Shown in pieces: positions 1 through 64,000 of a DNA stretch of 64,000 nucleotides. The translations under genes were made by a program, and so were the position numbers. Positions within the stretch are counted from its first letter, which is position 1. The number at the start of each line of letters is the position of its first letter. Under the pieces are notes generated by a model that did no database searches, had not been told where the DNA came from, and worked only from the letters and a program-made list of their open reading frames with translations. Origin of the DNA: Acidobacteriota bacterium (lineage in GTDB: Bacteria > Acidobacteriota > Terriglobia > Acidiferrales > UBA7541); NCBI GenBank assembly GCA_021788095.1, contig JAJYLB010000004.1, positions 1 through 64,000 of the forward strand. Reading direction: 5' to 3'.

Positions 1-93
1 GTCGCTCGTCAGCCGGTCGCCCCCAAACCGCCCCACCACCTGCCGCGAAAAATGCGCTTCAAACTCGAACTCGGACTGGCAACACTCTGTCAT
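1..93 (-). CDS. IS1380-family transposase, N-terminal fragment running off the left edge
   Basis: An ATG at 93 on the minus strand opens a frame that stays open to the window edge (31 codons). The predicted start reads MTECCQSEFEFEAHFSRQ, followed by a VVGRFGGDRLTSD-like segment. This layout (FEF, then a basic patch, then VxRFxGGxxxSD) is the recognisable beginning of IS1380-family DDE transposases. Only the first tenth or less of the usual protein is visible, so the catalytic residues cannot be judged. It reads away from the IS1-type pseudogene that its element interrupts. The family call is from recall of the N-terminal pattern and is moderately sure. Confidence 0.6.
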   Translation of the reverse strand, partial: MTECCQSEFEFEAHFSRQVVGRFGGDRLTSD

Positions 94-212
94 GGAAAAG
101 GCCGCCTTTCCTTGGCATCGACTACGTCTCCAACAACGCAGTTATGCCTGAGAAAGCGGCCTTTTCCTATACCCAAATTTCACTTTCGGCTTATTCGTGG
201 CGAGATTTCCGG
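1..212 (-). mobile_element. End of an IS1380-family insertion sequence
   Basis: The interval runs from the transposase start at 93 out to a sharp junction near 212/213. At that junction the reading frame of an IS1-type transposase stops matching its family and unrelated sequence begins. The leader holds two related inverted motifs, about 92-110 and 150-168, each containing a GGCCGC/GCGGCC core flanked by A/T runs, so they can form a hairpin. The other end and any target duplication lie outside the window. The exact terminal repeat cannot be fixed from one end. Confidence 0.5.
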
Positions 213-925
213 GTTAAGTGCCACTGCCGCCGCCTGATTTTCGATCTTCCGGGAAAATCCGTTGGAAACCCGGGTGCATCGGCGCATAGCCGTGCGAACG
301 GACCAGTTCTGGCGCTCCACGTAGCTGGTGCTGATGTGGCGCGGGTCCGGCCTGCCGCTATTTACGACTAGTTGGGTGCCTATACACTGCGCTGGGCTGT
401 ACCGTTTCTCATCTTCCCCGCGTCGGGTCCGAACATTTTGATGAGCATGGCGTAATCGACTTCGGAACCAAAGGCACTCTCGACCGCCTCCAGGTAAACA
501 CGGTGTCCGTCGCTCGTTATCTGCGCTCGTTGACTGAGACGCGATGCCAAGTCGTTCACGAATTCGATAGCGGTCGCTCCGTCTCGGTCCCCCAAACGCC
601 AGCAAGGAACCAGCTTCGTTTCCGCGTCAACCGCAACCCAAAGCCACACATCCCCCGCGCCGGGAACCGCAGCGGCGATCTCCGGCCGTCACATTCTTGG
701 CCTTGCAATAGTTGAATCCCCGCAGTTCGTCAAGCAGGATTCGACGGCGGGGAGGTTGCGGAAAACGCGGTCCTGATAGTCCTGGCACACCTCGCCGGCT
801 TCGCGCAAAAGCCGCATGACGGTTTCCTTTGCGATGCCCGTCATGCGGACGGTCGCCCGAATCGAACACCCTTCAATAAGGCAATTTACGGCTTGGACTC
901 GCTGTTCGGGGGTGAGGTTGTTCAT
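213..925 (-). pseudogene. IS1-family (InsA/InsB-like) transposase, frameshifted and truncated
   Basis: Four reading-frame pieces on the minus strand join into one recognisable protein. Residues from the ATG at 925 give the N-terminal HTH (GCSIRATVRMTGIAKETV) and run to about 720. A second frame around 690-740 carries the LDELRGFNYCKAKNVTA part. A third (380-649) carries WLWVAVDAETKLVP and ITSDGHRVYLEAVE. The last (about 213-420) carries HISTSYVERQN and SNGFSRKIEN. The DDE-type residues are spread over these pieces, so at least three frameshifts separate them. Similarity stops abruptly after AVALN at 213, where the family normally continues with an aromatic-rich C-terminus. The IS1380 element begins there, so the gene was dead or dying when it was interrupted. 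Confidence 0.75.
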
Positions 926-975
926 GCGGCCATACTACTAAAGCCGCTTTAGCATGACAAGAGGAAAGTTCGCAT

Positions 976-1167
976 TTACGTACCACGATAGATCAGCCGC
1001 GAAACCCGGTATCGCACCGGAGGTCTAGCTGTGCGCGCCGTTCTCATCGCTTCGATGGCGAACAGGATGTCATCCTGGCCTTTTCCCAGGCGCTTCTGCG
1101 CCCCTTCTACAAGCACGGAAGCCGCCGCTTTCTTTCCTTTCCGTTGCCGCGTGCGTGCTGCTGTCAT
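976..1167 (-). CDS. Small basic hypothetical protein downstream of SDH-type protease
   Basis: This 63-residue protein has an arginine/lysine-rich N-terminus (MTAARTRQRKGKKAAASV), a short amphipathic middle and an Arg-rich C-terminus. It begins 18 bases after the protease stop. Its ATG is preceded by an AAAGGGGG Shine-Dalgarno-like stretch with a 4-base gap, which supports real translation. No domain is recognised. Its position as last gene of a three-gene minus-strand unit and its basic charge could suit a nucleic-acid-binding or protease-adaptor role, but that is speculation. Confidence 0.5.
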   Translation of the reverse strand: MTAARTRQRKGKKAAASVLVEGAQKRLGKGQDDILFAIEAMRTARTARPPVRYRVSRLIYRGT

Positions 1168-1185
1168 AGTTCCCCCTTTCCTCGC

Positions 1186-2181
1186 CTATTGTGCGAGCGT
1201 TGTTGCCTTCACCAGAAAATTAGATTTAGATTCGAGGATTTTGGTTGCGGAACCCCTCCCTAGGGCAACGTCCGTCCGAACGTAGTAGTGCCAAAGGGCC
1301 TGCCACAGGGCGTCTTCCTTTCCCAAAAGCAGAGGGTCCAAGCCGAGCTCTGTTTTGGCGGCGTGGCCGTCGATCATCCTTCCGTGAACCTTGAATATGT
1401 TTACGGCCGAGAGACGATCCAGGACATTGTCGATAGCTGCTGCTTGCTTGGCCGCTGGAGTGATCGACGCGAACATGTATTTCGCAAGGTATTTTCGTGC
1501 CACCTCTCGGCTGAAATCCATCAGCTTTTCACAGTGGTCAATGAACGGCGCGTCCAGAGTGGCGATCTGTTGCAGGATAGGCTTGATGTCTTTTTTCGCT
1601 TTAACGGCCTCCGCGTATCTATCCTCCAATGACTCCCTTGCGTCAACGAACGATTGGGCCGAGATGTACTGAAGTATGTTCCCGGCCAGAACGGGGACCT
1701 GCGCATCAATTGGCCCCAGTTCGGAACAGTACCCCATGACGATTTTATCTGCACCGAGAGCAATTATCGTAGCGGCGCTCTTGGCCCTGTTTGGAACGAT
1801 CACTCTAAATGTGTCGCAGTACGACCTGCACATCTCAATGATCTTCTCCGCTATAGTGCCGTCTCCCCCAGGACTGTTGATAATCAGATTCAGTTCCTCG
1901 ACTTCCCCCACGGACATCAGGATGTCGCCAAGAGCCGGGATATCGTCGGAGTCTATTGAAGCGCCCATTGTCTCTGAGGACACAAAGGCGACGTACGCGG
2001 ACGTCTTCCCGGGAGAATGGCTTTCCATTTCCTCCAGCGCCTTCTTTCGCGCATTCCGCTGGGTGCTCATTATGTCGAACTCTTCGAGCACTCCAGTCAG
2101 CACATGCTTCTTCATTTTGTCGGGCTCTTTCGTGTAGCCGCCGACGCCGGTCGGCTCAGGGGGAAGAGGCGGTTTAGGCAT
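1186..2181 (-). CDS. Serine dehydrogenase-type (SDH_sah/ClpP-crotonase fold) serine protease
   Basis: A 331-residue cytoplasmic protein of the SDH_sah (S49-related, ClpP/crotonase fold) family. The visible core is LNLIINSPGGDG followed by the AEKI helix, then VPNRAKSAATIIALGADKI, where the Ser after AK aligns with the family's nucleophile, then GYCSELGPIDAQ. No signal peptide or membrane segment is present, unlike SppA. An in-frame extension reaches 2550, but the ATG at 2181 is chosen because GGGAG precedes it by 7 bases and the upstream residues overlap the neighbouring small gene. Base composition is clearly lower in GC than the flanking chromosome, which fits horizontal arrival. Homologous proteases often sit in accessory regions. 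Substrate unknown. Confidence 0.75.
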   Translation of the reverse strand: MPKPPLPPEPTGVGGYTKEPDKMKKHVLTGVLEEFDIMSTQRNARKKALEEMESHSPGKTSAYVAFVSSETMGASIDSDDIPALGDILMSVGEVEELNLIINSPGGDGTIAEKIIEMCRSYCDTFRVIVPNRAKSAATIIALGADKIVMGYCSELGPIDAQVPVLAGNILQYISAQSFVDARESLEDRYAEAVKAKKDIKPILQQIATLDAPFIDHCEKLMDFSREVARKYLAKYMFASITPAAKQAAAIDNVLDRLSAVNIFKVHGRMIDGHAAKTELGLDPLLLGKEDALWQALWHYYVRTDVALGRGSATKILESKSNFLVKATTLAQ

Positions 2182-2212
2182 AGATGCACTCCCAGAGCGG
2201 ACGTAGCATACC

Positions 2213-2473
2213 CTAGGAGGGATGCCTTTGTGTATGCCAACGCGCCCGCGCGGCCATCTTGGCGATGGTCCGTCGTTTCTGGGGCGACAGGGTTTCAAGC
2301 CTGCGCTTTCCGCCGATCTTGCCGCCCTTCCGCCCAAGCTGAGCCATGAACGCCGAAATCTGCGCTTTCGTCGGCAGCGCTGGGGATTCTGTTCCTGTAG
2401 ACTCGTCCACAAGCGCCCGGGCCAGCTCGTTAACGTCGTGGGGACGCACTCGATGCTTAATCGGTTTTGGCAT
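2213..2473 (-). CDS. Small conserved basic protein with GRKGGKIGGKRR motif
   Basis: An 86-residue protein starting MPKPIKHRVRPHDVNELA. It has an acidic/serine middle and a C-terminal basic block, QLGRKGGKIGGKRRLETL then SPQKRRTIAKMAARARW. The GRKGGxxGGKxR plus KAAxARW arrangement recurs in small uncharacterised proteins of soil bacteria and looks nucleic-acid-binding. The function is not established. It ends 31 bases before the protease start and is probably co-transcribed with it. The ATG at 2473 is preferred over a TTG at 2509 on residue pattern; neither has a clear Shine-Dalgarno. Confidence 0.6.
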   Translation of the reverse strand: MPKPIKHRVRPHDVNELARALVDESTGTESPALPTKAQISAFMAQLGRKGGKIGGKRRLETLSPQKRRTIAKMAARARWHTQRHPS

Positions 2474-2845
2474 GCAGTTAGGATGCGGCGCAACACCACC
2501 GGGATGCAAGCATTATTTTCACTAATTTTACCATGCATTCCAAGGGCCACCTCTAAGTAAACCGGGAGCCCAAAAATTCAAAGTAGCCCACTACCCAGGC
2601 GTGCGGGAGGCGTTCCTCCCCGCGTCACGGGGTCTCGCACAGCCCCGGACAGGTCGCTGCCCCCCTCTTTCGCCATCTCGTGGAGGAACTTGCAGCTCTC
2701 TTGGTCCGTGCCAGCACTCGTCGTCGTCGCCCCACCATGGCGGCCAGCCAGCCTTTCTTGCGCTGTGCCGCAGGGGCCCGGGCAGGCTCTTCCGCTGGGA
2801 CGCAAGGATGGCTCGACAGAGGCGCGAATATCGTTCACAATCGCG

Positions 2846-3049
2846 GTGAATGGTGTTCACGTGGGGGAGGCGGTAGCACTAGTCGGATTGCACGAAATCG
2901 CGGAAATGGCATCGGTCAGCCCGTCGGCTGTCGCGAACTGGCGGAACCGCAGGGCCGACTTTCCCAAGCCCGTCGTCCAGCTAAGGTCCCGGCCCAGCGC
3001 GCTGCGGCGGACCGGGCCACGCCGCCCCTTCCAACCTCCGTACAGCTAG
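2846..3049 (+). CDS. Small HTH DNA-binding protein (AlpA/MerR-like), possibly truncated
   Basis: Read from a GTG at 2846, the 67-residue product contains LVGLHEIAEMASVSPSAVAN, then a WRNRRADFPKPVVQL segment. This is the standard helix-turn-helix plus wing signature of small excisionase/MerR-like regulators (EIAxxxxVSxxAVxxWxxRxDFPxPV). Normally a VWxxxxVxxW segment follows; here the sequence turns into Arg/Pro-rich residues after RSRPSA, so the end may be frameshifted. GTG at 2861 is another possible start, and neither start has a good Shine-Dalgarno. It overlaps the tail of the minus-strand gene starting at 3274, so at most one of the two is intact. Confidence 0.4.
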   Translation: MNGVHVGEAVALVGLHEIAEMASVSPSAVANWRNRRADFPKPVVQLRSRPSALRRTGPRRPFQPPYS

Positions 3050-3274
3050 GCGATGCGCCCGAGCGAGAAGCCTCTCCTGCCGCTTCTCGAGCAGACCGCA
3101 GGCGCACGCGTGGCGATAGACGGCCCGAGAACTGCCAAGGCCGTATTCGCGAGCCAGCGTTTCCGGGTGGGCCCAGCGGAGAAATTCCCGATCGATCTCC
3201 CAGCGCCGGGGATGCCGGCAGATCTGGCAGAGGGAGGAATGGTGTTTCGACGGCTCCTTCGCTCTTTTCTTCAT
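2981..3274 (-). CDS. Cys-motif HTH-like small protein, C-terminally disrupted
   Basis: From ATG 3274 the product reads MKKRAKEPSKHHSSLCQICR, then HPRRWEIDREFLRWAHPETL and AREYGLGSSRAVYRHACACG. The CxxCRHPxRxxIxxxF start followed by an ARxYxLGxxxAxYRHA helix-turn-helix is a pattern seen in small phage- or plasmid-associated proteins of soil bacteria, as recalled. In those proteins the reading frame continues well past RHAxAxGLxxKR. Here it dissolves into Pro/Arg-rich sequence, which suggests a frameshift near 3080. The 150 codons upstream of 3274 that stay open look non-coding. Function unknown; DNA binding is inferred from the HTH-like part. Confidence 0.4.
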   Translation of the reverse strand: MKKRAKEPSKHHSSLCQICRHPRRWEIDREFLRWAHPETLAREYGLGSSRAVYRHACACGLLEKRQERLLARAHRLAVRRLEGAAWPGPPQRAGPGP

Positions 3275-3405
3275 CTCGCCCGAAGTGTGCGCTGGACGTG
3301 AGAGAAATGCCACAGCAAGGTCTAAGTAAACTTTTCGTGCCTCGTGGCTTGGGACCCGTGCCTCGGTCCCCGCGGTCCGGTCGCAGGAGGCCGGCAGCGG
3401 CCGTA

Positions 3406-3424
3406 ATGTTACATGATGTAACAT
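3406..3424. promoter_or_regulatory. Perfect 8-bp inverted repeat, operator-like
   Basis: ATGTTACA, a three-base spacer and TGTAACAT form an exact dyad in an A/T-rich island. It lies about 130 bases upstream of the minus-strand Cys-motif gene (start 3274). Such an 8-3-8 palindrome is the size of a dimeric repressor site. No regulator can be assigned. Confidence 0.3.
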
Positions 3425-4002
3425 CGGGAGTGTAGGGAGAAGGAAAAGAGAACGAAACGTAGCCTCACCGCCTGCGACGGGTTACAAGAACTGCCCCTTG
3501 AAAACACAGCACTTCCACACGCCAAGCTCGCCCCCTGCGACGGGTTTCCCAATCGCGCATTGGCGGGGATAAGACCATGGTTCTCATCCGCGGCTCGGTG
3601 GCCCGAAAAGGATTAACGCAGAGAACGCGGAGACACTACGCACGACCGGAGTTCACCACGGAGGCACGGAGTTCCACGTAGACAGGCGGGAGAGGCGGGG
3701 TGGTGGCACGCCTGGATTCCCGCTTGCGCGGGAATGACCTGGGATGGGGGGCTCACTCGTTAGGATTGGGCTGCGCGCCTTGGCGCTTCTCTTCGCGCGG
3801 CTTGTGATATTATGCGCCGTCCCGGCGCGAAGGTAGCCGCCGCGGAAGACAGCCCGCCATGGCTTGCTGCTCGTTACTTCTGCCTGCTTCTTGTTCCCAC
3901 CCGAACCGGAAACCGCCGGACCTCGCCGCGCCGAGTCGCAGACCTCGTGGAATTCCGGGCAGCAGCCCGCGAGGCATCGTACCGATCTAAAGGAGACACG
4001 GG
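3425..4002. other. Gene-free stretch made of dispersed repeats
   Basis: No convincing gene is seen in these 578 bases. The interval contains two copies of CCTGCGACGGGTT (3471 and 3534), an AACGCAGAGAACGCGGAGAC-type repeat near 3615-3635, a CCACGGAGGCACGGAG-type repeat near 3657-3672, and the palindrome at 3716-3735. An A/T-rich TGATATTATG near 3806-3815 may be a -10-like element for the S9 peptidase downstream. No matching -35 was identified. Confidence 0.5.
3716..3735. repeat. REP-like palindrome with TTCCCGC/GCGGGAA arms
   Basis: The arms ATTCCCGC and GCGGGAAT are separated by TTGC- or GCAA-like loop bases, giving a near-perfect hairpin. This unit (TTCCCGCTTGCGCGGGAA with flanking TGGA and TGAC) is recalled as a common dispersed intergenic palindrome in many bacterial genomes. 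Confidence 0.55.
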
Positions 4003-6792
4003 ATGAACCGCACAAACAGACACCGCCTATCCGCCGGTCGTGGCCGATCCCATCGCCGGTCTTCGCGGCTGGGGGCGGCCGGCCTGCTGGCCGCCGGCGT
4101 TCTCTCGCTCGGCGGTTTGCTGGCCCTCTGCGCAGTCGCTCAGAATGCGCCGCCCTCCGCCGCGCCGGCGCCCGCCGCGGGTCGGGTGCGGCCAAACTAC
4201 GGACTCGCCGCGCGATTCATGCCCAAGAGAGTGGACAAACTCGTTTTCGACGTGGCGGTTACGCCACACTGGTTCGAGCTGTCCGACCGCTTCTGGTATA
4301 GCTACAAGACTCCCGCCGGTACCCGATACTGGATCGTGGATCCGCTCAGGCGCGCCAAATCGCCGCTGTGGGACAACGCCAAAGTCGCCGCCTCCCTGTC
4401 CCGCCTGCTGAACCTGCCTTACGACGCGCAGCATCTGCCCGTGAAAAATCTGAAACTGGTCGAGAAAGATACCGCTATCCAGTTCGAGGTCGAAGTCTCT
4501 AAAAGCGACGTCATCCCCGGCGAAACACCGAAGGCCGCCGGGTCGGGCGAGCAGCAGACGAATCGGCAGGGCGCTGGGAATCAAGGACAGGGCGGACGCG
4601 CGGCGCGGGGCGGCCCGGCGGCGAAAGTGCGGACGCTCTATTTCGAATACGAACTTTCGACGGGGAAGATCACGCGCCTCGACCAGGCTCCGTTGAAGAC
4701 GCCTTCCTGGGCGGCGGTGTCCCCGGATGGAAGAACCGTGGTCTTCGCTCGCGAATACAATTTGTACATGATGGACGCGGAAAATTACCTCAAGGCGCAG
4801 AGGAATCCCGCCGATCCCGGCATCGTGGAAACCCAGCTTTCGACAGACGGCGTTGCCCGCTACAGCTACGCCCGGCACCTGACTCCCGAGGATGAAACCA
4901 AGCTGAAGAAGGAAGACAAGGGCGACGCCGGGAACAAGGCCGGAATGCGCCGGCCGCCAGTCGCCATTTACTGGTCCAAGGATTCGAAGAAATTCGCCTT
5001 CATTCGCCGTGACAACCGGAAGGTGGGCCAGCTTTGGGTGATCCACAATCTCGCCAATCCGCGGCCCATCCTCGAAACCTACACCTACCCGATGCCGGGC
5101 GAGGACAACGTCCCCATCGACGAAATCCAAATTTACGACGTCGCCAGCAAGCAGCGGCTGATGGTTCAGCCGAAGAAGTTCGTGGACGAAACGCTGCAGA
5201 TCGCCTCCGCCCCGCTCACCTCGAAGGAGCGGGAGGATTTGGCGCGGCGCCGCCGCGTCGGGGAGTTCGCTCCCCCGCTCACCGGGCGGTGGGTTTCGGG
5301 CACTTCCGACAAGCTCTATTTCACTTCCCGCAGCCGCGATTTCAAGCATATCGACGTCTTGGTGGCCGACACGGCCACGGGCGCGGTGAAAACCCTTTTC
5401 GAAGAGAGTTCCAACGTCTGGATTGACAGCAGCGCCGAACCGTATGCCCCGGGCGCCTCTTTGCACCTGGTGAACCATGGCAAGGAGATACTCTGGTGGT
5501 CGGAGCGCGACGGATGGGGTCACTACTATCTGTACAAGGCCGACGGCAGCCTGGAGAATCAGGTCGATTCGGGCGAGTTTGTGGCCGATCAGATCCTTGC
5601 CGTCGACGATGCCACTCGCGAGATGTACTTCACGGCATGGGGCCGCGAGCCAGGCGAGGATCCCTACTATACCCACCTCTACCGGATCGGCCTCGACGGC
5701 GCCGGGTTGAAACTGCTGACTCCGGGAAAGTTCACGAACGCCCTCGTCGCCTCCGATGACGGGAAGTATTTCGTCGACACCTATTCCCGCGTGGACACCG
5801 CGCCGGTATCCGTGCTTTACGATCGAACCGGCGCCTCGCCCATGAAACTGGAAACCGCCGACCTTTCCCGTCTGCTCGCCGCCGGCTATCAATTGCCGGA
5901 GACATTCCACGTGAAGGCGGCTGACGGCATCACCGACCTCTACGGCGTGATGTACAAGCCCTTTGATTTCCATCCTTCACGCAAGTATCCGCTGATCGAA
6001 TACGTGTACCCGGGGCCGCAAACTGAGAGCGTGGCCAAGGCCTTCGCCGCGAAAGCCCCCGCCGACTCGGCGAACGTTGCGCTCGCCCAACTCGGATTCA
6101 TCGTGATCGAAGTGGGCGCGCGTGGCGGCAGCCCCCAGCGCGATAAGTGGTACGACAGCTACGGCTACGGCGACATGCGCGACTACGGGCTCGCCGACAA
6201 GGTCGTCGCGGCCGAGGAACTCGCCGAGGAGTATCCGTTCATCGATCTCCACCGTGTGGGCATCTGGGGCCATTCCGGCGGCGGGTTCATGACCGCCGCG
6301 GCCATGCTCGAGTATCCGCACTTCTTCAAGGCCGGCTGGTCGGAATCGGGCAATCACGAAAACAACATCTACAACAACACTTGGAGCGAAAAGTATCACG
6401 GGGTGCGCGAGGTGGCCGAAAAGGACGGCACCGCGAAATTCCTTTACAACATCGACAAGAACTCGGAAATCGCGAAGAACCTCGAAGGGCACCTTATGCT
6501 CACGACCGGCGATATGGACAACAACGTGAACTTGGCGAACACCATGCGCCTAGCCAACGCGCTGATCAAGGCCGACAAGCGCTTCGAAATGCTCGTTTTC
6601 CCGGGCATGCGCCATCCCTACACTCCCATCGCCGATTACGTTCTGATACGGCGCATGGATTTCTTCGCGCGTTGGCTGCTGGGCGCTGCGGAGGATTCCG
6701 CGGACATCCTCGAACTGCAGAACGAACGCCAAGCCACACCCAGCACGGGCCACGCCCTGGGCGAGGGCGTCGGCGGCCCTGGGAATCCCTAG
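4003..6792 (+). CDS. S9 family prolyl oligopeptidase / dipeptidyl peptidase IV-like, exported
   Basis: A 929-residue peptidase. A basic N-terminus and hydrophobic stretch (residues about 25-50, ending near CAVAQ) form a signal peptide, so the enzyme probably acts in the periplasm. A DPP IV-type beta-propeller follows to about residue 620, then the alpha/beta-hydrolase domain. The nucleophile is Ser758 in GHSGGG, the acid Asp839 in GDMDNNV and the base His871 in GMRHPY, so the triad is complete. A low-complexity Gly/Gln/Arg insert lies near residues 180-205. AAGGAG precedes the ATG by 8 bases. It stands alone on the plus strand, convergent with guaB only six bases away. It should release dipeptides or cut short proline peptides; exact specificity is not readable. 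Confidence 0.9.
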   Translation: MNRTNRHRLSAGRGRSHRRSSRLGAAGLLAAGVLSLGGLLALCAVAQNAPPSAAPAPAAGRVRPNYGLAARFMPKRVDKLVFDVAVTPHWFELSDRFWYSYKTPAGTRYWIVDPLRRAKSPLWDNAKVAASLSRLLNLPYDAQHLPVKNLKLVEKDTAIQFEVEVSKSDVIPGETPKAAGSGEQQTNRQGAGNQGQGGRAARGGPAAKVRTLYFEYELSTGKITRLDQAPLKTPSWAAVSPDGRTVVFAREYNLYMMDAENYLKAQRNPADPGIVETQLSTDGVARYSYARHLTPEDETKLKKEDKGDAGNKAGMRRPPVAIYWSKDSKKFAFIRRDNRKVGQLWVIHNLANPRPILETYTYPMPGEDNVPIDEIQIYDVASKQRLMVQPKKFVDETLQIASAPLTSKEREDLARRRRVGEFAPPLTGRWVSGTSDKLYFTSRSRDFKHIDVLVADTATGAVKTLFEESSNVWIDSSAEPYAPGASLHLVNHGKEILWWSERDGWGHYYLYKADGSLENQVDSGEFVADQILAVDDATREMYFTAWGREPGEDPYYTHLYRIGLDGAGLKLLTPGKFTNALVASDDGKYFVDTYSRVDTAPVSVLYDRTGASPMKLETADLSRLLAAGYQLPETFHVKAADGITDLYGVMYKPFDFHPSRKYPLIEYVYPGPQTESVAKAFAAKAPADSANVALAQLGFIVIEVGARGGSPQRDKWYDSYGYGDMRDYGLADKVVAAEELAEEYPFIDLHRVGIWGHSGGGFMTAAAMLEYPHFFKAGWSESGNHENNIYNNTWSEKYHGVREVAEKDGTAKFLYNIDKNSEIAKNLEGHLMLTTGDMDNNVNLANTMRLANALIKADKRFEMLVFPGMRHPYTPIADYVLIRRMDFFARWLLGAAEDSADILELQNERQATPSTGHALGEGVGGPGNP

Positions 6793-6798
6793 AGGCAG

Positions 6799-8319
<1,521 letters not shown>

Positions 8320-8332
8320 CTAAAAACGCCAC

Positions 8333-8357
8333 AGCCCAGCGGCGGCTCCGCTGGGCT
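8333..8357. repeat. 10-bp stem hairpin in the guaB leader region
   Basis: AGCCCAGCGG and CCGCTGGGCT are exact inverted copies around a five-base loop, about 80 bases upstream of guaB. On the minus strand the stem is followed within about 7 bases by GTTTTTA. It could therefore act as a terminator or attenuator ahead of guaB, or be a dispersed palindrome. No known purine riboswitch core was recognised around it. Confidence 0.45.
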
Positions 8358-8449
8358 CATTCGCTTCGGCAAGGATCGGGACGAGCACACCAATCAACTG
8401 CCATTTTATTGGCGGAGCGCGAAAGGCGTCAAGGGAAGGCCAAGCATGG

Positions 8450-8586
8450 GAAGGCCAAGCAAAGGAGGGGGCAGGGAGGCAGGGAGGCAGAGGAGGCAGG
8501 AGAGGCAAAGGCGAGCGGGTCGAAAGTCGGCTGCCCACGCTTCCGGCCAGCCCCGTCCCGAACGTTCGGGATTCGGGACGCCGGAA
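8450..8586. repeat. GGAGGCA-type low-complexity tract and dispersed palindrome
   Basis: Bases 8450-8516 are a purine-rich tract with many AGGAGGCA/GGCAGGGA units. The same kind of tract recurs near 19450-19495 and 31620-31645. Bases 8541-8586 form a nested palindrome: outer arms TTCCGGC/CCGGAA and an inner 27-base unit (8554-8580) with CGTCCCGAA and TTCGGGACG ends. The inner unit recurs almost unchanged at 30854 and 30985. Confidence 0.6.
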
Positions 8587-8719
8587 GGGTGGGGCACCGA
8601 CCAAAAGAATCGGGGCAGGAACCCAAACTACACGCAGGATTCCTCGGTCTGTCCGAGATTGCTAGGCTTTCGCGGGGAGGGTGGGGGGAGCAGGACGGGG
8701 TCTTGCCAGATGGAAACGA

Positions 8720-8876
8720 GGCACAGGCTGGAGAATCTGTGTGGCAACGCGAAAAGGTGCGAATTCCACAGCCCTGGCGCAAATTTCGTGCGTTGTCCGC
8801 AAACGACTTGCGCGAATCTATGAAAAATACAAACTGTGGAAATGCCAGTTGCCACACAGACTCTGGAGGCTGTGCT
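8720..8876. repeat. Long imperfect inverted repeat (hairpin element)
   Basis: The left arm around 8731-8747 (AATCTGTGTGGCAAC core) is matched by its complement at 8850-8866 with one mismatch in 17 bases. Inside these, AATTCCACAG (8762-8771) pairs with CTGTGGAAAT (8834-8843), and a further GCGCAA/TTGCGC pair lies near the centre. The whole element is less GC-rich than its surroundings and contains no gene. It may be a small non-autonomous transposon relic or a structured RNA. The gap between guaB and the next gene (8404-9045) holds nothing else that looks coding. Confidence 0.5.
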
Positions 8877-9062
8877 ACGGGGTGGTGGTGGTGGCGACGC
8901 GTTGACTTGGGCTTGCGGGGCCAGTACCATCCCTGATGCTTGGATTGGCAATCCGCGCCGCATCTCGGTTTCGCGCGGGGCAGCCCGCCTCCGCCCCGGC
9001 TTCCGCCTTCGCCAAGGCTACGGCGGACAAGGCGGGCGCGGCAAGCACAAGGAGAATCTGCC

Positions 9063-9350
9063 GTGGCCGAATGGCACTACGCGCAAGTGGACCCCGCCGA
9101 GGAACTTGCATTGCTGCACGTCTTCTCCGTGAAGAAGCGGCAGGAAGGCGGTGACGTCGATTTCCGCATCACCGTGCGGGAGTTCGCGGTAGCGCCGGCG
9201 GGGCATCGCCAGCTCTTCTTTGCCGAAGCCGACAAGCCGCTCAATCAGAAAACGGCGGCGGTGATTCCTTGCGGCTGGGGCGATTCGGAGCTGGCGGCGC
9301 TTTCCGACTGCTTGCGGATGATTCGCCAGTTCCCCTACGAAGGCGCTTGA
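9063..9350 (+). CDS. Conserved-looking hypothetical protein upstream of a STAS protein
   Basis: A 95-residue soluble protein reading VAEWHYAQVDPAEELALLHV, a middle with RITVREFAVAP and a C-terminus DCLRMIRQFPYEGA. The GTG at 9063 is preferred because AAGGAG lies about 8 bases upstream; the frame is open further back but there looks like repeat-derived sequence. No domain is recognised. It ends 13 bases before the STAS-domain gene and is probably co-transcribed, so a part in the same signalling module is possible but unproven. Confidence 0.55.
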   Translation: MAEWHYAQVDPAEELALLHVFSVKKRQEGGDVDFRITVREFAVAPAGHRQLFFAEADKPLNQKTAAVIPCGWGDSELAALSDCLRMIRQFPYEGA

Positions 9351-9363
9351 AAGGACGCGAGCC

Positions 9364-9735
9364 GTGCAACTCGTGAAACGGGTCATCGAGCCGGGCATCG
9401 TTATCCTGGAGTTGAGGGGCGACCTGCGCATGGGCGCCGACTGCCAGCGGTTGACGAAGGAGGCGGAGGAGCTGATCCGCGCGGGCGAACGGCGAGTTGT
9501 GCTGGATCTCGCGCCGCTCGATTTGATCGACAGCGCGGGCGTGGGCGCGATCGTCGCCTGTTTCTCCTTCCTGAAGAAGGCGGGTGGAACGCTGCGCGTG
9601 GCGGGAGCGCGCGGCATGGTCGCAACCGTACTTCGGCTCACGCAGATCCACCGCGCCATCGAATTCTTTCCCGCGGTCGCCGACGCCGCGCGCGATTTCC
9701 CGCCCGGAACCGCATCCCCCGCGACGGGGGGATGA
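9364..9735 (+). CDS. STAS-domain anti-sigma factor antagonist
   Basis: A 123-residue SpoIIAA/RsbV-like protein. The beta-alpha STAS fold is clear: IVILELRGDLRMGADCQRL, then RRVVLDLAPLDLIDSAGVGA, in which the Ser of IDSAGVG is the family's phosphorylation site, then GGTLRVAGARGMVATVLRLT. Such proteins bind and release a HPK-type anti-sigma kinase in partner-switching cascades. No kinase or phosphatase partner is in this window. It starts with GTG at 9364. The C-terminal PPGTASPATGG tail is likely disordered. Confidence 0.85.
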   Translation: MQLVKRVIEPGIVILELRGDLRMGADCQRLTKEAEELIRAGERRVVLDLAPLDLIDSAGVGAIVACFSFLKKAGGTLRVAGARGMVATVLRLTQIHRAIEFFPAVADAARDFPPGTASPATGG

Positions 9736-9833
9736 GCGGGCCCGCTTCCGCGGCCCTATTTGTCCTTCTGTGGCTGGCGCCGGTACGATTGAACAAAGGT
9801 AATCGGTTCGGACTCATTGAGTCGGTGCTAGAG

Positions 9834-9874
9834 GCGCGCGGGCAGGTCCCGAAGGTTCGGGAGCCCGCGCCACC
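9834..9874. repeat. Dispersed 41-base palindromic repeat, copy A
   Basis: The arms GCGCGGGC and GCCCGCGC surround an inner GGTCCCGAAGGTTCGGGA palindrome, with a trailing CACC. It matches 38917-38957 at 40 of 41 positions. It sits between the STAS gene and the alpha/beta hydrolase gene. Confidence 0.75.
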
Positions 9875-9915
9875 AAGACGGGGAAGACGTCGTCGATTTG
9901 AAATTTCAGATTATT

Positions 9916-10626
9916 GTGAGCGAAGCTGTCTATCACCGTCATCTGTTCCTCGCCGGACCTGCCGGGAAACTCGAAGCGCTCGAGTGGACCGTCGCCGATG
10001 CCGCTCCTCCCCTGGCGGGGCTCGTCTGTCATCCCCACCCGCTCTTTGGCGGCACGATGCATAACAAGGTAGTTTTTCAGGCAGCGCGTGCGCTGCACGA
10101 TCTGGGCTTGCCTGTTCTGCGATTCAATTTCCGCGGCGCGGGCCTGAGCGAAGGCAAGCACGACGAAGGGCGCGGGGAAGAAGGCGATGTGCGCGCGGCA
10201 CTCGATTGGCTGGCGGGAGCGTTTCCCGGAACACCCATCGTGCTGGCAGGATTCAGTTTCGGCGCGCTGGTGGGATTGCGGGTGGGCTGCGTGGACGAGC
10301 GGGTGAGCGAGCTCGTTGGGCTGGGCTTGCCCCTCAATCGCAACGATGCGGGTTTCCTGCGCCGTTGCGGGAAGCCGCGGCTGTTCCTGCAAGGGTCCGA
10401 AGATCAGTACGGCGACGCGGAGAAAGTGCGGGAATTTGCCGCGTCGCTACCCGAGCCGAAGCGGATGGTGGTCGTGCCCGGGGTGGATCATTTCTTCACC
10501 GGCAAGCTCGAAGAGGTCGGGCGCGCCATTCGCTCGTGGATGAGCGAGCGCCGTCCGGAGCTGGCTGCGAGGGCTGGCGCAACAGCAGATTCCTCGCCGT
10601 CCGCCACGGCGGACTCCTCGGAATGA
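9916..10626 (+). CDS. Alpha/beta hydrolase (dienelactone hydrolase-like)
   Basis: A cytosolic alpha/beta-hydrolase of about 236 residues. The first strands give LVCHPHPLFGGTMHNKV, where an HPHP-GGTMxNKV segment typifies the COG2945-like group. The nucleophile elbow is GFSFG, the acid lies in LQGSEDQYGD and the base in PGVDHFF, so the triad looks complete. Such proteins are usually carboxylesterases with unassigned substrates. GTG 9916 and TTG 9898 are both possible starts; neither has a strong ribosome-binding site. The C-terminus ends in a repeated ATADSS motif encoded by dispersed repeat DNA (10596-10646), which has probably extended the protein. Confidence 0.75.
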   Translation: MSEAVYHRHLFLAGPAGKLEALEWTVADAAPPLAGLVCHPHPLFGGTMHNKVVFQAARALHDLGLPVLRFNFRGAGLSEGKHDEGRGEEGDVRAALDWLAGAFPGTPIVLAGFSFGALVGLRVGCVDERVSELVGLGLPLNRNDAGFLRRCGKPRLFLQGSEDQYGDAEKVREFAASLPEPKRMVVVPGVDHFFTGKLEEVGRAIRSWMSERRPELAARAGATADSSPSATADSSE

Positions 10627-10646
10627 CTCCGTCCAAGGCGGACGGC
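10596..10646. repeat. Inverted repeat straddling the hydrolase stop codon
   Basis: GCCGTCCGCC (10596) and GGCGGACGGC (10637) are exact inverted copies around a 31-base centre. The left arm encodes part of the hydrolase's last residues and the right arm lies after its TGA. The remainder to 10881 holds no gene; it is Cys/Arg-frame junk and repeat DNA. Confidence 0.5.
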
Positions 10647-10881
10647 AGGGGGAAAGCCGCGGCTGCTTCCGGGCAGGGTGCGCCGCCTGCCACCTACCGG
10701 CAGGTCTTCCGGGCGAGAATCGGAATCCGGAGAATGCGTACAACCTGCCGCGGCCTGACTCGCCGGTAGCACAGTCATTCCCGCCTGTGCGAATTCAAGA
10801 TTGGGCCGAGCGAAAAACGCACAGCCAGGAGTGGCTGTGCTACCCAAACCTCCGGCGAGCGGCGGCCAGGCACGTTTCGGG

Positions 10882-12075
10882 TTACGGCGGGCCGGGGAGG
10901 AGGGGCTGGGGACCGAGGACGCGGGCGCAGGCGCGAATGATGCGGCGCAGGGGCCAGCCGGCGGTTCCGCTCGCGGGGGGCGAAGGGGGCGGGTCGCGGA
11001 AGAGGATTTCTCCCGCGCGCGGCTTGGAGTAGAACCAGCGGGCCAAGAGCGCGAGGTGGTCGGCGAGGAGATCGAGCGGCAGGGGGGCTTCCGGTTCGGG
11101 CTCGAGCGCTTCACTCAAGATGGTTTCGAGCGAGCGGGGCATGGCCGACAGCTCGCGGAAATTGAGCAGAAAGGGATCGCCGACGGCGCCCGCGCATACG
11201 CGGAACAGCGCCACCGCGCCTTCGACGGCCGCGGGCTGGAGGATGACGGCGTCCAACTCTTCGAGTTTTCGAGGGAGATCGGGCAGGTGGCGAAGGACGC
11301 TCGCCAGCTTTTCGTGCCGCTTGTGGATGGCGGCGGCGCGCTCGAAGTCCTCGGTGGAAGCGGCCTGGTCGCGATCGGCTTCGAGCTGGGCGGCCAGCGA
11401 GCGGCCGCGGGAGGCCAAGAAGCTTCCAACGTGGGCGACTTCGGCGTCGTATTCGGGCTTGGTGCAGCCCGCGAAGCACGGCGCGAGACACATTTTCATT
11501 TCCGAATAGATACAGCCGGGGAAGGCGGGATCGCGGCGGATCTTGATGTGGCAGCGACGAATTTTGTAGAGGGCGAGGAATTCCCGCGCGAACTCCTCGG
11601 CGGCACGGCGGCTGGGAAACGGACCGAAGTAGAAGGCGCTATCCGGGGCGATCCGGCGTGCGACGTAGCAGCGCGGGTAGTCGTTGGCGAGATTGAGTTT
11701 CAGGAGTGTGGGCGGGGCGAGGCGCATCCGCTGGCGATAGCTTTCGGGAAAGAGCTCGCGCGCCTGCTGGTGGAGAACGAGCGACTGTTCGAATGCGGAG
11801 CCGGTGAGCCGGTAGCGAATGCGGGCGACGAGTTCGCGAAGATTCAGGCGCGGGCGGCTGGCGGAAGGTGCCGCGGGGCGGGCGCCCGCGAGGCCTTCGG
11901 GCGGGGCGAGGAGCCTGCGGCAGGAGCGGCGGAGATCGGCGGTTGCGCGGAGGTAGGGCCGCGCGGCGGCGGCGTGCGTCTCGAGGCGATAGACGGCGGC
12001 GCGCGCAGGCAGAGCGGCAAGGAATTCCTCGTCGCGTCCGGGATCGAACCCGGCGACTTGGTCGAGCGGCAGCAT
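10882..12075 (-). CDS. UvrC-like protein with GIY-YIG-type N-terminus and UVR motif, no C-terminal nuclease
   Basis: A 397-residue protein. The N-terminus FDPGRDEEFLAALPARAAVY corresponds to the beginning of a GIY-YIG domain in which the GIY/GVY residues are altered to AVY. About residues 110-200 carry the UvrC-type cysteine cluster (IKIRRDPAFPGCIYSEMKMC, then LAPCFAGC). A UVR motif follows (EDFERAAAIHKRHEKL). The RNase H-like and HhH domains of full UvrC are absent. It therefore resembles Cho/UvrC relatives that interact with damaged-DNA complexes, but catalytic competence is uncertain. ATG 12075 is chosen over a TTG at 12084. No operon partners are evident. Confidence 0.7.
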   Translation of the reverse strand: MLPLDQVAGFDPGRDEEFLAALPARAAVYRLETHAAAARPYLRATADLRRSCRRLLAPPEGLAGARPAAPSASRPRLNLRELVARIRYRLTGSAFEQSLVLHQQARELFPESYRQRMRLAPPTLLKLNLANDYPRCYVARRIAPDSAFYFGPFPSRRAAEEFAREFLALYKIRRCHIKIRRDPAFPGCIYSEMKMCLAPCFAGCTKPEYDAEVAHVGSFLASRGRSLAAQLEADRDQAASTEDFERAAAIHKRHEKLASVLRHLPDLPRKLEELDAVILQPAAVEGAVALFRVCAGAVGDPFLLNFRELSAMPRSLETILSEALEPEPEAPLPLDLLADHLALLARWFYSKPRAGEILFRDPPPSPPASGTAGWPLRRIIRACARVLGPQPLLPGPP

Positions 12076-12319
12076 GGTTCTCAATGTACGGCAGGGCGGA
12101 GGCCGGGGCCAATCCGGATTCGGCCCTTTACCCAGCGACGCGAATCCGCCTGGCGGGCTCCCGGCTGGTGGGCCGACGTAACGTGGAACAATATGGCTCC
12201 TGGGGAAAGTGCGTTGGGTCTAGAAGGACTGCCCTTCGGTAGGCCAAAATGAGGACGCCGCGCGATACTAGGAAACTTTAGCGGCCGAGAACTGAAGAAG
12301 CGAGCGAGGGTGCACGGCG

Positions 12320-13150
12320 ATGAAGCTGGAGAATCGAGTTGCCCTGATCACGGGTGCGGGCTCTGGAATCGGCCGCGCTATCGCGGAAGCGTTCGCGGAG
12401 GAAGGCGCGGTCGTGGTCGTGAATGATGTCGATGGCGAAGCTGCGGCATCGACGATCGAGAAGTTGGGTGCGGCGGGGGGCAGAGCCTGCGCCATAACCG
12501 CCGACGTTTCCGACAGCGCGCAGGTGCGGGGGATGTTCAACCAGGTGCTGGCCTCCTATGGGGGCGTCGACATTCTCGTGAACAATGCCGGCGTAGGCGA
12601 TGTGTATGACAGCGACAAGCGGGCGGAGACCAATCGCAGGATCCAGAAGCAGTTTTCCTGGATAAGGTCCGCGGCGGGAGAGAGCCATTTGGACATTACC
12701 CAGGAGATGACTGACGCGGAATGGAACCTGATGATCGGCGTACACCTGAACGGCACCTTCTTCTGCACCCGCGAGGCGCTGAAGATCATGAGCCGCAAGA
12801 ATAAGGGAGCGATCATCAACATGGCGAGTGTAGCGGGGCTTGGCGGAAGCCCGAGTGCTCCGCATTATGGAGCGGCCAAGGGTGGAATCTTGGGCTTCAC
12901 CCGGTCTGTCGCCCAGGAGGTCGCTTCTCGTAACATTCGGGTAAACGCCCTCTGTCCGGGCCTCATCGCGACGGCGATGTTCGAGGCGCTTCCGCCCAGC
13001 CTCCGAACGGCGTATCTGCTGAGAACTCCCATGGGCCGACCGGGCGACCCACGTGAGGTGGCCGCGGCAGCCCTCTTCCTGGCCTCGGACGATAGCTCTT
13101 ACTTTACGGGCCAATGGTTCTCGCCGAATGGCGGCCTCTTTATCGCATGA
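12320..13150 (+). CDS. SDR family NAD(P)-dependent oxidoreductase
   Basis: A 276-residue classical short-chain dehydrogenase/reductase. The Rossmann motif TGAGSGIG is at residues 11-18, NNAG at about 90, and the catalytic Ser in NMASVAG is followed by YGAAK carrying Tyr and Lys. The C-terminus FTGQWFSPNGG is standard. About 25 extra residues (from DVYDSDKRAETN to SHLDITQE) are inserted after NNAGVG, before the DAEWNLM helix, lengthening the usual 245-255 residues. Asp after VVVVND suggests NAD preference. The substrate is unknown. It is a single gene, 235 bases from the divergent UvrC-like gene. Confidence 0.85.
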   Translation: MKLENRVALITGAGSGIGRAIAEAFAEEGAVVVVNDVDGEAAASTIEKLGAAGGRACAITADVSDSAQVRGMFNQVLASYGGVDILVNNAGVGDVYDSDKRAETNRRIQKQFSWIRSAAGESHLDITQEMTDAEWNLMIGVHLNGTFFCTREALKIMSRKNKGAIINMASVAGLGGSPSAPHYGAAKGGILGFTRSVAQEVASRNIRVNALCPGLIATAMFEALPPSLRTAYLLRTPMGRPGDPREVAAAALFLASDDSSYFTGQWFSPNGGLFIA

Positions 13151-13263
13151 GTGGACGGGCAAGCGAACTGGCGGGCAGGGGACACCTGGAGCGGGGCGGT
13201 GGGGTGCGTGTAGCGCGTCGCCAACCTTGATTCGTTTACACCACCCTCTGAACCCGGGGACTT

Positions 13264-14412
13264 CTAGGAATAGGATTTGAGGACCCAGGCGGCGATGACG
13301 AGGCGCTGGATTTCGCTCGTACCTTCGTAGATTTCGGTGATGCGGGCGTCGCGGTAGGCCCGCTCGACGGGGTATTCGCGGCTGTAGCCGTAGCCGCCGT
13401 GGATTTGGATGGCTTTGTGGGCGACGCGGGTGGCCATTTCGCTGGCAAAGAGCTTGGCGATGGACGCCTCCCGGGTGAACCGCGCGCCGGAATCCTGCTT
13501 CCAGGCGGCGCGGCGAGCGAGCAGGCGGGCGGCGTCGATTTCCGTAGCCATATCGGCGAGCATGAACTGGATGGCTTGGAAATCGGCGATGGGATGGCCG
13601 AAGGCTTCGCGCTCGCGGGCGTAGGCGAGCGCCGCTTCGAAAGCGCCCTGAGCGATACCCACGGCTTGGGAAGCGATGCCGATGCGACCGCCATCGAGGG
13701 TCGAGAGCGCGATCTTGTAGCCTTCTCCTTCCTCGCCCAGCCGGTTCGCGGCGGGAACTTCGCAGTCGGTGAAGGACAGCTCGGTGCAGGCGGTGGCGTG
13801 GATCCCGAGCTTTTTCTCTTCCTTGCCCACGGCGAAGCCTGGCGTGCCCTTTTCGACCAGGAGCGCGGTAATCCCCTTCTCGCCCTTCGACGCATCGGTA
13901 TTGACATAGACGATGGCGGCATCGGCCACGCCGCCATTAGTGATCCAGGCCTTCGTGCCGTTGACGACGTAGCGGTCGCCTCGCCGCTCGGCGCGCGTGC
14001 GGAGCGCGGCGGCGTTCGAGCCGGCTTGCGGCTCGGTGAGCGCGTAGCAGCCGATCTTCTCGCCGCGAGTGAAGGGAACCAGGAATTGGCGCTTTTGTTC
14101 CGGGGTGCCGTAGCGGTAGACGGGATCGGCAAAGAGCGAATTCTGCACGGAGAGGATGACGCCCGTGGAGGCGCACGCGCGGGAGATCTCCTCGATGGCG
14201 ATGGCGTAGGCGACGTGGTCGAAACCGGCGCCGCCGGCCTCCTCGGGGAAGGGGATGCCGGCGAGTCCCAATTGGGCGGCCTTGCGAAAGGTTTCGAGGG
14301 GAAACCGGCCGGTTTCATCGAGTTCGCGGGCGAGCGGTCTCACTTCCGCTTCGGCGAATTCGCGGACGGTGCGTCGCAGCAGCTCTTGTTCTTCGTTCAG
14401 TTCGAGATTCAC
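13264..14412 (-). CDS. Acyl-CoA dehydrogenase (short/medium-chain type)
   Basis: A 382-residue FAD flavoenzyme of fatty-acid beta-oxidation. It has LNEEQELLRRTVREFAEAEV at the N-terminus, the substrate/FAD signature CYALTEPQAGSNA, then the GIHATACTELSFTDCEVP strand region, and near the C-terminus QIHGGYGYSREYPVERAYRD. Glu363 in YEGTSEIQ is the catalytic base. The length is normal for the family. It starts with GTG at 14412. The HIT gene (14499-14990) lies upstream on the same strand at 86 bases, so a shared transcript is possible. It converts acyl-CoA to trans-2-enoyl-CoA and passes electrons to ETF. Confidence 0.93.
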   Translation of the reverse strand: MNLELNEEQELLRRTVREFAEAEVRPLARELDETGRFPLETFRKAAQLGLAGIPFPEEAGGAGFDHVAYAIAIEEISRACASTGVILSVQNSLFADPVYRYGTPEQKRQFLVPFTRGEKIGCYALTEPQAGSNAAALRTRAERRGDRYVVNGTKAWITNGGVADAAIVYVNTDASKGEKGITALLVEKGTPGFAVGKEEKKLGIHATACTELSFTDCEVPAANRLGEEGEGYKIALSTLDGGRIGIASQAVGIAQGAFEAALAYAREREAFGHPIADFQAIQFMLADMATEIDAARLLARRAAWKQDSGARFTREASIAKLFASEMATRVAHKAIQIHGGYGYSREYPVERAYRDARITEIYEGTSEIQRLVIAAWVLKSYS

Positions 14413-14498
14413 TCGGGGCTCCGCCTCTTCCCTCGCCTTCCCCTTCCCCGCCAGGGGCGCCGGAAGGGAAGATTTTACGCCGCGGGCGGCGGAGGCGG

Positions 14499-14990
14499 CT
14501 AGGGATTAGCTTCGGCCAGGGCGCGGCGGAGCTTGTCGTAGGTGAGGGAGACATCCTCGGGCTGGAGGCGGGTTTCGGCGACCGTGGTCATGAAATTGGT
14601 GTCTCCGGTCCAGCGGGGAAGCACGTGAAGGTGGATGTGGTCGGCGACGCCGGCGCCCGCGGCGCGGCCCAAATTCATTCCGAGATTGAAGCCCTGCGGG
14701 TGGTAGAGGCTTTCGAGGGCGATTTCGAGGCGGCGCGCGAGCACGATCATTTCCGCGAGCGTTTCGGCATCGCAAGCGGAGAGATCGGAAACGTGGGCGT
14801 AAGGGACGACCATGGAGTGGCCGGTGGTGTAGGGGAAGAGGTTGAGGATGAGGAAATTCTTCCGGCCGCGTTCGAGGATGAGGGCTCGGGCATCATCACC
14901 GAGCTCGAGGGCGCGGCAGAAGATGCATCCGCTCTCGCGGGCCGCTTGCGAGACGTAAGCGTATCGCCACGGGGTCCAGAGGTAATCCAT
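14499..14990 (-). CDS. HIT family protein (Ap4A phosphorylase/hydrolase-like)
   Basis: A 163-residue histidine-triad protein. The HIT motif HIHLHVLP is at residues 118-125, with His122 as the expected nucleophile. The N-terminus MDYLWTPWRYAYV plus a CIFC pair at 22-25 matches the AP-4-A-phosphorylase-like bacterial branch. Such enzymes hydrolyse or transfer nucleoside phosphates, in particular diadenosine polyphosphates; the true substrate is not readable. It lies 40 bases downstream of the HU/IHF gene on the same strand, so it may be read through from rpsA-HU. Confidence 0.88.
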   Translation of the reverse strand: MDYLWTPWRYAYVSQAARESGCIFCRALELGDDARALILERGRKNFLILNLFPYTTGHSMVVPYAHVSDLSACDAETLAEMIVLARRLEIALESLYHPQGFNLGMNLGRAAGAGVADHIHLHVLPRWTGDTNFMTTVAETRLQPEDVSLTYDKLRRALAEANP

Positions 14991-15030
14991 CGCACGCGTG
15001 TCCGGCGGGGAAGGCGGGCGCGGCCGGGCC

Positions 15031-15375
15031 TCAGCCGGCAGAGGGCGCCGGCGGCTGCGCGGTCGGCGCAGCCGCGCCGGCGCTGAAGCCGTTGACGTAA
15101 TCCTTCAATTCCCGGCTGGGCTTGAAATAGGGGACGCGCTTGGGCGGCACCTCGACGCGCGCGCCGGTTTTCGGGTTCCGGCCCACGCGAGCGCGGCGCT
15201 GGCGGGTGCGGAAGCTGCCGAAGCCGCGGATCTCGATCTTCTCGCCCTTCTGCAAGGCGCCGATGATGCTATCGAAAATGGTTTCGACAGCCTCTTCGGA
15301 GTCGTTCCGCGTCAACTGGGTCGCCTGGGTCACGTCTTCCACCAGGTCGGCCTTGGTGATGGTGGTTTCGGGCAT
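15031..15375 (-). CDS. HU/IHF family DNA-binding protein (IHF beta-like)
   Basis: A 114-residue nucleoid protein. It contains ITKADLVEDV, the dimer helix, then KIEIRGFGSFRTRQRRARVG and RNPKTGARVEVPPKRVPYFK, the DNA-bending arm with the conserved Pro, then the closing helix. A Pro/Ala-rich tail of about 17 residues extends past the usual end near residue 97. It binds and bends DNA as a dimer. Its place just downstream of rpsA (35 bases) repeats the well-known rpsA-ihfB arrangement, which supports the IHF-beta-like label over plain HU. Confidence 0.88.
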   Translation of the reverse strand: MPETTITKADLVEDVTQATQLTRNDSEEAVETIFDSIIGALQKGEKIEIRGFGSFRTRQRRARVGRNPKTGARVEVPPKRVPYFKPSRELKDYVNGFSAGAAAPTAQPPAPSAG

Positions 15376-15410
15376 ATTCGGTTCCGTTCCCGAGCGGGCG
15401 CCTTCCGAGA

Positions 15411-17429
15411 TCAGAGGGAGCCGCGCTTCGCAAGAATGGCGTCAGCGATGGTGGCCCTGGGCGAACTTCCGGACGAGCGGTAAGCCTCGATGGTCTTGCG
15501 CTCGTCGTGTTTCTGGGCGCCGCGCAGGCTGAGGCCGATGCGGCGCTGTTCGGGATCGATTTTCACGATTTTGAAATCGTACTCATGGCCCGGCTCGAGC
15601 ACGGCTTGAAGGCGCGCTTGGCGCTCCTTTTCGTCCTTGCCGCCGCGGCGGTCTTCCACCTCGGAGATATGGCAAAGGCCCTCGATGCCTTCGGCGAGTT
15701 CGACGAAGGCGCCGAACGAGGTGAGGCGTACCACCCGCCCGCGCACGATCTCGTGCATCTGGTGAGCGGCGAACCAAGTGCCCCAGATGTCGTTCATCTG
15801 CTTGATCCCGAGCGAAATGCGGCGCTGTTCGGGATCGATTTTGAGCACTTTGGCCTGGACCAGATCGCCCTTCTTGAATTTCTGGCTCGGGTTTTGCACG
15901 CGCTCGGTCCAGCTCACGTCGCTCACGTGGATCAGGCCGTCCACTCCCTCCTCGAGTTCGACGAAGGCGCCGAAATCGGTCAGGTTGCGCACGCGGCCGG
16001 CGACCACCGTGCCCACGGGATATTTCTGGGTGACCGTTTCCCAAGGATCGGGCAAGGTCTGTTTGAAACCTAGCGAAATCCGGCGCGACTCCAGCTTGAG
16101 ATCGAGCACCACCACTTCGACCAGATCGCCAATGGAAACGATCTTGGAGGGGTGGCGAACGCGCCGAGACCAAGTCATCTCGCTGACGTGCACCAGGCCT
16201 TCGACGCCCGGCTCGAGCTCGACGAAGGCGCCGTAATCGGTGATGCCAACGACCGTGCCGTGCAGGCGCTTGCCCACCGGGTAGCGATCGACGGCGTGTT
16301 CCCACGGGTCGGGCTGTAGCTGCTTGTGGCCGAGGGAGACGCGCATTTTCTCCCGGTCGAATTTCAGGACTTTGACATCGATTTCCTGGCCGATCGTGAC
16401 GAACTCGGCGGGATTGCGGACGCGCGTCCAGGCCAGATCGGTGACGTGGATGAGGCCGTCGAGACCTCCCAGATCCACGAAGACGCCATATTCGGTGATG
16501 CTCTTCACCGTGCCGCGCAGCACCGAACCTTCTTGCAGGGTTTCGACCACGCGCTGCCGTTGCGCCGAGAGTTCCTGCTCGAGCAGGGCGCGGCGGCTGA
16601 CGACCACGTTGCCCCGCTTCCGGTTCATCTTCAGGACCAGGCAGTCGATCTCCTGCCCGATCCAGGTTCCGAGGTCCTGCGTCTGGCGCAAGTCGGCATG
16701 GGAGGCGGGGAGGAAGGCGCGCACGCCGACATCCACCACCAAGCCGCCTTTGATGCGCTCGACGACGCGGCCGCGGATGGCCTCGTGCCCGCGATAGGCG
16801 CGCTCGAGATCGTCCCAGACGCGGCGGCGGTGGGCGCGCAGGTAGGAGAGGACGAGGTAGCCTTCCTTCTCCTGGTCCACCGGCTGCACTTCGATCGCTT
16901 GGCCGGGTTCGAACGGAATCACTCCGCCCATGGCCACGAATTCTTGCGCGGGAACCAAGCCCTCGGCCTTGGCGCCGATATCGACCACGACGCCGAGATC
17001 GGTGACGGCGATCACCCGGCCTTCGAAAATCTCGCCCTCGGTGGGCGCCTGATGCGCCTGGCTGTATAGCTCGAGAAGTTCTTCCATCGCCGCGGGCGTG
17101 TCCAGCGCCAATTCGGCGGCGGGCGCTTCCGCGACGGATTCGGCCGCGGGAGGGGGATCCGCCGAAGCGGTTTCCGAGGATGCGGGAACCGGGTCCGCCT
17201 GCGCGGGGGACGGCTCGCCGCGGGTTTCGTGATCGGAGGGGGCGCTTGCGAGAATCGGCGACTCCGGCGCGGATTCGGCGGCTGGCGTGGCTCGGTTCGT
17301 CACCGCGTCGGAACCAGCGTCCGCTTCGCGAGCAGGCTGCGCAGCCGAAGCTGACGCCCCAAACAGCGTGACCGAGTCATCCACAGATGGGTCCGGCACG
17401 ATCGGATTATGGAAATCCATCAGAACCAT
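15411..17429 (-). CDS. rpsA: 30S ribosomal protein S1
   Basis: A roughly 672-residue ribosomal protein that brings mRNA to the 30S subunit. It has six S1 OB-fold repeats from about residue 130, with typical cores such as GVVVDIGAKAEGLVPAQEF, EYGVFVDLGGLDGLIHVTDL, DYGAFVELEPGVEGLVHVSE and DFGAFVELEEGVDGLIHVSD. About 120 residues of Ala/Pro/Glu-rich, probably disordered sequence precede the repeats, longer than in E. coli S1. The start is uncertain: ATG 17429 (MVLMDF) is used; ATG 17420 and GTG 17456 are alternatives and none has a clear Shine-Dalgarno, which is usual for rpsA genes. It is the likely first gene of an rpsA-HU unit. Confidence 0.93.
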   Translation of the reverse strand: MVLMDFHNPIVPDPSVDDSVTLFGASASAAQPAREADAGSDAVTNRATPAAESAPESPILASAPSDHETRGEPSPAQADPVPASSETASADPPPAAESVAEAPAAELALDTPAAMEELLELYSQAHQAPTEGEIFEGRVIAVTDLGVVVDIGAKAEGLVPAQEFVAMGGVIPFEPGQAIEVQPVDQEKEGYLVLSYLRAHRRRVWDDLERAYRGHEAIRGRVVERIKGGLVVDVGVRAFLPASHADLRQTQDLGTWIGQEIDCLVLKMNRKRGNVVVSRRALLEQELSAQRQRVVETLQEGSVLRGTVKSITEYGVFVDLGGLDGLIHVTDLAWTRVRNPAEFVTIGQEIDVKVLKFDREKMRVSLGHKQLQPDPWEHAVDRYPVGKRLHGTVVGITDYGAFVELEPGVEGLVHVSEMTWSRRVRHPSKIVSIGDLVEVVVLDLKLESRRISLGFKQTLPDPWETVTQKYPVGTVVAGRVRNLTDFGAFVELEEGVDGLIHVSDVSWTERVQNPSQKFKKGDLVQAKVLKIDPEQRRISLGIKQMNDIWGTWFAAHQMHEIVRGRVVRLTSFGAFVELAEGIEGLCHISEVEDRRGGKDEKERQARLQAVLEPGHEYDFKIVKIDPEQRRIGLSLRGAQKHDERKTIEAYRSSGSSPRATIADAILAKRGSL

Positions 17430-17803
17430 TCCACTCAGGCGCTTGCCCTGCCCCACGGCGTGCGGGACCTAAAAACGACTCCGCTCCCGGGGATCGGTGC
17501 CGAGGAAGGGAGTACGGCGCCCCAAATTGCCGCACGGTCAAAATGGTACGCAGCCCTTCACGGGTTTGTCAACCCATGCTTGGGGTAAGCAGGGGACGGG
17601 GCGGAGGAGGCCCATCCGCCGCCCCGGGCACCGGAGGCATCCCCGCATTGAAATTTGAGATTTCGGAGGGAGCCGGTAAACGGGTAAAACCACGGCCAGA
17701 CAAGGCTTGACGGGGGGAAGACCGCATGATAAGAACGACGGGCACGCGAGCAGCCGGCGCTCCGGCCGGTCGCAGGCGATTCCAGACGAATCGAAGGGGG
17801 CAG

Positions 17804-18124
17804 ATGATGAAAGAGAAGGACTCGGAACTGGTGAAGCAGGAATCATCCAAGACGCTCACCGACGATCAAATGGTGACCGAGCGGGGGATTTCCCGCCGTT
17901 CCTTCTTGACGGCGGGCGGGGCATTGCTTGCCGGCGCGGTTGCGCTCGCCTCGGCCTTGCCAAGCTTGGCGCAGGAAAAAGGCTCGGATGCCGACAAAAA
18001 GAAAAAGAAGCCTATGGCCAAGAAGACGGTGAAGAAGGGGACGAAAACCGTCGCGAAGAAGAAGACCGTCAAGAAGGCGGCCAAGAAGGCACCGAAGTCG
18101 GACCCCGACAGCCATCGGCGCTAA
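17804..18124 (+). CDS. Tat-signal protein with lysine-rich, histone H1-like tail
   Basis: A 106-residue protein in two parts. Residues about 25-55 form a twin-arginine signal (ISRRSFLTAGGALLAGAVAL, cleavage near SLAQ). The mature part is almost entirely lysine, alanine, valine and threonine (blocks such as KKKKKPMAKKTVKKGTKTV and AKKKTVKKAAKKAP). A GGGGGC stretch precedes the paired ATGs at 17804/17807. Lys/Ala repeats of this kind are usual in intracellular DNA-binding H1-like proteins, so joining them to an export signal is odd. A role on the cell surface, in envelope binding or in extracellular DNA binding is only inferred. No domain is recognised in the mature part. Confidence 0.6.
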   Translation: MMKEKDSELVKQESSKTLTDDQMVTERGISRRSFLTAGGALLAGAVALASALPSLAQEKGSDADKKKKKPMAKKTVKKGTKTVAKKKTVKKAAKKAPKSDPDSHRR

Positions 18125-18211
18125 TCGCCGACCCGAACACGGCCGGGAGCCGCTCGCCGCGGTACCGGCCGGCGTCCGGCAGAACGACTGCCATCCTCAG
18201 AAGCTGCGCGC

Positions 18212-19429
18212 ATGCCCGCAGACGAGGTTCGAGTGTCTTCCACCCACCCAGGCTACTCTCTCGATTGGCTCCTCCATCCCGTAGACCGGCAGCGATTCTT
18301 TGAAGGCTATTTCGAGAAGGAGCCGCTGGTCGTTCACCGCTCCGACCGCGGCTATTTTCGATCGCTGCTGACGCTGGAAGAGGTGGATCGCGTACTGACC
18401 ACACTCGATCGGCGCTATCCCGACGTGGTTTTGAAGAACGCGAGCCGGGAAGTCACCCCGGAGGAATACACGGTGGGAGAGGACACGCTGGACGTCGCCC
18501 GCGTCTATCAGCTTTTCGGCGAGGGGGCCACGATCGCTTTGGCGTTCCTGGACGCGGTGGTGCCGGCGCTGGCGCGATTTTGCCGCGCGATGGAAACCGA
18601 ATTCAGCTGCCCCTTCCAAACCAACATTTACCTGACTCCACCTTCGGCGCAGGGCGCCAAGATCCATTACGACACTCACGACGTTTTCGTGCTCCAGGCC
18701 GCCGGCTCCAAGCGGTGGACGATTTACGGCACGCCGGTGGAGCTGCCGCTCCCGAATCAGGACTACGATCCCGCCGTGCACGCGGCGGGCGAGCCGAGGC
18801 TGGAGTTCACGCTCGAGGCGGGCGACCTCGCCTACGTGCCGCGCGGGGTGATGCACGACGCTCGCTCGACCGATACCGTCTCCCTGCACATCACCGCCGG
18901 CATTCTCCGCTTCACGTGGACCGATCTCCTGCTGGAAGCCGTGGCGGAAGCCGCCCTGCGCGATCCTGCTTTCCGCCAGTCGCTCCCTCCCGGCTTCGCC
19001 GCTCCGGGGTTCGACCGCGCCGCAGGACGCAAGCGCCTCGGAGAATTGCTTGGCCGGGTGGCTTCCCGCCCGGATTTCGACTCGGCACTCGATCATTTCA
19101 TCGGCGAGTTCCTCAGCGCGTGTCCGCCGGTGCTCGAAGGCCAAATGGCTCAACTCGCCGCGCTCGGCAAACTTGCCGCCGCGAGCCGCGTGGGGGCGCG
19201 GCGCGGCGTGGTGACCCGGATCGCCGAGAGTGGCGATGGCCTGTCGGTGGAATGTTACGGCCGGAGGATCTCCTTTCCCCGTCACGCCGGCGAAGCCGTG
19301 CGGTACGCGCTCGGTCACGCGTCGTTTCGCGTGCGGGACCTGCCAGGGACTTTGGACGAAGCGGGGAAACTTACTTTGATTCGCCGGCTGATTCGGGAAG
19401 GGCTGGTGGTTGCGCTGGCCGGGGATTGA
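18212..19429 (+). CDS. JmjC/cupin-4 family Fe(II)/2-oxoglutarate oxygenase (ribosomal oxygenase-like)
   Basis: A 405-residue protein of the NO66/MINA/YcfD-type JmjC group. DWLLHPVDRQRFFEGYFEKE at the start is the standard entry of this family. The metal site is HYD at residues 152-154 and His215 in GVMHD, inside a cupin barrel (about residues 80-230) that also holds KRWTIYG. A helical dimerisation part and a winged-helix-like C-terminus follow (HAGEAVRYAL to LIREGLVVALAGD). Characterised bacterial members hydroxylate a ribosomal protein residue; whether this one does is inference. It starts at ATG 18212. DinB and helicase-loader-like genes follow, with no evident pathway link. Confidence 0.85.
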   Translation: MPADEVRVSSTHPGYSLDWLLHPVDRQRFFEGYFEKEPLVVHRSDRGYFRSLLTLEEVDRVLTTLDRRYPDVVLKNASREVTPEEYTVGEDTLDVARVYQLFGEGATIALAFLDAVVPALARFCRAMETEFSCPFQTNIYLTPPSAQGAKIHYDTHDVFVLQAAGSKRWTIYGTPVELPLPNQDYDPAVHAAGEPRLEFTLEAGDLAYVPRGVMHDARSTDTVSLHITAGILRFTWTDLLLEAVAEAALRDPAFRQSLPPGFAAPGFDRAAGRKRLGELLGRVASRPDFDSALDHFIGEFLSACPPVLEGQMAQLAALGKLAAASRVGARRGVVTRIAESGDGLSVECYGRRISFPRHAGEAVRYALGHASFRVRDLPGTLDEAGKLTLIRRLIREGLVVALAGD

Positions 19430-19501
19430 GCGGCCGGTGCGGTGGCCGGCGGCTCGCAACAGAGGAGCCGGAGGAGGCATAGGAAGCAGAGGAGAACCGC
19501 A

Positions 19502-19984
19502 ATGTCAATCGCAGAATCCTTGATGGCAGAGTTTGAGGCGCAGGTCCCCGTCACGCGGCGATTTCTGGAACGGTTGCCGGAAGACAAGCTCGCTTGGAAA
19601 CCGCACGCAAAATCCATTTCAGCAGACCAACTGGCCCTGCATATCGCTCGCGTGCCCGGCGCGATCGCCCTGGCCGCCCAGCAGGATTCCGTTCCACCTC
19701 CCGATTTCGGCAACATTCCTCAGCCTTCCAGCTTGCGGGAAATTCTGACCGCGCACGATGAGAGCGCCGCCATCGTCAGAAAGACTCTCTCCGAGATTGA
19801 CAACGCAAGGATGCAGAGTACTTGGCGCATCGTGCAGAACGGGAAGGAAATTTTGGCCATGCCGCGCGGGGAATTTCTGCGGAACATCATGCTGAATCAC
19901 TGGTATCAGCACCGGGGCCAGTTCAGCGTTTACTTGCGCCTGCTCAACGTGCCCGTGCCGGCAAGCTGGGGACCGAGGGCCTAG
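19502..19984 (+). CDS. DinB-like four-helix-bundle protein
   Basis: A 160-residue DinB/YfiT-type protein. Three histidines expected to bind metal are visible: His47 in QLALHIARV, and His133 and His137 in HWYQHRGQ. Length and order are typical of the family. GAGGAG lies 7 bases before ATG 19502. Family members act in small-thiol-dependent detoxification or have unknown roles; a specific reaction cannot be read here. It is convergent with the AAA+ gene that ends three bases later. Confidence 0.8.
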   Translation: MSIAESLMAEFEAQVPVTRRFLERLPEDKLAWKPHAKSISADQLALHIARVPGAIALAAQQDSVPPPDFGNIPQPSSLREILTAHDESAAIVRKTLSEIDNARMQSTWRIVQNGKEILAMPRGEFLRNIMLNHWYQHRGQFSVYLRLLNVPVPASWGPRA

Positions 19985-19987
19985 GGC

Positions 19988-20737
19988 CTAGGACCAAGCC
20001 CTCTTGATCCGCTCTCTGAAATCCGGGGCGGTGATGTTGACCGTGCGGCAGATTTCGTGGAGGCGGGAGCGCACGCGCTTTCCGACGCGCTGCTCGAGCT
20101 TCTCGTCCCCTGGCTCTCTCGGGGCGTCGAGGAAATTCGTGGTCATGATGGTGACGCGGTTGTCGTTGTAGCGGGAGCTGAGGATGTGGCCCACGGTTTC
20201 CAGGGCCCAGGTGGACGGCTTGCTCGACCCGAGGTCGTCCAGGAGGAGAACTTCGGTTTTGAGGACGGGGTCGAGCACTTCCATCTCCGTGGTTTGGCTT
20301 TCGGGGTTGTAGCTGGCTTGGATCTGCTTGAGCAGATCGCGGTAGTCGTAGAACAGAACCTCATGCCCGCGCGCAGCGAGCGCCTTGAGCGCCGCCACCG
20401 CCAAGTGCGTTTTCCCCACTCCGCAGGAGCCCATAAGCAGCAGGCCGTGTTCGGAGCCGGCGGGGTACTCGCGGACGAAGCTTTCCACGACGAACTTGGC
20501 CTCCTTGAGGCTCTTCGACCAGGCCGCGGCGTGGGCTTCCTGGCGGTCGTAGGGATCGATCTCGAAATTTTCGAAGTCGCGGTCGGAGTAACGAGCGGGA
20601 ATGCGCGCCCGCTTGCGGCCCTGGGCCTCGCGGTCGCCTGCGGTGCAGGCGCAAGGGACGGCGACACGTCCGCCGCCGCTCGCCTGCTCGACGCGCCAGC
20701 CGGTGCCGCCACATGCGGGGCAGTTCTTGGCAGCCAT
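19988..20737 (-). CDS. DnaC/DnaI/IstB-like AAA+ ATPase (possible helicase loader)
   Basis: A 249-residue protein. A zinc-ribbon-like start (CPACGGTGWR, later CACT) is followed by an AAA+ core: Walker A GSCGVGKT at 103-110, Walker B LLLDDLG at 164-170, sensor-1 TNF in IMTTNF, and an arginine-finger region RVGKRVRSRL. No IstA is adjacent and the sequence is not inside an IS, so a chromosomal DnaC/DnaI-like loader role is more likely than IstB. The ATG at 20737 begins the recognisable protein; the open frame upstream to 20932 is repeat DNA. Confidence 0.8.
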   Translation of the reverse strand: MAAKNCPACGGTGWRVEQASGGGRVAVPCACTAGDREAQGRKRARIPARYSDRDFENFEIDPYDRQEAHAAAWSKSLKEAKFVVESFVREYPAGSEHGLLLMGSCGVGKTHLAVAALKALAARGHEVLFYDYRDLLKQIQASYNPESQTTEMEVLDPVLKTEVLLLDDLGSSKPSTWALETVGHILSSRYNDNRVTIMTTNFLDAPREPGDEKLEQRVGKRVRSRLHEICRTVNITAPDFRERIKRAWS

Positions 20738-20842
20738 GGGGCCAGCATAGGCGCGGAGGGGACGTGGCGCAAGACGAGCGGCTGCGGAAAACGAGAGGGC
20801 GGTCTGGAAATACCGCTCCCTCGAAGGTCGCCGGCCCAGGCG

Positions 20843-20888
20843 CCCCGATTGTAGGAATCGGGGCAGGCCCCGACAAAGAGGGTCGGGG
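20843..20888. repeat. Two adjacent palindromes of the CCCGAT-ATCGGG / CCCGAC-GTCGGG type
   Basis: CCCCGATT and AATCGGGG pair around a five-base loop. Immediately afterwards CCCCGAC and GTCGGGG pair around about seven bases. Each is followed by CAGGC. These are dispersed intergenic palindromes between the AAA+ gene and hspR. Confidence 0.55.
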
Positions 20889-20963
20889 CAGGCAGCCGAG
20901 ACACGGCGCCCGGGGCACCCGACGATATTCATTTACTCCGATGGGCCGTAGGCCCCTGCGCGC

Positions 20964-21374
20964 TCAGCGATCGGCGCGGGCGATTTTGGGCGGGCGGAAG
21001 CGGACGATGGCGTTCTGGGCGCGGGACCCGCCGGCCGCGCCGAATTCGCGCGCCAGCTCCTCGCGCACGTATTCGACGAAGGCGTGCACCTGGCGCTCCA
21101 TGTCGATCATCTTGTCGCGCATGTTCAGCACGACCTCGATGCCGGCCATGTTGACGCCGAGATCGCGGCTGAGGGTGAGGATGGTTTCCAAGCGATCGAG
21201 GTCCGCTTCGGTGTAGACGCGGGTATTGCCCTGGGTGCGGGAAGGCTTGAGCAGACCCAGACGCTCGTAGAGCCGGAGGGTCTGCGGATGGACGCGGTAG
21301 AGTTCGGCGACGGCGCTGATCATGTAGCCGGCGCGACCACGTTGCTTCGCCTTGGGCTTTCGTCGTGTCGGCAC
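20964..21374 (-). CDS. hspR: MerR-family heat-shock repressor HspR
   Basis: A 136-residue repressor. The MerR-type winged HTH reads ISAVAELYRVHPQTLRLYER then LGLLKPSRTQGNTRVYTEAD, and a coiled-coil helix follows (about 75-115). This is the HspR branch, which binds HAIR inverted repeats (CTTGAGT-N7-ACTCAAG) together with DnaK. GTG 21374 is used because AGGAG, which overlaps the dnaJ stop codon, lies 7 bases upstream; GTG 21389 would overlap dnaJ by GTGA. As last gene of dnaK-orf-dnaJ-hspR it should repress its own operon through the HAIR-like site at 25009-25029. Confidence 0.88.
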   Translation of the reverse strand: MPTRRKPKAKQRGRAGYMISAVAELYRVHPQTLRLYERLGLLKPSRTQGNTRVYTEADLDRLETILTLSRDLGVNMAGIEVVLNMRDKMIDMERQVHAFVEYVREELAREFGAAGGSRAQNAIVRFRPPKIARADR

Positions 21375-21385
21375 GCGTCCGCTCC

Positions 21386-22540
21386 TCACACTCCGGCGCG
21401 CTCGAAGAGGTCGCGACGCGGATCTTCCGGCTCGAGCTTTTCGAGTTCGCGGAGCAGGTTGCGCACGCGCTCGTCCACGGGCTTGGGAACGATCACCTGG
21501 ACTTCGACGAACTGATCGCCGCGGCGGTCGCCCTGCCGGGCCGAAGGCACGCCCTTGCCGCGCAGGCGGAACCGCTGCCCGCTCGAAGTCCCCGGGGGGA
21601 TGCGGAGCAGGGCGCGGCCGTCGATCGTGGGCACCTCGATCTTGGTGCCCAGGGAAGCTTCGGTGACCGTTACGGGAACGACGGTGTGGATGTCGTCGCC
21701 GCGCCGGTCGAAATAGGCGTGCGGCTCGACGTCGGTGATGATGAAGAGATCGCCGGGCGGGCCGCCGAATCGGCCGGCGTTGCCGTGGGCGGGAACTCGC
21801 ACGCGGGAGGCGTCGGCGACGCCGGCGGGGATGCGGACGTCAATGGTTTGCGTTTCGGTGACGCGGCCGTCGCCTTCGCAAGCGGGGCAGGTGTTGCCGA
21901 CTTTGCCCGTGCCGCCGCAGACGTTGCAAGTCATCTGGAAGCGCATGCCGCCCGCGCTCTGGGTCACGCGGCCCGAGCCGCCGCACGCCGAGCAGACGCG
22001 CTTGACTGCGGCCGCCAGGCCGCTGCCGCGGCAGGCCTTGCAGGGCACCAGGCGGCTCACCGCCAGCTTCTTCACCCCTCCGCGGACCGCGTCCCAGAAG
22101 CCGATGCGGAGGTGGAATTCGAGGTCTTCGCCGCGCGCCGCGCGTTCGGCGGCCTGGGTATGGGCGGCGCGGGCCCCGCGAAAGAACTGGCTGAACAGAT
22201 CGCGGAAGCTGGACCCAGCGGCGGCAGGATCGAATTCAAACCCGCCGAAATCAAACTGGGCGTCGCGGGCGGGGCCGGCGGCGCCGGGCGGGCCGGCCTG
22301 AGGATTTTCGGCATAGAAGCCGAGCCGGTCATACATCTGGCGCTTCTTGGGGTCGGAAAGGACTTCGTAAGCTTCCTGAATCTGCTTGAACTTCTCTTCG
22401 GCGCTCTTATCGCCGGGATTGAGGTCGGGGTGGTACTTGCGGGCGAGCTTGCGGTAGGCGCCGCGGATCTCTTTGAGGGAGGCGTTGCGCCGCACTCCCA
22501 GCAGCGCGTAGTAGTCAGTTTTTGCCGCCGTGGTCGGCAT
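21386..22540 (-). CDS. dnaJ: Chaperone protein DnaJ
   Basis: A 384-residue class I DnaJ. The J domain runs from residue 9 ([20 protein letters not shown]) with HPD in YHPDLNPG. A Gly/Phe/Ala linker with FDFGGFEF follows. Then come four zinc-binding CxxCxG repeats: [24 protein letters not shown] and CPACEGDG. The C-terminal substrate-binding beta domains complete it ([19 protein letters not shown]). It stimulates the DnaK ATPase. ATG 22540 follows a GAGGG site by 6 bases; an ATG at 22570 is less likely. The order dnaJ-hspR is typical of HspR-controlled operons. Confidence 0.93.
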
Positions 22541-22591
22541 CGTTAGCCCTCGGCTCCCGGGGAACCCCACCCGAGGGTCGAATCGTGGCTG

Positions 22592-22969
22592 CTACAGTTT
22601 CGACCAACTCTCGTTGAGCGCAGCGAGTTCCTGATTCTCGCGCGCCCATTCTTCGCGGCGCTGCCGCTGCTCTTCCGAGCGCCCGGCCATCGCCGCTTCC
22701 TTCTGATTCGCGCGCTCGAGCCAGCGGTCGATCACCGCTATCTTCGCGTTCACGCTCGCGGGATCGGACCGAAAGCGGAGGAGCGAGCCGGAGAATTCGA
22801 TGGAACGAGGGGGGAAATCCGGCGGAGCGCCTTGCTGCGTTTCGTAGAACAAGCGGCGCCAATCCGCCGACGGCGCGGCCGAAAGCGGCACTTGCACCAG
22901 AAACGTGGCGTCGCGCACCTTCTGGATCGCCCGCGGCGGCCCGTCCCGGCGGATACCCTGCTCGCTCAC
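22592..22969 (-). CDS. Unknown protein in the usual grpE position between dnaK and dnaJ
   Basis: A 125-residue protein, GTG start at 22969, only 14 bases after dnaK. The N-terminal half is mixed alpha/beta (DATFLVQVPLSAAPSADWRR, FYETQQGAPPDFPP, IEFSGSLLRF). The C-terminal third (AVIDRWLERANQKEAAMAGR and onward) is strongly charged and likely helical or coiled-coil. GrpE hallmarks were not found and it is shorter than GrpE. Its tight spacing with dnaK and dnaJ makes co-expression and a chaperone accessory role plausible. No family name can be given. Confidence 0.65.
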   Translation of the reverse strand: MSEQGIRRDGPPRAIQKVRDATFLVQVPLSAAPSADWRRLFYETQQGAPPDFPPRSIEFSGSLLRFRSDPASVNAKIAVIDRWLERANQKEAAMAGRSEEQRQRREEWARENQELAALNESWSKL

Positions 22970-22983
22970 GCTCGTTTTCCCCC

Positions 22984-24945
<1,962 letters not shown>

Positions 24946-24999
24946 GAAGCTTTCCTCCCACGACGCCGACGGGGTAAAAGGGGCGACTCACAAGTGGGG

Positions 25000-25028
25000 A
25001 TTATAGAAGTTGAGCGGATTATTGTCAA
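25000..25028 (-). promoter_or_regulatory. Consensus sigma-70 promoter for the dnaK operon
   Basis: On the minus strand TTGACA (25023-25028) and TATAAT (25000-25005) are separated by exactly 17 bases; both hexamers are perfect. Transcription should start near 24993, giving a leader of about 48 bases before the dnaK ATG. The A/T-rich sequence upstream (25030-25080), including the palindrome ATCATATGAT at 25061-25070, could act as an UP element or a further site. Confidence 0.85.
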
Positions 25029-25029
25029 G
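25009..25029. promoter_or_regulatory. HAIR-like HspR operator overlapping the dnaK promoter
   Basis: The 21 bases fit the HAIR layout CTTGAGT-N7-ACTCAAG with TTGAG on one side and TCAAG on the other at the exact spacing; only four of the fourteen consensus arm positions differ. The site covers the -35 hexamer and most of the spacer, so bound HspR would exclude RNA polymerase. HspR itself is encoded at the end of the operon, which closes the feedback loop. Confidence 0.7.
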
Positions 25030-25266
25030 TCTCATCGAAAGTCAATATAAATCTTTTTGTATCATATGATTGCATATGGACGCTATGACTTGTCTGGGAG
25101 AAGAAGCTCGGCGCTATGGCCTTCCTTCCTTGACTCGACGGCACTTAGCTCCGGATCGATTGGCAGGCCATCCCTGCCGGGCGGTGTTGGCTGCGGAAGC
25201 CGTGGGTTTCCGGCTGGCTTCGGGTAGAATGGCGGCATACCCGGAGTGTAACGGGGAGGAGCGACG

Positions 25267-25929
25267 GTGAGACCCAACGCGGCGGCTCTGCTCTTGGCGT
25301 TGCTGGTGGTGGCGGCTGGAGTTTGTGCGGTGGGGACGCAAGGCCAGAAGGCACGTTCTGTGACCCCCGTACCGAAATCCCCACCGGCCGAGCTCGCGGG
25401 GCAGAAGGCGTTTGGGGTGAAGACGGCGCCGATCCGCATTGATGAATTCACCGACTTCGAGTGTCCGGCATGCCGGGCTTTATTTATGGAAACGCTCCGG
25501 CCGCTCATGGATGATTACGTATCGAGCGGGAAGGTGTATCTGGTCCACCACGATTTTCCTTTGCCCGCGCATCCCTATTCGCGGCCAGCAGCCTACTACG
25601 CCGACGCCGCTGCCGCTCTCGGGCGATTCGAGCCGGTGGAGCAGGCGCTGTTCGTCAACCAACCCGGGTGGGACGTGAAAGGGAACATCACGCCGTATCT
25701 GGCAGGGGTGCTAAGTCCGGCGGAGCTGAAGAAGGTGGAGGCGCTGGCGGGGACGAAGGAGATAGCGTCGGCGGTCCAGAGCGACGTCGCCCTAGGGCAG
25801 CAGTTCGACGTGCGTTACACTCCCACGATGTTCGTCACGAGCCATGGCCGGCGGCTTCCCAGCCCGATCGTGGGCGTCGTCAGCTACCCGATCTTGCGAA
25901 ACTACCTGAACGCGTTACTGCGGCAATGA
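25267..25929 (+). CDS. Exported DsbA-like thioredoxin-fold protein (CPAC), first of a tandem pair
   Basis: A 220-residue protein with a signal peptide (residues 1-23) and a thioredoxin_4/DsbA-like domain. The redox pair CPAC is at residues 66-69 in IDEFTDFECPACR. A cis-Pro loop is visible in YTPTMFVT near the C-terminus. GTG 25267 follows GAGGAG by 5 bases. The next gene encodes a paralogue sharing APIRIDE-x-x-DFECPxC, the DYVSSGKVYLV strand and the end LRNYLNALL. It likely acts as a periplasmic thiol oxidase, reductase or isomerase. Partners are suggested by the MauE/DoxX-type membrane protein downstream. Confidence 0.82.
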   Translation: MRPNAAALLLALLVVAAGVCAVGTQGQKARSVTPVPKSPPAELAGQKAFGVKTAPIRIDEFTDFECPACRALFMETLRPLMDDYVSSGKVYLVHHDFPLPAHPYSRPAAYYADAAAALGRFEPVEQALFVNQPGWDVKGNITPYLAGVLSPAELKKVEALAGTKEIASAVQSDVALGQQFDVRYTPTMFVTSHGRRLPSPIVGVVSYPILRNYLNALLRQ

Positions 25930-26013
25930 GGCGAGTGGAGCGCGTGCCGGGTGAAAGCCGTTTTCCCGGGTACAATAGCAAGGGCGTTTTTAGGCGGGAA
26001 AGGGAGAGTGAAG

Positions 26014-26682
26014 ATGGCGAGCGTGGGGAAATGGGGCTGGTGGATTGCGATCGCGGCCGGAGTGGTTTGTGGCGGGGCGCTTGGGGCCAGCGCGCAGTCG
26101 CACCGGAAGGCGCCGATCCCGGCAGCGGCAGGGAAGGTGACGGCGGCGCAGATTGAGGCGGGAAAGGCGTTTGGCGTTTCGACCGCGCCCATCCGCATCG
26201 ACGAGTATTTCGACTTCGAGTGCCCTCACTGCCAGAATCTTTACCTTTACACGCTGCGCCCGCTGATCAACGACTACGTCTCCAGCGGGAAGGTGTACCT
26301 GGTCTTCCACGATTTTCCGTTGCCCGGGCATACCTACGCGCGCATCGCAGCCGAGTACGGCGATGCGGCGGCGGCGATAGGGCGGTATTCCCAGGTGGAG
26401 AGCGCGCTCTTCCTCAGTCAGGGCGACTGGGCCGTTTCGGGCAAGGTCGAGCCTATCGTCGCCAAGGCTCTCAGCGCCACCCAAGCGCGGGAAGTAGAAG
26501 CGCTCGCCGAGTCTCCCGTGGTGAAAGCGGCCGTCCAGGCCGACGTGCAGCGGGGAGAGGACCTGCATGTGGACGAGACGCCGACGATGTTCATCACGCA
26601 CAAAGGGAAGCGCACCCCCATCGTGGGCGCGGTAAGCTACGGGATCTTGCGGAATTACTTGAACGCCTTGCTCCAACAATAA
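26014..26682 (+). CDS. Exported DsbA-like thioredoxin-fold protein (CPHC), second of a tandem pair
   Basis: A 222-residue paralogue of the preceding gene. The signal peptide spans residues 1-28 (hydrophobic core WWIAIAAGVVCGGALGASA). The active site CPHC is at 70-73, the classical DsbA dipeptide Pro-His, and the cis-Pro loop is DETPTMFIT. GGGAG lies 8 bases before ATG 26014. The difference in the dipeptide (PA versus PH) suggests different redox potentials and so different jobs for the two copies. It ends 6 bases before the MauE/DoxX gene. Confidence 0.85.
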   Translation: MASVGKWGWWIAIAAGVVCGGALGASAQSHRKAPIPAAAGKVTAAQIEAGKAFGVSTAPIRIDEYFDFECPHCQNLYLYTLRPLINDYVSSGKVYLVFHDFPLPGHTYARIAAEYGDAAAAIGRYSQVESALFLSQGDWAVSGKVEPIVAKALSATQAREVEALAESPVVKAAVQADVQRGEDLHVDETPTMFITHKGKRTPIVGAVSYGILRNYLNALLQQ

Positions 26683-26688
26683 TCGGCG

Positions 26689-27231
26689 ATGACGATTCCT
26701 GGGGGCAGAGCCCGGCTGGGAAGATGGCTGCTCGTGCTGGGGCGGCTGGGGCTCGCGGCGGTTTTCCTCTTCGCGGCGTACGGCAAGCTGCGGCCCGTGG
26801 GCACGGCTCCTTTTTCGGCCGCTTCTTTTCAAATCAGCTCGTCTTCGCTCGCCGTGTCGCAGGCGATGTTCGCCATCCAGGTGGATTCGTATCAACTTCT
26901 TTCCGACCGCTCCGTCGAATTCGTTTCGCACACGCTGCCGTGGTTCGAGCTGGCCCTGGGCCTTCTGCTGCTCTCGGGCCTCTGGCTGCGTTGGGTGGCG
27001 CTTGCGGGGAGCGCGCTGCTCGGGTGTTTACTGGGCGTTGTGATTCGCACCTATCACGCCGGTCTGGGAATCAATTGCGGATGTTTCAGCCCCGGCACGG
27101 AGCCTCTTTCCGGCTGGACCATCGCGCGCGACAGCCTGATCCTGGCCTGGGGGCTGGCGGTGGCGACGGGCGCGTTTCTCCGCGCGCGTGGCCGGCGGGC
27201 GAGGGCCGGGGAGTCCGCGCCGGCTCCCTGA
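26689..27231 (+). CDS. MauE/DoxX-type redox-associated membrane protein
   Basis: A 180-residue integral membrane protein with four predicted helices (about residues 10-30, 85-105, 108-125 and 140-162). The first contains RLGLAAVFLFAAYGKL, the entry signature of MauE/DoxX proteins. A periplasmic-side NCGCF motif lies between helices three and four, the redox pair of the MauE branch. MauE-like proteins support disulfide chemistry of exported proteins, so the position right behind two DsbA-like genes suggests it shuttles electrons to or from them. The C-terminus is Arg-rich and cytosolic. Confidence 0.78.
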   Translation: MTIPGGRARLGRWLLVLGRLGLAAVFLFAAYGKLRPVGTAPFSAASFQISSSSLAVSQAMFAIQVDSYQLLSDRSVEFVSHTLPWFELALGLLLLSGLWLRWVALAGSALLGCLLGVVIRTYHAGLGINCGCFSPGTEPLSGWTIARDSLILAWGLAVATGAFLRARGRRARAGESAPAP

Positions 27232-27322
27232 GCCCGGCCCCCGCATCCTTCGGCCCATTTCATTCCATAACCGGAACGCGCGCGACGGGGGTACAATGTG
27301 CGGCGTTTCGGGGGTAGATGCG

Positions 27323-29656
27323 ATGCGCGTACTGATCCGCAGTTCGGCGTGGTTTGCCGCCGTCGTTCTTTGTCTTTTTCCCCTTGCCGCCGCTGCTGTT
27401 CCGGCCGCATCGGTGCGCCCGGCGCCGTCCGGCAGGCTCACCCCTCGACTTTGGCTCGGGGCCCTGAGCGAAGCCGAATGGGCGGCCCTAAGTCCACCGC
27501 GGGGGATCGAAGGGCGGCAGGCCCAAGCGACTGGCGGGCAGCTCACCGTGCAGGCCATTTTCGGCCCGACGGGGATGCCGCCGGCGGCTGTCGAGGAGCC
27601 CCAGTGGAGTCCCGACGGGAAGCAACTCAGCTATTTTCAGGCGACTCCGCTTGGCCGGGAGCTGTGGGCGGTGGATGCGGAGACGGGGGCGCGGCGGCGG
27701 CTGGTCGACGCGACGACGCTAGGCCAGTTGCTCGATCCCTGGCCCGCGACGTGGCTGCAGCGCACCGGTTTCGGCCGCCAGCCGCCAAAGCGCTACCAGT
27801 GGTCTCCGAGCGGCGATGCCCTGCTGCTACGATCGGCGACGCGGCTGGTATGGTACGAGCTCGAAACGGGGCACAGCCGCCAGCTCGTCGCGGGCACGGC
27901 ACCGTTGACCAATCCGCAGATCTCCCCGAACGGCGAGTGGGTGGGTTTCGTGCGCGACTACAACCTGTGGATTGTGAATGTGGGCACCGGCCGGGTTCGC
28001 CAGCTCACCCGCGACGGCTCGGAATCCCTGCGCGACGGCCAGGTGGACTGGATTTATCCCGAGGAACTGGCGCTCTTCACGGCGTATTGGTGGTCGCCCG
28101 ACTCTTCGCGCATCGCGTACCTGCAATTCGACGAGAACGGCGTGCATCGTTATCCGCTGATCGATCCCGACTCCTACGACGCGGCCATCTACTGGACGCG
28201 CTATCCCCGTGCGGGCACCCCCAACCCCGTGGTGCGGGTGGGCGTGGCGCCCGTCGCGGGCGGCCCAACGGTATGGATGGACACGGGAAGCGACAAGGAC
28301 ATCTACCTGCCGCGCATCGCCTGGCTGCCGAGCGGGAAGCAATTGTCGGTCGAACGGCTCAACCGCGCGCAAACCCAGCTCGATCTGCTCTTCGCCGACG
28401 CTGCGACGGGCCGGTCGCGCCGCGTGCTTGCCGAGGAAGATCCCTATTGGATCAATCTCGGCGACAGTCCCGATTTCCTGCCCGACGGCCGCTTCGTGTG
28501 GTCGAGCGAGCGGACCGGCTATCGCGAGCTGTATCTCTACAGCGAGGCCGGCCGGCTGATCCGGGCGCTCACCGCCGGCCAGTCGGTGGTGACGGATCTC
28601 GAGGGAATCGACGCGCGGAACGGGGAGTTGTACTTCGTTTCCACCGATCCCAGCCCGCTCGAGCGCCAACTCTTCCGCGTGGGGCTGGACGGCGAGGGGC
28701 TTGCCCGTATCAGCACTGAGCCGGGCACTCACGACATCGTGATGGCCCCAAACGCCGCCGCGTATCTCGATACCTACTCGACGATTGACGCCCCGCCGCG
28801 GCAGGCGGTGTATACCGCCGCCGGCCGTCTCCTGGCCACGCTGAGCGACGGCCGGATACCCCAGCTTGCCGGGAAACATCTCGGACCGGTGCATTTCCTC
28901 CAGCTCCATGCCGCCGACGGCACGATGCTCGAGGCGGAAATGATCCAGCCACCGGATTTCTCTCCCACGCGGAAGTATCCGGCGCTCGTGTATGTGTATG
29001 GCGGCCCGGAAGCGCAAAACGTGCGCGACATGTGGGGTGGGCAGACCTTCTTGTGGCACGAGCTGATGGCCGAGCACGGCTACATTATTTTCATGCTCGA
29101 CAATCGAGGCTCGTATAACCGCGGGCATGCCTTCGAGACGCCCATCTACCGTCACTTCGGCACGGTGGAACTCGAAGACCAGCTCGTGGGCATTCACTAC
29201 CTCGATTCGCTGACCTACGTCGATCGCTCGCGCATCGGGGTGTGGGGCTGGAGCTACGGCGGCCACCTGACGCTCCATCTGCTCTTGCGCGAAGGCAGCA
29301 TCTTCAAAGCCGGCGTCGCCGTCGCTCCGGTCACCGACTGGCTCCAGTACGACACCATTTACACGGAACGGTACATGGGAACGCCGGAACAGAATCCCGA
29401 AGGCTACAGGGCCGGTTCGCCCGTCACCTACGCCGGCCAGCTCGAGGGTAAGCTGCTGCTGGTTCACGGCACCGGGGACGACAACGTCCACTTCGCCAAC
29501 AGCACCGAGCTGATCCAGAAGCTCATCGAAACGGGCCGCTACGCCGGGCACGTGCAATTGATGATCTTCCCTGGCCGCGGCCACCCGATCAGCGACTGGC
29601 CGGCGCGCGTGCAGCTATTCGAACGGATGACGGCGTTCCTGCTGAAGAATCTCTAG
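27323..29656 (+). CDS. S9 family dipeptidyl peptidase IV-like, exported
   Basis: A 777-residue peptidase. The signal peptide is MRVLIRSSAWFAAVVLCLF with cleavage near the following Ala-rich stretch. A DPP4 N-terminal beta-propeller occupies about residues 110-500, including the EEL-type pair in DWIYPEELALF that in DPP IV binds the peptide amino terminus. In the hydrolase domain, Ser644 (GWSYGG), Asp719 (GTGDDNV) and His754 (GRGHP) form the triad. It is closer to true DPP IV than the other S9 peptidase at 4003. ATG 27296 is an alternative start. Its TAG stop lies inside the terminal repeat of the MITE-like element at 29653. Confidence 0.9.
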   Translation: MRVLIRSSAWFAAVVLCLFPLAAAAVPAASVRPAPSGRLTPRLWLGALSEAEWAALSPPRGIEGRQAQATGGQLTVQAIFGPTGMPPAAVEEPQWSPDGKQLSYFQATPLGRELWAVDAETGARRRLVDATTLGQLLDPWPATWLQRTGFGRQPPKRYQWSPSGDALLLRSATRLVWYELETGHSRQLVAGTAPLTNPQISPNGEWVGFVRDYNLWIVNVGTGRVRQLTRDGSESLRDGQVDWIYPEELALFTAYWWSPDSSRIAYLQFDENGVHRYPLIDPDSYDAAIYWTRYPRAGTPNPVVRVGVAPVAGGPTVWMDTGSDKDIYLPRIAWLPSGKQLSVERLNRAQTQLDLLFADAATGRSRRVLAEEDPYWINLGDSPDFLPDGRFVWSSERTGYRELYLYSEAGRLIRALTAGQSVVTDLEGIDARNGELYFVSTDPSPLERQLFRVGLDGEGLARISTEPGTHDIVMAPNAAAYLDTYSTIDAPPRQAVYTAAGRLLATLSDGRIPQLAGKHLGPVHFLQLHAADGTMLEAEMIQPPDFSPTRKYPALVYVYGGPEAQNVRDMWGGQTFLWHELMAEHGYIIFMLDNRGSYNRGHAFETPIYRHFGTVELEDQLVGIHYLDSLTYVDRSRIGVWGWSYGGHLTLHLLLREGSIFKAGVAVAPVTDWLQYDTIYTERYMGTPEQNPEGYRAGSPVTYAGQLEGKLLLVHGTGDDNVHFANSTELIQKLIETGRYAGHVQLMIFPGRGHPISDWPARVQLFERMTAFLLKNL

Positions 29657-29776
29657 AAGCTATTGCAAAACCTCCCGCCACATGCTTCAGGGGCTGAAGC
29701 CCCTTCATTTTGGCCACTTTTTTGTCGGAGCTGAAGCTCCGACCCCCCAAATCGGGGGTTTTGCAATAGCTTCTAG
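29653..29776. mobile_element. MITE-like element with 20-base terminal inverted repeats
   Basis: CTAGAAGCTATTGCAAAACC at 29653 is repeated perfectly inverted at the other end (to 29776). The 124-base interior carries two more palindromes, AGGGGCTGAAGCCCCT (about 29689-29704) and GTCGGAGCTGAAGCTCCGAC (about 29726-29745), but no gene. The whole unit can fold as a long hairpin, so it may also terminate transcription. The left repeat supplies the stop codon of the S9 peptidase. Confidence 0.75.
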
Positions 29777-29913
29777 TAATCGATGAACTTCTGATCCCGG
29801 CCCGCGTGCTTGCTTCTGGCGATGGCGAGCGACTGACGATGGGCTTCGGCGGCAAAGGCGGGGGAGCCGCCGGGTCGTGCGGGGGCTGAATGTCGCCTTG
29901 CTCTTCTCTCAAA

Positions 29914-30306
29914 TCAACTCGTGTCGGGAGGAAGTTCGGCGGGATCGCCGGGGGTTTCAGCGGCTTCCGCCACCGCCTGCGCCCAGGAATGGCGAGACCA
30001 GAAGAGGGCGAGCCCGGCCAGACCGTAGGCAACGCCGCCCCAGACCGGGCTGACAAGGTCTCGGTAGGTCTTTACGATTTGTGGCCCCTTTGATAGCGTG
30101 GGCAGCGCGACGCTCCAGAGGATACTCGTTACGCTCGCGGCGATCACCCAGCTTCGCCCGGAAACCTTGACCTTCCACGTTGTCCACCAGGCCATCCCGT
30201 ATAGCGATCCTAGGGCAAAGATCGTTCCCAAGGATCCCGCGGCGATGACTGACCTGAGGGGGAGAGCTGAACGGCTCGGGCGGGGCCCGCTCGCAGGACA
30301 ACCCAC
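29914..30306 (-). CDS. Small multi-pass membrane protein, probably frameshifted at its N-terminus
   Basis: This frame encodes three likely membrane helices (SVIAAGSLGTIFALGSLYGM, WVIAASVTSILWSVALP, WGGVAYGLAGLALFW) and a hydrophilic tail. Its own start (about 30306) is Pro/Arg-rich and unconvincing. A better N-terminus exists in another minus-strand frame from GTG 30392 (SWLSAFQSLISFVGFGLLPW, another helix), which ends at 30210. Adding one base in the run of five G (plus strand 30258-30262) would fuse them into one protein of about 159 residues. So the gene is either frameshifted or mis-sequenced there. No family recognised. Confidence 0.5.
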   Translation of the reverse strand: MGCPASGPRPSRSALPLRSVIAAGSLGTIFALGSLYGMAWWTTWKVKVSGRSWVIAASVTSILWSVALPTLSKGPQIVKTYRDLVSPVWGGVAYGLAGLALFWSRHSWAQAVAEAAETPGDPAELPPDTS

Positions 30307-30649
30307 GGGAGTAGGCCAAAGCCCACGAAGGAGATCAGCGACTGGAAAGCGGAAAGCCAGCTTAGGAATCTTCTGCTCCAGACGTGGAACACGGTGGGGG
30401 CAGGCTAGACGAACAACAGGGGAAAGTCAATTTCTGTGCGAGCGCTTCTGTGCGAGCGCTGCACGGAGCGCGCGGACCGGGGGCGCAGTGACCCGGCCCG
30501 GATCGCGTAAAGGTAAAGGCCTGGGGTTGCCTACGGGGGCGACTCAGGGCATCTTACCTTTCGTGCGTATCTCGCTTCATGGGGCTGTCGGTGGCCGAGC
30601 GCCCGCGAGCGCGAAGGCCAGGCATTGGGGACCGGGCTGTGGCGCGCGG

Positions 30650-31603
30650 ATGCTGCCGGCGGTGATTTTGGCTGCGCTGTTGCCGCTAGCGAGTACGGCC
30701 TGCGGGCAGGCGGCTCCCACTCGGACGGCCAGCCAGGAAAGCGGCGCGAAAACCGCCACGGCTTCGAAGCCCAAGCCAAGACAAGCGACGAGCGCATCGC
30801 GCGACGCGGATGGCCAGTGGCACCATTTCGGCGAGCCGGCTTCGTCCGCCTCCCGTCCCGAACGTTCGAGTTTCGGGACGGACTCCGGCGCGCGAGGGAT
30901 TCCCCGAGGCGCTTCCGAGCCGTCTTTTACCTCCGGTGGATGGCATCATTTCGGTCCGGCGAGCCCGACTCGGGCTCGCACTTCCGTCCCGAACGTTCGG
31001 GATTCGGGACGGGCGACGGGCAACTCGTCTGGCAACTCGCCGCCTCGCAGGGCGCCACATCGCTACGCGCCGAGTCGCACCAGCGGCAAGGCTGCGGGCG
31101 AGACGCCCGCGCCACATGTTGCCCCGCCGGTACGCCGCGCGGCGAAGCCGGTTCGGCATCGCGTTGCCACGCGCGGGCAGTACGAAGCCGGCACGACGGA
31201 GGAGATGGCCCGCGAGATGCTCGCGCTGATCAATCGCGACCGGCGCGAGGCGGGCGCGCCTGCTCTCCGCTGGAGCGCGCAACTTGCGGCGGTCGCTTTG
31301 GCGCATTCCGAAGACATGATTCGGCAAGGCTATTTCGGCCATGTGGACCGCGAAGGCAGGTCCGTGAGCGGGCGGCTCTCGGCGGCCGGAATCAGTTGGG
31401 AAGCGGCAGGAGAAAACATCGCCATCGCGCCCACAATCTCCCAGGCCGAAACGGAATTCATGGACGAACCTCGCAACGAGCAGAATCACCGCTGGAACAT
31501 CCTGCATTCGGGGTATACGGAAGTGGGCGTGGGAGTCGCGCGCGCCCGGAACGGCGAACTCTACATCACGCAGGACTTCATGAAGGGCTTGGCTGGCAAG
31601 TAG
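30650..31603 (+). CDS. CAP/SCP-domain exported protein with repeat-derived linker
   Basis: A 317-residue protein. Residues 1-25 form a signal peptide (MLPAVILAALLPLASTACGQ); the Cys could be a lipidation site although the -3 residue is not ideal. A long low-complexity Ser/Arg/Pro linker of about 140 residues follows, containing WHHFG twice. Residues about 180-317 are a CAP domain: ALINRDRREAGAPALRWSAQ, LAHSEDMIRQGYFGHVDREG, AGENIA and HRWNILHSGYTEVGVGVARA, with the conserved His and Glu residues present. Bacterial CAP proteins are secreted and mostly of unknown function. ATG 30650 is chosen for the signal peptide; the frame is open upstream. Confidence 0.78.
   Translation: MLPAVILAALLPLASTACGQAAPTRTASQESGAKTATASKPKPRQATSASRDADGQWHHFGEPASSASRPERSSFGTDSGARGIPRGASEPSFTSGGWHHFGPASPTRARTSVPNVRDSGRATGNSSGNSPPRRAPHRYAPSRTSGKAAGETPAPHVAPPVRRAAKPVRHRVATRGQYEAGTTEEMAREMLALINRDRREAGAPALRWSAQLAAVALAHSEDMIRQGYFGHVDREGRSVSGRLSAAGISWEAAGENIAIAPTISQAETEFMDEPRNEQNHRWNILHSGYTEVGVGVARARNGELYITQDFMKGLAGK
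30854..31115. repeat. Three dispersed palindromes inside the CAP-protein linker
   Basis: Two 27-base palindromes with CGTCCCGAA and TTCGGGACG ends (30854-30880 and 30985-31011) match the intergenic copy at 8554-8580. A third 22-base palindrome (31094-31115, GCGGGCGAGACGCCCGC core) is identical to the intergenic copy at 40888-40909. The two 27-base copies are read in different frames (SRPERSSFGTD versus TSVPNVRDSGR), so they were inserted as DNA rather than duplicated as protein. Confidence 0.75.
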
Positions 31604-31732
31604 GGAGACGATACCCGAGGCCAAGGAGGCACAGGAGGCAGAGGAACGGCCGGGCTCTCGGCTTCCTCCACTTCTCGTGCAGGTTCCGCTCCGACTCCTG
31701 AGAATCTAGATCGCGAACTTCTGGCTCAGGAC

Positions 31733-33175
31733 CTAGTCGGTGACGCGAACGCGATAGGTAAGCGTGGCGCTGCCGCTGGCGGGCACCGGCACGTCGAATT
31801 CGAGCGTGAAGGCGTCGCGCTTTTTAGCGGGGAAATTCGATTCGAGCACCTCCCAGCTTCCATTCACCGGCTCGCGGACCTCGACGGTCACCGGCTTGTC
31901 CTTATGGTTACGCAAGGTGACGGCGAAGGCGGATTCGTAGACGTTGTTGCTGATTCGGCGGAAATCGGTTTGCGTGCGGCGGGAAGTGATGTCGAAGGCG
32001 TTGCCGACGTTCAGGCGAACGGTTTCGTCTTTCGGCGTGTGGCTGATGCTGGCTTCGCCGAGAAGAATGAGTTCGCCGCGGGCGTCGGGCTGATAGACGC
32101 GCACGACCCCGGCGGGCAGCGGTTGGCCGAGTCCGGCGGCGGCGTCGTTACGGAACGAAAGGACGACTTGCACCGCTCCTTCCGCGGGCGCGCCCACGGG
32201 CACGGGCATCCGGAAATAGCTCGAATTGCCCGAGACGACGTAGGTTTCGGTCATCGGAACGTTGGGCGCGGAAAGCAGACCGATCTGCTTCGATTCCCGG
32301 TCGGCCAGGCTGATACGGCGGTTGAGGGTGTAGAGGTGGTATTCGCCGATAGGAGCTTGGACAAATTGTTGTGCTACGCCGCCCCCGACGCCGCCTTGCA
32401 TCGCCATCATCCTGACTGGCTGTGGCGCGGGCGTGGCACGGTTCACCTGGCCGGCGACGAGCGAAAGCGCGGCATTTTCGAACGACGCGCCGCTGTTATT
32501 CGCGAGTGTGACCCAGCCGCTCAGGCTCGCGCGCGTACCGTCAGGCGTGAGATCGAGGATGTAGTCTGCGTTCCAATTCATGCCGCCGGTGAGGTAGGAA
32601 ACGGTAAGGGGACGGGTGCCCGCCCGCGCATCGTCGAGCGTCCAGAGCAGTGTGGGCCGGCTATGGAGCTGGGCGGGGAGACCGGGGAAGCGGTAGCCAT
32701 CGGGATGGATGCCGGTGACGATTTCGTTCCCGATTTTCCAGACTGGGCCTTTGGCCGAAAGCAGGAGCGCGGGAACGAGTTTCTCTTGCGTGCTGCCGGC
32801 TACCCGTTCGCGGAAAACGAGCGTCATCTGTTTCCCCACGTAGCTTTGGAGCAAACGCTCGGGATCGAGCACATCGTACTCGTAAGATTGATCGAGGACC
32901 GTGACGCCCGGGGCATTCCCGAGGTGCACCGTTGCCGGTTCGATCGAGCTGGGAACGCCTTCGAAATCGAGTTGAACCGTTCCCGAAGGCAAATTCGCCA
33001 GCCGGGTCTCGCGCACCAAGCCGAAATTCGAGTTGTAGATGGTGAGGCCCAACGACGTGCGACTGGTGGGGCCACTTCGCACGGTTGCCGGCGCTTGCGC
33101 AGCCACCGCGGATGCGGCGGCGAAGAGCCAGCAACACACCAACGCCCAGAACCTCCATCCCTCTCTTTCGTTCAT
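31733..33175 (-). CDS. DUF4139 domain-containing exported protein
   Basis: A 480-residue protein with a signal peptide (residues 1-26, core ALVCCWLFAAASAVAAQA). The rest is beta-rich and matches the DUF4139 pattern: LTIYNSNFGLVRETRLANLP near the N-terminus, WNADYILDL in the middle, and a C-terminal set of strands (VTLRNHKDKPVTVEVREPVN, then VPVPASGSATLTYRVRV). Its function is unknown and it probably sits in the periplasm or outer envelope. AAGGAGAG precedes the ATG. A short Gln/Gly-rich loop lies near residue 255. It is a single gene on the minus strand. Confidence 0.85.
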   Translation of the reverse strand: MNEREGWRFWALVCCWLFAAASAVAAQAPATVRSGPTSRTSLGLTIYNSNFGLVRETRLANLPSGTVQLDFEGVPSSIEPATVHLGNAPGVTVLDQSYEYDVLDPERLLQSYVGKQMTLVFRERVAGSTQEKLVPALLLSAKGPVWKIGNEIVTGIHPDGYRFPGLPAQLHSRPTLLWTLDDARAGTRPLTVSYLTGGMNWNADYILDLTPDGTRASLSGWVTLANNSGASFENAALSLVAGQVNRATPAPQPVRMMAMQGGVGGGVAQQFVQAPIGEYHLYTLNRRISLADRESKQIGLLSAPNVPMTETYVVSGNSSYFRMPVPVGAPAEGAVQVVLSFRNDAAAGLGQPLPAGVVRVYQPDARGELILLGEASISHTPKDETVRLNVGNAFDITSRRTQTDFRRISNNVYESAFAVTLRNHKDKPVTVEVREPVNGSWEVLESNFPAKKRDAFTLEFDVPVPASGSATLTYRVRVTD

Positions 33176-33281
33176 GGTTCTCTCCTTCCTTCCCCCAGTC
33201 AGGCTGCCAGCCGAGTGTAGTGCGTCGCCCGCGGAAAGACGACGACAAATCCTTGCGGGCGGCCCCGCAGGCAGGGATCCT

Positions 33282-33420
33282 CCGAGGCACGGAGCGGGCC
33301 CCCACCCGCGAGGCCGGCGGGTGGGGCACCCGGGGCCTCAGACGGGAGTCCCAGTAGTTCCCCGAGGCACGGTGCTGCCCCCACCCGCGACGTCGGCGGG
33401 TGGGGCACCCGGCGCCTCAG
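33282..33420. repeat. Two direct copies of a 59-base palindromic unit
   Basis: Units at 33282-33340 and 33362-33420 begin CCGAGGCACGG, contain CCCCACCCGC and its complement GCGGGTGGGG, and end in CCTCAG. They differ at about eight positions. The 498-base gap between the DUF4139 gene and the molybdenum hydroxylase operon holds nothing else that looks like a gene; a weaker Arg/Gly-rich repeat lies near 33526-33595. Confidence 0.65.
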
Positions 33421-33673
33421 GCGGCCGCTCCTGCTTGAAAGACGGTTCAAGTGGGAAGTCTTGCGCCCTAGCTAGCTGGACATGGCCGTTCGAATAAACG
33501 TATGATGGCCGTCTTCACCCGAATTTGGGTTCACCCGGCTGCGGGCGAGCCCGAAGGCGGATGTGCCCGAGTGCGGGTAGACCCGGAGAGGGGTTCAAAT
33601 TGACGCAGCGTATATCTCCCATTCGGCCCGCGACTCGCCCCTCACTCCTCATCATTCCTCGGAGGTAGTTTCG

Positions 33674-34365
<692 letters not shown>

Positions 34366-34366
<1 letters not shown>

Positions 34367-36522
34367 TGGCTGACCTTCAGTGGCCTCCCGCAGCCAACCG
34401 CCATCTGATCGGGAAATCCATCTCCCGGATCGACGGTCCCTGGAAATCCTCGGGGACCGCCAAGTACAGCTACGACATGAATCCCCCGGGCCTGCTCTAC
34501 GCCAAGATGGTGACCTCGCCATACGCGCACGCCAAGATCACCGCCATCGACACGAGCGCGGCAGAACACGCGCCGGGCGTCCACGCCGTTCACCTGTTCA
34601 CGGCGGTGGGGAAGGAAGTGACTTGCGAAGGGCAGGAGGTGGCGGCCGTCGCGGCCGACACCGAGGAGCAAGCCGAAGACGCCGCGCGGCTCGTTCGGGT
34701 CGAATACGACGAGTTGCCGTACCTGGTCGCGGACACCGATCCCACACACGCGGGGGCGGGGAATTTCCGCCAGAATTCCGAGGAGACGCAGGGCAACCCG
34801 ACGCAGGGATTTCAACAGGCCGAAGTGGTGAGCGAAGGTGAGTACGGTTTGCCGGTCATCACGCACTGCTGCATGGAATCGCACGGATCGGTGGCGCAGT
34901 GGGATGGCGACAAGCTCAACGTTTGGCTCTCGACGCAAAACGTCAGCGGCCAGGGAGGCGAGTACGCGCAGGGGCTCAGCAACGCGGGAATCAACTTTTC
35001 CGCGTCGAACCTTCACGTCGATTGCCAGGTGATGGGCGGCGGCTTCGGCAGCAAATTTTCGGCCGATACGTGGGGCGTGGCGGCGGCGGTGCTGGCGAAG
35101 AAAGCCGGCCGGCCGGTCAAGCTGATGCTCGACCGGAACGTCGAGCTGTTGGTTGCGGGCTGCCGGCCCTCGATGCACGGCAAAATCCGCGTAGGCGCGA
35201 AGCGCGACGGCACGCTCGTGGCCTGGGAATCCCAGTCCTGGGGCACGGGAGGCGTGCGCGGGTTCGGCGTTCCGCCGATACCCTACATTTTCGACATCCC
35301 GAATTACAGCCGCACCCACGCCAACGTCTTGACCAATATTGGCGCCGCGCGCGCCTGGCGCGCTCCCAACCATCCCCAGATGTGCTACCTCACGATGACC
35401 GCGCTCGAGGACCTGGCGGCCAAATTGGGGATGGACCCGCTCGATTTCTTCCTGAAGAACATCGCGCTCACCGGCGAGCGCGCCGACTATTACAAGCAGG
35501 AGCTGCAGCAAGCCGCGGAGATGATCGGGTGGAAGCAGAAATGGCATCCGCGCGGCGACAAGACCCCCGGCTCCATCAAGCGCGGGCTCGGCCTTTCCAT
35601 TCACACGTGGGGCGGCGCGGGCCATCAGGGTTTCTGCCGCACGACCATCCATCCCGACGGCTCCGTGGAAGTCGCCACGGGCTCGCAGGACCTCGGCACG
35701 GGCACGCGCACGGTGATCGGGATCGTGGCCGCCGAAACGCTCGGCTTGCCGCTCGAAGGCGTGCAAGTGGAAATCGGCGACACGAAATATCCTCCCGACG
35801 GCGCTTCCGGCGGCTCGTCCACGGTGGGCGGAGTCACCTCCTCGACCCGCGTCGCGGCTACCGACGCCTTGAACCAATTGCTGGCGAAGGTGGCGCCCTC
35901 ACTCGGGACGACGCCCGACAAGCTCGAAGCCGCCCAAGGGCAGATACGGGTGATCGGCGACCCGAGCAAGGCGATTTCGTGGAAGCAGGCTTGCGCCAAG
36001 ATGGGCGCTACTCCAATCGTCGCACAGGGCCAGGGCGGCTCGCGGGGCCCCGGCCGAGCGCTGATTTCCGCCGGGGTGGGAGGCGCGCAGATGGCGGAGG
36101 TTTCCGTCGACGTGGATACGGGCGTCGTGCGGATGGAGAAGATGGTGGCGGTGCAGGATTGCGGACTCGTGATCGACAGCAAAACGGCGGAAAGCCAGGT
36201 CTTTGGCGCCTGCATCATGGGCACCTGCTACGCCCTCCACGAAGAGAAGATCATGGACCAGCAGACCGGCACGTGCCTCAACCCCAACATGGAGTTCTAT
36301 AAGCTCGGTGGCATCGACGATATCGGCGACATCGTCGTCCACTTCATGACCGATCCCATGTACGAGAACCGCGGGGTCATCGGGCTGGGCGAGCCGCCAG
36401 TCGTCTCGCCGGGCGCGGCGATTTCCAACGCCGTGGCCAACGCCATTGGCGTGCGCGTGCCGGAACTGCCGATGACTCCCGATCGCGTCCTGGCGGCGCT
36501 GGGGAAAGGAGGGCAGGCCTAA
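34366..36522 (+). CDS. Molybdopterin-binding catalytic subunit of a molybdenum hydroxylase
   Basis: A 718-residue large subunit. It begins with IGKSISRIDGPWKSSGTAKY and has QVMGGGFGSKF, AARAWRAPNHPQ and GSQDLGTGTRT around the cofactor. GLGEPPVVSPGAAISNAVAN near the C-terminus holds the conserved catalytic Glu. The AYxCSFR active loop of CO dehydrogenases is absent, so a CO-oxidising role is unlikely. An aldehyde or N-heterocycle substrate is probable but not readable. It has no signal of its own; it should be carried out with the Tat-bearing small subunit. It is joined by TAATG overlaps to both neighbours. Confidence 0.9.
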
Positions 36523-37502
36523 TGCGCCCCTTCGAATATGGCAATCCCTCAACTGTGGCGCAGGCCGTCGCGCTGCTCGGTCCCCAGTGGGACGAAGCGG
36601 CTGTGCTGGCCGGCGGCACCGATCTCCTCAGCTTGATGAAGGATTACATCGTCAGCCCGAAGCGGCTGGTGAATATCAAGAACATCCGGGCGCTGGGCGG
36701 CGTGCGAGAAGAGAAAGCCGGCTTGCGCATTGGCGCCGCCGTCACGCTCGAGGAGCTGTACGAGCATCCCGGGCCGCTCGGCCGGTACCCAGCGCTGCGC
36801 ACGGCCATCGAGGGCGTTTCCAGCCCTCAGATGCGCGGCATGGGGACGGTGGGCGGGGACCTGCTCCAGCGGCCGCGCTGCTGGTATTTCCGGAACGGGT
36901 TCGGCCTGCTGGCTCGCAACGCGAAGGGGCAGCCGCTCGTGCCGGGCGGGGACAACCGCTACCACGCGATCTTCGCCAATTCCGGTCCGGCGTATTTCGT
37001 TTGCCCGTCGAGCCTGGCGCCGGCGCTCGTGACGCTGGGCGCTTCGGTGCGCTTGGAGGGCCCGAAGGGCGCGCGCGAGCTGCCTGTCGCGCAGCTTTTC
37101 CAGATACCGAAGGACGCGAACGAGCGCGAGCACGCTATCGCTCCACAGGAAATCCTGGCGGAAATCCTGATTCCGGCGAGCGCGGCATCGACTCGGAACG
37201 CCACCTACGAGGTTCGCGAGCGCCAGTTCATGGATTGGCCGCTTGCAACCGCTTCCGTCGCCTTGCGGCTCGAGGGCCGCGAGGTTCGCCAGGCGCAAAT
37301 CGTGCTGGGTGAAGTGGCGCCGACTCCCTGGCGCGCCGAAGCCGCCGAACGCGAGCTGGCAGGCAAAACGCTGGACGAAGCCGCCGCCGCGCGCGCCGGC
37401 GAGGCCGCCACCCAAGGCGCGCATCCGCTCAGCCGCAATGGGTACAAAGTTCAACTCGTCCGTGTGGCGGTTCAGCGGGCCCTGCTCGCCGCGATCGCTT
37501 GA
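36522..37502 (+). CDS. FAD-binding subunit of a molybdenum hydroxylase
   Basis: A 326-residue medium subunit. The FAD-binding motifs AVLAGGTDLLSLMKD and MGTVGGDLLQRPRCWYFRNG are present. A CO-dehydrogenase flavoprotein C-terminal domain follows (MDWPLATASVALRLEG). PaoB-type relatives carry a loop with several cysteines for an extra [4Fe-4S] cluster after RCWYFR. Here only the first Cys remains and the loop reads GLLARNAKGQPLVPGGD, so that cluster is probably missing. It passes electrons from the iron-sulfur subunit to FAD. The start overlaps the large-subunit stop. Confidence 0.88.
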   Translation: MRPFEYGNPSTVAQAVALLGPQWDEAAVLAGGTDLLSLMKDYIVSPKRLVNIKNIRALGGVREEKAGLRIGAAVTLEELYEHPGPLGRYPALRTAIEGVSSPQMRGMGTVGGDLLQRPRCWYFRNGFGLLARNAKGQPLVPGGDNRYHAIFANSGPAYFVCPSSLAPALVTLGASVRLEGPKGARELPVAQLFQIPKDANEREHAIAPQEILAEILIPASAASTRNATYEVRERQFMDWPLATASVALRLEGREVRQAQIVLGEVAPTPWRAEAAERELAGKTLDEAAAARAGEAATQGAHPLSRNGYKVQLVRVAVQRALLAAIA

Positions 37503-37519
37503 GGGAAAGGGAGGCCGAC

Positions 37520-37735
37520 ATGGATAGCCTGAAAACGCAGATCGAGACCGGCCGCCTTTGCCGGTCGCTGCGCACGAAGACGATGTTCTACCAGACCGCA
37601 GAGACCGAAGCGCTCACTCCCGACAAGGCGGGGCCGTGCTGGTGCGCGCGCACGCAGACGATTCACGGCCCCGATGACAAGTTGGTGGGACCGGAGGAGT
37701 GCCGGCCCGGGCGCTCCTGCTGCGAAACGGCCTAA
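37520..37735 (+). CDS. Small Cys-rich protein closing the molybdenum hydroxylase operon
   Basis: A 71-residue protein starting MDSLKTQIETGRLCRSLRTK. The second half is cysteine-rich: GPCWCARTQTIHGPDD followed by EECRPGRSCCET, giving six cysteines together with the N-terminal one. AGGGAGG lies 5 bases before ATG 37520, 17 bases after the FAD subunit. The cysteine spacing suggests metal or Fe-S binding. Its tight position in the operon suggests a maturation or electron-transfer accessory. No named family is recognised. Confidence 0.7.
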   Translation: MDSLKTQIETGRLCRSLRTKTMFYQTAETEALTPDKAGPCWCARTQTIHGPDDKLVGPEECRPGRSCCETA

Positions 37736-37771
37736 TGTGAGCCCGAGGGCACTCCATGAGGGCGGTGCGAG

Positions 37772-38056
37772 GTGACTGATGTGCGCCCTCGGCTCGTTTA
37801 CCGGGTGCACGCCGTACAACGGATGGTTGAGCGTGGAATCCTTGAGGAAGACGTGGCGCGCGTCATTGCGGAGGGCAAGGAAATCGAGAACTATCCCGAA
37901 GACAAGCCGTACCCCAGCCGATTGGTGCTCGGCTGGGTGGGAGAGAGACCGCTCCACGTTGTGACCGCGACGGGGGAACGTGAAATAATTGTGGTGACGG
38001 TCTACGAGCCCGATCCCGCGCTTTGGGAGCCGGGCTTCGAGGGGAGAAGGTCATGA
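37772..38056 (+). CDS. DUF4258 protein, toxin-like partner of a YgiT-type gene
   Basis: A 94-residue protein with RVHAVQRMVERGILEEDVAR, then EIENYPEDKPYPSRLVLGWV and EREIIVVTVYEPDPALW. The His-x-x-x-Arg-M-x-x-R-x-I start and the (V/I)VTVYEPD end are the DUF4258 signature. This is a RelE/BrnT-like small RNase fold in which the conserved His, Arg and Tyr may act on RNA. GTG 37772 is used. The stop overlaps the next ATG (ATGA), the usual layout for a two-gene toxin-antitoxin pair. Confidence 0.75.
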   Translation: MTDVRPRLVYRVHAVQRMVERGILEEDVARVIAEGKEIENYPEDKPYPSRLVLGWVGERPLHVVTATGEREIIVVTVYEPDPALWEPGFEGRRS

Positions 38057-38286
38057 AGTGCGTGGTCTGCAAGCGCGGTGAGACCCGGCCCGGTCGTACA
38101 ACGGTCACGTTGGAACGCGGGGGCGGCGCACTTGTGATTCGGAACGTACCTGCGGAAGTGTGCGGGAACTGCGGCGAAGCTTATGTGACTGCCGAAGTCA
38201 CCCGGAGCCTGCTCGAATCCGCCAATCGAACCCTGCGTGCCGGAGTTGAGCTGGACATTCGCGAGTTTGAGGCAGCCACCGCCTAG
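38053..38286 (+). CDS. YgiT-type zinc finger protein, antitoxin-like
   Basis: A 77-residue protein with zinc ligands CVVCKRGETRPG and CGNCGEAYVT (two CxxC pairs) and a short helical C-terminus (TRSLLESANRTLRAG). It is the N-terminal zinc domain of MqsA-type antitoxins without the large HTH domain, as usual for DUF4258 partners. Translational coupling to the preceding gene through ATGA, with GGGGAGAAGG directly upstream, supports a module. Whether the pair is toxic is untested. Confidence 0.78.
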   Translation: MKCVVCKRGETRPGRTTVTLERGGGALVIRNVPAEVCGNCGEAYVTAEVTRSLLESANRTLRAGVELDIREFEAATA

Positions 38287-38573
38287 CAGTGGAAACGTCG
38301 ATGGCCGAGTACTTCGAGGTGCCCCAGCCTCCGCAGAACTTCGCCATTCAAAGCGCCCATACGCCGCTGACACGTCCGCGAGGATGAAAAGCAAGACCTT
38401 AAACATCTGGATCCCTCGTCACTCGCCGCCAGGCGCTCTTGTTGTGAATCCGCCCAGCCTCTGTCGCTACCTGTTCCTCTTCCGGGGCTGGAGCAAGCGA
38501 ATGGTCGCCCGCGTACCGTCCCGCGTAAGGTTTAGACGTAGGGCCGCGGTCTTCAGCGCGGCAGCTCTTCGGA
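38287..38573. other. Gap after the toxin-antitoxin-like pair, no supported gene
   Basis: A short frame (MAEYFEVPQPPQNFAIQ) opens at 38301 just after the antitoxin-like stop and closes after 28 codons. Nothing else in this stretch looks coding, and no clear repeat was seen. Confidence 0.4.
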
Positions 38574-38855
38574 TTACTCGATGGTGGGTTCCATCCGGAC
38601 GCCCCGACCCCCGACGATGCGTTTCCCGATTTCCCCGGGTGAGCCGAGGTGCGGATGCTTGCCCGTTTTGCGGCAGAGCGTCTTACGCGCCGGCGTCGTC
38701 CAGATGTACAAGGCCCCGCGATTCGGTGCGTCTGCGAAGCGCAAGGTGAGACCGTAGTATTTCGACTCGGCAGCCGGGGCGGGGTTGTGGTCGCGGTCGA
38801 ACCTGTTCCCAGGGTGCCGCGCTCCCGACTTCGTCGGGATAAATTCCGACCGGCG
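38574..38855 (-). pseudogene. Start-less reading frame with protein-like composition (gene remnant)
   Basis: The frame runs 93 codons between a TAG at 38856-38858 and a TAA at 38574-38576, without any ATG or GTG. The translation looks like real protein: FDRDHNPAPAAESKYYGLTL, RFADAPNRGALYIWTTPARK, then CRKTGKHPHLGSPGEIGKR and RIVGGRGVRMEPTIE. Other frames across it are Arg/Pro-rich and unlike protein. It is probably the 3' part of a gene whose beginning has been lost or shifted. The family is not recognised. Confidence 0.4.
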
Positions 38856-38916
38856 CTACGTTTACACCTTCGCGTATCGGCGGACCACTCCTTGGCACCG
38901 CTTCGGGAGGGCAAAA

Positions 38917-38957
38917 GCGCGCGGGCAGGTCCCGAGGGTTCGGGAGCCCGCGCCACC
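38917..38957. repeat. Dispersed 41-base palindromic repeat, copy B
   Basis: It is the partner of 9834-9874, with 40 of 41 bases identical and in the same orientation. It lies just past the 3' end of the glycosyltransferase gene. Confidence 0.75.
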
Positions 38958-38994
38958 TGGCCGCCTCCAGAGGGCTACCCCGCGCGGCGGCGGC

Positions 38995-40572
38995 TCAATT
39001 CCAGTGATGGTAGTGCCACCAAATCTTCTGAATGTTGAATTTGGCGTTGCGGCAAAGGTAGATGGGCGTGTTTTCCTCCGCCATGCCGAAGCGGGCGTAA
39101 TGATCGTAGGCCCGCCACGAGGTGCAATTGTCCTGCACGTCTTTCTGACTCCACTGGACCACAATCAGATTCGCGTAGGCTACCGGAGGCGGACCCCAAT
39201 ACCAATAGTTTTGATGGCGGGAATAGGCGCGGGGCAGACCGTAGGCGGGGCCGAACAGGTTGACGGCGCCTGCTTCGCCGTAATTGCCGGTGAGGATGCC
39301 CGTCTTGGCGCGCTCGCCGGCGGGCAGGGAGTTGTAGATCGCGGCGATCTGGCGGACCATCAAGCGCCAGCCGAATTGATCGCCGAAAAACTGCGGCAGC
39401 ACGCCGGCTTGATGAGCTTCCGTCTTCGAGAAGTGAATGTGAAGCGCGCGTTGGTAAGCCAGGAATCGTTCCGGCGAGAGCATCGGCGTGACGAGTGGAA
39501 CGAGAACTCCTCCGAGCAGAACGAGCGCCGCGACCATGGCCGCTTTGGGCCATAGGCGCGCGCCGGCCCAGCGTCGCCGGGCGAGCCAGGATTCGGTGGC
39601 CACGGCGCCTCCGGCGAACAGCACGGGGTAAATCGGGGCAAGGTAGTAATCCTTCCCGTGCAGGAGAAGTAGAGTGGCGAAGAAGATCATGAAGGCGAGC
39701 CCAAGAACGCGCAGCCTTTTCCCGCGGCCCCACAAGAAAGAACCCAGCCCCGCAAGCCAAAGGGGGAACAGGATGGGCTGCTCCATCAGAATCTGCCGGC
39801 CGAGGAAAGCGACCGGGCTGAGAACGACGTTCTTGCCGCTGCGGCGGACGTTCTCGAGATCCTGAAGCGTTGGGAAATTACGCTGGATTTGCCAGAGAAG
39901 GTTCGGGACGAAGATCAATAATGCGATGGCTCCGCCCATCCATATCCACGGCTTGGCGAATTCGCGGCGCAACGGGGTAAGCGCGACGGCGAGAAAAATG
40001 GCGAACCCGAAAAACAGGGTGGAATGCTTGTTCTCGAGGCCGAGCCCGGCCAGCAGCCCGAACCAGAGCCACAGCTTGGGATTTCCCGTGCGGACGATGC
40101 GGATCAGAAGGTAGACGCAGCCCATCCAGAAAAGCGGCTCGAAGGCGTTCATCGATAGCATGTCGTCCATGACGAGATTCACGGGAACGAAAAGAACCGA
40201 GAGGCCGGCCAGCGCCTGAGCGAACCGCGAGCCGCCGAGTTGGCGCGCCAACACGATCGCGAGCGCAACGAGGCCGGTTCCGGCGAGCGCGGGGAGGATT
40301 CGCAGCGCGGGCAGCGAGCCGCCCATCAGCAAGGCGATGCGCGCGTAGAGCGCCGAAAGAGGCGCCATGTCGACGTACCCCCACGCCAGGTGGCGTCCGC
40401 AATCGAGCAGATACAGTTCGTCGCGGAAATAGCCGTACCGATGCAGGCTGGTGAACGCGTGAAGCAGGAATTTCGCCGCGCAAATCGCGATCAGAACGCC
40501 GACGGCAAGACGCGGAAGCGGCTGGCCGGCGTTGTCGAGTTTGGGTTGCGGAGCGGTTTCGGCCATCGGCAT
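38995..40572 (-). CDS. Family-39-type (ArnT/PMT-like) membrane glycosyltransferase
   Basis: A 525-residue protein with about 10-12 membrane helices. The first loop YGYFRDELYLLDCGRHLAWG contains the Asp-Glu pair expected for the catalytic site of GT-C enzymes. GYVDMAPLSALYARI and NKHSTLFFGFAIFLAVALTP are typical of GT39/PMT_2 proteins. A large periplasmic C-terminal domain (about residues 400-525, for example GILTGNYGEAGAVNLFGPAY) follows. It probably moves a sugar from a polyprenyl carrier to a lipid or protein. ATG 40572 has GAGG 4 bases upstream; ATG 40566 is also possible. It is a stand-alone gene. Confidence 0.85.
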   Translation of the reverse strand: MPMAETAPQPKLDNAGQPLPRLAVGVLIAICAAKFLLHAFTSLHRYGYFRDELYLLDCGRHLAWGYVDMAPLSALYARIALLMGGSLPALRILPALAGTGLVALAIVLARQLGGSRFAQALAGLSVLFVPVNLVMDDMLSMNAFEPLFWMGCVYLLIRIVRTGNPKLWLWFGLLAGLGLENKHSTLFFGFAIFLAVALTPLRREFAKPWIWMGGAIALLIFVPNLLWQIQRNFPTLQDLENVRRSGKNVVLSPVAFLGRQILMEQPILFPLWLAGLGSFLWGRGKRLRVLGLAFMIFFATLLLLHGKDYYLAPIYPVLFAGGAVATESWLARRRWAGARLWPKAAMVAALVLLGGVLVPLVTPMLSPERFLAYQRALHIHFSKTEAHQAGVLPQFFGDQFGWRLMVRQIAAIYNSLPAGERAKTGILTGNYGEAGAVNLFGPAYGLPRAYSRHQNYWYWGPPPVAYANLIVVQWSQKDVQDNCTSWRAYDHYARFGMAEENTPIYLCRNAKFNIQKIWWHYHHWN

Positions 40573-40810
40573 AGCACCTCGCCCCCCGATTTTCCCGGGC
40601 CTCCGTTCCAGCCCGCAGGACGGCTACCCTTATCCGGCATTTCCTTCTTGCTGTCGCGGCCGAGCGCAGTATAGGCCTGTACGCTTGCGGGCAGCCACTT
40701 TCTTGCCGTCCGAACGCCATCGGAAGCCGTGTGTCTTCCCGCGGCGCGATGCGGTCTACCCGTTCCCGACGCGGCTCGGCGAAGCGGGCAGGGGCGGCCT
40801 TGCGCGGCAT

Positions 40811-40909
40811 GCCGGGCTGAAGCCCGGCGCTACACGGGCTTGGCTTCACCCCAGCCCGAACTTGGGGGCGGGCGGGAAGCAACAACCGCGGGCGAGACGC
40901 CCGCGCCAC
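40811..40909. repeat. Two dispersed palindromes next to the TonB receptor
   Basis: GCCGGGCTGAAGCCCGGC (40811-40828) is an exact palindrome of the GGCTGAAGCC class also seen inside the MITE. The 22-base GCGGGCGAGACGCCCGC-type unit at 40888-40909 is identical to 31094-31115 within the CAP gene. The rest of the gap 40573-40914 shows no gene. Confidence 0.7.
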
Positions 40910-40914
40910 GCGCT

Positions 40915-43191
40915 TCAGTAGCGAAACTGGTAGCGCAGCTGCGCGTAAATTTCCCGCGGTTGGTTGTAGTGGAACCCGCCGAAGGTCAGGCTGTTGTCCA
41001 GAAGAACGCGGCGATTGGCGACGTTGAGCCCGGTCACCGAGAGCGTGTAATTTTCCCCGAAAGACTTCCCTACCGATAAATCGAATGTGGTGTGCTGCGG
41101 AAGATAGCTTCCCGGGTATCGGGCGTTGGGCATGCCGTTGCTGAATCCCGAGCCGTAATAGACGTTGGTGGAAGCGAACATCTGCCAGGGAAGGCGGGCG
41201 TCGAAGCCCGCATTCAAGGTATTGCGCTGGTCGTGGTCGACCGGCGCATAGCCGGGGGGCGGCTCGCAAGTCGCGAGCGCCGTGCCGGGGCAAACGAGTC
41301 CGCCGGTGAAGGGTCCTCTCGCCTCGGCAAACTGATTCGAATAGGCGAGATGGAGCTGGCCACTGTGCCAGAGGAGCGGGGAACGCAGCGTGAGTTCCCA
41401 GCCTCGAATCAGCGCGCCATCCCAGGTGAGCGGCCAGAAGAGGTTCGATTCGCCGATATTGCTGTGGTCCAGCCAGTTCTTCGCCCGCGTTTCGAAGTTA
41501 TCGGCATCGAGCGTCCAGCCGCGCAGGGGGATCGTGACGCCAAACTGGTGTTCTTCGTCCCGCTCTCCGAAGAGGGGGCTGAACGCCAGGTTCTGGCTGC
41601 TGGCCAGCGCCAGCAGGGGGCCGGTAGCGGTGAGCAGCGGCGGCGGCTGGTAGTAGCGGCCGTAATAGGCTCGAAAGACCCAGTTCAAGCGAGGGACCCT
41701 GACCGCTACGCCAACGCGCGGGTTGGCGGCGGTCTCGGAGACTTCGGCGGAGAAGTGCGACTCGCGGAGTCCGCCGATAAGGGTAAGCCACGAGGCGGGC
41801 TCGAACTTGTCGTTCACGTACTCACTGACGAGCCCGCCCGACGTCGCGGCGGAAGAAGCGGGAAAATTCTCGAGGCCGTTCGTGAAGGTGTTGCGGAAAA
41901 AGTTGTTTTCACGCTCGCCGAAGCCGTAGACGCCCACCTGGACGTCGTTCCGCCCGATGTCGGCAGTGAAGTCGGCTTGCAGTCCGGCGTAATCGGCTTT
42001 TTGGCTTGCGTCGGAGATAACGGGGTAATCGGTGTTGGCGCCTTGATAGTCGGCGGAATTGTAGTGGTAGAAAGGCGAAATGGTGAACAAAGCCGAAGGG
42101 CTGAAGGTGTGAATCCAGGAGAAGGCCACGTAGCCATCGGCTTCGTGCTGGCCATCGCGCAGCCGGCTCGTGTCGTACACCTGATTTTCCGCCGAGTTGC
42201 GATTGGGATCGTAAGGGATCTGGTAGTAATCGCGGCGCAGGGAGGAGACCAGGCGGAGCTGGTTTTCGGGACTGGCGTTGAAAATGAGAGAAACGAACCC
42301 TCCCGTGCCGTTCTCCGCATCGTGAAACACCTGCCCAATCGGCGGCTGGAGGCCGTAATTGCTCCGGTTGCCGTCCAAACTGAGAAAGTAGGCGAAACGA
42401 TTGGTGTGGCTGCCGAAACTCAGGTAATCGTCCGTTTGGTCGAAGTTCCCGAACGTGGTGACGAATTCGCCCCGGTTGTTCGAATCGAATCCGTTGCGGG
42501 GAACGATATTGAAGATGCCGTATGTGCGGTCGCCGTATTCGGCGTCGTAGCTGCCCCGCATCACGCTCATGTAATCGATGTCGTGGGGATCGATCACGGG
42601 ACCCAGATTGCTGGCGATATTGGTGTTGGGGATAGGAACGCCGTCGATCAGCCAGTTCACCTGATGGCCTCCGCGGATGTGCACCAAGTCGTGCGTGACG
42701 TAGGCCCCGGGAACGTAATCGGTGATCATGGCTAGGCTATTGGTCAGCGTGGCGCCGGGAGTCTGGCGAATGGACGCGTGGCTGACGAGCGTTGTGGGCG
42801 TCACCGACCTCACGTTCGCCGATGGCACCGTCCCGGTGACGGTGACGACTGTCTTCGACGTGGCGAGCGGCAGCGGGATGTGGTAGACGGGAGACAGGCC
42901 GGAAGACGAAACCGCGATCGTTTCTTGCACGGTCCGAAAGCCCGGCGCGCTGGCCGTCAGCATGTAGTCCCCGAGCGTTACAGGCCTAAACGTGAACTCG
43001 CCGTTAGCGTTGGAAGCCGTGCGCTCGGTCCACTGGGACCGCGCCGCCCGAATCACCACCACGGCGCCGGCGATCGGCCGGTGCTGGGGATCATGCACGA
43101 CGCCGCGAATGGTGGCGAAGATCGTGGCCCATGCGGGCGCGGCGAGGCACACCACTAAGGACACAGCCAGTATTCTGGCGAAATGGCGCAC
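40915..43191 (-). CDS. TonB-dependent receptor with carboxypeptidase-like regulatory N-terminus
   Basis: A 758-residue outer-membrane receptor. A signal peptide (residues 1-22) is followed by a CarboxypepD_reg/CNA-B domain, VVHDPQHRPIAGAVVVIRAA then GEFTFRPVTLGDYMLTASAP. A plug domain comes next with TPGATLTNSLAMITDYVPGA, HIRGGHQVNWLIDGVPIPNT and MRGSYDAEYGDRTYGIFNIV. The beta-barrel ends in the aromatic YQFRY typical of outer-membrane proteins. A small secreted Met/His/Cys-rich protein lies just upstream on the same strand, so a metal or metal-chelate substrate is possible. No TonB or ABC importer is nearby. Confidence 0.85.
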   Translation of the reverse strand: MRHFARILAVSLVVCLAAPAWATIFATIRGVVHDPQHRPIAGAVVVIRAARSQWTERTASNANGEFTFRPVTLGDYMLTASAPGFRTVQETIAVSSSGLSPVYHIPLPLATSKTVVTVTGTVPSANVRSVTPTTLVSHASIRQTPGATLTNSLAMITDYVPGAYVTHDLVHIRGGHQVNWLIDGVPIPNTNIASNLGPVIDPHDIDYMSVMRGSYDAEYGDRTYGIFNIVPRNGFDSNNRGEFVTTFGNFDQTDDYLSFGSHTNRFAYFLSLDGNRSNYGLQPPIGQVFHDAENGTGGFVSLIFNASPENQLRLVSSLRRDYYQIPYDPNRNSAENQVYDTSRLRDGQHEADGYVAFSWIHTFSPSALFTISPFYHYNSADYQGANTDYPVISDASQKADYAGLQADFTADIGRNDVQVGVYGFGERENNFFRNTFTNGLENFPASSAATSGGLVSEYVNDKFEPASWLTLIGGLRESHFSAEVSETAANPRVGVAVRVPRLNWVFRAYYGRYYQPPPLLTATGPLLALASSQNLAFSPLFGERDEEHQFGVTIPLRGWTLDADNFETRAKNWLDHSNIGESNLFWPLTWDGALIRGWELTLRSPLLWHSGQLHLAYSNQFAEARGPFTGGLVCPGTALATCEPPPGYAPVDHDQRNTLNAGFDARLPWQMFASTNVYYGSGFSNGMPNARYPGSYLPQHTTFDLSVGKSFGENYTLSVTGLNVANRRVLLDNSLTFGGFHYNQPREIYAQLRYQFRY

Positions 43192-43233
43192 GGGAGCCCT
43201 CCCTTCGGCTTTCTTAAATCGTTGGGAGAACGA

Positions 43234-43584
43234 TCAGCCGCGCGGAGGGTGGAAGGGTGCAGGTAGGAAGCCGGCCAGTACGGCCCGGGGCAAAGCGGGA
43301 AGCGAAGGGGCAACGCGGCCGAGCTTGGCGCGTGGCGCGGGGTGCGGGAGGATCATCGGCCCGAGCGGCGCGAGCAGCGGCGCGGCGGGATACCTCATGC
43401 AATCGCAACGCATCGCCGGCCCGGAGCCCTGGCACTTCGCGTGCTGCATCGTCGGGCAGCGGCGGTAGCAGTGATCCATAGTGCAGTAGCCTGGAGCGAG
43501 CGCGGACTCCCATGCGCCGGCATAGAGCGCCAGCGGCGCCCCCAGAAGAGCGAAGACCACCGCGATGGCCCCGATTCCCCGCAT
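43234..43584 (-). CDS. Secreted Met/His/Cys-rich small protein, possible metal binder
   Basis: A 116-residue protein with a signal peptide (MRGIGAIAVVFALLGAPLAL, cleavage near YAGA). The following segment is dense in possible metal ligands: CTMDHCYRRCPTMQHAKC, then MRCDCM. The C-terminal half is Pro/Ala/Leu-rich. It ends 42 bases before the TonB receptor start and the two are probably one transcript. Copper- or other metal-linked function is inferred from composition only; no family is recognised. Confidence 0.55.
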   Translation of the reverse strand: MRGIGAIAVVFALLGAPLALYAGAWESALAPGYCTMDHCYRRCPTMQHAKCQGSGPAMRCDCMRYPAAPLLAPLGPMILPHPAPRAKLGRVAPSLPALPRAVLAGFLPAPFHPPRG

Positions 43585-43674
43585 GCGGTCATCTTAAGTT
43601 GCTCCCGTTCAGAGATGCAAGAATGACCGGCGCAAGACCGTGCCGGTCCGGCGGGGTTGCGGCCGATTTGCGGC

Positions 43675-44121
43675 TCAGGCAATCCCCATCAGCTCGTTAA
43701 AGAAATTGACGAAATATTTCCAAACGAGATAGTAGATCACGAGCGCCACGCCAACCGCCAGAGCGAGCAGGCCGTAGCCCACACGGAAGGCGTTGAAGTA
43801 GACCAGCCCTCCCTGCGCGGGGGCCAGCACGCCAAGTCCCCGAGCGAGCAGATAGCCCAGGGGCGCGATAATCAGCGGCAATGCGGCGCCGTGAAGGCCG
43901 ATCGGCAGGTGACGGCCACCGCGCAGCTTGGCGTAAAAGATGTTCCACACTCCCCAGAGGTTGGGAACCGCCGCCATCGGAAACACGATGACCCGCTCGA
44001 TGGGCACGGGAACGCCCCAAGCGAATCGCGCAAGCGCGTAGCCGGATACCACCACCAGCAAGAACAGGGTGGGCACCACGATACCCGCCATGTAAGCGCG
44101 CACGTAAGGGTGAGTTTTCAT
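43675..44121 (-). CDS. Four-helix membrane protein downstream of an ECF sigma unit
   Basis: A 148-residue integral membrane protein starting MKTHPYVRAYMAGIVVPTLF. Predicted helices lie near residues 10-30, 42-62, 75-95 and 112-138, and the end KYFVNFFNELMGIA is cytosolic or amphipathic. GGAGG lies 5 bases before ATG 44121. It follows the sigma/anti-sigma-like pair at about 100 bases on the same strand and could be under its control. No catalytic motif is seen. Confidence 0.65.
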   Translation of the reverse strand: MKTHPYVRAYMAGIVVPTLFLLVVVSGYALARFAWGVPVPIERVIVFPMAAVPNLWGVWNIFYAKLRGGRHLPIGLHGAALPLIIAPLGYLLARGLGVLAPAQGGLVYFNAFRVGYGLLALAVGVALVIYYLVWKYFVNFFNELMGIA

Positions 44122-44222
44122 AGCGTCCTCCAATCCGTGAGCAAGCCCGAGGCCCGCCACCTGCCGCCACGGCCATGCGGCGGCGATTCAGCCCGCCACC
44201 CGGTCCAAGCTGCGGAGCCGGC

Positions 44223-44432
44223 TCAAAGCTGATACAGCAAGACCGCAGCCAGGTGCGGGAGCAGAAGCAGGGAACCAGCCGCGAGGGCGGCCAGCGCCCA
44301 ATCGGTCCACGGCACGCGAACCTGTCGCTGCTCGATTCGCCGCCGCATCCGCGGCCACAAGTCCCGGCGCAGTTCCACTCGCGCGGGCGGTACTCCCCGC
44401 TTCAGCAGTTCCCGCAATTCCCGTTCGTTCAT
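44223..44432 (-). CDS. Small single-pass membrane protein coupled to the sigma factor (anti-sigma-like)
   Basis: A 69-residue protein: a charged cytosolic part (MNERELRELLKRGVPPARVE, then RRDLWPRMRRRIEQ) and one membrane helix (ALAALAAGSLLLLPHLAAVLLYQL). Its ATG overlaps the TGA of the sigma gene (ATGA), which implies translational coupling. Placement and topology suit a minimal anti-sigma factor. The zinc-finger HxxxCxxC motif of ZAS anti-sigmas is absent. An ATG at 44447 is an alternative start. Confidence 0.65.
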   Translation of the reverse strand: MNERELRELLKRGVPPARVELRRDLWPRMRRRIEQRQVRVPWTDWALAALAAGSLLLLPHLAAVLLYQL

Positions 44433-44944
44433 GCCGTTGTCATCCATCCCTTCAACCCTTGCCGCAGGATCCTTACGGCCCGAAACACCCGAACGCCCAC
44501 GGCCCCCTCGGAGATGCCCAGCGCTTCCGCGATCGCTCTGTGAGGCATATCCTCGACGAGCGCGAGCGTGGCCACGGCGCGGAGCCTGGGTGAAAGCGCC
44601 TCAAACGCCCGCTCGATATCCTCGCGCATCTCCCGCTGGGCGGCGGGATTCGCTCCCGGCTCGTTGGCAGGATCTCGAGTCAACGGCAACTCCCGCCGTT
44701 TCTTCAGGTGGTCGAGCGCGAGATTCGTGGCGATCCGGCGCGCCCAGCCGCCGAAATTCCTCTTCGGATCGAAACGCGCACGAGCGCGGTAGATCCGCCA
44801 GAAGGCTTCCACCGTCAGCTCCTCCGCCACGCCGGGATCGCGAACGATCCGGACGATCCATCCGTACACCTCGGCTTGGAACTCGCGGAACAGCTCTTCG
44901 AACGCGCCCACATCGTCTCGAGCGAAGCGTTCCAACCGTTCCAT
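44429..44944 (-). CDS. ECF-type RNA polymerase sigma factor
   Basis: A 171-residue sigma-70-family regulator. Region 2 reads FEELFREFQAEVYGWIVRIV then ELTVEAFWRIYRARARFDPK with the WARRIATNLALDHLKKRRE helix. Region 4 reads LSPRLRAVATLALVEDMPHR followed by the HTH AIAEALGISEGAVGVRVFRA. The length is normal for ECF factors. It starts at ATG 44944. It is likely held by the small membrane protein encoded directly downstream. Targets are unknown; the membrane protein at 43675 and the receptor region further on are candidates by position. Confidence 0.9.
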   Translation of the reverse strand: MERLERFARDDVGAFEELFREFQAEVYGWIVRIVRDPGVAEELTVEAFWRIYRARARFDPKRNFGGWARRIATNLALDHLKKRRELPLTRDPANEPGANPAAQREMREDIERAFEALSPRLRAVATLALVEDMPHRAIAEALGISEGAVGVRVFRAVRILRQGLKGWMTTA

Positions 44945-45298
44945 TCTTCCTCTCTATACCCTCTTACTCGTTTGGGTAGGGATTCGTTACATTCCCGTGC
45001 CGAGTCGGGCGCGGGGGGTGGCCGAGCCGGCGCGCGGCCGGAAGGGTGTGGGTGGCAACTCCGAATCGCCGCCCTGAGCGGCTTCCCGACAGAAAGCGTC
45101 GGGACGCTGAAGGCGCGAAAGCCGCGCTGATTTTACGACACTTGCGGCACGGCTAAAGCCGTGCCCTTGGCCTCGGGGCCGAGTTCTCACGCAGGGCTGA
45201 AACCCCACCCGGCGCCGGCACATCAGAGTGTTTATCGGTGGCCTGTTGCCGCCTCCGGGCGAGCGTGGGAAAATAGAAACTGCATCGAGGGGGGAACG
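44945..45298. other. Intergenic repeats between the sigma factor and the DUF1326 gene
   Basis: No gene is seen in these 354 bases. An exact palindrome GCACGGCTAAAGCCGTGC lies at 45147-45164, of the same GGCTNAAGCC class as those at 29689 and 40811. A partial GGGCTGAAACCCC relative follows near 45195-45207. The divergent promoters of the two flanking genes must lie here, but no clear -35/-10 pair was recognised. Confidence 0.5.
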
Positions 45299-45982
45299 AT
45301 GAAGACAAGAATTTTGGCATTAGGGCTAGCCGCGGCCCTCGCGGCTCCCGTACTGACGCAAGCCGCTCCCAAGGGAATCACCGGCGAGTACATGGAATTC
45401 CGCAGTGCGGACGTTTATACCGGCCCGTGCTTCGCGAACGGCGAAATGAACGTCGCTGGCAGGAACGCCTTGCTGGCCTGGCACGTACGCGACGGGCAGT
45501 GGAGCGGCGTGCGACTTGCGGGGCTGAGCGTGGTGGCCGTGGTGCGCGCCTCGAACACTCTGGGCGAGCGCTACGGGGACGCGCTGCAGGCGCGCGCCGT
45601 GTTGATCGTGGACCAGCGGGCGACTCCAGCCGAACGCGCCGCGCTCGTGAAATTCGCTCAAGCGCAAGCGCCGGATCTTCTGGCCAAAGTCGTCGCCATC
45701 GAAGCGCAGCCGATACGGTTCCAAGTGGACCGGCAGGATCCCGGCCTCGGCACGCTCGAGGCGGGAAACCTGGTGGAGTTGAAGACGCGTGCGGTGGAGA
45801 TGAAAGACATGTTCTGCCACAACGAGGAGGTCTACTATCCTCCGCTCGCCGCGCACCTCGATCACGCCGTTCCGGCCGTCGAGACGGAAAGCGCCTACAA
45901 AGGCAATCATCTCGACGCCACCTGGAACGATTCCGGCCGGCGCAGCTCCTTTGTCGCGGGGTTTAGGGCGCCGAGCCCATAA
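45299..45982 (+). CDS. DUF1326 domain-containing exported protein
   Basis: A 227-residue protein with a signal peptide (MKTRILALGLAAALAAPVLT, cleavage after QAA). The mature part begins GITGEYMEFRSADVYTGPCF, the DUF1326 signature, and continues through AGRNALLAWHVRDGQWSGVR and AVLIVDQRATPAERAALVKF to an end NHLDATWNDSGRRSSFVAGF. The function is unknown. GAGGGGGG lies 4 bases before ATG 45299. It is followed by a strong terminator and so is probably transcribed alone. Confidence 0.82.
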   Translation: MKTRILALGLAAALAAPVLTQAAPKGITGEYMEFRSADVYTGPCFANGEMNVAGRNALLAWHVRDGQWSGVRLAGLSVVAVVRASNTLGERYGDALQARAVLIVDQRATPAERAALVKFAQAQAPDLLAKVVAIEAQPIRFQVDRQDPGLGTLEAGNLVELKTRAVEMKDMFCHNEEVYYPPLAAHLDHAVPAVETESAYKGNHLDATWNDSGRRSSFVAGFRAPSP

Positions 45983-46024
45983 GCGCAGGCCAGACGGGCT
46001 GCGCCACGAGAAATCGAGGGCGGT

Positions 46025-46059
46025 AAAATAAGCTCGCAGGTGATGCGAGCTTATTTTTT
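46025..46059 (+). terminator. Intrinsic terminator after the DUF1326 gene
   Basis: AAAATAAGCTCGCA and TGCGAGCTTATTTT pair perfectly over 14 bases around a five-base loop, then two more T follow. The stem is partly A/T so the downstream U-tract is built into it. The stem is symmetrical enough to work on either strand, but only the plus strand has a gene ending nearby. Confidence 0.85.
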
Positions 46060-46075
46060 GAGGATAGGGGGCCCG

Positions 46076-46780
46076 ATGAGGACCACAAACGGACTGCAGG
46101 GCTTGGGGCGCGCAGTTGTGCTTGCCGCCGCTCTATTTGGTTTTGCCGCCGGCGCGGCGGCGCAGAGCTATACGGCAACAGCGGTGAGCGAAGCCGCTCC
46201 CACGGATTTGAGCGCGGCCATTCGCGCCACGCTGGGGAGTCAGGCGATAGAGGTGAAGGGGCCGCAGGGCGTGCTGTGCGACATCTGGCTGCGCCAGGAT
46301 ATCCCCGCGGCGGCATCGGCGGGCATGCAACTTGGGGTTGTCTACCCGCAGCTTGCGCCGGGCACTCTGGTGGGCGCCATCCGCTTCCCGGCGGCCGCGA
46401 TCGACTTCCGCAATCAGCAAGTCAAGCCGGGCGTCTATACGCTGCGGTACGAGCTGAGTCCCGTGGATGGGAATCATCAGGGCGTCGCGCCGCAGCGCGA
46501 TTTCCTGTTGTTGTGTCCTTCCTCGACGGATACCACCACCGACACACTCGATTTCAAGCCGCTCGTCGCCCTCAGCAAGCCCACCACCACGCGCAACCAT
46601 CCGTCGGTCTGGAGCCTCATGCCGGCCGATGGCGCTCCCGCGACGCTGCCGGGGGTGGCGGCGCAGGATAGCGACAACGGGACCATTCAGGTGCTCTTCT
46701 TCAACGCCACTCTGGGAGCGGCGGGCGCCAAGCCCACTCCACTCGCGCTGGTGGTTGTGGGGACGTCATCTTCGCAGTGA
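46076..46780 (+). CDS. Exported hypothetical protein
   Basis: A 234-residue protein starting MRTTNGLQGLGRAVVLAAAL with a signal peptide to about residue 29 (GAAAQ). The mature part is beta-rich: VKGPQGVLCDIWLRQDIPAA, QLAPGTLVGAIRFPAAAIDF and KPGVYTLRYELSPVDGNHQG, ending with LALVVVGTSSSQ. The pattern GVYTLRYELxPxDGxHxG resembles uncharacterised exported proteins of Acidobacteria, as recalled. The start is preceded by a GGGGG run 5 bases upstream. It lies right behind the terminator of the DUF1326 gene, so it needs its own promoter. Function unknown. Confidence 0.65.
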   Translation: MRTTNGLQGLGRAVVLAAALFGFAAGAAAQSYTATAVSEAAPTDLSAAIRATLGSQAIEVKGPQGVLCDIWLRQDIPAAASAGMQLGVVYPQLAPGTLVGAIRFPAAAIDFRNQQVKPGVYTLRYELSPVDGNHQGVAPQRDFLLLCPSSTDTTTDTLDFKPLVALSKPTTTRNHPSVWSLMPADGAPATLPGVAAQDSDNGTIQVLFFNATLGAAGAKPTPLALVVVGTSSSQ

Positions 46781-46795
46781 TCGCACAGAAGGCTG

Positions 46796-47335
46796 ATGTT
46801 TACGTGTCCTGCTTGCGAGCAGACCATCAATCAGGCGTCGGAGATCTGTCCCTACTGCGGCGCCGACCTCGCGCCCGCGCCGGTCGCGGGGCGACGCACC
46901 GCGCAGCGAAAGGGCTTGCTGGCGACGCTGGCGGGCGCGCTCGTCTTGGCGGGTGGCGTGTGGGCGATGGTGTGGTTCATCCTGCCGCGGCCGGTGATTC
47001 AACCACGTGCCGCTGCCGAGGCGGGGGCCATTGCCGAAATGAGGCAGGTGCAAGCGGTGCTCGCGAGCTACAAGCTCCGGGAAGGCACCTACCCGAGCAC
47101 GATTGACCAGGTGGCGGGCCAGGCATCGCGCTTCTTTGCGGGCGCGCGCCGCCAGGGCTACTTCCTCGTCTATCAGCCCGGTCCTCAGGGAGCGGGTGGG
47201 AACGTCGTGCGGTTCGTCGTCTTGGGGCGGCCGGAATTCTACGGCTACAGCAATTTCTATCTGGATCAGACCGGTGTCATCCGCTCCACGTCCGACAATC
47301 GGCCTGCAACGAGCGGCGATCCACCGATCCATTAA
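46796..47335 (+). CDS. Zinc-ribbon membrane protein with pilin-like C-terminal domain
   Basis: A 179-residue protein. Residues 4-21 are a zinc ribbon (CPACEQTINQASEICPYC), residues about 38-62 a membrane helix, and the rest a type II secretion GspG/pilin-like head (AIAEMRQVQAVLASYKLREG, TYPSTID and a late YSNFYLDQTGVIRSTSDNRP). In GspG the pattern xxxYxxxxGxYP after the helix marks pseudopilins. Here the order ribbon - helix - head puts the ribbon in the cytosol and the head outside. It starts 16 bases after the previous stop. Function unknown. Confidence 0.65.
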   Translation: MFTCPACEQTINQASEICPYCGADLAPAPVAGRRTAQRKGLLATLAGALVLAGGVWAMVWFILPRPVIQPRAAAEAGAIAEMRQVQAVLASYKLREGTYPSTIDQVAGQASRFFAGARRQGYFLVYQPGPQGAGGNVVRFVVLGRPEFYGYSNFYLDQTGVIRSTSDNRPATSGDPPIH

Positions 47336-47465
47336 GCCTGAATTCCATGACGGGGGAGCAGACGCAGTTAACGCCGCCCGCCTCTTCATGGGAGAATGAG
47401 TGCGCCAGGGGCCGGCACCCAGGCAGGAGGGCAGCTTCGGCCCCGGGCGTGGCGGGGAGGGCGGA
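47336..47465. other. Short gap before the rhamnose locus
   Basis: No gene, terminator or consensus promoter was recognised in these 130 bases. An open frame from 47400 precedes rhaM in phase, but it looks non-coding. Confidence 0.35.
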
Positions 47466-47789
47466 ATGAAACGAATCGGATTCGTCCTGAAAGTAAGGGA
47501 GGATAAGATTCCGGAGTACAAGCGGCATCATCGCGCGGTATGGCCCGAGATGCTCGAGGCTTTGCGGCGCACCGGATGGCGCAACTACTCCCTCTTCATG
47601 AAGGGAGATGGCCTGCTCTTCGGCTATTTCGAGACCCCCGCCGATTTCGCGGCGGCGCTCGCCGGGATGTCCAAGGAGGAAGTGAACGCCCGCTGGCAGC
47701 AATTCATGGCGCCCTTCTTCGAATCGCCGCAAGGGGCGCGGCCCGACGAGATGATGCTGGAACTCGAAGAGGTCTTCCACCTCGACTAG
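47466..47789 (+). CDS. rhaM: L-rhamnose mutarotase
   Basis: A 107-residue cytosolic enzyme interconverting alpha- and beta-L-rhamnose, so the isomerase gets the right anomer. The fold shows MKRIGFVLKVREDKIPEYKR, then HHRAVWPEMLEALRRTGWRN with the conserved His, YSLFMKGDGLLFGYFE, and NARWQQFMAPFFE. GGGGAGGGC precedes ATG 47466. It opens a rhamnose gene set that includes isomerase, aldolase and kinase genes 12-16 kb further on. Confidence 0.92.
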   Translation: MKRIGFVLKVREDKIPEYKRHHRAVWPEMLEALRRTGWRNYSLFMKGDGLLFGYFETPADFAAALAGMSKEEVNARWQQFMAPFFESPQGARPDEMMLELEEVFHLD

Positions 47790-47856
47790 GCCGGGACATC
47801 ACCCGACGCCGGACCCCCCCTTGACACAAGCCATGCGGCTGTGCGAAAGGAGACCC

Positions 47857-49014
47857 ATGGATGCAACCAGGGGGCCAGGTGGGTCTTGCAATCATCGCTA
47901 TATCGTCAAGTCTGTCATGCATGCTTCCGCGGTGCTCGCCACGTTCCATTCGCCTGGAGAGACTCTCGAACTTCGTGAAGTGGTCGCGCGTTCCGGGCTG
48001 AACAAGTGCATGGTCTTCCGGCTCCTCTACACCTTGCACGAATGCGGGCTGGTGGAAAAGGTGGGCGCGAATCAGTACCGCCTGGCCTTTCCTCCCGCTC
48101 GCCAGCGCAAGTTTCGGATCGGTTACGCGGATCAAGACCAGAGTTCCTCGTTTTCCCGGGAGGTTTTCGACGGGCTGGTCCGGGCATGCCAACGGGCGCA
48201 AATCGAGTTGATCATGGTCGACAACCGGCGCGACCCCAAGGCGGCGTTGAAGAATGCGGAGCAACTGATCCGCGAGCACGTCGATTTGGCGGTCGAGTTC
48301 CAGATTGACGAGCGCACGGCGCCGGCCGTGGCTTCCCGGTTTCAAAACGCCGGGATTCCCCTCATCGCCATCGATATCCCCCACCCGGGCGCCGTCTATT
48401 TCGGGGCGGATAACCACTCGGCGGGCTCGATGGGCGGCCGGTGCCTGGGACATTACGCCAAGGAGCAGTGGCAAGGCGCAGCGGACGAAATCCTGCTGCT
48501 CGAAATCTCCCGAGCCGGCCCGCTCATCCGGATGCGGACGGACGGGGTGCTGACCGGAGTGAAGGAAGCGATGCCGGCCGCGCACAAATGCCGGGTCGTA
48601 CGGCTCGATGCCAAGGGGGAGTTCAAGGCCGCCCTCGATTGCGTTCGGAAACACCTGGGAGAGAGCAACGCCAAGCACATCCTCGTCGGCGCCGCCAACG
48701 ATCCTATCGCCTTGGGCGCGCTACGCGCCTTTCAAGAGAGCGGGCGCAGCGCCCATTGCGTGGTGGTGGGTCAGAACGCCGAGCCGGAGGCTCGCGCCGA
48801 AATGCGGCAGCCGGGTACGCGGCTGATTGGTTCCGTGGCGTACTTCCCCGAGCGTTACGGCGATGTGATCGTCCGGCTGGCAACGGACGTTTTGCTGGGG
48901 AAGAACGTGCCGCCGGCAGCCTTCACCACGCATCAACTCATCACTCCTCACAATGTGGATCGCTTGTACCCCAACGACTCCCTATTCGTCCGCGTAGCCC
49001 GCGAGTACACCTGA
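47857..49014 (+). CDS. IclR-type HTH fused to a periplasmic-binding-protein domain, probable rhamnose-locus regulator
   Basis: A 385-residue protein. Residues about 15-85 form an IclR-type winged HTH (KSVMHASAVLATFHSPGETL, ELREVVARSGLNKCMVFRLL). From about 100 on, the protein is a LacI/ribose-binding-like sugar-binding domain (Peripla_BP_4): IELIMVDNRRDPKAALKNAE, IPLIAIDIPHPGAVYFGADN, HILVGAANDPIALGALRAFQ. Classical IclR regulators have a GAF-like effector domain and LacI regulators have a LacI HTH, so this pairing is unusual. No signal peptide is present, which makes it a cytosolic transcription factor. AAGGAG lies 5 bases before ATG 47857. Sensing of a rhamnose-derived sugar is inferred from context. 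Confidence 0.82.
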   Translation: MDATRGPGGSCNHRYIVKSVMHASAVLATFHSPGETLELREVVARSGLNKCMVFRLLYTLHECGLVEKVGANQYRLAFPPARQRKFRIGYADQDQSSSFSREVFDGLVRACQRAQIELIMVDNRRDPKAALKNAEQLIREHVDLAVEFQIDERTAPAVASRFQNAGIPLIAIDIPHPGAVYFGADNHSAGSMGGRCLGHYAKEQWQGAADEILLLEISRAGPLIRMRTDGVLTGVKEAMPAAHKCRVVRLDAKGEFKAALDCVRKHLGESNAKHILVGAANDPIALGALRAFQESGRSAHCVVVGQNAEPEARAEMRQPGTRLIGSVAYFPERYGDVIVRLATDVLLGKNVPPAAFTTHQLITPHNVDRLYPNDSLFVRVAREYT

Positions 49015-49479
49015 GACCGCGTTTTGCTCTTCAACACGCGACGGCCGGCTCCTGCCGCTCAGCGCGCCTTGGCGGAAGGGTTCGGCCGGCCGGAAGTCCT
49101 TGGCGCTCAATCGTCAACTTTTGATGAGGGGCAGCGCGCAGCCGTTTTGCGCCACGAAACAGCGCGGATTCCCCTCGATTCGCTTGACCTCCGAGCGATT
49201 TGGTGTCAAGTCTCAAACCCACAATTCAAACGTTCGGGTCAAACGCGGCGCGACTGCCCGTTGCGATTTCCCACTTTTCGCGCCTGGTCAGGGTCAGAGA
49301 GCAGAGGGCTGAAGGGCAGCTAGTCATCGCCGTCGGGCGGCGAGAGGCTGCAGCGGAGGGCAATCAAGGGGCGGCAGGGCGAGGCATTGCTTATCGGGCT
49401 TTCCACGAACAAGAGGCCAACGAGGGAGAGGCAGGGGCGCAAGCGGATACGTGTTGCCTGCCTCGGGGAGGGACGATTC
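49015..49479. promoter_or_regulatory. Probable control region upstream of the rhamnose-locus receptor
   Basis: No gene is supported in these 465 bases. An inverted repeat CTTGAC (49183-49188) / GTCAAG (49205-49210), centred about 13 bases apart, sits in an A/T-richer stretch and could be an operator or overlap a -35 box. A clear -10 element was not found. It is the likeliest place for the regulator encoded just upstream to act. Confidence 0.35.
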
Positions 49480-52400
49480 ATGCGACAGGGGAAAGCGGCA
49501 TTCTTCGGGGCGGTGTTGGCGTTGGCGAGCGCGGTATTCTTCCCCGGCTCGCTGGTGGCTCAGATAGGCGGGGCGGGCGCCATCCAAGGGACGGTGACCG
49601 ACCCTTCGGGCGGGGTCGTTCCCAATGCGACGGTTGTGGGAACGAACCAAGCGACCAATGTGACGACGACGATCCAGACGACGGACAAGGGCTTTTACGT
49701 CCTGTCGCCCCTGCAGGCGGGCAAATACACGGTTACGGTGAAGCGTAACGGCTTCAAGACCTACACGCAGCAGGATGTGACGGTCAACGCCCTGACGACC
49801 GCGGGGCTCAACATCAAACTGGAAGTCGGAACCGTGACGCAGCAGGTGACGGTCACTTCCGCTCCGCCGCAGTTGAACACGTCGAACGGAACGCTCGGCG
49901 CCACAATCGAGAACAGCGCCTATTCGGCGCTTCCGCTCGCCGTAAGCAATGGGCCGCGCAACCCGCAGGGTTTCGTCACGCTCCTGCCGGGCGTCACCGG
50001 CGCCGGCGGAACGCTTCATGTGAATGGCGGCCAAGGCTATACAGGAACGATCTACATCAACGGCTCGCCCGACGTCTACCAGGAACTTGGGAACGACAAT
50101 CGCGGCTTGACTCTCGGCTTGTCCGTGGATTCGATCAACCAGTTCCAGCTCGACACCAGCGGCACGCCCGCCATGTACGAAGGCCAAGGCGTGCAGAACT
50201 ACGTGACCAAGTCGGGCACGAACCGGTTCCACGGCTCCGCGTGGGAATACCTGCGGAACACGGATTTCGACGCTCGGTGCTTCTTCTGCTCCACGCGGGC
50301 GGTCGAGCATCAGAACGAATTTGGCGGCGATCTGGGCGGCCCGATCGTGCACAACAAGATCTTCTTCTTCGCCGATTACGACGGTTTTCGCGAGCACACA
50401 GGCACGAATCCGCGGTACATCAGCATCCCCACCGCAGCCGAGCGAACAGGCGATTTCAGCGCGCTACTTGGTCCGCAACTCAGCACGTGCACGGTAGGCG
50501 GCGTCAAGAATAAGCCCTGTTATGACGCTTTGGGCCGGCCGATCTATCAGGGCGAGATTTTCGATCCTTCCACCACGCGGACGGTGGGCGGAGCGGAGAT
50601 CCGCAACGGATTTGGATTCGATTCCATCACGGGCCAGCCCATCCCCGGCCAGGCCAACGTCATCCCGAGCGGCGACATATCCGCAATCTCCCAATCCCTC
50701 GCGTCCTATCTGCCCGCCACGGTCAACAACGACGTGGCCAACAACTTTTTGGAGTCGTTCCCCAACCCGCGGACCGACAACGAGCTTACGGCGAGGGGGG
50801 ATTTCATTCTCTCCCAAAGAAACCGCATGTGGGCGGTGATGGACTGGGGCCGGCTGATCTATACCGGCACGCCGGCGAACAACATGCCGCTTCCTTATGC
50901 GGAAGAGCGCCAGGTGACCGAGGAGCCCTGGCTGGGCCAATTGGGCGACACCTTTATCATTTCTCCCACCCTCGTCAATCAGTTGAATTTGAGCTACAAC
51001 CGCATCGCCATTCCCATCACCAACCTGACTGTTGGCGGCCATTACGCGACGAAATCGGGGATTAAGGGTCTGCCTCCGGGCCAGGCCTCCAATGCCTTCC
51101 CTCGGGTGACCTTCGGCGGACCCAATTCCCCGACGAACTGGGGCGGAAACGGGGCCGAGGCGTTCGACGAGTACGACAACGAGTGGGACATCTCAGAGAC
51201 GGCGGAGCTGGTCTACGGCGCCCACAACCTCAGCTTTGGCGCGGACCTCGCCAAGCAGAGCGACATCTTCTTCTCGCCCGATCAAGGGAGTTTCCCCGCG
51301 GTCTTTAGTTTCGGCAACAACCAGACGGCGGGGTTCGACTCGAAGGGGAACCTTCTCACCGCCGTTGGCAACTCCTACGCCAGCTATTTGCTGGGCGACC
51401 TCTCGGGCGGCTCGATCGGTTACAACGCGGCCGCCGAGGTGGATTCGATCAGCTTCCGCTACGGCCCGTTCATCGAGGACGATTGGCGAGTTACGCCGCA
51501 CCTGACCATGAACTTGGGTCTTCGCTGGGACGTTTTCACTCCTTTCGTCGAGCGGTACAACCGCTTCACTTTCATGAGCGCGACCGCGATCAACCCCGTT
51601 GTGGGGATTCCCGGCGTCCTCCAATACGCCGGCTCCGGGAGTTTTGGCTGCGGCTGCAGAACGCCCGTCCAAACGCATTACCACGAATTCGCCCCGCGCT
51701 TCGGCTTTGCTTACCAGTTCATGAAAGATACCGTCCTTCGCGCCTCCTGGGGCATGTTCTACGATCGTGCGGGAGCGCTGGGCGGCGGGATCGATACGCA
51801 GGCGGCAAATCTGGGCGCGCTGGGCTATTCAAATGGCCCGATCATTTCAACTCCGAACAGCTACACGCCAGCCCTCAGCGCCTGGAATGGCGGGACCATT
51901 CCCTCGTTCCAGCAGCCGCCGATCTTCGATAACACGCTGAATACGGGCTACACCACCGCCACGGGGCCGAAAGCTGGCGGGATGACCTATCCCGATCCCC
52001 AGCTTGGCGGCCATCCGGTCGAAACCGAGTCCTACAATTTCGGGATCGAGCGCGCCTTGACTCCTTCCATGGTCCTGGGCGTCTATTATTCCGGCAGCCA
52101 GGGCCATTTCATTCCTACGACCGGGCGCGGCTACTACTTGGATCAAATCCTGCCGAAATATCTTGTCCTGGGAAGCTTGCTCAACGCCACCGCGACCACG
52201 GCAAACATCGCCAAAGCGAACGCCATCCTTGCCAGCAGCGGGATTCCCAACGTGGGATTGCCCTACGCCACTTTCGACGGCAGCATCGGCCAAATGTTGC
52301 GTCCGTTCCCGCAATATAGCGGTGTCGGCGATCCTTATGGTGACGTGGGGAACGAGACGTACAACTCCTTGCAAGTCATGCTGCAACACACGATGTCGCG

Positions 52401-53112
52401 TGGACTGCAGTTCCTCGTGTCCTATACCTTCAGCAAGGATCTGGGGAACGGCGGATCCATCAAGGGTGGAAAAGGCGCGGGGCTTGGCAGCGCCCGCACC
52501 GGCTACAACCTCGACCAGGAGAAATCCATTTGCAATTGCGACGTTCCCCAGGCTTTGGTGGTCAGTGAAGTTTGGCAGCTACCGATTGGTACGGGGCATT
52601 CCCTCTTCAACGGCAATCGGGTGGAGCGCGCCATAGCCAGCGGCTGGGAGGTCTCCGGAATCGAGAGCTACTACAAGGGCGGGCCGTTGGGGGCGTTCGG
52701 CGCCGCCTGCAACCTTCCTTACGCCGGGACCTGCTACGCCGACTACAATCCTTCGTTCAGCGGTGCCGTGCGGATCAATGGCAGTTACGGCAGCGGAACC
52801 GATCCGGCCGCCACGCCGTACCTCGACGTCGGGGCATTCCAGAGCCCCGCTCCCTATACCTTCGGCAACACGCCGCGGAGCGCGGCGTTCGACCTGTGGG
52901 GTCCCGGAAGCCTCAACGAGGACCTCGCGCTGAGGAGGAACTTCAAAATCCACGAGAATTGGACATTGCTGCTCAGTGGCGAGGCGTATAACTCCTTCAA
53001 CCGGGTCAATTTCGGCGGGCCCAATACGAGCATTACTTCGAAGGGCTTCGGCACGGTCGGGTCGGCGGGCGGCGGGAGGATCCTCCAAGTCGTGGCAAGG
53101 CTGAACTTCTGA
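49480..53112 (+). CDS. Oar-like TonB-dependent receptor of the rhamnose locus
   Basis: A 1210-residue outer-membrane protein. The signal peptide is MRQGKAAFFGAVLALASAVF to VAQ. A CarboxypepD_reg domain (VTDPSGGVVPNATVVGTNQA, GKYTVTVKRNGFKTYTQQDV) and a plug (LLPGVTGAGGTLHVNGGQGY, YVTKSGTNRFHGSAWEYLRN) follow, then a long beta-barrel ending RILQVVARLNF with terminal Phe. Residues such as GYTGTIYINGSPDVYQELGN, DFDARCFFCSTRAVEHQNEF and GGPIVHNKIFFFADYDGFRE are typical of the Oar/acidobacterial TBDT group. GGGAGGG lies 8 bases before ATG 49480. It probably imports or binds rhamno-oligosaccharides; substrate assignment is by location only. Confidence 0.85.
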   Translation: MRQGKAAFFGAVLALASAVFFPGSLVAQIGGAGAIQGTVTDPSGGVVPNATVVGTNQATNVTTTIQTTDKGFYVLSPLQAGKYTVTVKRNGFKTYTQQDVTVNALTTAGLNIKLEVGTVTQQVTVTSAPPQLNTSNGTLGATIENSAYSALPLAVSNGPRNPQGFVTLLPGVTGAGGTLHVNGGQGYTGTIYINGSPDVYQELGNDNRGLTLGLSVDSINQFQLDTSGTPAMYEGQGVQNYVTKSGTNRFHGSAWEYLRNTDFDARCFFCSTRAVEHQNEFGGDLGGPIVHNKIFFFADYDGFREHTGTNPRYISIPTAAERTGDFSALLGPQLSTCTVGGVKNKPCYDALGRPIYQGEIFDPSTTRTVGGAEIRNGFGFDSITGQPIPGQANVIPSGDISAISQSLASYLPATVNNDVANNFLESFPNPRTDNELTARGDFILSQRNRMWAVMDWGRLIYTGTPANNMPLPYAEERQVTEEPWLGQLGDTFIISPTLVNQLNLSYNRIAIPITNLTVGGHYATKSGIKGLPPGQASNAFPRVTFGGPNSPTNWGGNGAEAFDEYDNEWDISETAELVYGAHNLSFGADLAKQSDIFFSPDQGSFPAVFSFGNNQTAGFDSKGNLLTAVGNSYASYLLGDLSGGSIGYNAAAEVDSISFRYGPFIEDDWRVTPHLTMNLGLRWDVFTPFVERYNRFTFMSATAINPVVGIPGVLQYAGSGSFGCGCRTPVQTHYHEFAPRFGFAYQFMKDTVLRASWGMFYDRAGALGGGIDTQAANLGALGYSNGPIISTPNSYTPALSAWNGGTIPSFQQPPIFDNTLNTGYTTATGPKAGGMTYPDPQLGGHPVETESYNFGIERALTPSMVLGVYYSGSQGHFIPTTGRGYYLDQILPKYLVLGSLLNATATTANIAKANAILASSGIPNVGLPYATFDGSIGQMLRPFPQYSGVGDPYGDVGNETYNSLQVMLQHTMSRGLQFLVSYTFSKDLGNGGSIKGGKGAGLGSARTGYNLDQEKSICNCDVPQALVVSEVWQLPIGTGHSLFNGNRVERAIASGWEVSGIESYYKGGPLGAFGAACNLPYAGTCYADYNPSFSGAVRINGSYGSGTDPAATPYLDVGAFQSPAPYTFGNTPRSAAFDLWGPGSLNEDLALRRNFKIHENWTLLLSGEAYNSFNRVNFGGPNTSITSKGFGTVGSAGGGRILQVVARLNF

Positions 53113-53235
53113 TCGCGCTCGGGGCGGGTGTTGCGCCAGGGCGCGAGACATGCTGCATTTCCGCGCAAGCTCGGGGCACGGCTCCGGCCGCGAAGACCTT
53201 GGGGATGACCTGCGCGCTCGACGAAGGATGCGTGG

Positions 53236-54780
53236 ATGGATAATTCCCTCAAATCGCCTTCTTCCGGATTGACTCCCTCGCGGCGGGATTTCCTCAAGGG
53301 CTCCGCCGCGGCGGCCGTGATGCCGGCCTTGGGCGCTGTTGCCGGCGAGGGCAGGGCTCCGGAAGGAGGGGAGCCTCCCGCGCCGAAAGCGAAGCCGAAT
53401 ATCGTTCTTTACATCGCCGACCAGTTCCGCTGGGACATGGTGAGCGCCTACGGCCTGAACCCCATGCGGATCACGCCGAATCTCGACGGCGTGGCGGCGC
53501 GCGGGGTCGCTTTTGCTAATTTCGTCACCAATCAGCCTTTGTGCTCGCCTTCACGCGCCTGTCTGTACACCGGCCTGTACGCCACCCAGACGGGCGTATG
53601 GACGCTGTCGGATGAGGGCGTCGCCGGCGCCTATTTGAAGCCGGATGCCGTCACCTTGGCCACGATTCTCCGCTCGGAGGGTTACACGGCCAACCTCATC
53701 GGCAAGTGGCACCTGGCTCCAGGCAGCCACGCCGAACCCAAGACCCTGGGCTTCGTTCCCCGCGAGTACCGAGGCGGCTTTCTGGACTTATGGCAAGGCT
53801 CGAACGTGGTCGAGCTGACTTCGCACCCCTATTCCGGCACGCTCTGGAACGGGGACGGCGAGCCGATGGAATTCAAAGACATCTATCGCGTGGATTACCT
53901 GACCGAGCTGGCGGTGAAGTTCCTCGAGCGGAAACACGAAAAGCCGTTCCTTCTGGTCGTGTCCCAGTTGGAACCGCATTTCCAGAACGACATGAACGCT
54001 TTCGTGCCGCCCAAGCAATACCGCGATAGCTTTATCAATGGTTTCGTCCCGCCGGACCTCCGTTTCTTCCCCGGCGACTGGGACCGGCAACTGCCCAATT
54101 ACTACGGCGCTATCAAGAGCATCGACGATTCCGTGGGAACGGTTCTCAAGACGCTCGACGAGCAGGGCCTTGCCGGCAACACGATCTTCCTGTTCTTGAG
54201 CGACCACGGTTGCCATTTCCGCACTCGCAATACCGAATACAAACGCAGCCCCCACGAAAGCTCGATTCACGTTCCGCTGCTCTTTCAAGGACCGGGTTTC
54301 AACGAAGCTCGCCTGGTGCGCGAGCTGGTCAGCATGATTGACGTGACGCCCACCCTGCTCGACGCGGCCGGAGTGAAGGCTCCCTCCTCGATGATGGGCC
54401 GAAGCCTCTTGCCTTTGATCCACGATCCGGCGGCGCGCCAAGCGTGGCGGCAGGAAGCCTTCCTCCAGATCAGCCAGTCGATGGTGGCGCGCGCCCTCCG
54501 GACCGACCGGTGGACCTACTGCGTGGCCGATCCGAGCTTGCCGAATGGAAACTTCCCCAGCAGCAAGCATTATGTGGAATACCAAATGTACAATCTCGCC
54601 GCGGACCCGCATCAGTTGGTCAACTTGGCGGGCCGGCGAGACGTGCCCTCTGCGGTCCACTACTTTGGCGAGCGAGTGGATGCCGAGATCGCGGACCACC
54701 TGCGCCAGCGGCTCCTCGCGCGGATGGCCGATGCCGGCGATCCGCCGGCCACAATCGCGCCGCGGAAGTTGTACCCATGA
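53236..54780 (+). CDS. Tat-exported sulfatase
   Basis: A 514-residue sulfatase of the alkaline-phosphatase superfamily. Tat signal SRRDFLKGSAAAAVMPALGA (residues 15-34). The core begins NIVLYIADQFRWDM. The formylglycine motif CSPSR is at 103-107 in PLCSPSRACLYTGLY, so a formylglycine-generating enzyme must exist elsewhere (the CxPSR type matures via FGE). GKWHLAPG and LSDHGCHF supply further active-site and metal residues. It should remove sulfate esters from a glycan outside the cytoplasm. It lies between the receptor and two exported glycan enzymes, which suggests a sulfated rhamnose polymer. Confidence 0.88.
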   Translation: MDNSLKSPSSGLTPSRRDFLKGSAAAAVMPALGAVAGEGRAPEGGEPPAPKAKPNIVLYIADQFRWDMVSAYGLNPMRITPNLDGVAARGVAFANFVTNQPLCSPSRACLYTGLYATQTGVWTLSDEGVAGAYLKPDAVTLATILRSEGYTANLIGKWHLAPGSHAEPKTLGFVPREYRGGFLDLWQGSNVVELTSHPYSGTLWNGDGEPMEFKDIYRVDYLTELAVKFLERKHEKPFLLVVSQLEPHFQNDMNAFVPPKQYRDSFINGFVPPDLRFFPGDWDRQLPNYYGAIKSIDDSVGTVLKTLDEQGLAGNTIFLFLSDHGCHFRTRNTEYKRSPHESSIHVPLLFQGPGFNEARLVRELVSMIDVTPTLLDAAGVKAPSSMMGRSLLPLIHDPAARQAWRQEAFLQISQSMVARALRTDRWTYCVADPSLPNGNFPSSKHYVEYQMYNLAADPHQLVNLAGRRDVPSAVHYFGERVDAEIADHLRQRLLARMADAGDPPATIAPRKLYP

Positions 54781-54846
54781 GATGATCGAGAAGACGCCCC
54801 GTGTGGGAAAGCATTGTTCCGCGAATGGAGCGGGAAGGGGAGGGCC

Positions 54847-57096
54847 ATGAGTAAGAAAGAGGAGGATCTGGGTCCGGACAGGCGGCAGGCCTTACAGAAA
54901 CTTCTGGGAATCGGCGCCGGCTTGGCCGTGCCGGCGGAGTGGTGGACTCCGGCACTCGGGGCTTCCCCTCAAACCGCGCCAGCCCGGCCCGGGAACTCAC
55001 CATTCCGGCGAATCCTCCTACCCAAGGGCTCGCATCCCGCGGTGATCTCGGCGGCGAAGATTATCGCGAGCAAGTTGGGTCTTCCCGAGTCCGCTGTCCG
55101 GATGGACGGCAGCAACCCGATGCCCCGCAAGGGAGAACTCGTTTTGGCCGCCACCCCGGTTTCGGAAAAGCAGCGCAGGTTCTTGGGCGCGCAGGCCGCG
55201 CCGCCGAAGTTCGATGGATACGTCATCGGCTTCCGCGACCAAGGCGCGCTCGTTGCGGGCAATCGCCCGCGGTCGCTGCTCTATGCCGCGGGCGATCTCG
55301 ATCTGTGGCGGAATCAACAGGAGGGCGCTTTCCTGCGCGAGCCGAGCTTCGAGCTGCGCGTATCCCACGGAAGCCGTGGGAGAACCATCGCGGAATCCGT
55401 GGCGGAGCTGGGCGCCAATGTGATGCAAGGCGTTCCGGCCGTGGCGACGCTGAAACAGAGTTTTCCGGACGTCTTTAATCGGCTGAGCCATGACGACCAG
55501 GATCGCCTGCTGCGGGCGCAAAGCGCGATGGCGGAACGGAGCAAGGCGATCCTCGAGCAGTGCCGCGACGCCGACGTGCCCGTCTACACCTCCATCTACG
55601 GCAATAATTTCGAGCATTGGTCCCCGGCGCTCTACCAAGCGGTCATCGAAACCTATCCCTCCACCAAAGGGACGCCGGAAGCCCATTCGTGGGAAAAGTG
55701 CCCGCTATGCCCTTCCGACCCGATGACCTGGAAGATTATCGACGCCTACATCCGGGAACTCATGGAGCGCAGCGGCGCCGACGGTTTCGTGGGGATTTTT
55801 TGGGACCAATACGGCATGTTTTGCCACGACGAGCGTTGCGTCCGCGACGGCCTGAACAAATTCCCGAACGAGGTGTACGTCAACGTGCAGCAGCTCTACG
55901 ATACGGTGGTGCGGTCGATGGGCAAGGGGCTCATCGTGCGCACCTGGTCCTCGGGCTGCCCGCACTGGCTGGGCGACGAGTACGTTCACGCGCCCGGCTA
56001 CGGAGGCTTCGGCGGGACGGGCGAGGAACTTTGGGGACGCGTCATTCACGGGCTTCCCGCCGAAATCATGCTGCAAACCAAAGTGTACAACTCGGACGTC
56101 GAGCCCAACCCGCCGTTCAGCCCGCTGATCGGCGCGGTCAAGCCCCATCCACAGATCGCGGAATACCAAATCATCGGGCAAACGACCGGGCGCTATTATT
56201 TCCCGGCCTCCTCGGTGAACTACACCGCGTGGACGATGAAGAAAGCCCGGGAGCTGATCGGGCCGACGGGCGGGGTCGCCTTGGGCTACGGCGCGACGAT
56301 GCAGCCCGACTTCTCGCTTCCCGACGACATCGTGAATGGGATCAACCTGTACGCCGCGCGCGAGCTTTCCTGGAACCTCGGCGCCGACATGGAAACGGTC
56401 TGGAGCCGTTGGGCGACGCCGATTTACGGACCCGAGGCTGCACCGCACATCATCAAGGCGCTCCAGCTATCGGAGGATGCCGCGAACCTGACGTTCTCGG
56501 TGTTGGGACTCGGCAGCAGCACGAACTCGAATTTCGTCGGCAGCGTCGCGCGCAAGGAGACGCTGCTGCGGTATACCAACCGCTTCGACCTGCCCGAATA
56601 CGCGAAATACCTCGAGCCCACGAAGGAGAACATCGCGCTGGTGATCGCCGAAAAGCAGAAGTGCAGGGAGGGTATCCAGCAGATGTTTCAAGAGCTGGAA
56701 TTGGCCAAGCCGCACTTGACCCCGGCGCAGGCGGAAGAGCTGGAAACCCGGTTCAACTGGTTCCGGGAATTCGCCATCTGCCGCCAGTATCACGACATCA
56801 GCCTGTGGCGTTACCGCTACCTCCGCTATCTCGCCACGCAGCTCACCACCGAACCCGAGCAGATGAAATACCTCGCCGAAGCCTACGACCAAGTCGCGGC
56901 GCACCACAAGCTGCTCTTCCAGTACGATCCCAAGCTGAAGTTCAGTTGCTACGACAGGCCGCTGGGCGAGTTGCTTCGCAAGCCCGACCTGGGCGACCCC
57001 ATGCCCGTGATGAAAGAGCTGTATGACGAATCCAGGAAACTGGTCGAACAATCGGTCGGGCCGGACTATTTGCCGGCCGAATGGATCCGGGATTGA
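54847..57096 (+). CDS. Tat-exported TIM-barrel enzyme resembling alpha-glucuronidases (unassigned glycoside hydrolase)
   Basis: A 749-residue protein. The signal DRRQALQKLLGIGAGLAVPA is Tat-like. Residues about 50-170 look like the alpha/beta domain that precedes the barrel in GH67/GH20-type enzymes (ILLPKGSHPAVISAAKIIAS, GELVLAATP, GYVIGFRDQGALVAGNRPRS, LLYAAGDLDLW). A barrel follows (SHGSRGRTIAESVAELGANV, VYTSIYGNNFEHW, DGFVGIFWDQYG, GLIVRTWSSGCPHW). The last third is helical. Two cysteine clusters (CPLCP, CHDERC) may bind metal or form disulfides. It fits an alpha-glucuronidase or related exo-glycosidase acting on glucuronic-acid-bearing rhamnans, but catalytic residues cannot be fixed. 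Best called unassigned. Confidence 0.65.
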   Translation: MSKKEEDLGPDRRQALQKLLGIGAGLAVPAEWWTPALGASPQTAPARPGNSPFRRILLPKGSHPAVISAAKIIASKLGLPESAVRMDGSNPMPRKGELVLAATPVSEKQRRFLGAQAAPPKFDGYVIGFRDQGALVAGNRPRSLLYAAGDLDLWRNQQEGAFLREPSFELRVSHGSRGRTIAESVAELGANVMQGVPAVATLKQSFPDVFNRLSHDDQDRLLRAQSAMAERSKAILEQCRDADVPVYTSIYGNNFEHWSPALYQAVIETYPSTKGTPEAHSWEKCPLCPSDPMTWKIIDAYIRELMERSGADGFVGIFWDQYGMFCHDERCVRDGLNKFPNEVYVNVQQLYDTVVRSMGKGLIVRTWSSGCPHWLGDEYVHAPGYGGFGGTGEELWGRVIHGLPAEIMLQTKVYNSDVEPNPPFSPLIGAVKPHPQIAEYQIIGQTTGRYYFPASSVNYTAWTMKKARELIGPTGGVALGYGATMQPDFSLPDDIVNGINLYAARELSWNLGADMETVWSRWATPIYGPEAAPHIIKALQLSEDAANLTFSVLGLGSSTNSNFVGSVARKETLLRYTNRFDLPEYAKYLEPTKENIALVIAEKQKCREGIQQMFQELELAKPHLTPAQAEELETRFNWFREFAICRQYHDISLWRYRYLRYLATQLTTEPEQMKYLAEAYDQVAAHHKLLFQYDPKLKFSCYDRPLGELLRKPDLGDPMPVMKELYDESRKLVEQSVGPDYLPAEWIRD

Positions 57097-57133
57097 CGCC
57101 GGAGCAGGTCGGGAAAGGAAGGAGCCGAGGAGG

Positions 57134-59956
57134 ATGGGTCGCCGGTTCTCCCGAAGGGAATTTTTCCGCCGCGCTTCGCTCGCGGGACTGGGGCTTTCCG
57201 CCAGCGGATGGATCGCCGGGAGCGCGCGAGGGCGGGAGAATGCGGCTGCCGGTCCCGGCTCGCTTTGGGAGTCGTTTCTCGATCCGCCAAACGACGCGCG
57301 CATCATGTTTCGCTGGTGGTGGTTCGGCCCGGCGGTGACGCATGAAGAACTCGAGCGCGAACTGCGAGCGATGAAGGCGGCCGGCGTCGGCGGGTTCGAA
57401 GTCCAACCCGTTTATGCGCTTTCGCTCGACGATCCCGCGAAGGGCACCCGCAATCTCCCCTACCTTTCGGAGGATTTTCTGGACGCCCTGCGTTTCGTCG
57501 GCGAGAAGTCCCGGGAACTGGGCTTGCGCTTCGACCTCACCGGGACGACCGGCTGGCCTTATGGAGGCGCGCGCGTGCCGGTGACCCAAGCCGCGGGGAT
57601 GTTGCGCATCGCCCGCGTTCCCGTCTCCGCCGGAGAGGATTCGGTGCCTGTGCCCGCTCTCGAATCCGGCGAATCGCCGATCGCCGCCTGGGCCGTCCGC
57701 GACGAATCGAATCTCGCCTCCGGCGCGCTCGAACTCACCGGTCTTGACGGTTCCCGGGTGAGCGTCACAGGAGCGCGAGGCGCTCAGCTCGTCCTGTTTT
57801 TCATTTCCAGCCGCACCGGCCAGCTCGTCAAGCGCGCCGCGGTGGGCAACGAAGGCTTCGTGGTGGACCACTACGATCGCGCGGCGGTGGAAGCGTATCT
57901 CGACTCGACGGTCGCGCCCATGCTGCGAGCGCTCGGCCCCAACGCGCCTTACGCGCTTTTTAGCGATAGCCTCGAGGTTTTTGGCTCGAATTGGACGCCG
58001 AACCTTCTCGAAGAATTCCAGCGCCGGCGCGGTTACGACCTCAAGCCATACCTCCTTTCACTCGCGAGCGGCGCGGGCCCCGAAGGCGCGGCCGTGCGGT
58101 GCGATTGGGGGCACACGCTGACGGAACTCGCCAATGAAGGCTACCTGACCACCCTCCGCCAATGGGCCGATCGCCATGGCACGCGCCTCCGCGCGCAGGT
58201 GTACGGCACGCCACCTGTCACGCTCTCGAGTAACCGGCTGGTGGACCTGCCCGAAGGCGAAGCCATAAACTGGCGAGGCCTCAGCCCCGTCCGCTGGGCC
58301 GCTTCCGCCTGCCACTTGTATGGCAAGCCGGTCACTTCCTCGGAAACGTGGACGTGGGTCCATTCGCCGGTGTTCCGTGCGACTCCGCTCGATCTGAAGG
58401 CCTTGGCCGATCTCTACTTTCTGGAGGGTTCGAATCAAATCGTGGGCCACGGGTGGCCGTACTCGCCTCCCGCGGCTGGCGAACCCGGCTGGGCTTTTTA
58501 CGCCGCAGGCGCTTTGAATGACCACAACCCCTGGTGGATAGTGATGGCGGACCTCGCGCTTTACCTTCAACGCATCTCGTCGCTTCTGCGCCAGGGCAAG
58601 CCCGTGCACGACGTCGCGGTTTACCTCCCGACGAGCGACGCCTGGGCGCGATTTGCGCCGGGGCGCAGTCCTTCCGTGAACGAGTCGTTGGCGTCGGCTT
58701 TGGGCACGGAGTTGACCGGCAACATCCTCGATGCCGGCTTCAATTTCGACTTCATTGACGACGAGGCGATTGACCTGGTGGGCATACCCTACCCGGCGAT
58801 GGTCCTCCCGAACGTCGAGCGCATCCCCTTGGCCGCTTACGAAAAGATCCAGGAGTATGTGCGCCGCGGCGGACACGCGATCGCCATCGGCCGCACCCCC
58901 TCCCTTGCTCCCGGCCTCTTCGAGGGCCGGCGCGATAACGCCCGGATTCAGGCGCTGACCCGCGAGCTTTTCGAAAACCCAGCGGCTGCCGGCGTTTTGC
59001 TGAGGGATGGCTTGGCGGTGGGAGACGCGCTGCGCAAGCGGCTCGTTCCCGACGTCGAGCTTTCTCCCCAGACGTCCGCCGTGGGATTCGTTCACCGCAG
59101 AACGGCGTCGGAAGAGATCTATTACCTGGTGAACACGGCCAACGAAGCTCAGGCGGTCGAAATCGCGTTTCGCGTGAACGGTCTTTCGCCGGCGCTCTGG
59201 AACGCCTACACGGGCAAGAGGCGAGTTCTGGAGTCGGCGAAAGCCGGCGGGGGGCGCGTCACTCTGCCTTTCCACTTCGCGCCCTACGAATCCGCCATCG
59301 TCGTCTTCTCCGCTTTCCAGGCCGCTGCGGAGACGAGACGTGCCAGGACCGAGCCGGCGCCGGCTCGGCTCGACCTGAGCGGGGATTGGGACGTCACGTT
59401 CCCGGAAATGGGCAAGACGGTCAAGATGAGCCGGCTTCGCTCTTGGACGGAATACGAAGATCTCCGGTTCTTTTCCGGCCAGGCGGCTTACGAAAGAACG
59501 GTGGATGTGCCGGCGTCCTGGGTGCGAGGTGGCAGGCCGATCGTTCTGAATTTTGGCGAAGGAACTCCCGTGAAGGCGGAAAGGAGCGGGACGCGAGGCC
59601 TGCGCGCGTGGCTCGATGGCCCGGTGCGCGAGGCCGCTGTCGTCTACGTCAACGGGCAACGCGCCGGCTCGGTCTGGCACCCCCCTTATGAGGTTGAGGT
59701 GACGGCTTGGCTGCGCCCTGGCCGGAACACGCTGCGCATCGTCGTCGCCAACACGGCCGTCAATCAAATGGCGGGGAAATCGCTTCCCGTGTATCGCCTT
59801 CTGGACAGTTTGGATCGCCCGCGGTTCGAGCCGCAGGACTTGGACGATATTGCACCATTGCCTTCGGGCTTGCTCGGCCCAGTCCTTCAGCTTTCCCGCG
59901 GGAGCAAGGGTTCCGTGCCCGGAGTCCTATCTTCGAAGAGGTCAGGAGGTCAATAA
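57134..59956 (+). CDS. GH106-type alpha-L-rhamnosidase, Tat-exported
   Basis: A 940-residue enzyme. Tat signal SRREFFRRASLAGLGLSAS (residues about 6-24). The catalytic part opens with FRWWWFGPAVTHEELERELR and AMKAAGVGGFEVQPVYALSL, the entry of GH106 proteins, and has KPVTSSETWTWVHSP in the middle, where GH106 carries a catalytic-site Glu. An N-terminal GH2-like jelly roll lies at the C-terminal end (LDLSGDWDVTFPEMGKTVKM, YVNGQRAGSVWHPPYEVEVT, NTLRIVVANTAVNQMAGKS). It cleaves terminal alpha-L-rhamnose from polysaccharides. AGGAGG lies directly before ATG 57134. Its end contains the strong ribosome-binding site of the next gene. Confidence 0.85.
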   Translation: MGRRFSRREFFRRASLAGLGLSASGWIAGSARGRENAAAGPGSLWESFLDPPNDARIMFRWWWFGPAVTHEELERELRAMKAAGVGGFEVQPVYALSLDDPAKGTRNLPYLSEDFLDALRFVGEKSRELGLRFDLTGTTGWPYGGARVPVTQAAGMLRIARVPVSAGEDSVPVPALESGESPIAAWAVRDESNLASGALELTGLDGSRVSVTGARGAQLVLFFISSRTGQLVKRAAVGNEGFVVDHYDRAAVEAYLDSTVAPMLRALGPNAPYALFSDSLEVFGSNWTPNLLEEFQRRRGYDLKPYLLSLASGAGPEGAAVRCDWGHTLTELANEGYLTTLRQWADRHGTRLRAQVYGTPPVTLSSNRLVDLPEGEAINWRGLSPVRWAASACHLYGKPVTSSETWTWVHSPVFRATPLDLKALADLYFLEGSNQIVGHGWPYSPPAAGEPGWAFYAAGALNDHNPWWIVMADLALYLQRISSLLRQGKPVHDVAVYLPTSDAWARFAPGRSPSVNESLASALGTELTGNILDAGFNFDFIDDEAIDLVGIPYPAMVLPNVERIPLAAYEKIQEYVRRGGHAIAIGRTPSLAPGLFEGRRDNARIQALTRELFENPAAAGVLLRDGLAVGDALRKRLVPDVELSPQTSAVGFVHRRTASEEIYYLVNTANEAQAVEIAFRVNGLSPALWNAYTGKRRVLESAKAGGGRVTLPFHFAPYESAIVVFSAFQAAAETRRARTEPAPARLDLSGDWDVTFPEMGKTVKMSRLRSWTEYEDLRFFSGQAAYERTVDVPASWVRGGRPIVLNFGEGTPVKAERSGTRGLRAWLDGPVREAAVVYVNGQRAGSVWHPPYEVEVTAWLRPGRNTLRIVVANTAVNQMAGKSLPVYRLLDSLDRPRFEPQDLDDIAPLPSGLLGPVLQLSRGSKGSVPGVLSSKRSGGQ

Positions 59957-59959
59957 CCA

Positions 59960-61162
59960 ATGAGCGCAAATGCAGGCAAGGCCGGAGCGGCCATGGAAAC
60001 CAACGTGAAGGAGGCGCTCGATCGCCTTCAAATCGAACTCCCCTCCTGGGGTTTTGCCGACACGGGAACGCGGTTTGGGAAATTCCTGCAGCCGGCGGCC
60101 AAGACGGTCGAGGAGAAATTCGCCGATGCCGGCCAAGTCCACCAGTTCACCGGGGCGTGCCCGACGGTGGCGTTGCACGTTCTGTGGGACTTGCCGAAGG
60201 GGACGAAGCCTTCGGCAGTCCTGGAGCTGGCGGCCCGCTTTGGCGTGCGTCCGGGTTCGATCAGTCCGAACGTCTTCGAAGACCAGATCTACAAGCATGG
60301 TTCGCTCGCGAACGAGCAAGAAACCATACGCCGGCACGCGCTCGAGCACATTTTGGATTCGGTGCGCATCGCGCGGGAGCTGGGCTCGCGCGACGTGACC
60401 CCTTGGTTTGCCGACGGCTCGAACTTCCCCGGCACGGCCAACATCCGCGCGCGAAAGCGCTGGATGGCGGAGGGACTGAAGCAGGCGCACGACACGCTGG
60501 GCGACGGGCAGCGCCTTTTGATCGAGTACAAGCCGTTCGAGCCGGCCTTTTATCACACCGACATCGCCGACTGGGGGATGGCCTTGACTCTGGCTCGCTA
60601 CGCCGGGCCCAAGAGCCGCGTCCTGGTCGACACGGGCCACCATTACCAGGCCCAGAACATCGAGCAGATCGTTGCCTGGCTGCTGGATGAGGGCATGCTC
60701 GGCGGATTCCATTTCAACGACCGCCGGTATGCCGATGACGACCTCACGCTCGGATCGATCGACCCCTACCAGGTCTTCCGGATCTTTGCCGAGATCCGGT
60801 TCTACGAGTGGGAGACGGGCCGCCGCGCCGATATCGCCTTCATGGTCGATCAGAGCCACAACTTGAAGGGGAAGATCGAGGAGATGATCCAGACGGTGAT
60901 GAACGCGCAAGAACTCTACGCGAAAGCCGCCCTCATCGATTTTCCCGCCCTCGCCAAAGCGCAGCAGGAACAGCGGCTGATCGATGCGGAGAACCTCTAC
61001 AAAGACGCCTTCAGCACCGATGTGCGGCCGGCCGTGCGGGAGTGGAGGCGGGCCAAGCAGCTTGCCGACAATCCCCTGGCGGCATTTCGCGCCAGCGGGT
61101 ACCTGGAACGCATCACCCGCGAGCGCGCGGGCCGCAGCACCGCCGCCGGGGGATACGCCTGA
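59960..61162 (+). CDS. L-rhamnose isomerase
   Basis: A 400-residue TIM-barrel enzyme of the RhaI/Pseudomonas-type family that converts L-rhamnose to L-rhamnulose. Metal and substrate residues are clear: LLIEYKPFEPAFYHTDIADW, VLVDTGHHYQAQN, GGFHFNDRRYADDDLTLGSI and the RADIAFMVDQSHN stretch. An IYKHGSLAN loop precedes the barrel core. AGGAGGT lies 9 bases before ATG 59960, inside the end of the rhamnosidase gene, so translation is coupled. ATGs at 59994 and later are less likely. It uses the product of the mutarotase and feeds the aldolase fusion and kinase steps. Confidence 0.9.
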   Translation: MSANAGKAGAAMETNVKEALDRLQIELPSWGFADTGTRFGKFLQPAAKTVEEKFADAGQVHQFTGACPTVALHVLWDLPKGTKPSAVLELAARFGVRPGSISPNVFEDQIYKHGSLANEQETIRRHALEHILDSVRIARELGSRDVTPWFADGSNFPGTANIRARKRWMAEGLKQAHDTLGDGQRLLIEYKPFEPAFYHTDIADWGMALTLARYAGPKSRVLVDTGHHYQAQNIEQIVAWLLDEGMLGGFHFNDRRYADDDLTLGSIDPYQVFRIFAEIRFYEWETGRRADIAFMVDQSHNLKGKIEEMIQTVMNAQELYAKAALIDFPALAKAQQEQRLIDAENLYKDAFSTDVRPAVREWRRAKQLADNPLAAFRASGYLERITRERAGRSTAAGGYA

Positions 61163-61203
61163 GCCAGGCAACCGGCGGGGAGGGTGTTGACGGGAGGAAG
61201 CTC

Positions 61204-63429
61204 ATGGGTTCGCCAGAAGCCTCAGCCAGACCGGCACTGCGTTACCTCAAGGATTTGTGGGACGAGAGCGTCGCCGCGGGCCTGGACGAGCCCGAAACGC
61301 TTCGCTACCGCTCGAATCTGCTTGGCGCCGATCTACGCATCACGAACTTCGGCGGCGGCAACACCAGCTCGAAGCTCAAGCAGCGAGACCCGCTCGATGG
61401 CCGGGAAGCCGGGGTGCTGTGGGTGAAAGGGAGCGGCGGCGACCTGGGCAGCGCCGAGCGGCGTGGCTTCGCCTCGCTTTACCTCGAGAAACTCCGCGGC
61501 CTCGAGCGAATCTATCGCGGCGTCGAGCATGAGGACGAGATGATGAGCTGCTACCCGCTCATCACCTTCGGGGTGAATCAGGTGGCGCCCTCGATCGACA
61601 CCCCCTTGCACGGCTTCTTGCCGTTCGATCACGTCGACCATCTGCACCCGGATTGGGCCACGGCGTTGGCCGCGGCGGCCAATGGCCACGAGCGCCTGGA
61701 GGAATACAACCGGCGATTCGGCCACCAGCTTCTCTGGCTGCCCTGGCAGCGTCCCGGATTCGAGCTGGCGATGATGCTGAAGCGCGCCGTCGAGCAGAAT
61801 CCCGCGGCCGACGGCGCGGTGCTCGGCTGCCACGGCCTCTTCACCTGGGCCAACACGCAACGCGAGTGCTATCTGAGGAGCATTACCGTTATCGACCAAT
61901 TCGGCCAGTTCGTGGGAGAGGCGATCGAAAGGAAAACAAAGGACTTGTTCGGCGGACCGCTCCACCAGGTGCGAGCCGACTTTCGGGAGGTTGCGCTACA
62001 GGTCTTCCCCTTCCTGCGCGGGCGAATCTCCCGCCACGAGCGCGTGATTGGGAGCTTCCGCGATCTCCCGGAGGTGCGGCGCTTCGTCAACTCGCGGGAC
62101 GCCCAGCGGCTGGCGCACCTGGGCACGAGCTGTCCGGACCACTTTGTCCGGACGAAGATCCGCCCTCTGTTTGTGGCCTGGGATCCCGCGCGCGACACCG
62201 CGGCCGCTCTCAGAGAGTTGCTCGACAAGGAGCTCGCCGATTACCGGCGGGAATACGAGGAGTACTACCGCAGTTTCGCCGCGCCGGATTCACCCGCCAT
62301 GCGCAATCCCCATCCCACGGTAGTGCTGATTCCCGGCATCGGGATGTTCACGTTTGGGAAGAGCAAGATGGAGGCCCGGCTGACCGGTGAATTCTACGTG
62401 AACGCCATTCACGTGATGGAAGGGGCCACGGCCCTGGAAAGCGGTCCGCCACCGAAGACGTTGCCGCAAGCGGGCAGAGCCGCGTCCACCGAGGCGTTCG
62501 AGGTCTATCACAACTACGTGGCCTTGCCCCCGAAGGAAGCGTTCCGAATCGAGTACTGGCCGCTCGAAGAAGCCAAACTCCGCCGCCAGCCGCCGGAGAA
62601 GGAGCTGAGCCGCAAGGTAGCGTTCGTGGCCGGTGCCGGGCACGGCATCGGCCGAGAGACCGCGTTGCTCGCGGCGCGGCGCGGCGCGCACGTCGTTGCC
62701 GCCGACCTCGACGAAGAAGCCGCCAAAACAGCGGCGCGAGAGGTGGCGGAAATCGGCGGGCCGGATGCGGGCGCGGCCGCCGTCTTCAATATCCGCGACC
62801 GGAATTCGGTGCGCGCGGCGCTCGCACAGGCTGTCGAAAACTTCGGCGGAATCGACATCCTGGTGAATACGGCCGCCTTGTTTCCCGCGCCCCCCGATGG
62901 CCAGGTTACGGATGAAGACTGGCGGCTCACGCTCGACATCAACGTGACGGGAAACCACCTCTTGGCTTCGGAAACCGAGACGATCTTCCGCCTGCAGGAG
63001 CTTTCGGGAGCCATCGTGCTCACCAGTTCCGCCAATGCGGTGGTGGCCAAGCGGGGTAGCGAGGCTTACGACGTCAGCAAGGCCGCGGTCAACCACCTGG
63101 TGCGCGAGCTGGCGATACGGCTGGCGCCCGGGGTGCGGGTGAATGCCATTTGTCCCGCCACCGTGGTCAAGGGCTCCACGATGTTCCCGCGGGAGCGCGT
63201 CCTCGCCTCGCTCGCCAAATACGGCCTCGATCACAGTGAGGCGGAATCGACCGAGGATCTGCGGAGCGAGCTGGCGCGCTTCTATGCCCAAAGGACGCTG
63301 ACCGGCGAGAGCATCGATCCGGCGGATTGCGCCGAGGCGATCCTTTTCCTGGCCAGCGACCGCTCCCGCCGCACGACAGGCCACCTGTTCCCCGTGGACG
63401 GAGGCCTCGTCGAAGCGTTTCTAAGATGA
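61204..63429 (+). CDS. Bifunctional rhamnulose-1-phosphate aldolase / short-chain dehydrogenase
   Basis: A 741-residue fusion. Residues 1-430 are a class II aldolase domain (NLLGADLRITNFGGGNTSSK, PFDHVDHLHPDWATALAAAA, GCHGLFTWANTQRE) with the metal-binding histidines of the RhaD-like family. Residues 467-741 are an SDR: AGAGHGIGRE binds NAD(P), VNTAA replaces the usual NNAG, and Ser, Tyr and Lys lie in TSSANAVVAKRGSEAYDVSK. The aldolase splits rhamnulose-1-phosphate into dihydroxyacetone phosphate and L-lactaldehyde; the SDR half likely oxidises the lactaldehyde. GGGAGG lies 6 bases before ATG 61204. It is a normal fused arrangement in this pathway, located between the isomerase and kinase. 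Confidence 0.92.
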   Translation: MGSPEASARPALRYLKDLWDESVAAGLDEPETLRYRSNLLGADLRITNFGGGNTSSKLKQRDPLDGREAGVLWVKGSGGDLGSAERRGFASLYLEKLRGLERIYRGVEHEDEMMSCYPLITFGVNQVAPSIDTPLHGFLPFDHVDHLHPDWATALAAAANGHERLEEYNRRFGHQLLWLPWQRPGFELAMMLKRAVEQNPAADGAVLGCHGLFTWANTQRECYLRSITVIDQFGQFVGEAIERKTKDLFGGPLHQVRADFREVALQVFPFLRGRISRHERVIGSFRDLPEVRRFVNSRDAQRLAHLGTSCPDHFVRTKIRPLFVAWDPARDTAAALRELLDKELADYRREYEEYYRSFAAPDSPAMRNPHPTVVLIPGIGMFTFGKSKMEARLTGEFYVNAIHVMEGATALESGPPPKTLPQAGRAASTEAFEVYHNYVALPPKEAFRIEYWPLEEAKLRRQPPEKELSRKVAFVAGAGHGIGRETALLAARRGAHVVAADLDEEAAKTAAREVAEIGGPDAGAAAVFNIRDRNSVRAALAQAVENFGGIDILVNTAALFPAPPDGQVTDEDWRLTLDINVTGNHLLASETETIFRLQELSGAIVLTSSANAVVAKRGSEAYDVSKAAVNHLVRELAIRLAPGVRVNAICPATVVKGSTMFPRERVLASLAKYGLDHSEAESTEDLRSELARFYAQRTLTGESIDPADCAEAILFLASDRSRRTTGHLFPVDGGLVEAFLR

Positions 63430-63683
63430 GAGTTGGCGAGGCCGCGCTATTCATGAAGGCGATTATGGAAGACCCGGCAGCACCCGTGAGTGGTTTCATC
63501 CTGAGCCCGTTCGTTTCACTCAGAGTAAACTCCGCGAAGGATCCCGTGCGCTCGAGGGTGGGTCGGGACTTTTTGCCCCGAGGAACAGCATCGGGGCTCA
63601 GAATGACAGCTCGTCTTGCGGTGCTGCGCGCATCCTTCGTAAATGAGGCGAGCTAGGAGATCGAGAGGAGCCTCGGAGAGAAG
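63430..63683. other. Intergenic repeat before rhaB
   Basis: A TCATCCTGAGC / GCTCAGAATGA-type inverted dispersed repeat lies between about 63495 and 63608, with TCGGGACTTTTTGCCCCGA inside. It resembles common dispersed intergenic repeats. No gene is supported here. Confidence 0.45.
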
Positions 63684-64000
63684 ATGGAAAGTCTCTGCTG
63701 CGTTGCCGTGGATCTGGGCGCCGCCAGTTGCCGTGTTTCCCTGGCCGAATGGAATGGCAGCGGGTGCCAGGTGCGCGCCGCGCATCGCTACGCGAACGGT
63801 CCCATCGAGCGCGACGGCCATCTTTGGTGGCAGCTCGACCGGCTTTGCCAGGGCACCGACGAAGGATTGCGCCGCGCGGCGGAACTCCTGCCAGACGGAA
63901 AGCGGAAAGTTGATTCGATGGGCGTGGACGGCTGGGCGGTGGACTACGTTCGGCTCGATCCGGCGGGAATGCCGCTCGAGAACCCCTTCTGCTATCGCGA
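63684..64000 (+). CDS. rhaB: Rhamnulokinase, N-terminal part cut by the window edge
   Basis: A FGGY-family sugar kinase beginning MESLCCVAVDLGAASCRVSL, where the DLGAxSxR phosphate-binding loop is diagnostic of the rhamnulokinase branch. The FGGY N-terminal domain continues through RDGHLWWQLDRLC and SMGVDGWAVDYVRLDPAG, where xGVDxWxVDYxL is the usual second segment. Only about 105 of the expected 480-490 residues are visible. GGAG precedes ATG 63684 by 6 bases. It phosphorylates L-rhamnulose and completes the rhamnose pathway with the isomerase and aldolase. Confidence 0.88.
   Translation, partial: MESLCCVAVDLGAASCRVSLAEWNGSGCQVRAAHRYANGPIERDGHLWWQLDRLCQGTDEGLRRAAELLPDGKRKVDSMGVDGWAVDYVRLDPAGMPLENPFCYR

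Follow-up and report, generated by a model that had tools for sequence, protein, structure and literature searches.

An exported GH67-related protein in a rhamnose gene run of an Acidobacteriota bacterium, a candidate alpha-uronidase

The gene at positions 54847–57096 of a 64,000-nucleotide stretch of DNA from an Acidobacteriota bacterium (the window; positions 1 to 64,000 of contig JAJYLB010000004.1, assembly GCA_021788095.1) is real and well conserved, and profile comparisons identified its product as a remote cousin of the GH67 alpha-glucuronidases. Judging from these comparisons and a tree, the protein and its close relatives (the window clade) form a lineage of their own, a distant sister of GH67 and of the DUF4838-like proteins. 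Based on the GH67 homology with a rebuilt active site, the export signal and the surrounding rhamnose gene run, the protein is proposed, with a probability of about 0.5, to be a secreted inverting exo-alpha-uronidase of the GH67/DUF4838 superfamily, acting on an acidic rhamnose-containing oligosaccharide ahead of the rhamnosidases.

The gene and its protein

The open reading frame on the + strand ran from an ATG at 54847, preceded by a purine-rich stretch, to a stop codon at 57094–57096 and encoded 749 amino acids; an in-frame TTG at 54814 would give a longer alternative start. Because full-length relatives exist at 52–77% identity, the frame is a conserved coding sequence rather than a chance one. 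No second copy was found in the same genome at E 1, an Rfam scan of 48500–61500 returned nothing at gathering score, and a promoter and terminator scan gave nothing above chance. The features of the gene were:

54847..57096, + strand: coding sequence of a putative GH67-related exported enzyme, 749 amino acids (open reading frame, homologs, profile match to GH67 and DUF4838-like proteins)
54847..54966, + strand: export signal region, approximately the first 40 residues, with RR at 12–13 followed by a hydrophobic stretch (Tat-type, judged by eye and against VDRRTFLK in the relative at locus L038)
55102..55350, + strand: putative GH67N-like N-terminal region, approximate, residues ~86–168 (weak GH67N match, E 0.01, in the relative at L010; lies within the hhalign match to GH67)
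55792..55842, + strand: FWDQYG motif and Cys pair, residues 316–332 (F318, W319, D320, Y322, G323, C326 and C331, invariant in 7/7 rows)

A preliminary description of this DNA had called the protein Tat-exported, and a Tat-type signal was indeed recognised by eye. Every member of the window clade was full-length and carried an export signal, with a twin-arginine start in six of the seven aligned rows; as judged by eye, export thus appears conserved across the clade, and the Tat route does not appear universal because the relative P0004 carries a Sec-type signal instead. The motif FVGIFWDQYG, also singled out earlier, was present, its F318, W319, D320, Y322 and G323 being invariant in 7/7 rows, with P0004 carrying His in place of Q321. 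The two cysteine clusters described at the same time held in part: C288, C326 and C331 were invariant in all seven rows, while C285 was Ala in the other six. For the supposed GH67/GH20-type N-domain, the GH67 profile match did begin at about residue 94 and so covered this region, while the Pfam support was weak (GH67N, E 0.01, in L010; GH20b, E 0.21, in one A1 member).

The (beta/alpha)8 barrel is inferred from homology to GH67. AlphaFold predictions based on a three-row alignment (window, L002 and L003, the last two being near copies) reached a mean pLDDT of 40.6 and a pTM of 0.35 for the mature chain, and 33.2 and 0.26, respectively, for the barrel part; neither model was used further.

Relatives and distribution

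The window clade is patchily spread in a few other Acidobacteriota, the phylum in which genome-by-genome searching was done. Full-length relatives, the window's own genome included in the first two counts, occurred in 5 of 399 genomes of the window's class, in 2 of 396 genomes of a phylum sample and in 1 of 162 genomes of another class, that of genome G182; these samples overlap. No member was found in the four other genomes listed of the window's genus. A contig scan gave two loci, L002 and L003 (best segment at 77% identity), and Acidobacteriota genomes added L010 (G077), L009 with P0004 (G182), L038 (G673) and L039 (G651). The resulting alignment had seven rows, the window protein and six others at 52–77% identity to it, P0002 and P0003 being near copies. 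Matches in G084 and G512 spanned only the first ~40 residues, the signal, and were excluded from the relatives; those in G836 and G837 aligned as true GH67 (L049, L050) and were not taken as clade members. Viral contigs scanned with A2, A5 and A4 gave 48, 43 and 112 candidate stretches, respectively, none of which was confirmed as a relative.

Plasmid records held remote cousins only. Searching them with P0004 (tblastn) gave 16 records at E 1, annotated alpha-glucuronidases included, the best E values being 2e-7 (a Pelagibacterium cousin) and 4e-7 (a Stammera GH67). The former (L008, 6–1595, on the 4050-base record of Pelagibacterium halotolerans pPHB2) is a 529-amino-acid open reading frame without a gene in the PLSDB table, akin to the window clade and to DUF4838, and the same 4 kb record carries GH43 and SDR genes. 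It showed 22% identity over 415 aligned columns. A further cousin in Klebsiella aerogenes (L037, 5839–7570, LR134122.1) is split over two overlapping frames, which may reflect a genuine disruption of the gene or an error in the sequence. Both cousins differed from the window protein in lacking its N-terminal region.

Placement beside GH67 and DUF4838

No Pfam or NCBIfam model reached its cut-off with the window protein. The Pfam search returned only DUF4838 (PF16126), with E 0.0026 and 17.4 bits, below its cut-off of 26.6; Glyco_hydro_67M (PF07488) gave 11.3 bits for a cut-off of 23.5. Glyco_hydro_67N and 67C gave no match at E 1, the catalytic models of GH20 and GH115 none at E 1 or better, and NCBIfam and PHROGs none at E 1. 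Relatives reached 16.5 bits with 67N (cut-off 24.3) and 22.3 bits with 67C (cut-off 27), P0004 matching GH67C at E 1e-4. The single window protein gave no meaningful match to PDB sequences. Weak PDB matches to a Dps protein, SopA and others were taken as chance. These models assign the protein to no Pfam or NCBIfam family, and a CAZy family without such a model may still include it.

The seven-row profile ranked GH67 AguA first among PDB sequences, weakly (hmmsearch, E 0.028). Using hhalign, the window clade matched GH67 over residues ~94–559 (97.0% probability, E 1.2e-10) and, in local mode, a second, nine-row GH67 set (95.8%, E 7.9e-9). The match to DUF4838-like proteins (L040–L042) was stronger and reached residue 643, in the C-terminal helical region (98.0%, E 2.1e-13); L008 scored 98.4% (E 4.1e-15), L023 96.3% and L043 95.0%. 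Since these profiles comprised few, similar rows, the E values are to be taken cautiously, and the controls are the safer guide: GH106 scored 0.5%, the sulfatase 1.9% and reversed GH67 0.2%. In an earlier comparison, apparently over global ranges, DUF4838-like proteins, L008 and GH67 scored 97.9–99.3% and the three controls 0.0–0.1%. L025 was dropped from the argument, as it scored 69.5% and did not keep the Asp and Glu discussed below. In a 19-row tree, GH67 and the window clade each formed one side of a 100/100 branch, with the long-branched L008 and L023 placed unsurely. The earlier statement that the protein has no clear family therefore holds for the models tested, while the clade can be placed beside GH67 and the DUF4838-like proteins.

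Compared with GH67 (Geobacillus AguA, PDB 1k9e/1mqp), the N-domain, the middle (barrel) region and the start of the C-terminal helical region aligned in order, and the signature LQ.K....D...P.SPL.G....E.QI.....G was retained in the window clade. An extra Cys pair set the clade apart from GH67. With the DUF4838-like proteins it shared a Cys cluster in the same position.

Gene neighbourhood

As the preliminary description had noted, the gene sits between a sulfatase (Pfam E 1e-55) and a GH106 rhamnosidase (Pfam E 1.5e-71), on the same strand. These belong to a same-strand run of rhamnose genes from 49387 to contig position ~69262 (L012), from the barrel transporter through a GH78; same-strand order and short gaps suggest that the run may form an operon. 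Besides the gene itself, it comprised:

49387..53112, + strand: outer-membrane beta-barrel transporter with an N-terminal carboxypeptidase-regulatory domain (52% identical to an outer-membrane protein in L010, 37% to the one in L039)
53236..54780, + strand: Tat-exported S1-type sulfatase (53% identity to the sulfatase adjoining the L038 relative)
about 57134..59956, + strand: GH106 alpha-L-rhamnosidase with a Tat-type start (72% identical to the GH106 in L003)
59960..61162, + strand: L-rhamnose isomerase-like protein (TIGR02635, 482 bits, below the 531 cut-off)
60808..63429, + strand: class II aldolase and short-chain dehydrogenase fusion, true start probably after 61162
contig 63684–65132, same strand: FGGY kinase
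contig from 65300, same strand: RhaT-type transporter
contig from 66542, same strand: GH78

From its domain order, the fusion is inferred to be of the rhamnulose-phosphate aldolase/dehydrogenase type.

The context varied among the seven loci of the close family. GH106 lay directly downstream in four (window, L002, L003, L010), and a related sulfatase adjoined the gene in two (window and L038); L003 had a different sulfatase (27–28% identity), on the opposite strand and not adjacent. A barrel-type transporter occurred in the examined stretch of six of the seven, with none seen in L038. BLAST served to recognise those of L003 and L009 as well as the adjacent copy in L010; the L002 protein was recognised solely from its length and position. 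GH88/GH105-type genes were present in two loci, together with a GDSL esterase in L038 and with a PL22-like gene and GH95 in L009; the window's genome has one GH88/105, on another contig. L010 carried a rhamnogalacturonase/epimerase-like beta helix. L039 carried a GDSL esterase, an FGGY kinase and a short-chain dehydrogenase, and no GH106 or sulfatase was among the open reading frames scanned in its 18 kb. The Klebsiella cousin adjoins rhamnogalacturonide genes (RhiN) and a polygalacturonase, neighbours that act on rhamnogalacturonan. The genes directly following the DUF4838-like L040 (2928–5477) and L042 (2–1888) matched a fungal-type glucuronoyl esterase model (36 bits, above its cut-off of 27) and also Peptidase_S9; these neighbours hint that DUF4838-like proteins may act on uronic-acid-bearing glycans. 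The common thread of the clade loci is an acidic, rhamnose-containing polysaccharide, for which RG-I-like and sulfated rhamnan-like substrates are both candidates.

Active site and alternative readings

Residues 406–448 of the window protein (43 residues) aligned without gaps to AguA 353–395 (1mqp/1k9e), which placed three positions:

56095..56097, + strand: D417, counterpart of AguA D364 (gap-free alignment; invariant in 7/7 rows)
56161..56163, + strand: E439, counterpart of AguA E386 (gap-free alignment; invariant in 7/7 rows)
56179..56181, + strand: Q445, counterpart of AguA E392, with Glu changed to Gln in all members (alignment)

In a wider set of 23 rows, the Asp was present in 22 (the exception being L025) and the Glu at position 439 in 20 (not in L043, L023 and L025); both were present in 10/10 GH67 rows and shared with the DUF4838-like proteins. 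Position 445 was Gln in six clade rows, L008 and L023, and Glu in the ten GH67 rows, L040–L043 and L025, so that L008 retained all three residues of the window protein while L040–L042 differed at the third. AguA E386 reads Gln in PDB entry 1mqr, which indicates that others had singled it out before. In AguA, D364 and E392 serve as base residues and E285 (SEGQPG) as the general acid. The kept Asp and Glu and the remote homology lend substance to the earlier label of glucuronidase-like.

The SEGQPG-type acid motif had no conserved counterpart in the window clade, and ERGYAG, invariant in 6/6 GH67 rows, no invariant one. The GH67 motif KAxSEG was replaced by FWDQYG, with D320 near that position, which makes D320 a candidate general acid. 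L040–L042 read VNESGQ at the same place, so that the end of this strand still bears a carboxylate, the exact pairing being uncertain.

These changes allow for a GH67-fold glycosidase that kept its scaffold and part of its acid set and acquired a non-uronic target (a neutral, amino or L-sugar, or sulfated rhamnose). The invariant Gln, the loss of ERGYAG and the closer position of the clade to the function-unassigned DUF4838-like proteins than to GH67 (E 2e-13 vs. 8e-9, and the tree) speak for such a change. However, D417 and E439 are common to GH67 and most cousins, and the neighbouring genes of several loci are of types that target acidic sugars (GH88/105, PL22-like, glucuronoyl-esterase-like); we consider a changed sugar rather unlikely. 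With one of the two presumed base residues and a recognisable acid motif gone, the protein might also have ceased to be a hydrolase and turned into a lyase or into a binding protein with an inactive barrel, but D320, D417, E439 and Q445 are invariant in 7/7 rows despite 52–77% identity, suggesting a working active site, and no member is truncated or devoid of a signal, which makes such a loss quite improbable. An ordinary xylan alpha-glucuronidase that merely scores low would explain the GH67 homology and is most improbable, given the PF07488 score below its cut-off while the full GH67 of the same genome reaches 477.8 bits (on another contig; L052, G000 contig C82, 35595–36563), the separate 100/100-supported group and a rhamnose rather than xylan context, no xylan genes having been recognised beside the gene in the window.

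Proposed function

As an exo-alpha-uronidase, the enzyme would bind a non-reducing-end uronic acid (GlcA or GalA) outside the cytoplasm. Water would be activated by D417, with E439 nearby, and a carboxylate terminating the fourth strand of the barrel, with D320 as the candidate, would protonate the leaving sugar. The sulfatase, GH106 and GH78 encoded nearby would then act on the exposed, possibly sulfated rhamnose, and RhaT would import L-rhamnose for use by the isomerase, kinase and aldolase-dehydrogenase encoded in this run. Inversion is expected by analogy, GH67 and GH115 being described as inverting (PMC13059095). Counting against the uronidase reading are the Gln at the E392 position throughout the clade, the missing counterparts of SEGQPG and ERGYAG, and the varied gene context. 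GH115 is a distant structural relative of GH67 with a common core fold in which the active-site residues are not conserved (PMC3879575); as this comparison warns, the glycone could have changed in the window clade as well.

Two substrates may be set against the proposed uronidase. Ulvan was rejected: its GlcA is beta-linked and therefore a poor fit for a GH67-like enzyme. The alpha-GalA-1,2-Rha linkage of RG-I would fit, but RG-I is not known to be sulfated.

A broader proposal is that the clade constitutes a new GH family beside GH67, of secreted alpha-uronidases cutting GlcA or GalA from the rhamnose of (sulfated) acidic polysaccharides, in which one GH67 base carboxylate would have become a fixed Gln and the general acid would have moved; we put this forward tentatively, at somewhat less than even odds.

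Implications

Of 194 GH families, a 2026 paper credits just three (GH4, GH67 and GH115) with alpha-glucuronidases (PMC13059095). Among open-licence papers on GH67, new families, rhamnose alpha-glucuronidase and Acidobacteria rhamnogalacturonan or sulfatase, no title or opening of an abstract described the window lineage, and DUF4838 as a word appeared in one transcriptome study. If the proposal is true, a lineage bridging GH67 and DUF4838 proteins in rhamnose loci would widen the set of alpha-glucuronidases, DUF4838 would gain a testable function, and the clade would illustrate in what way the catalytic set of GH67 can be altered. For the bacterium, the protein is probably an unstudied tool for dismantling acidic rhamnose-containing polysaccharides.
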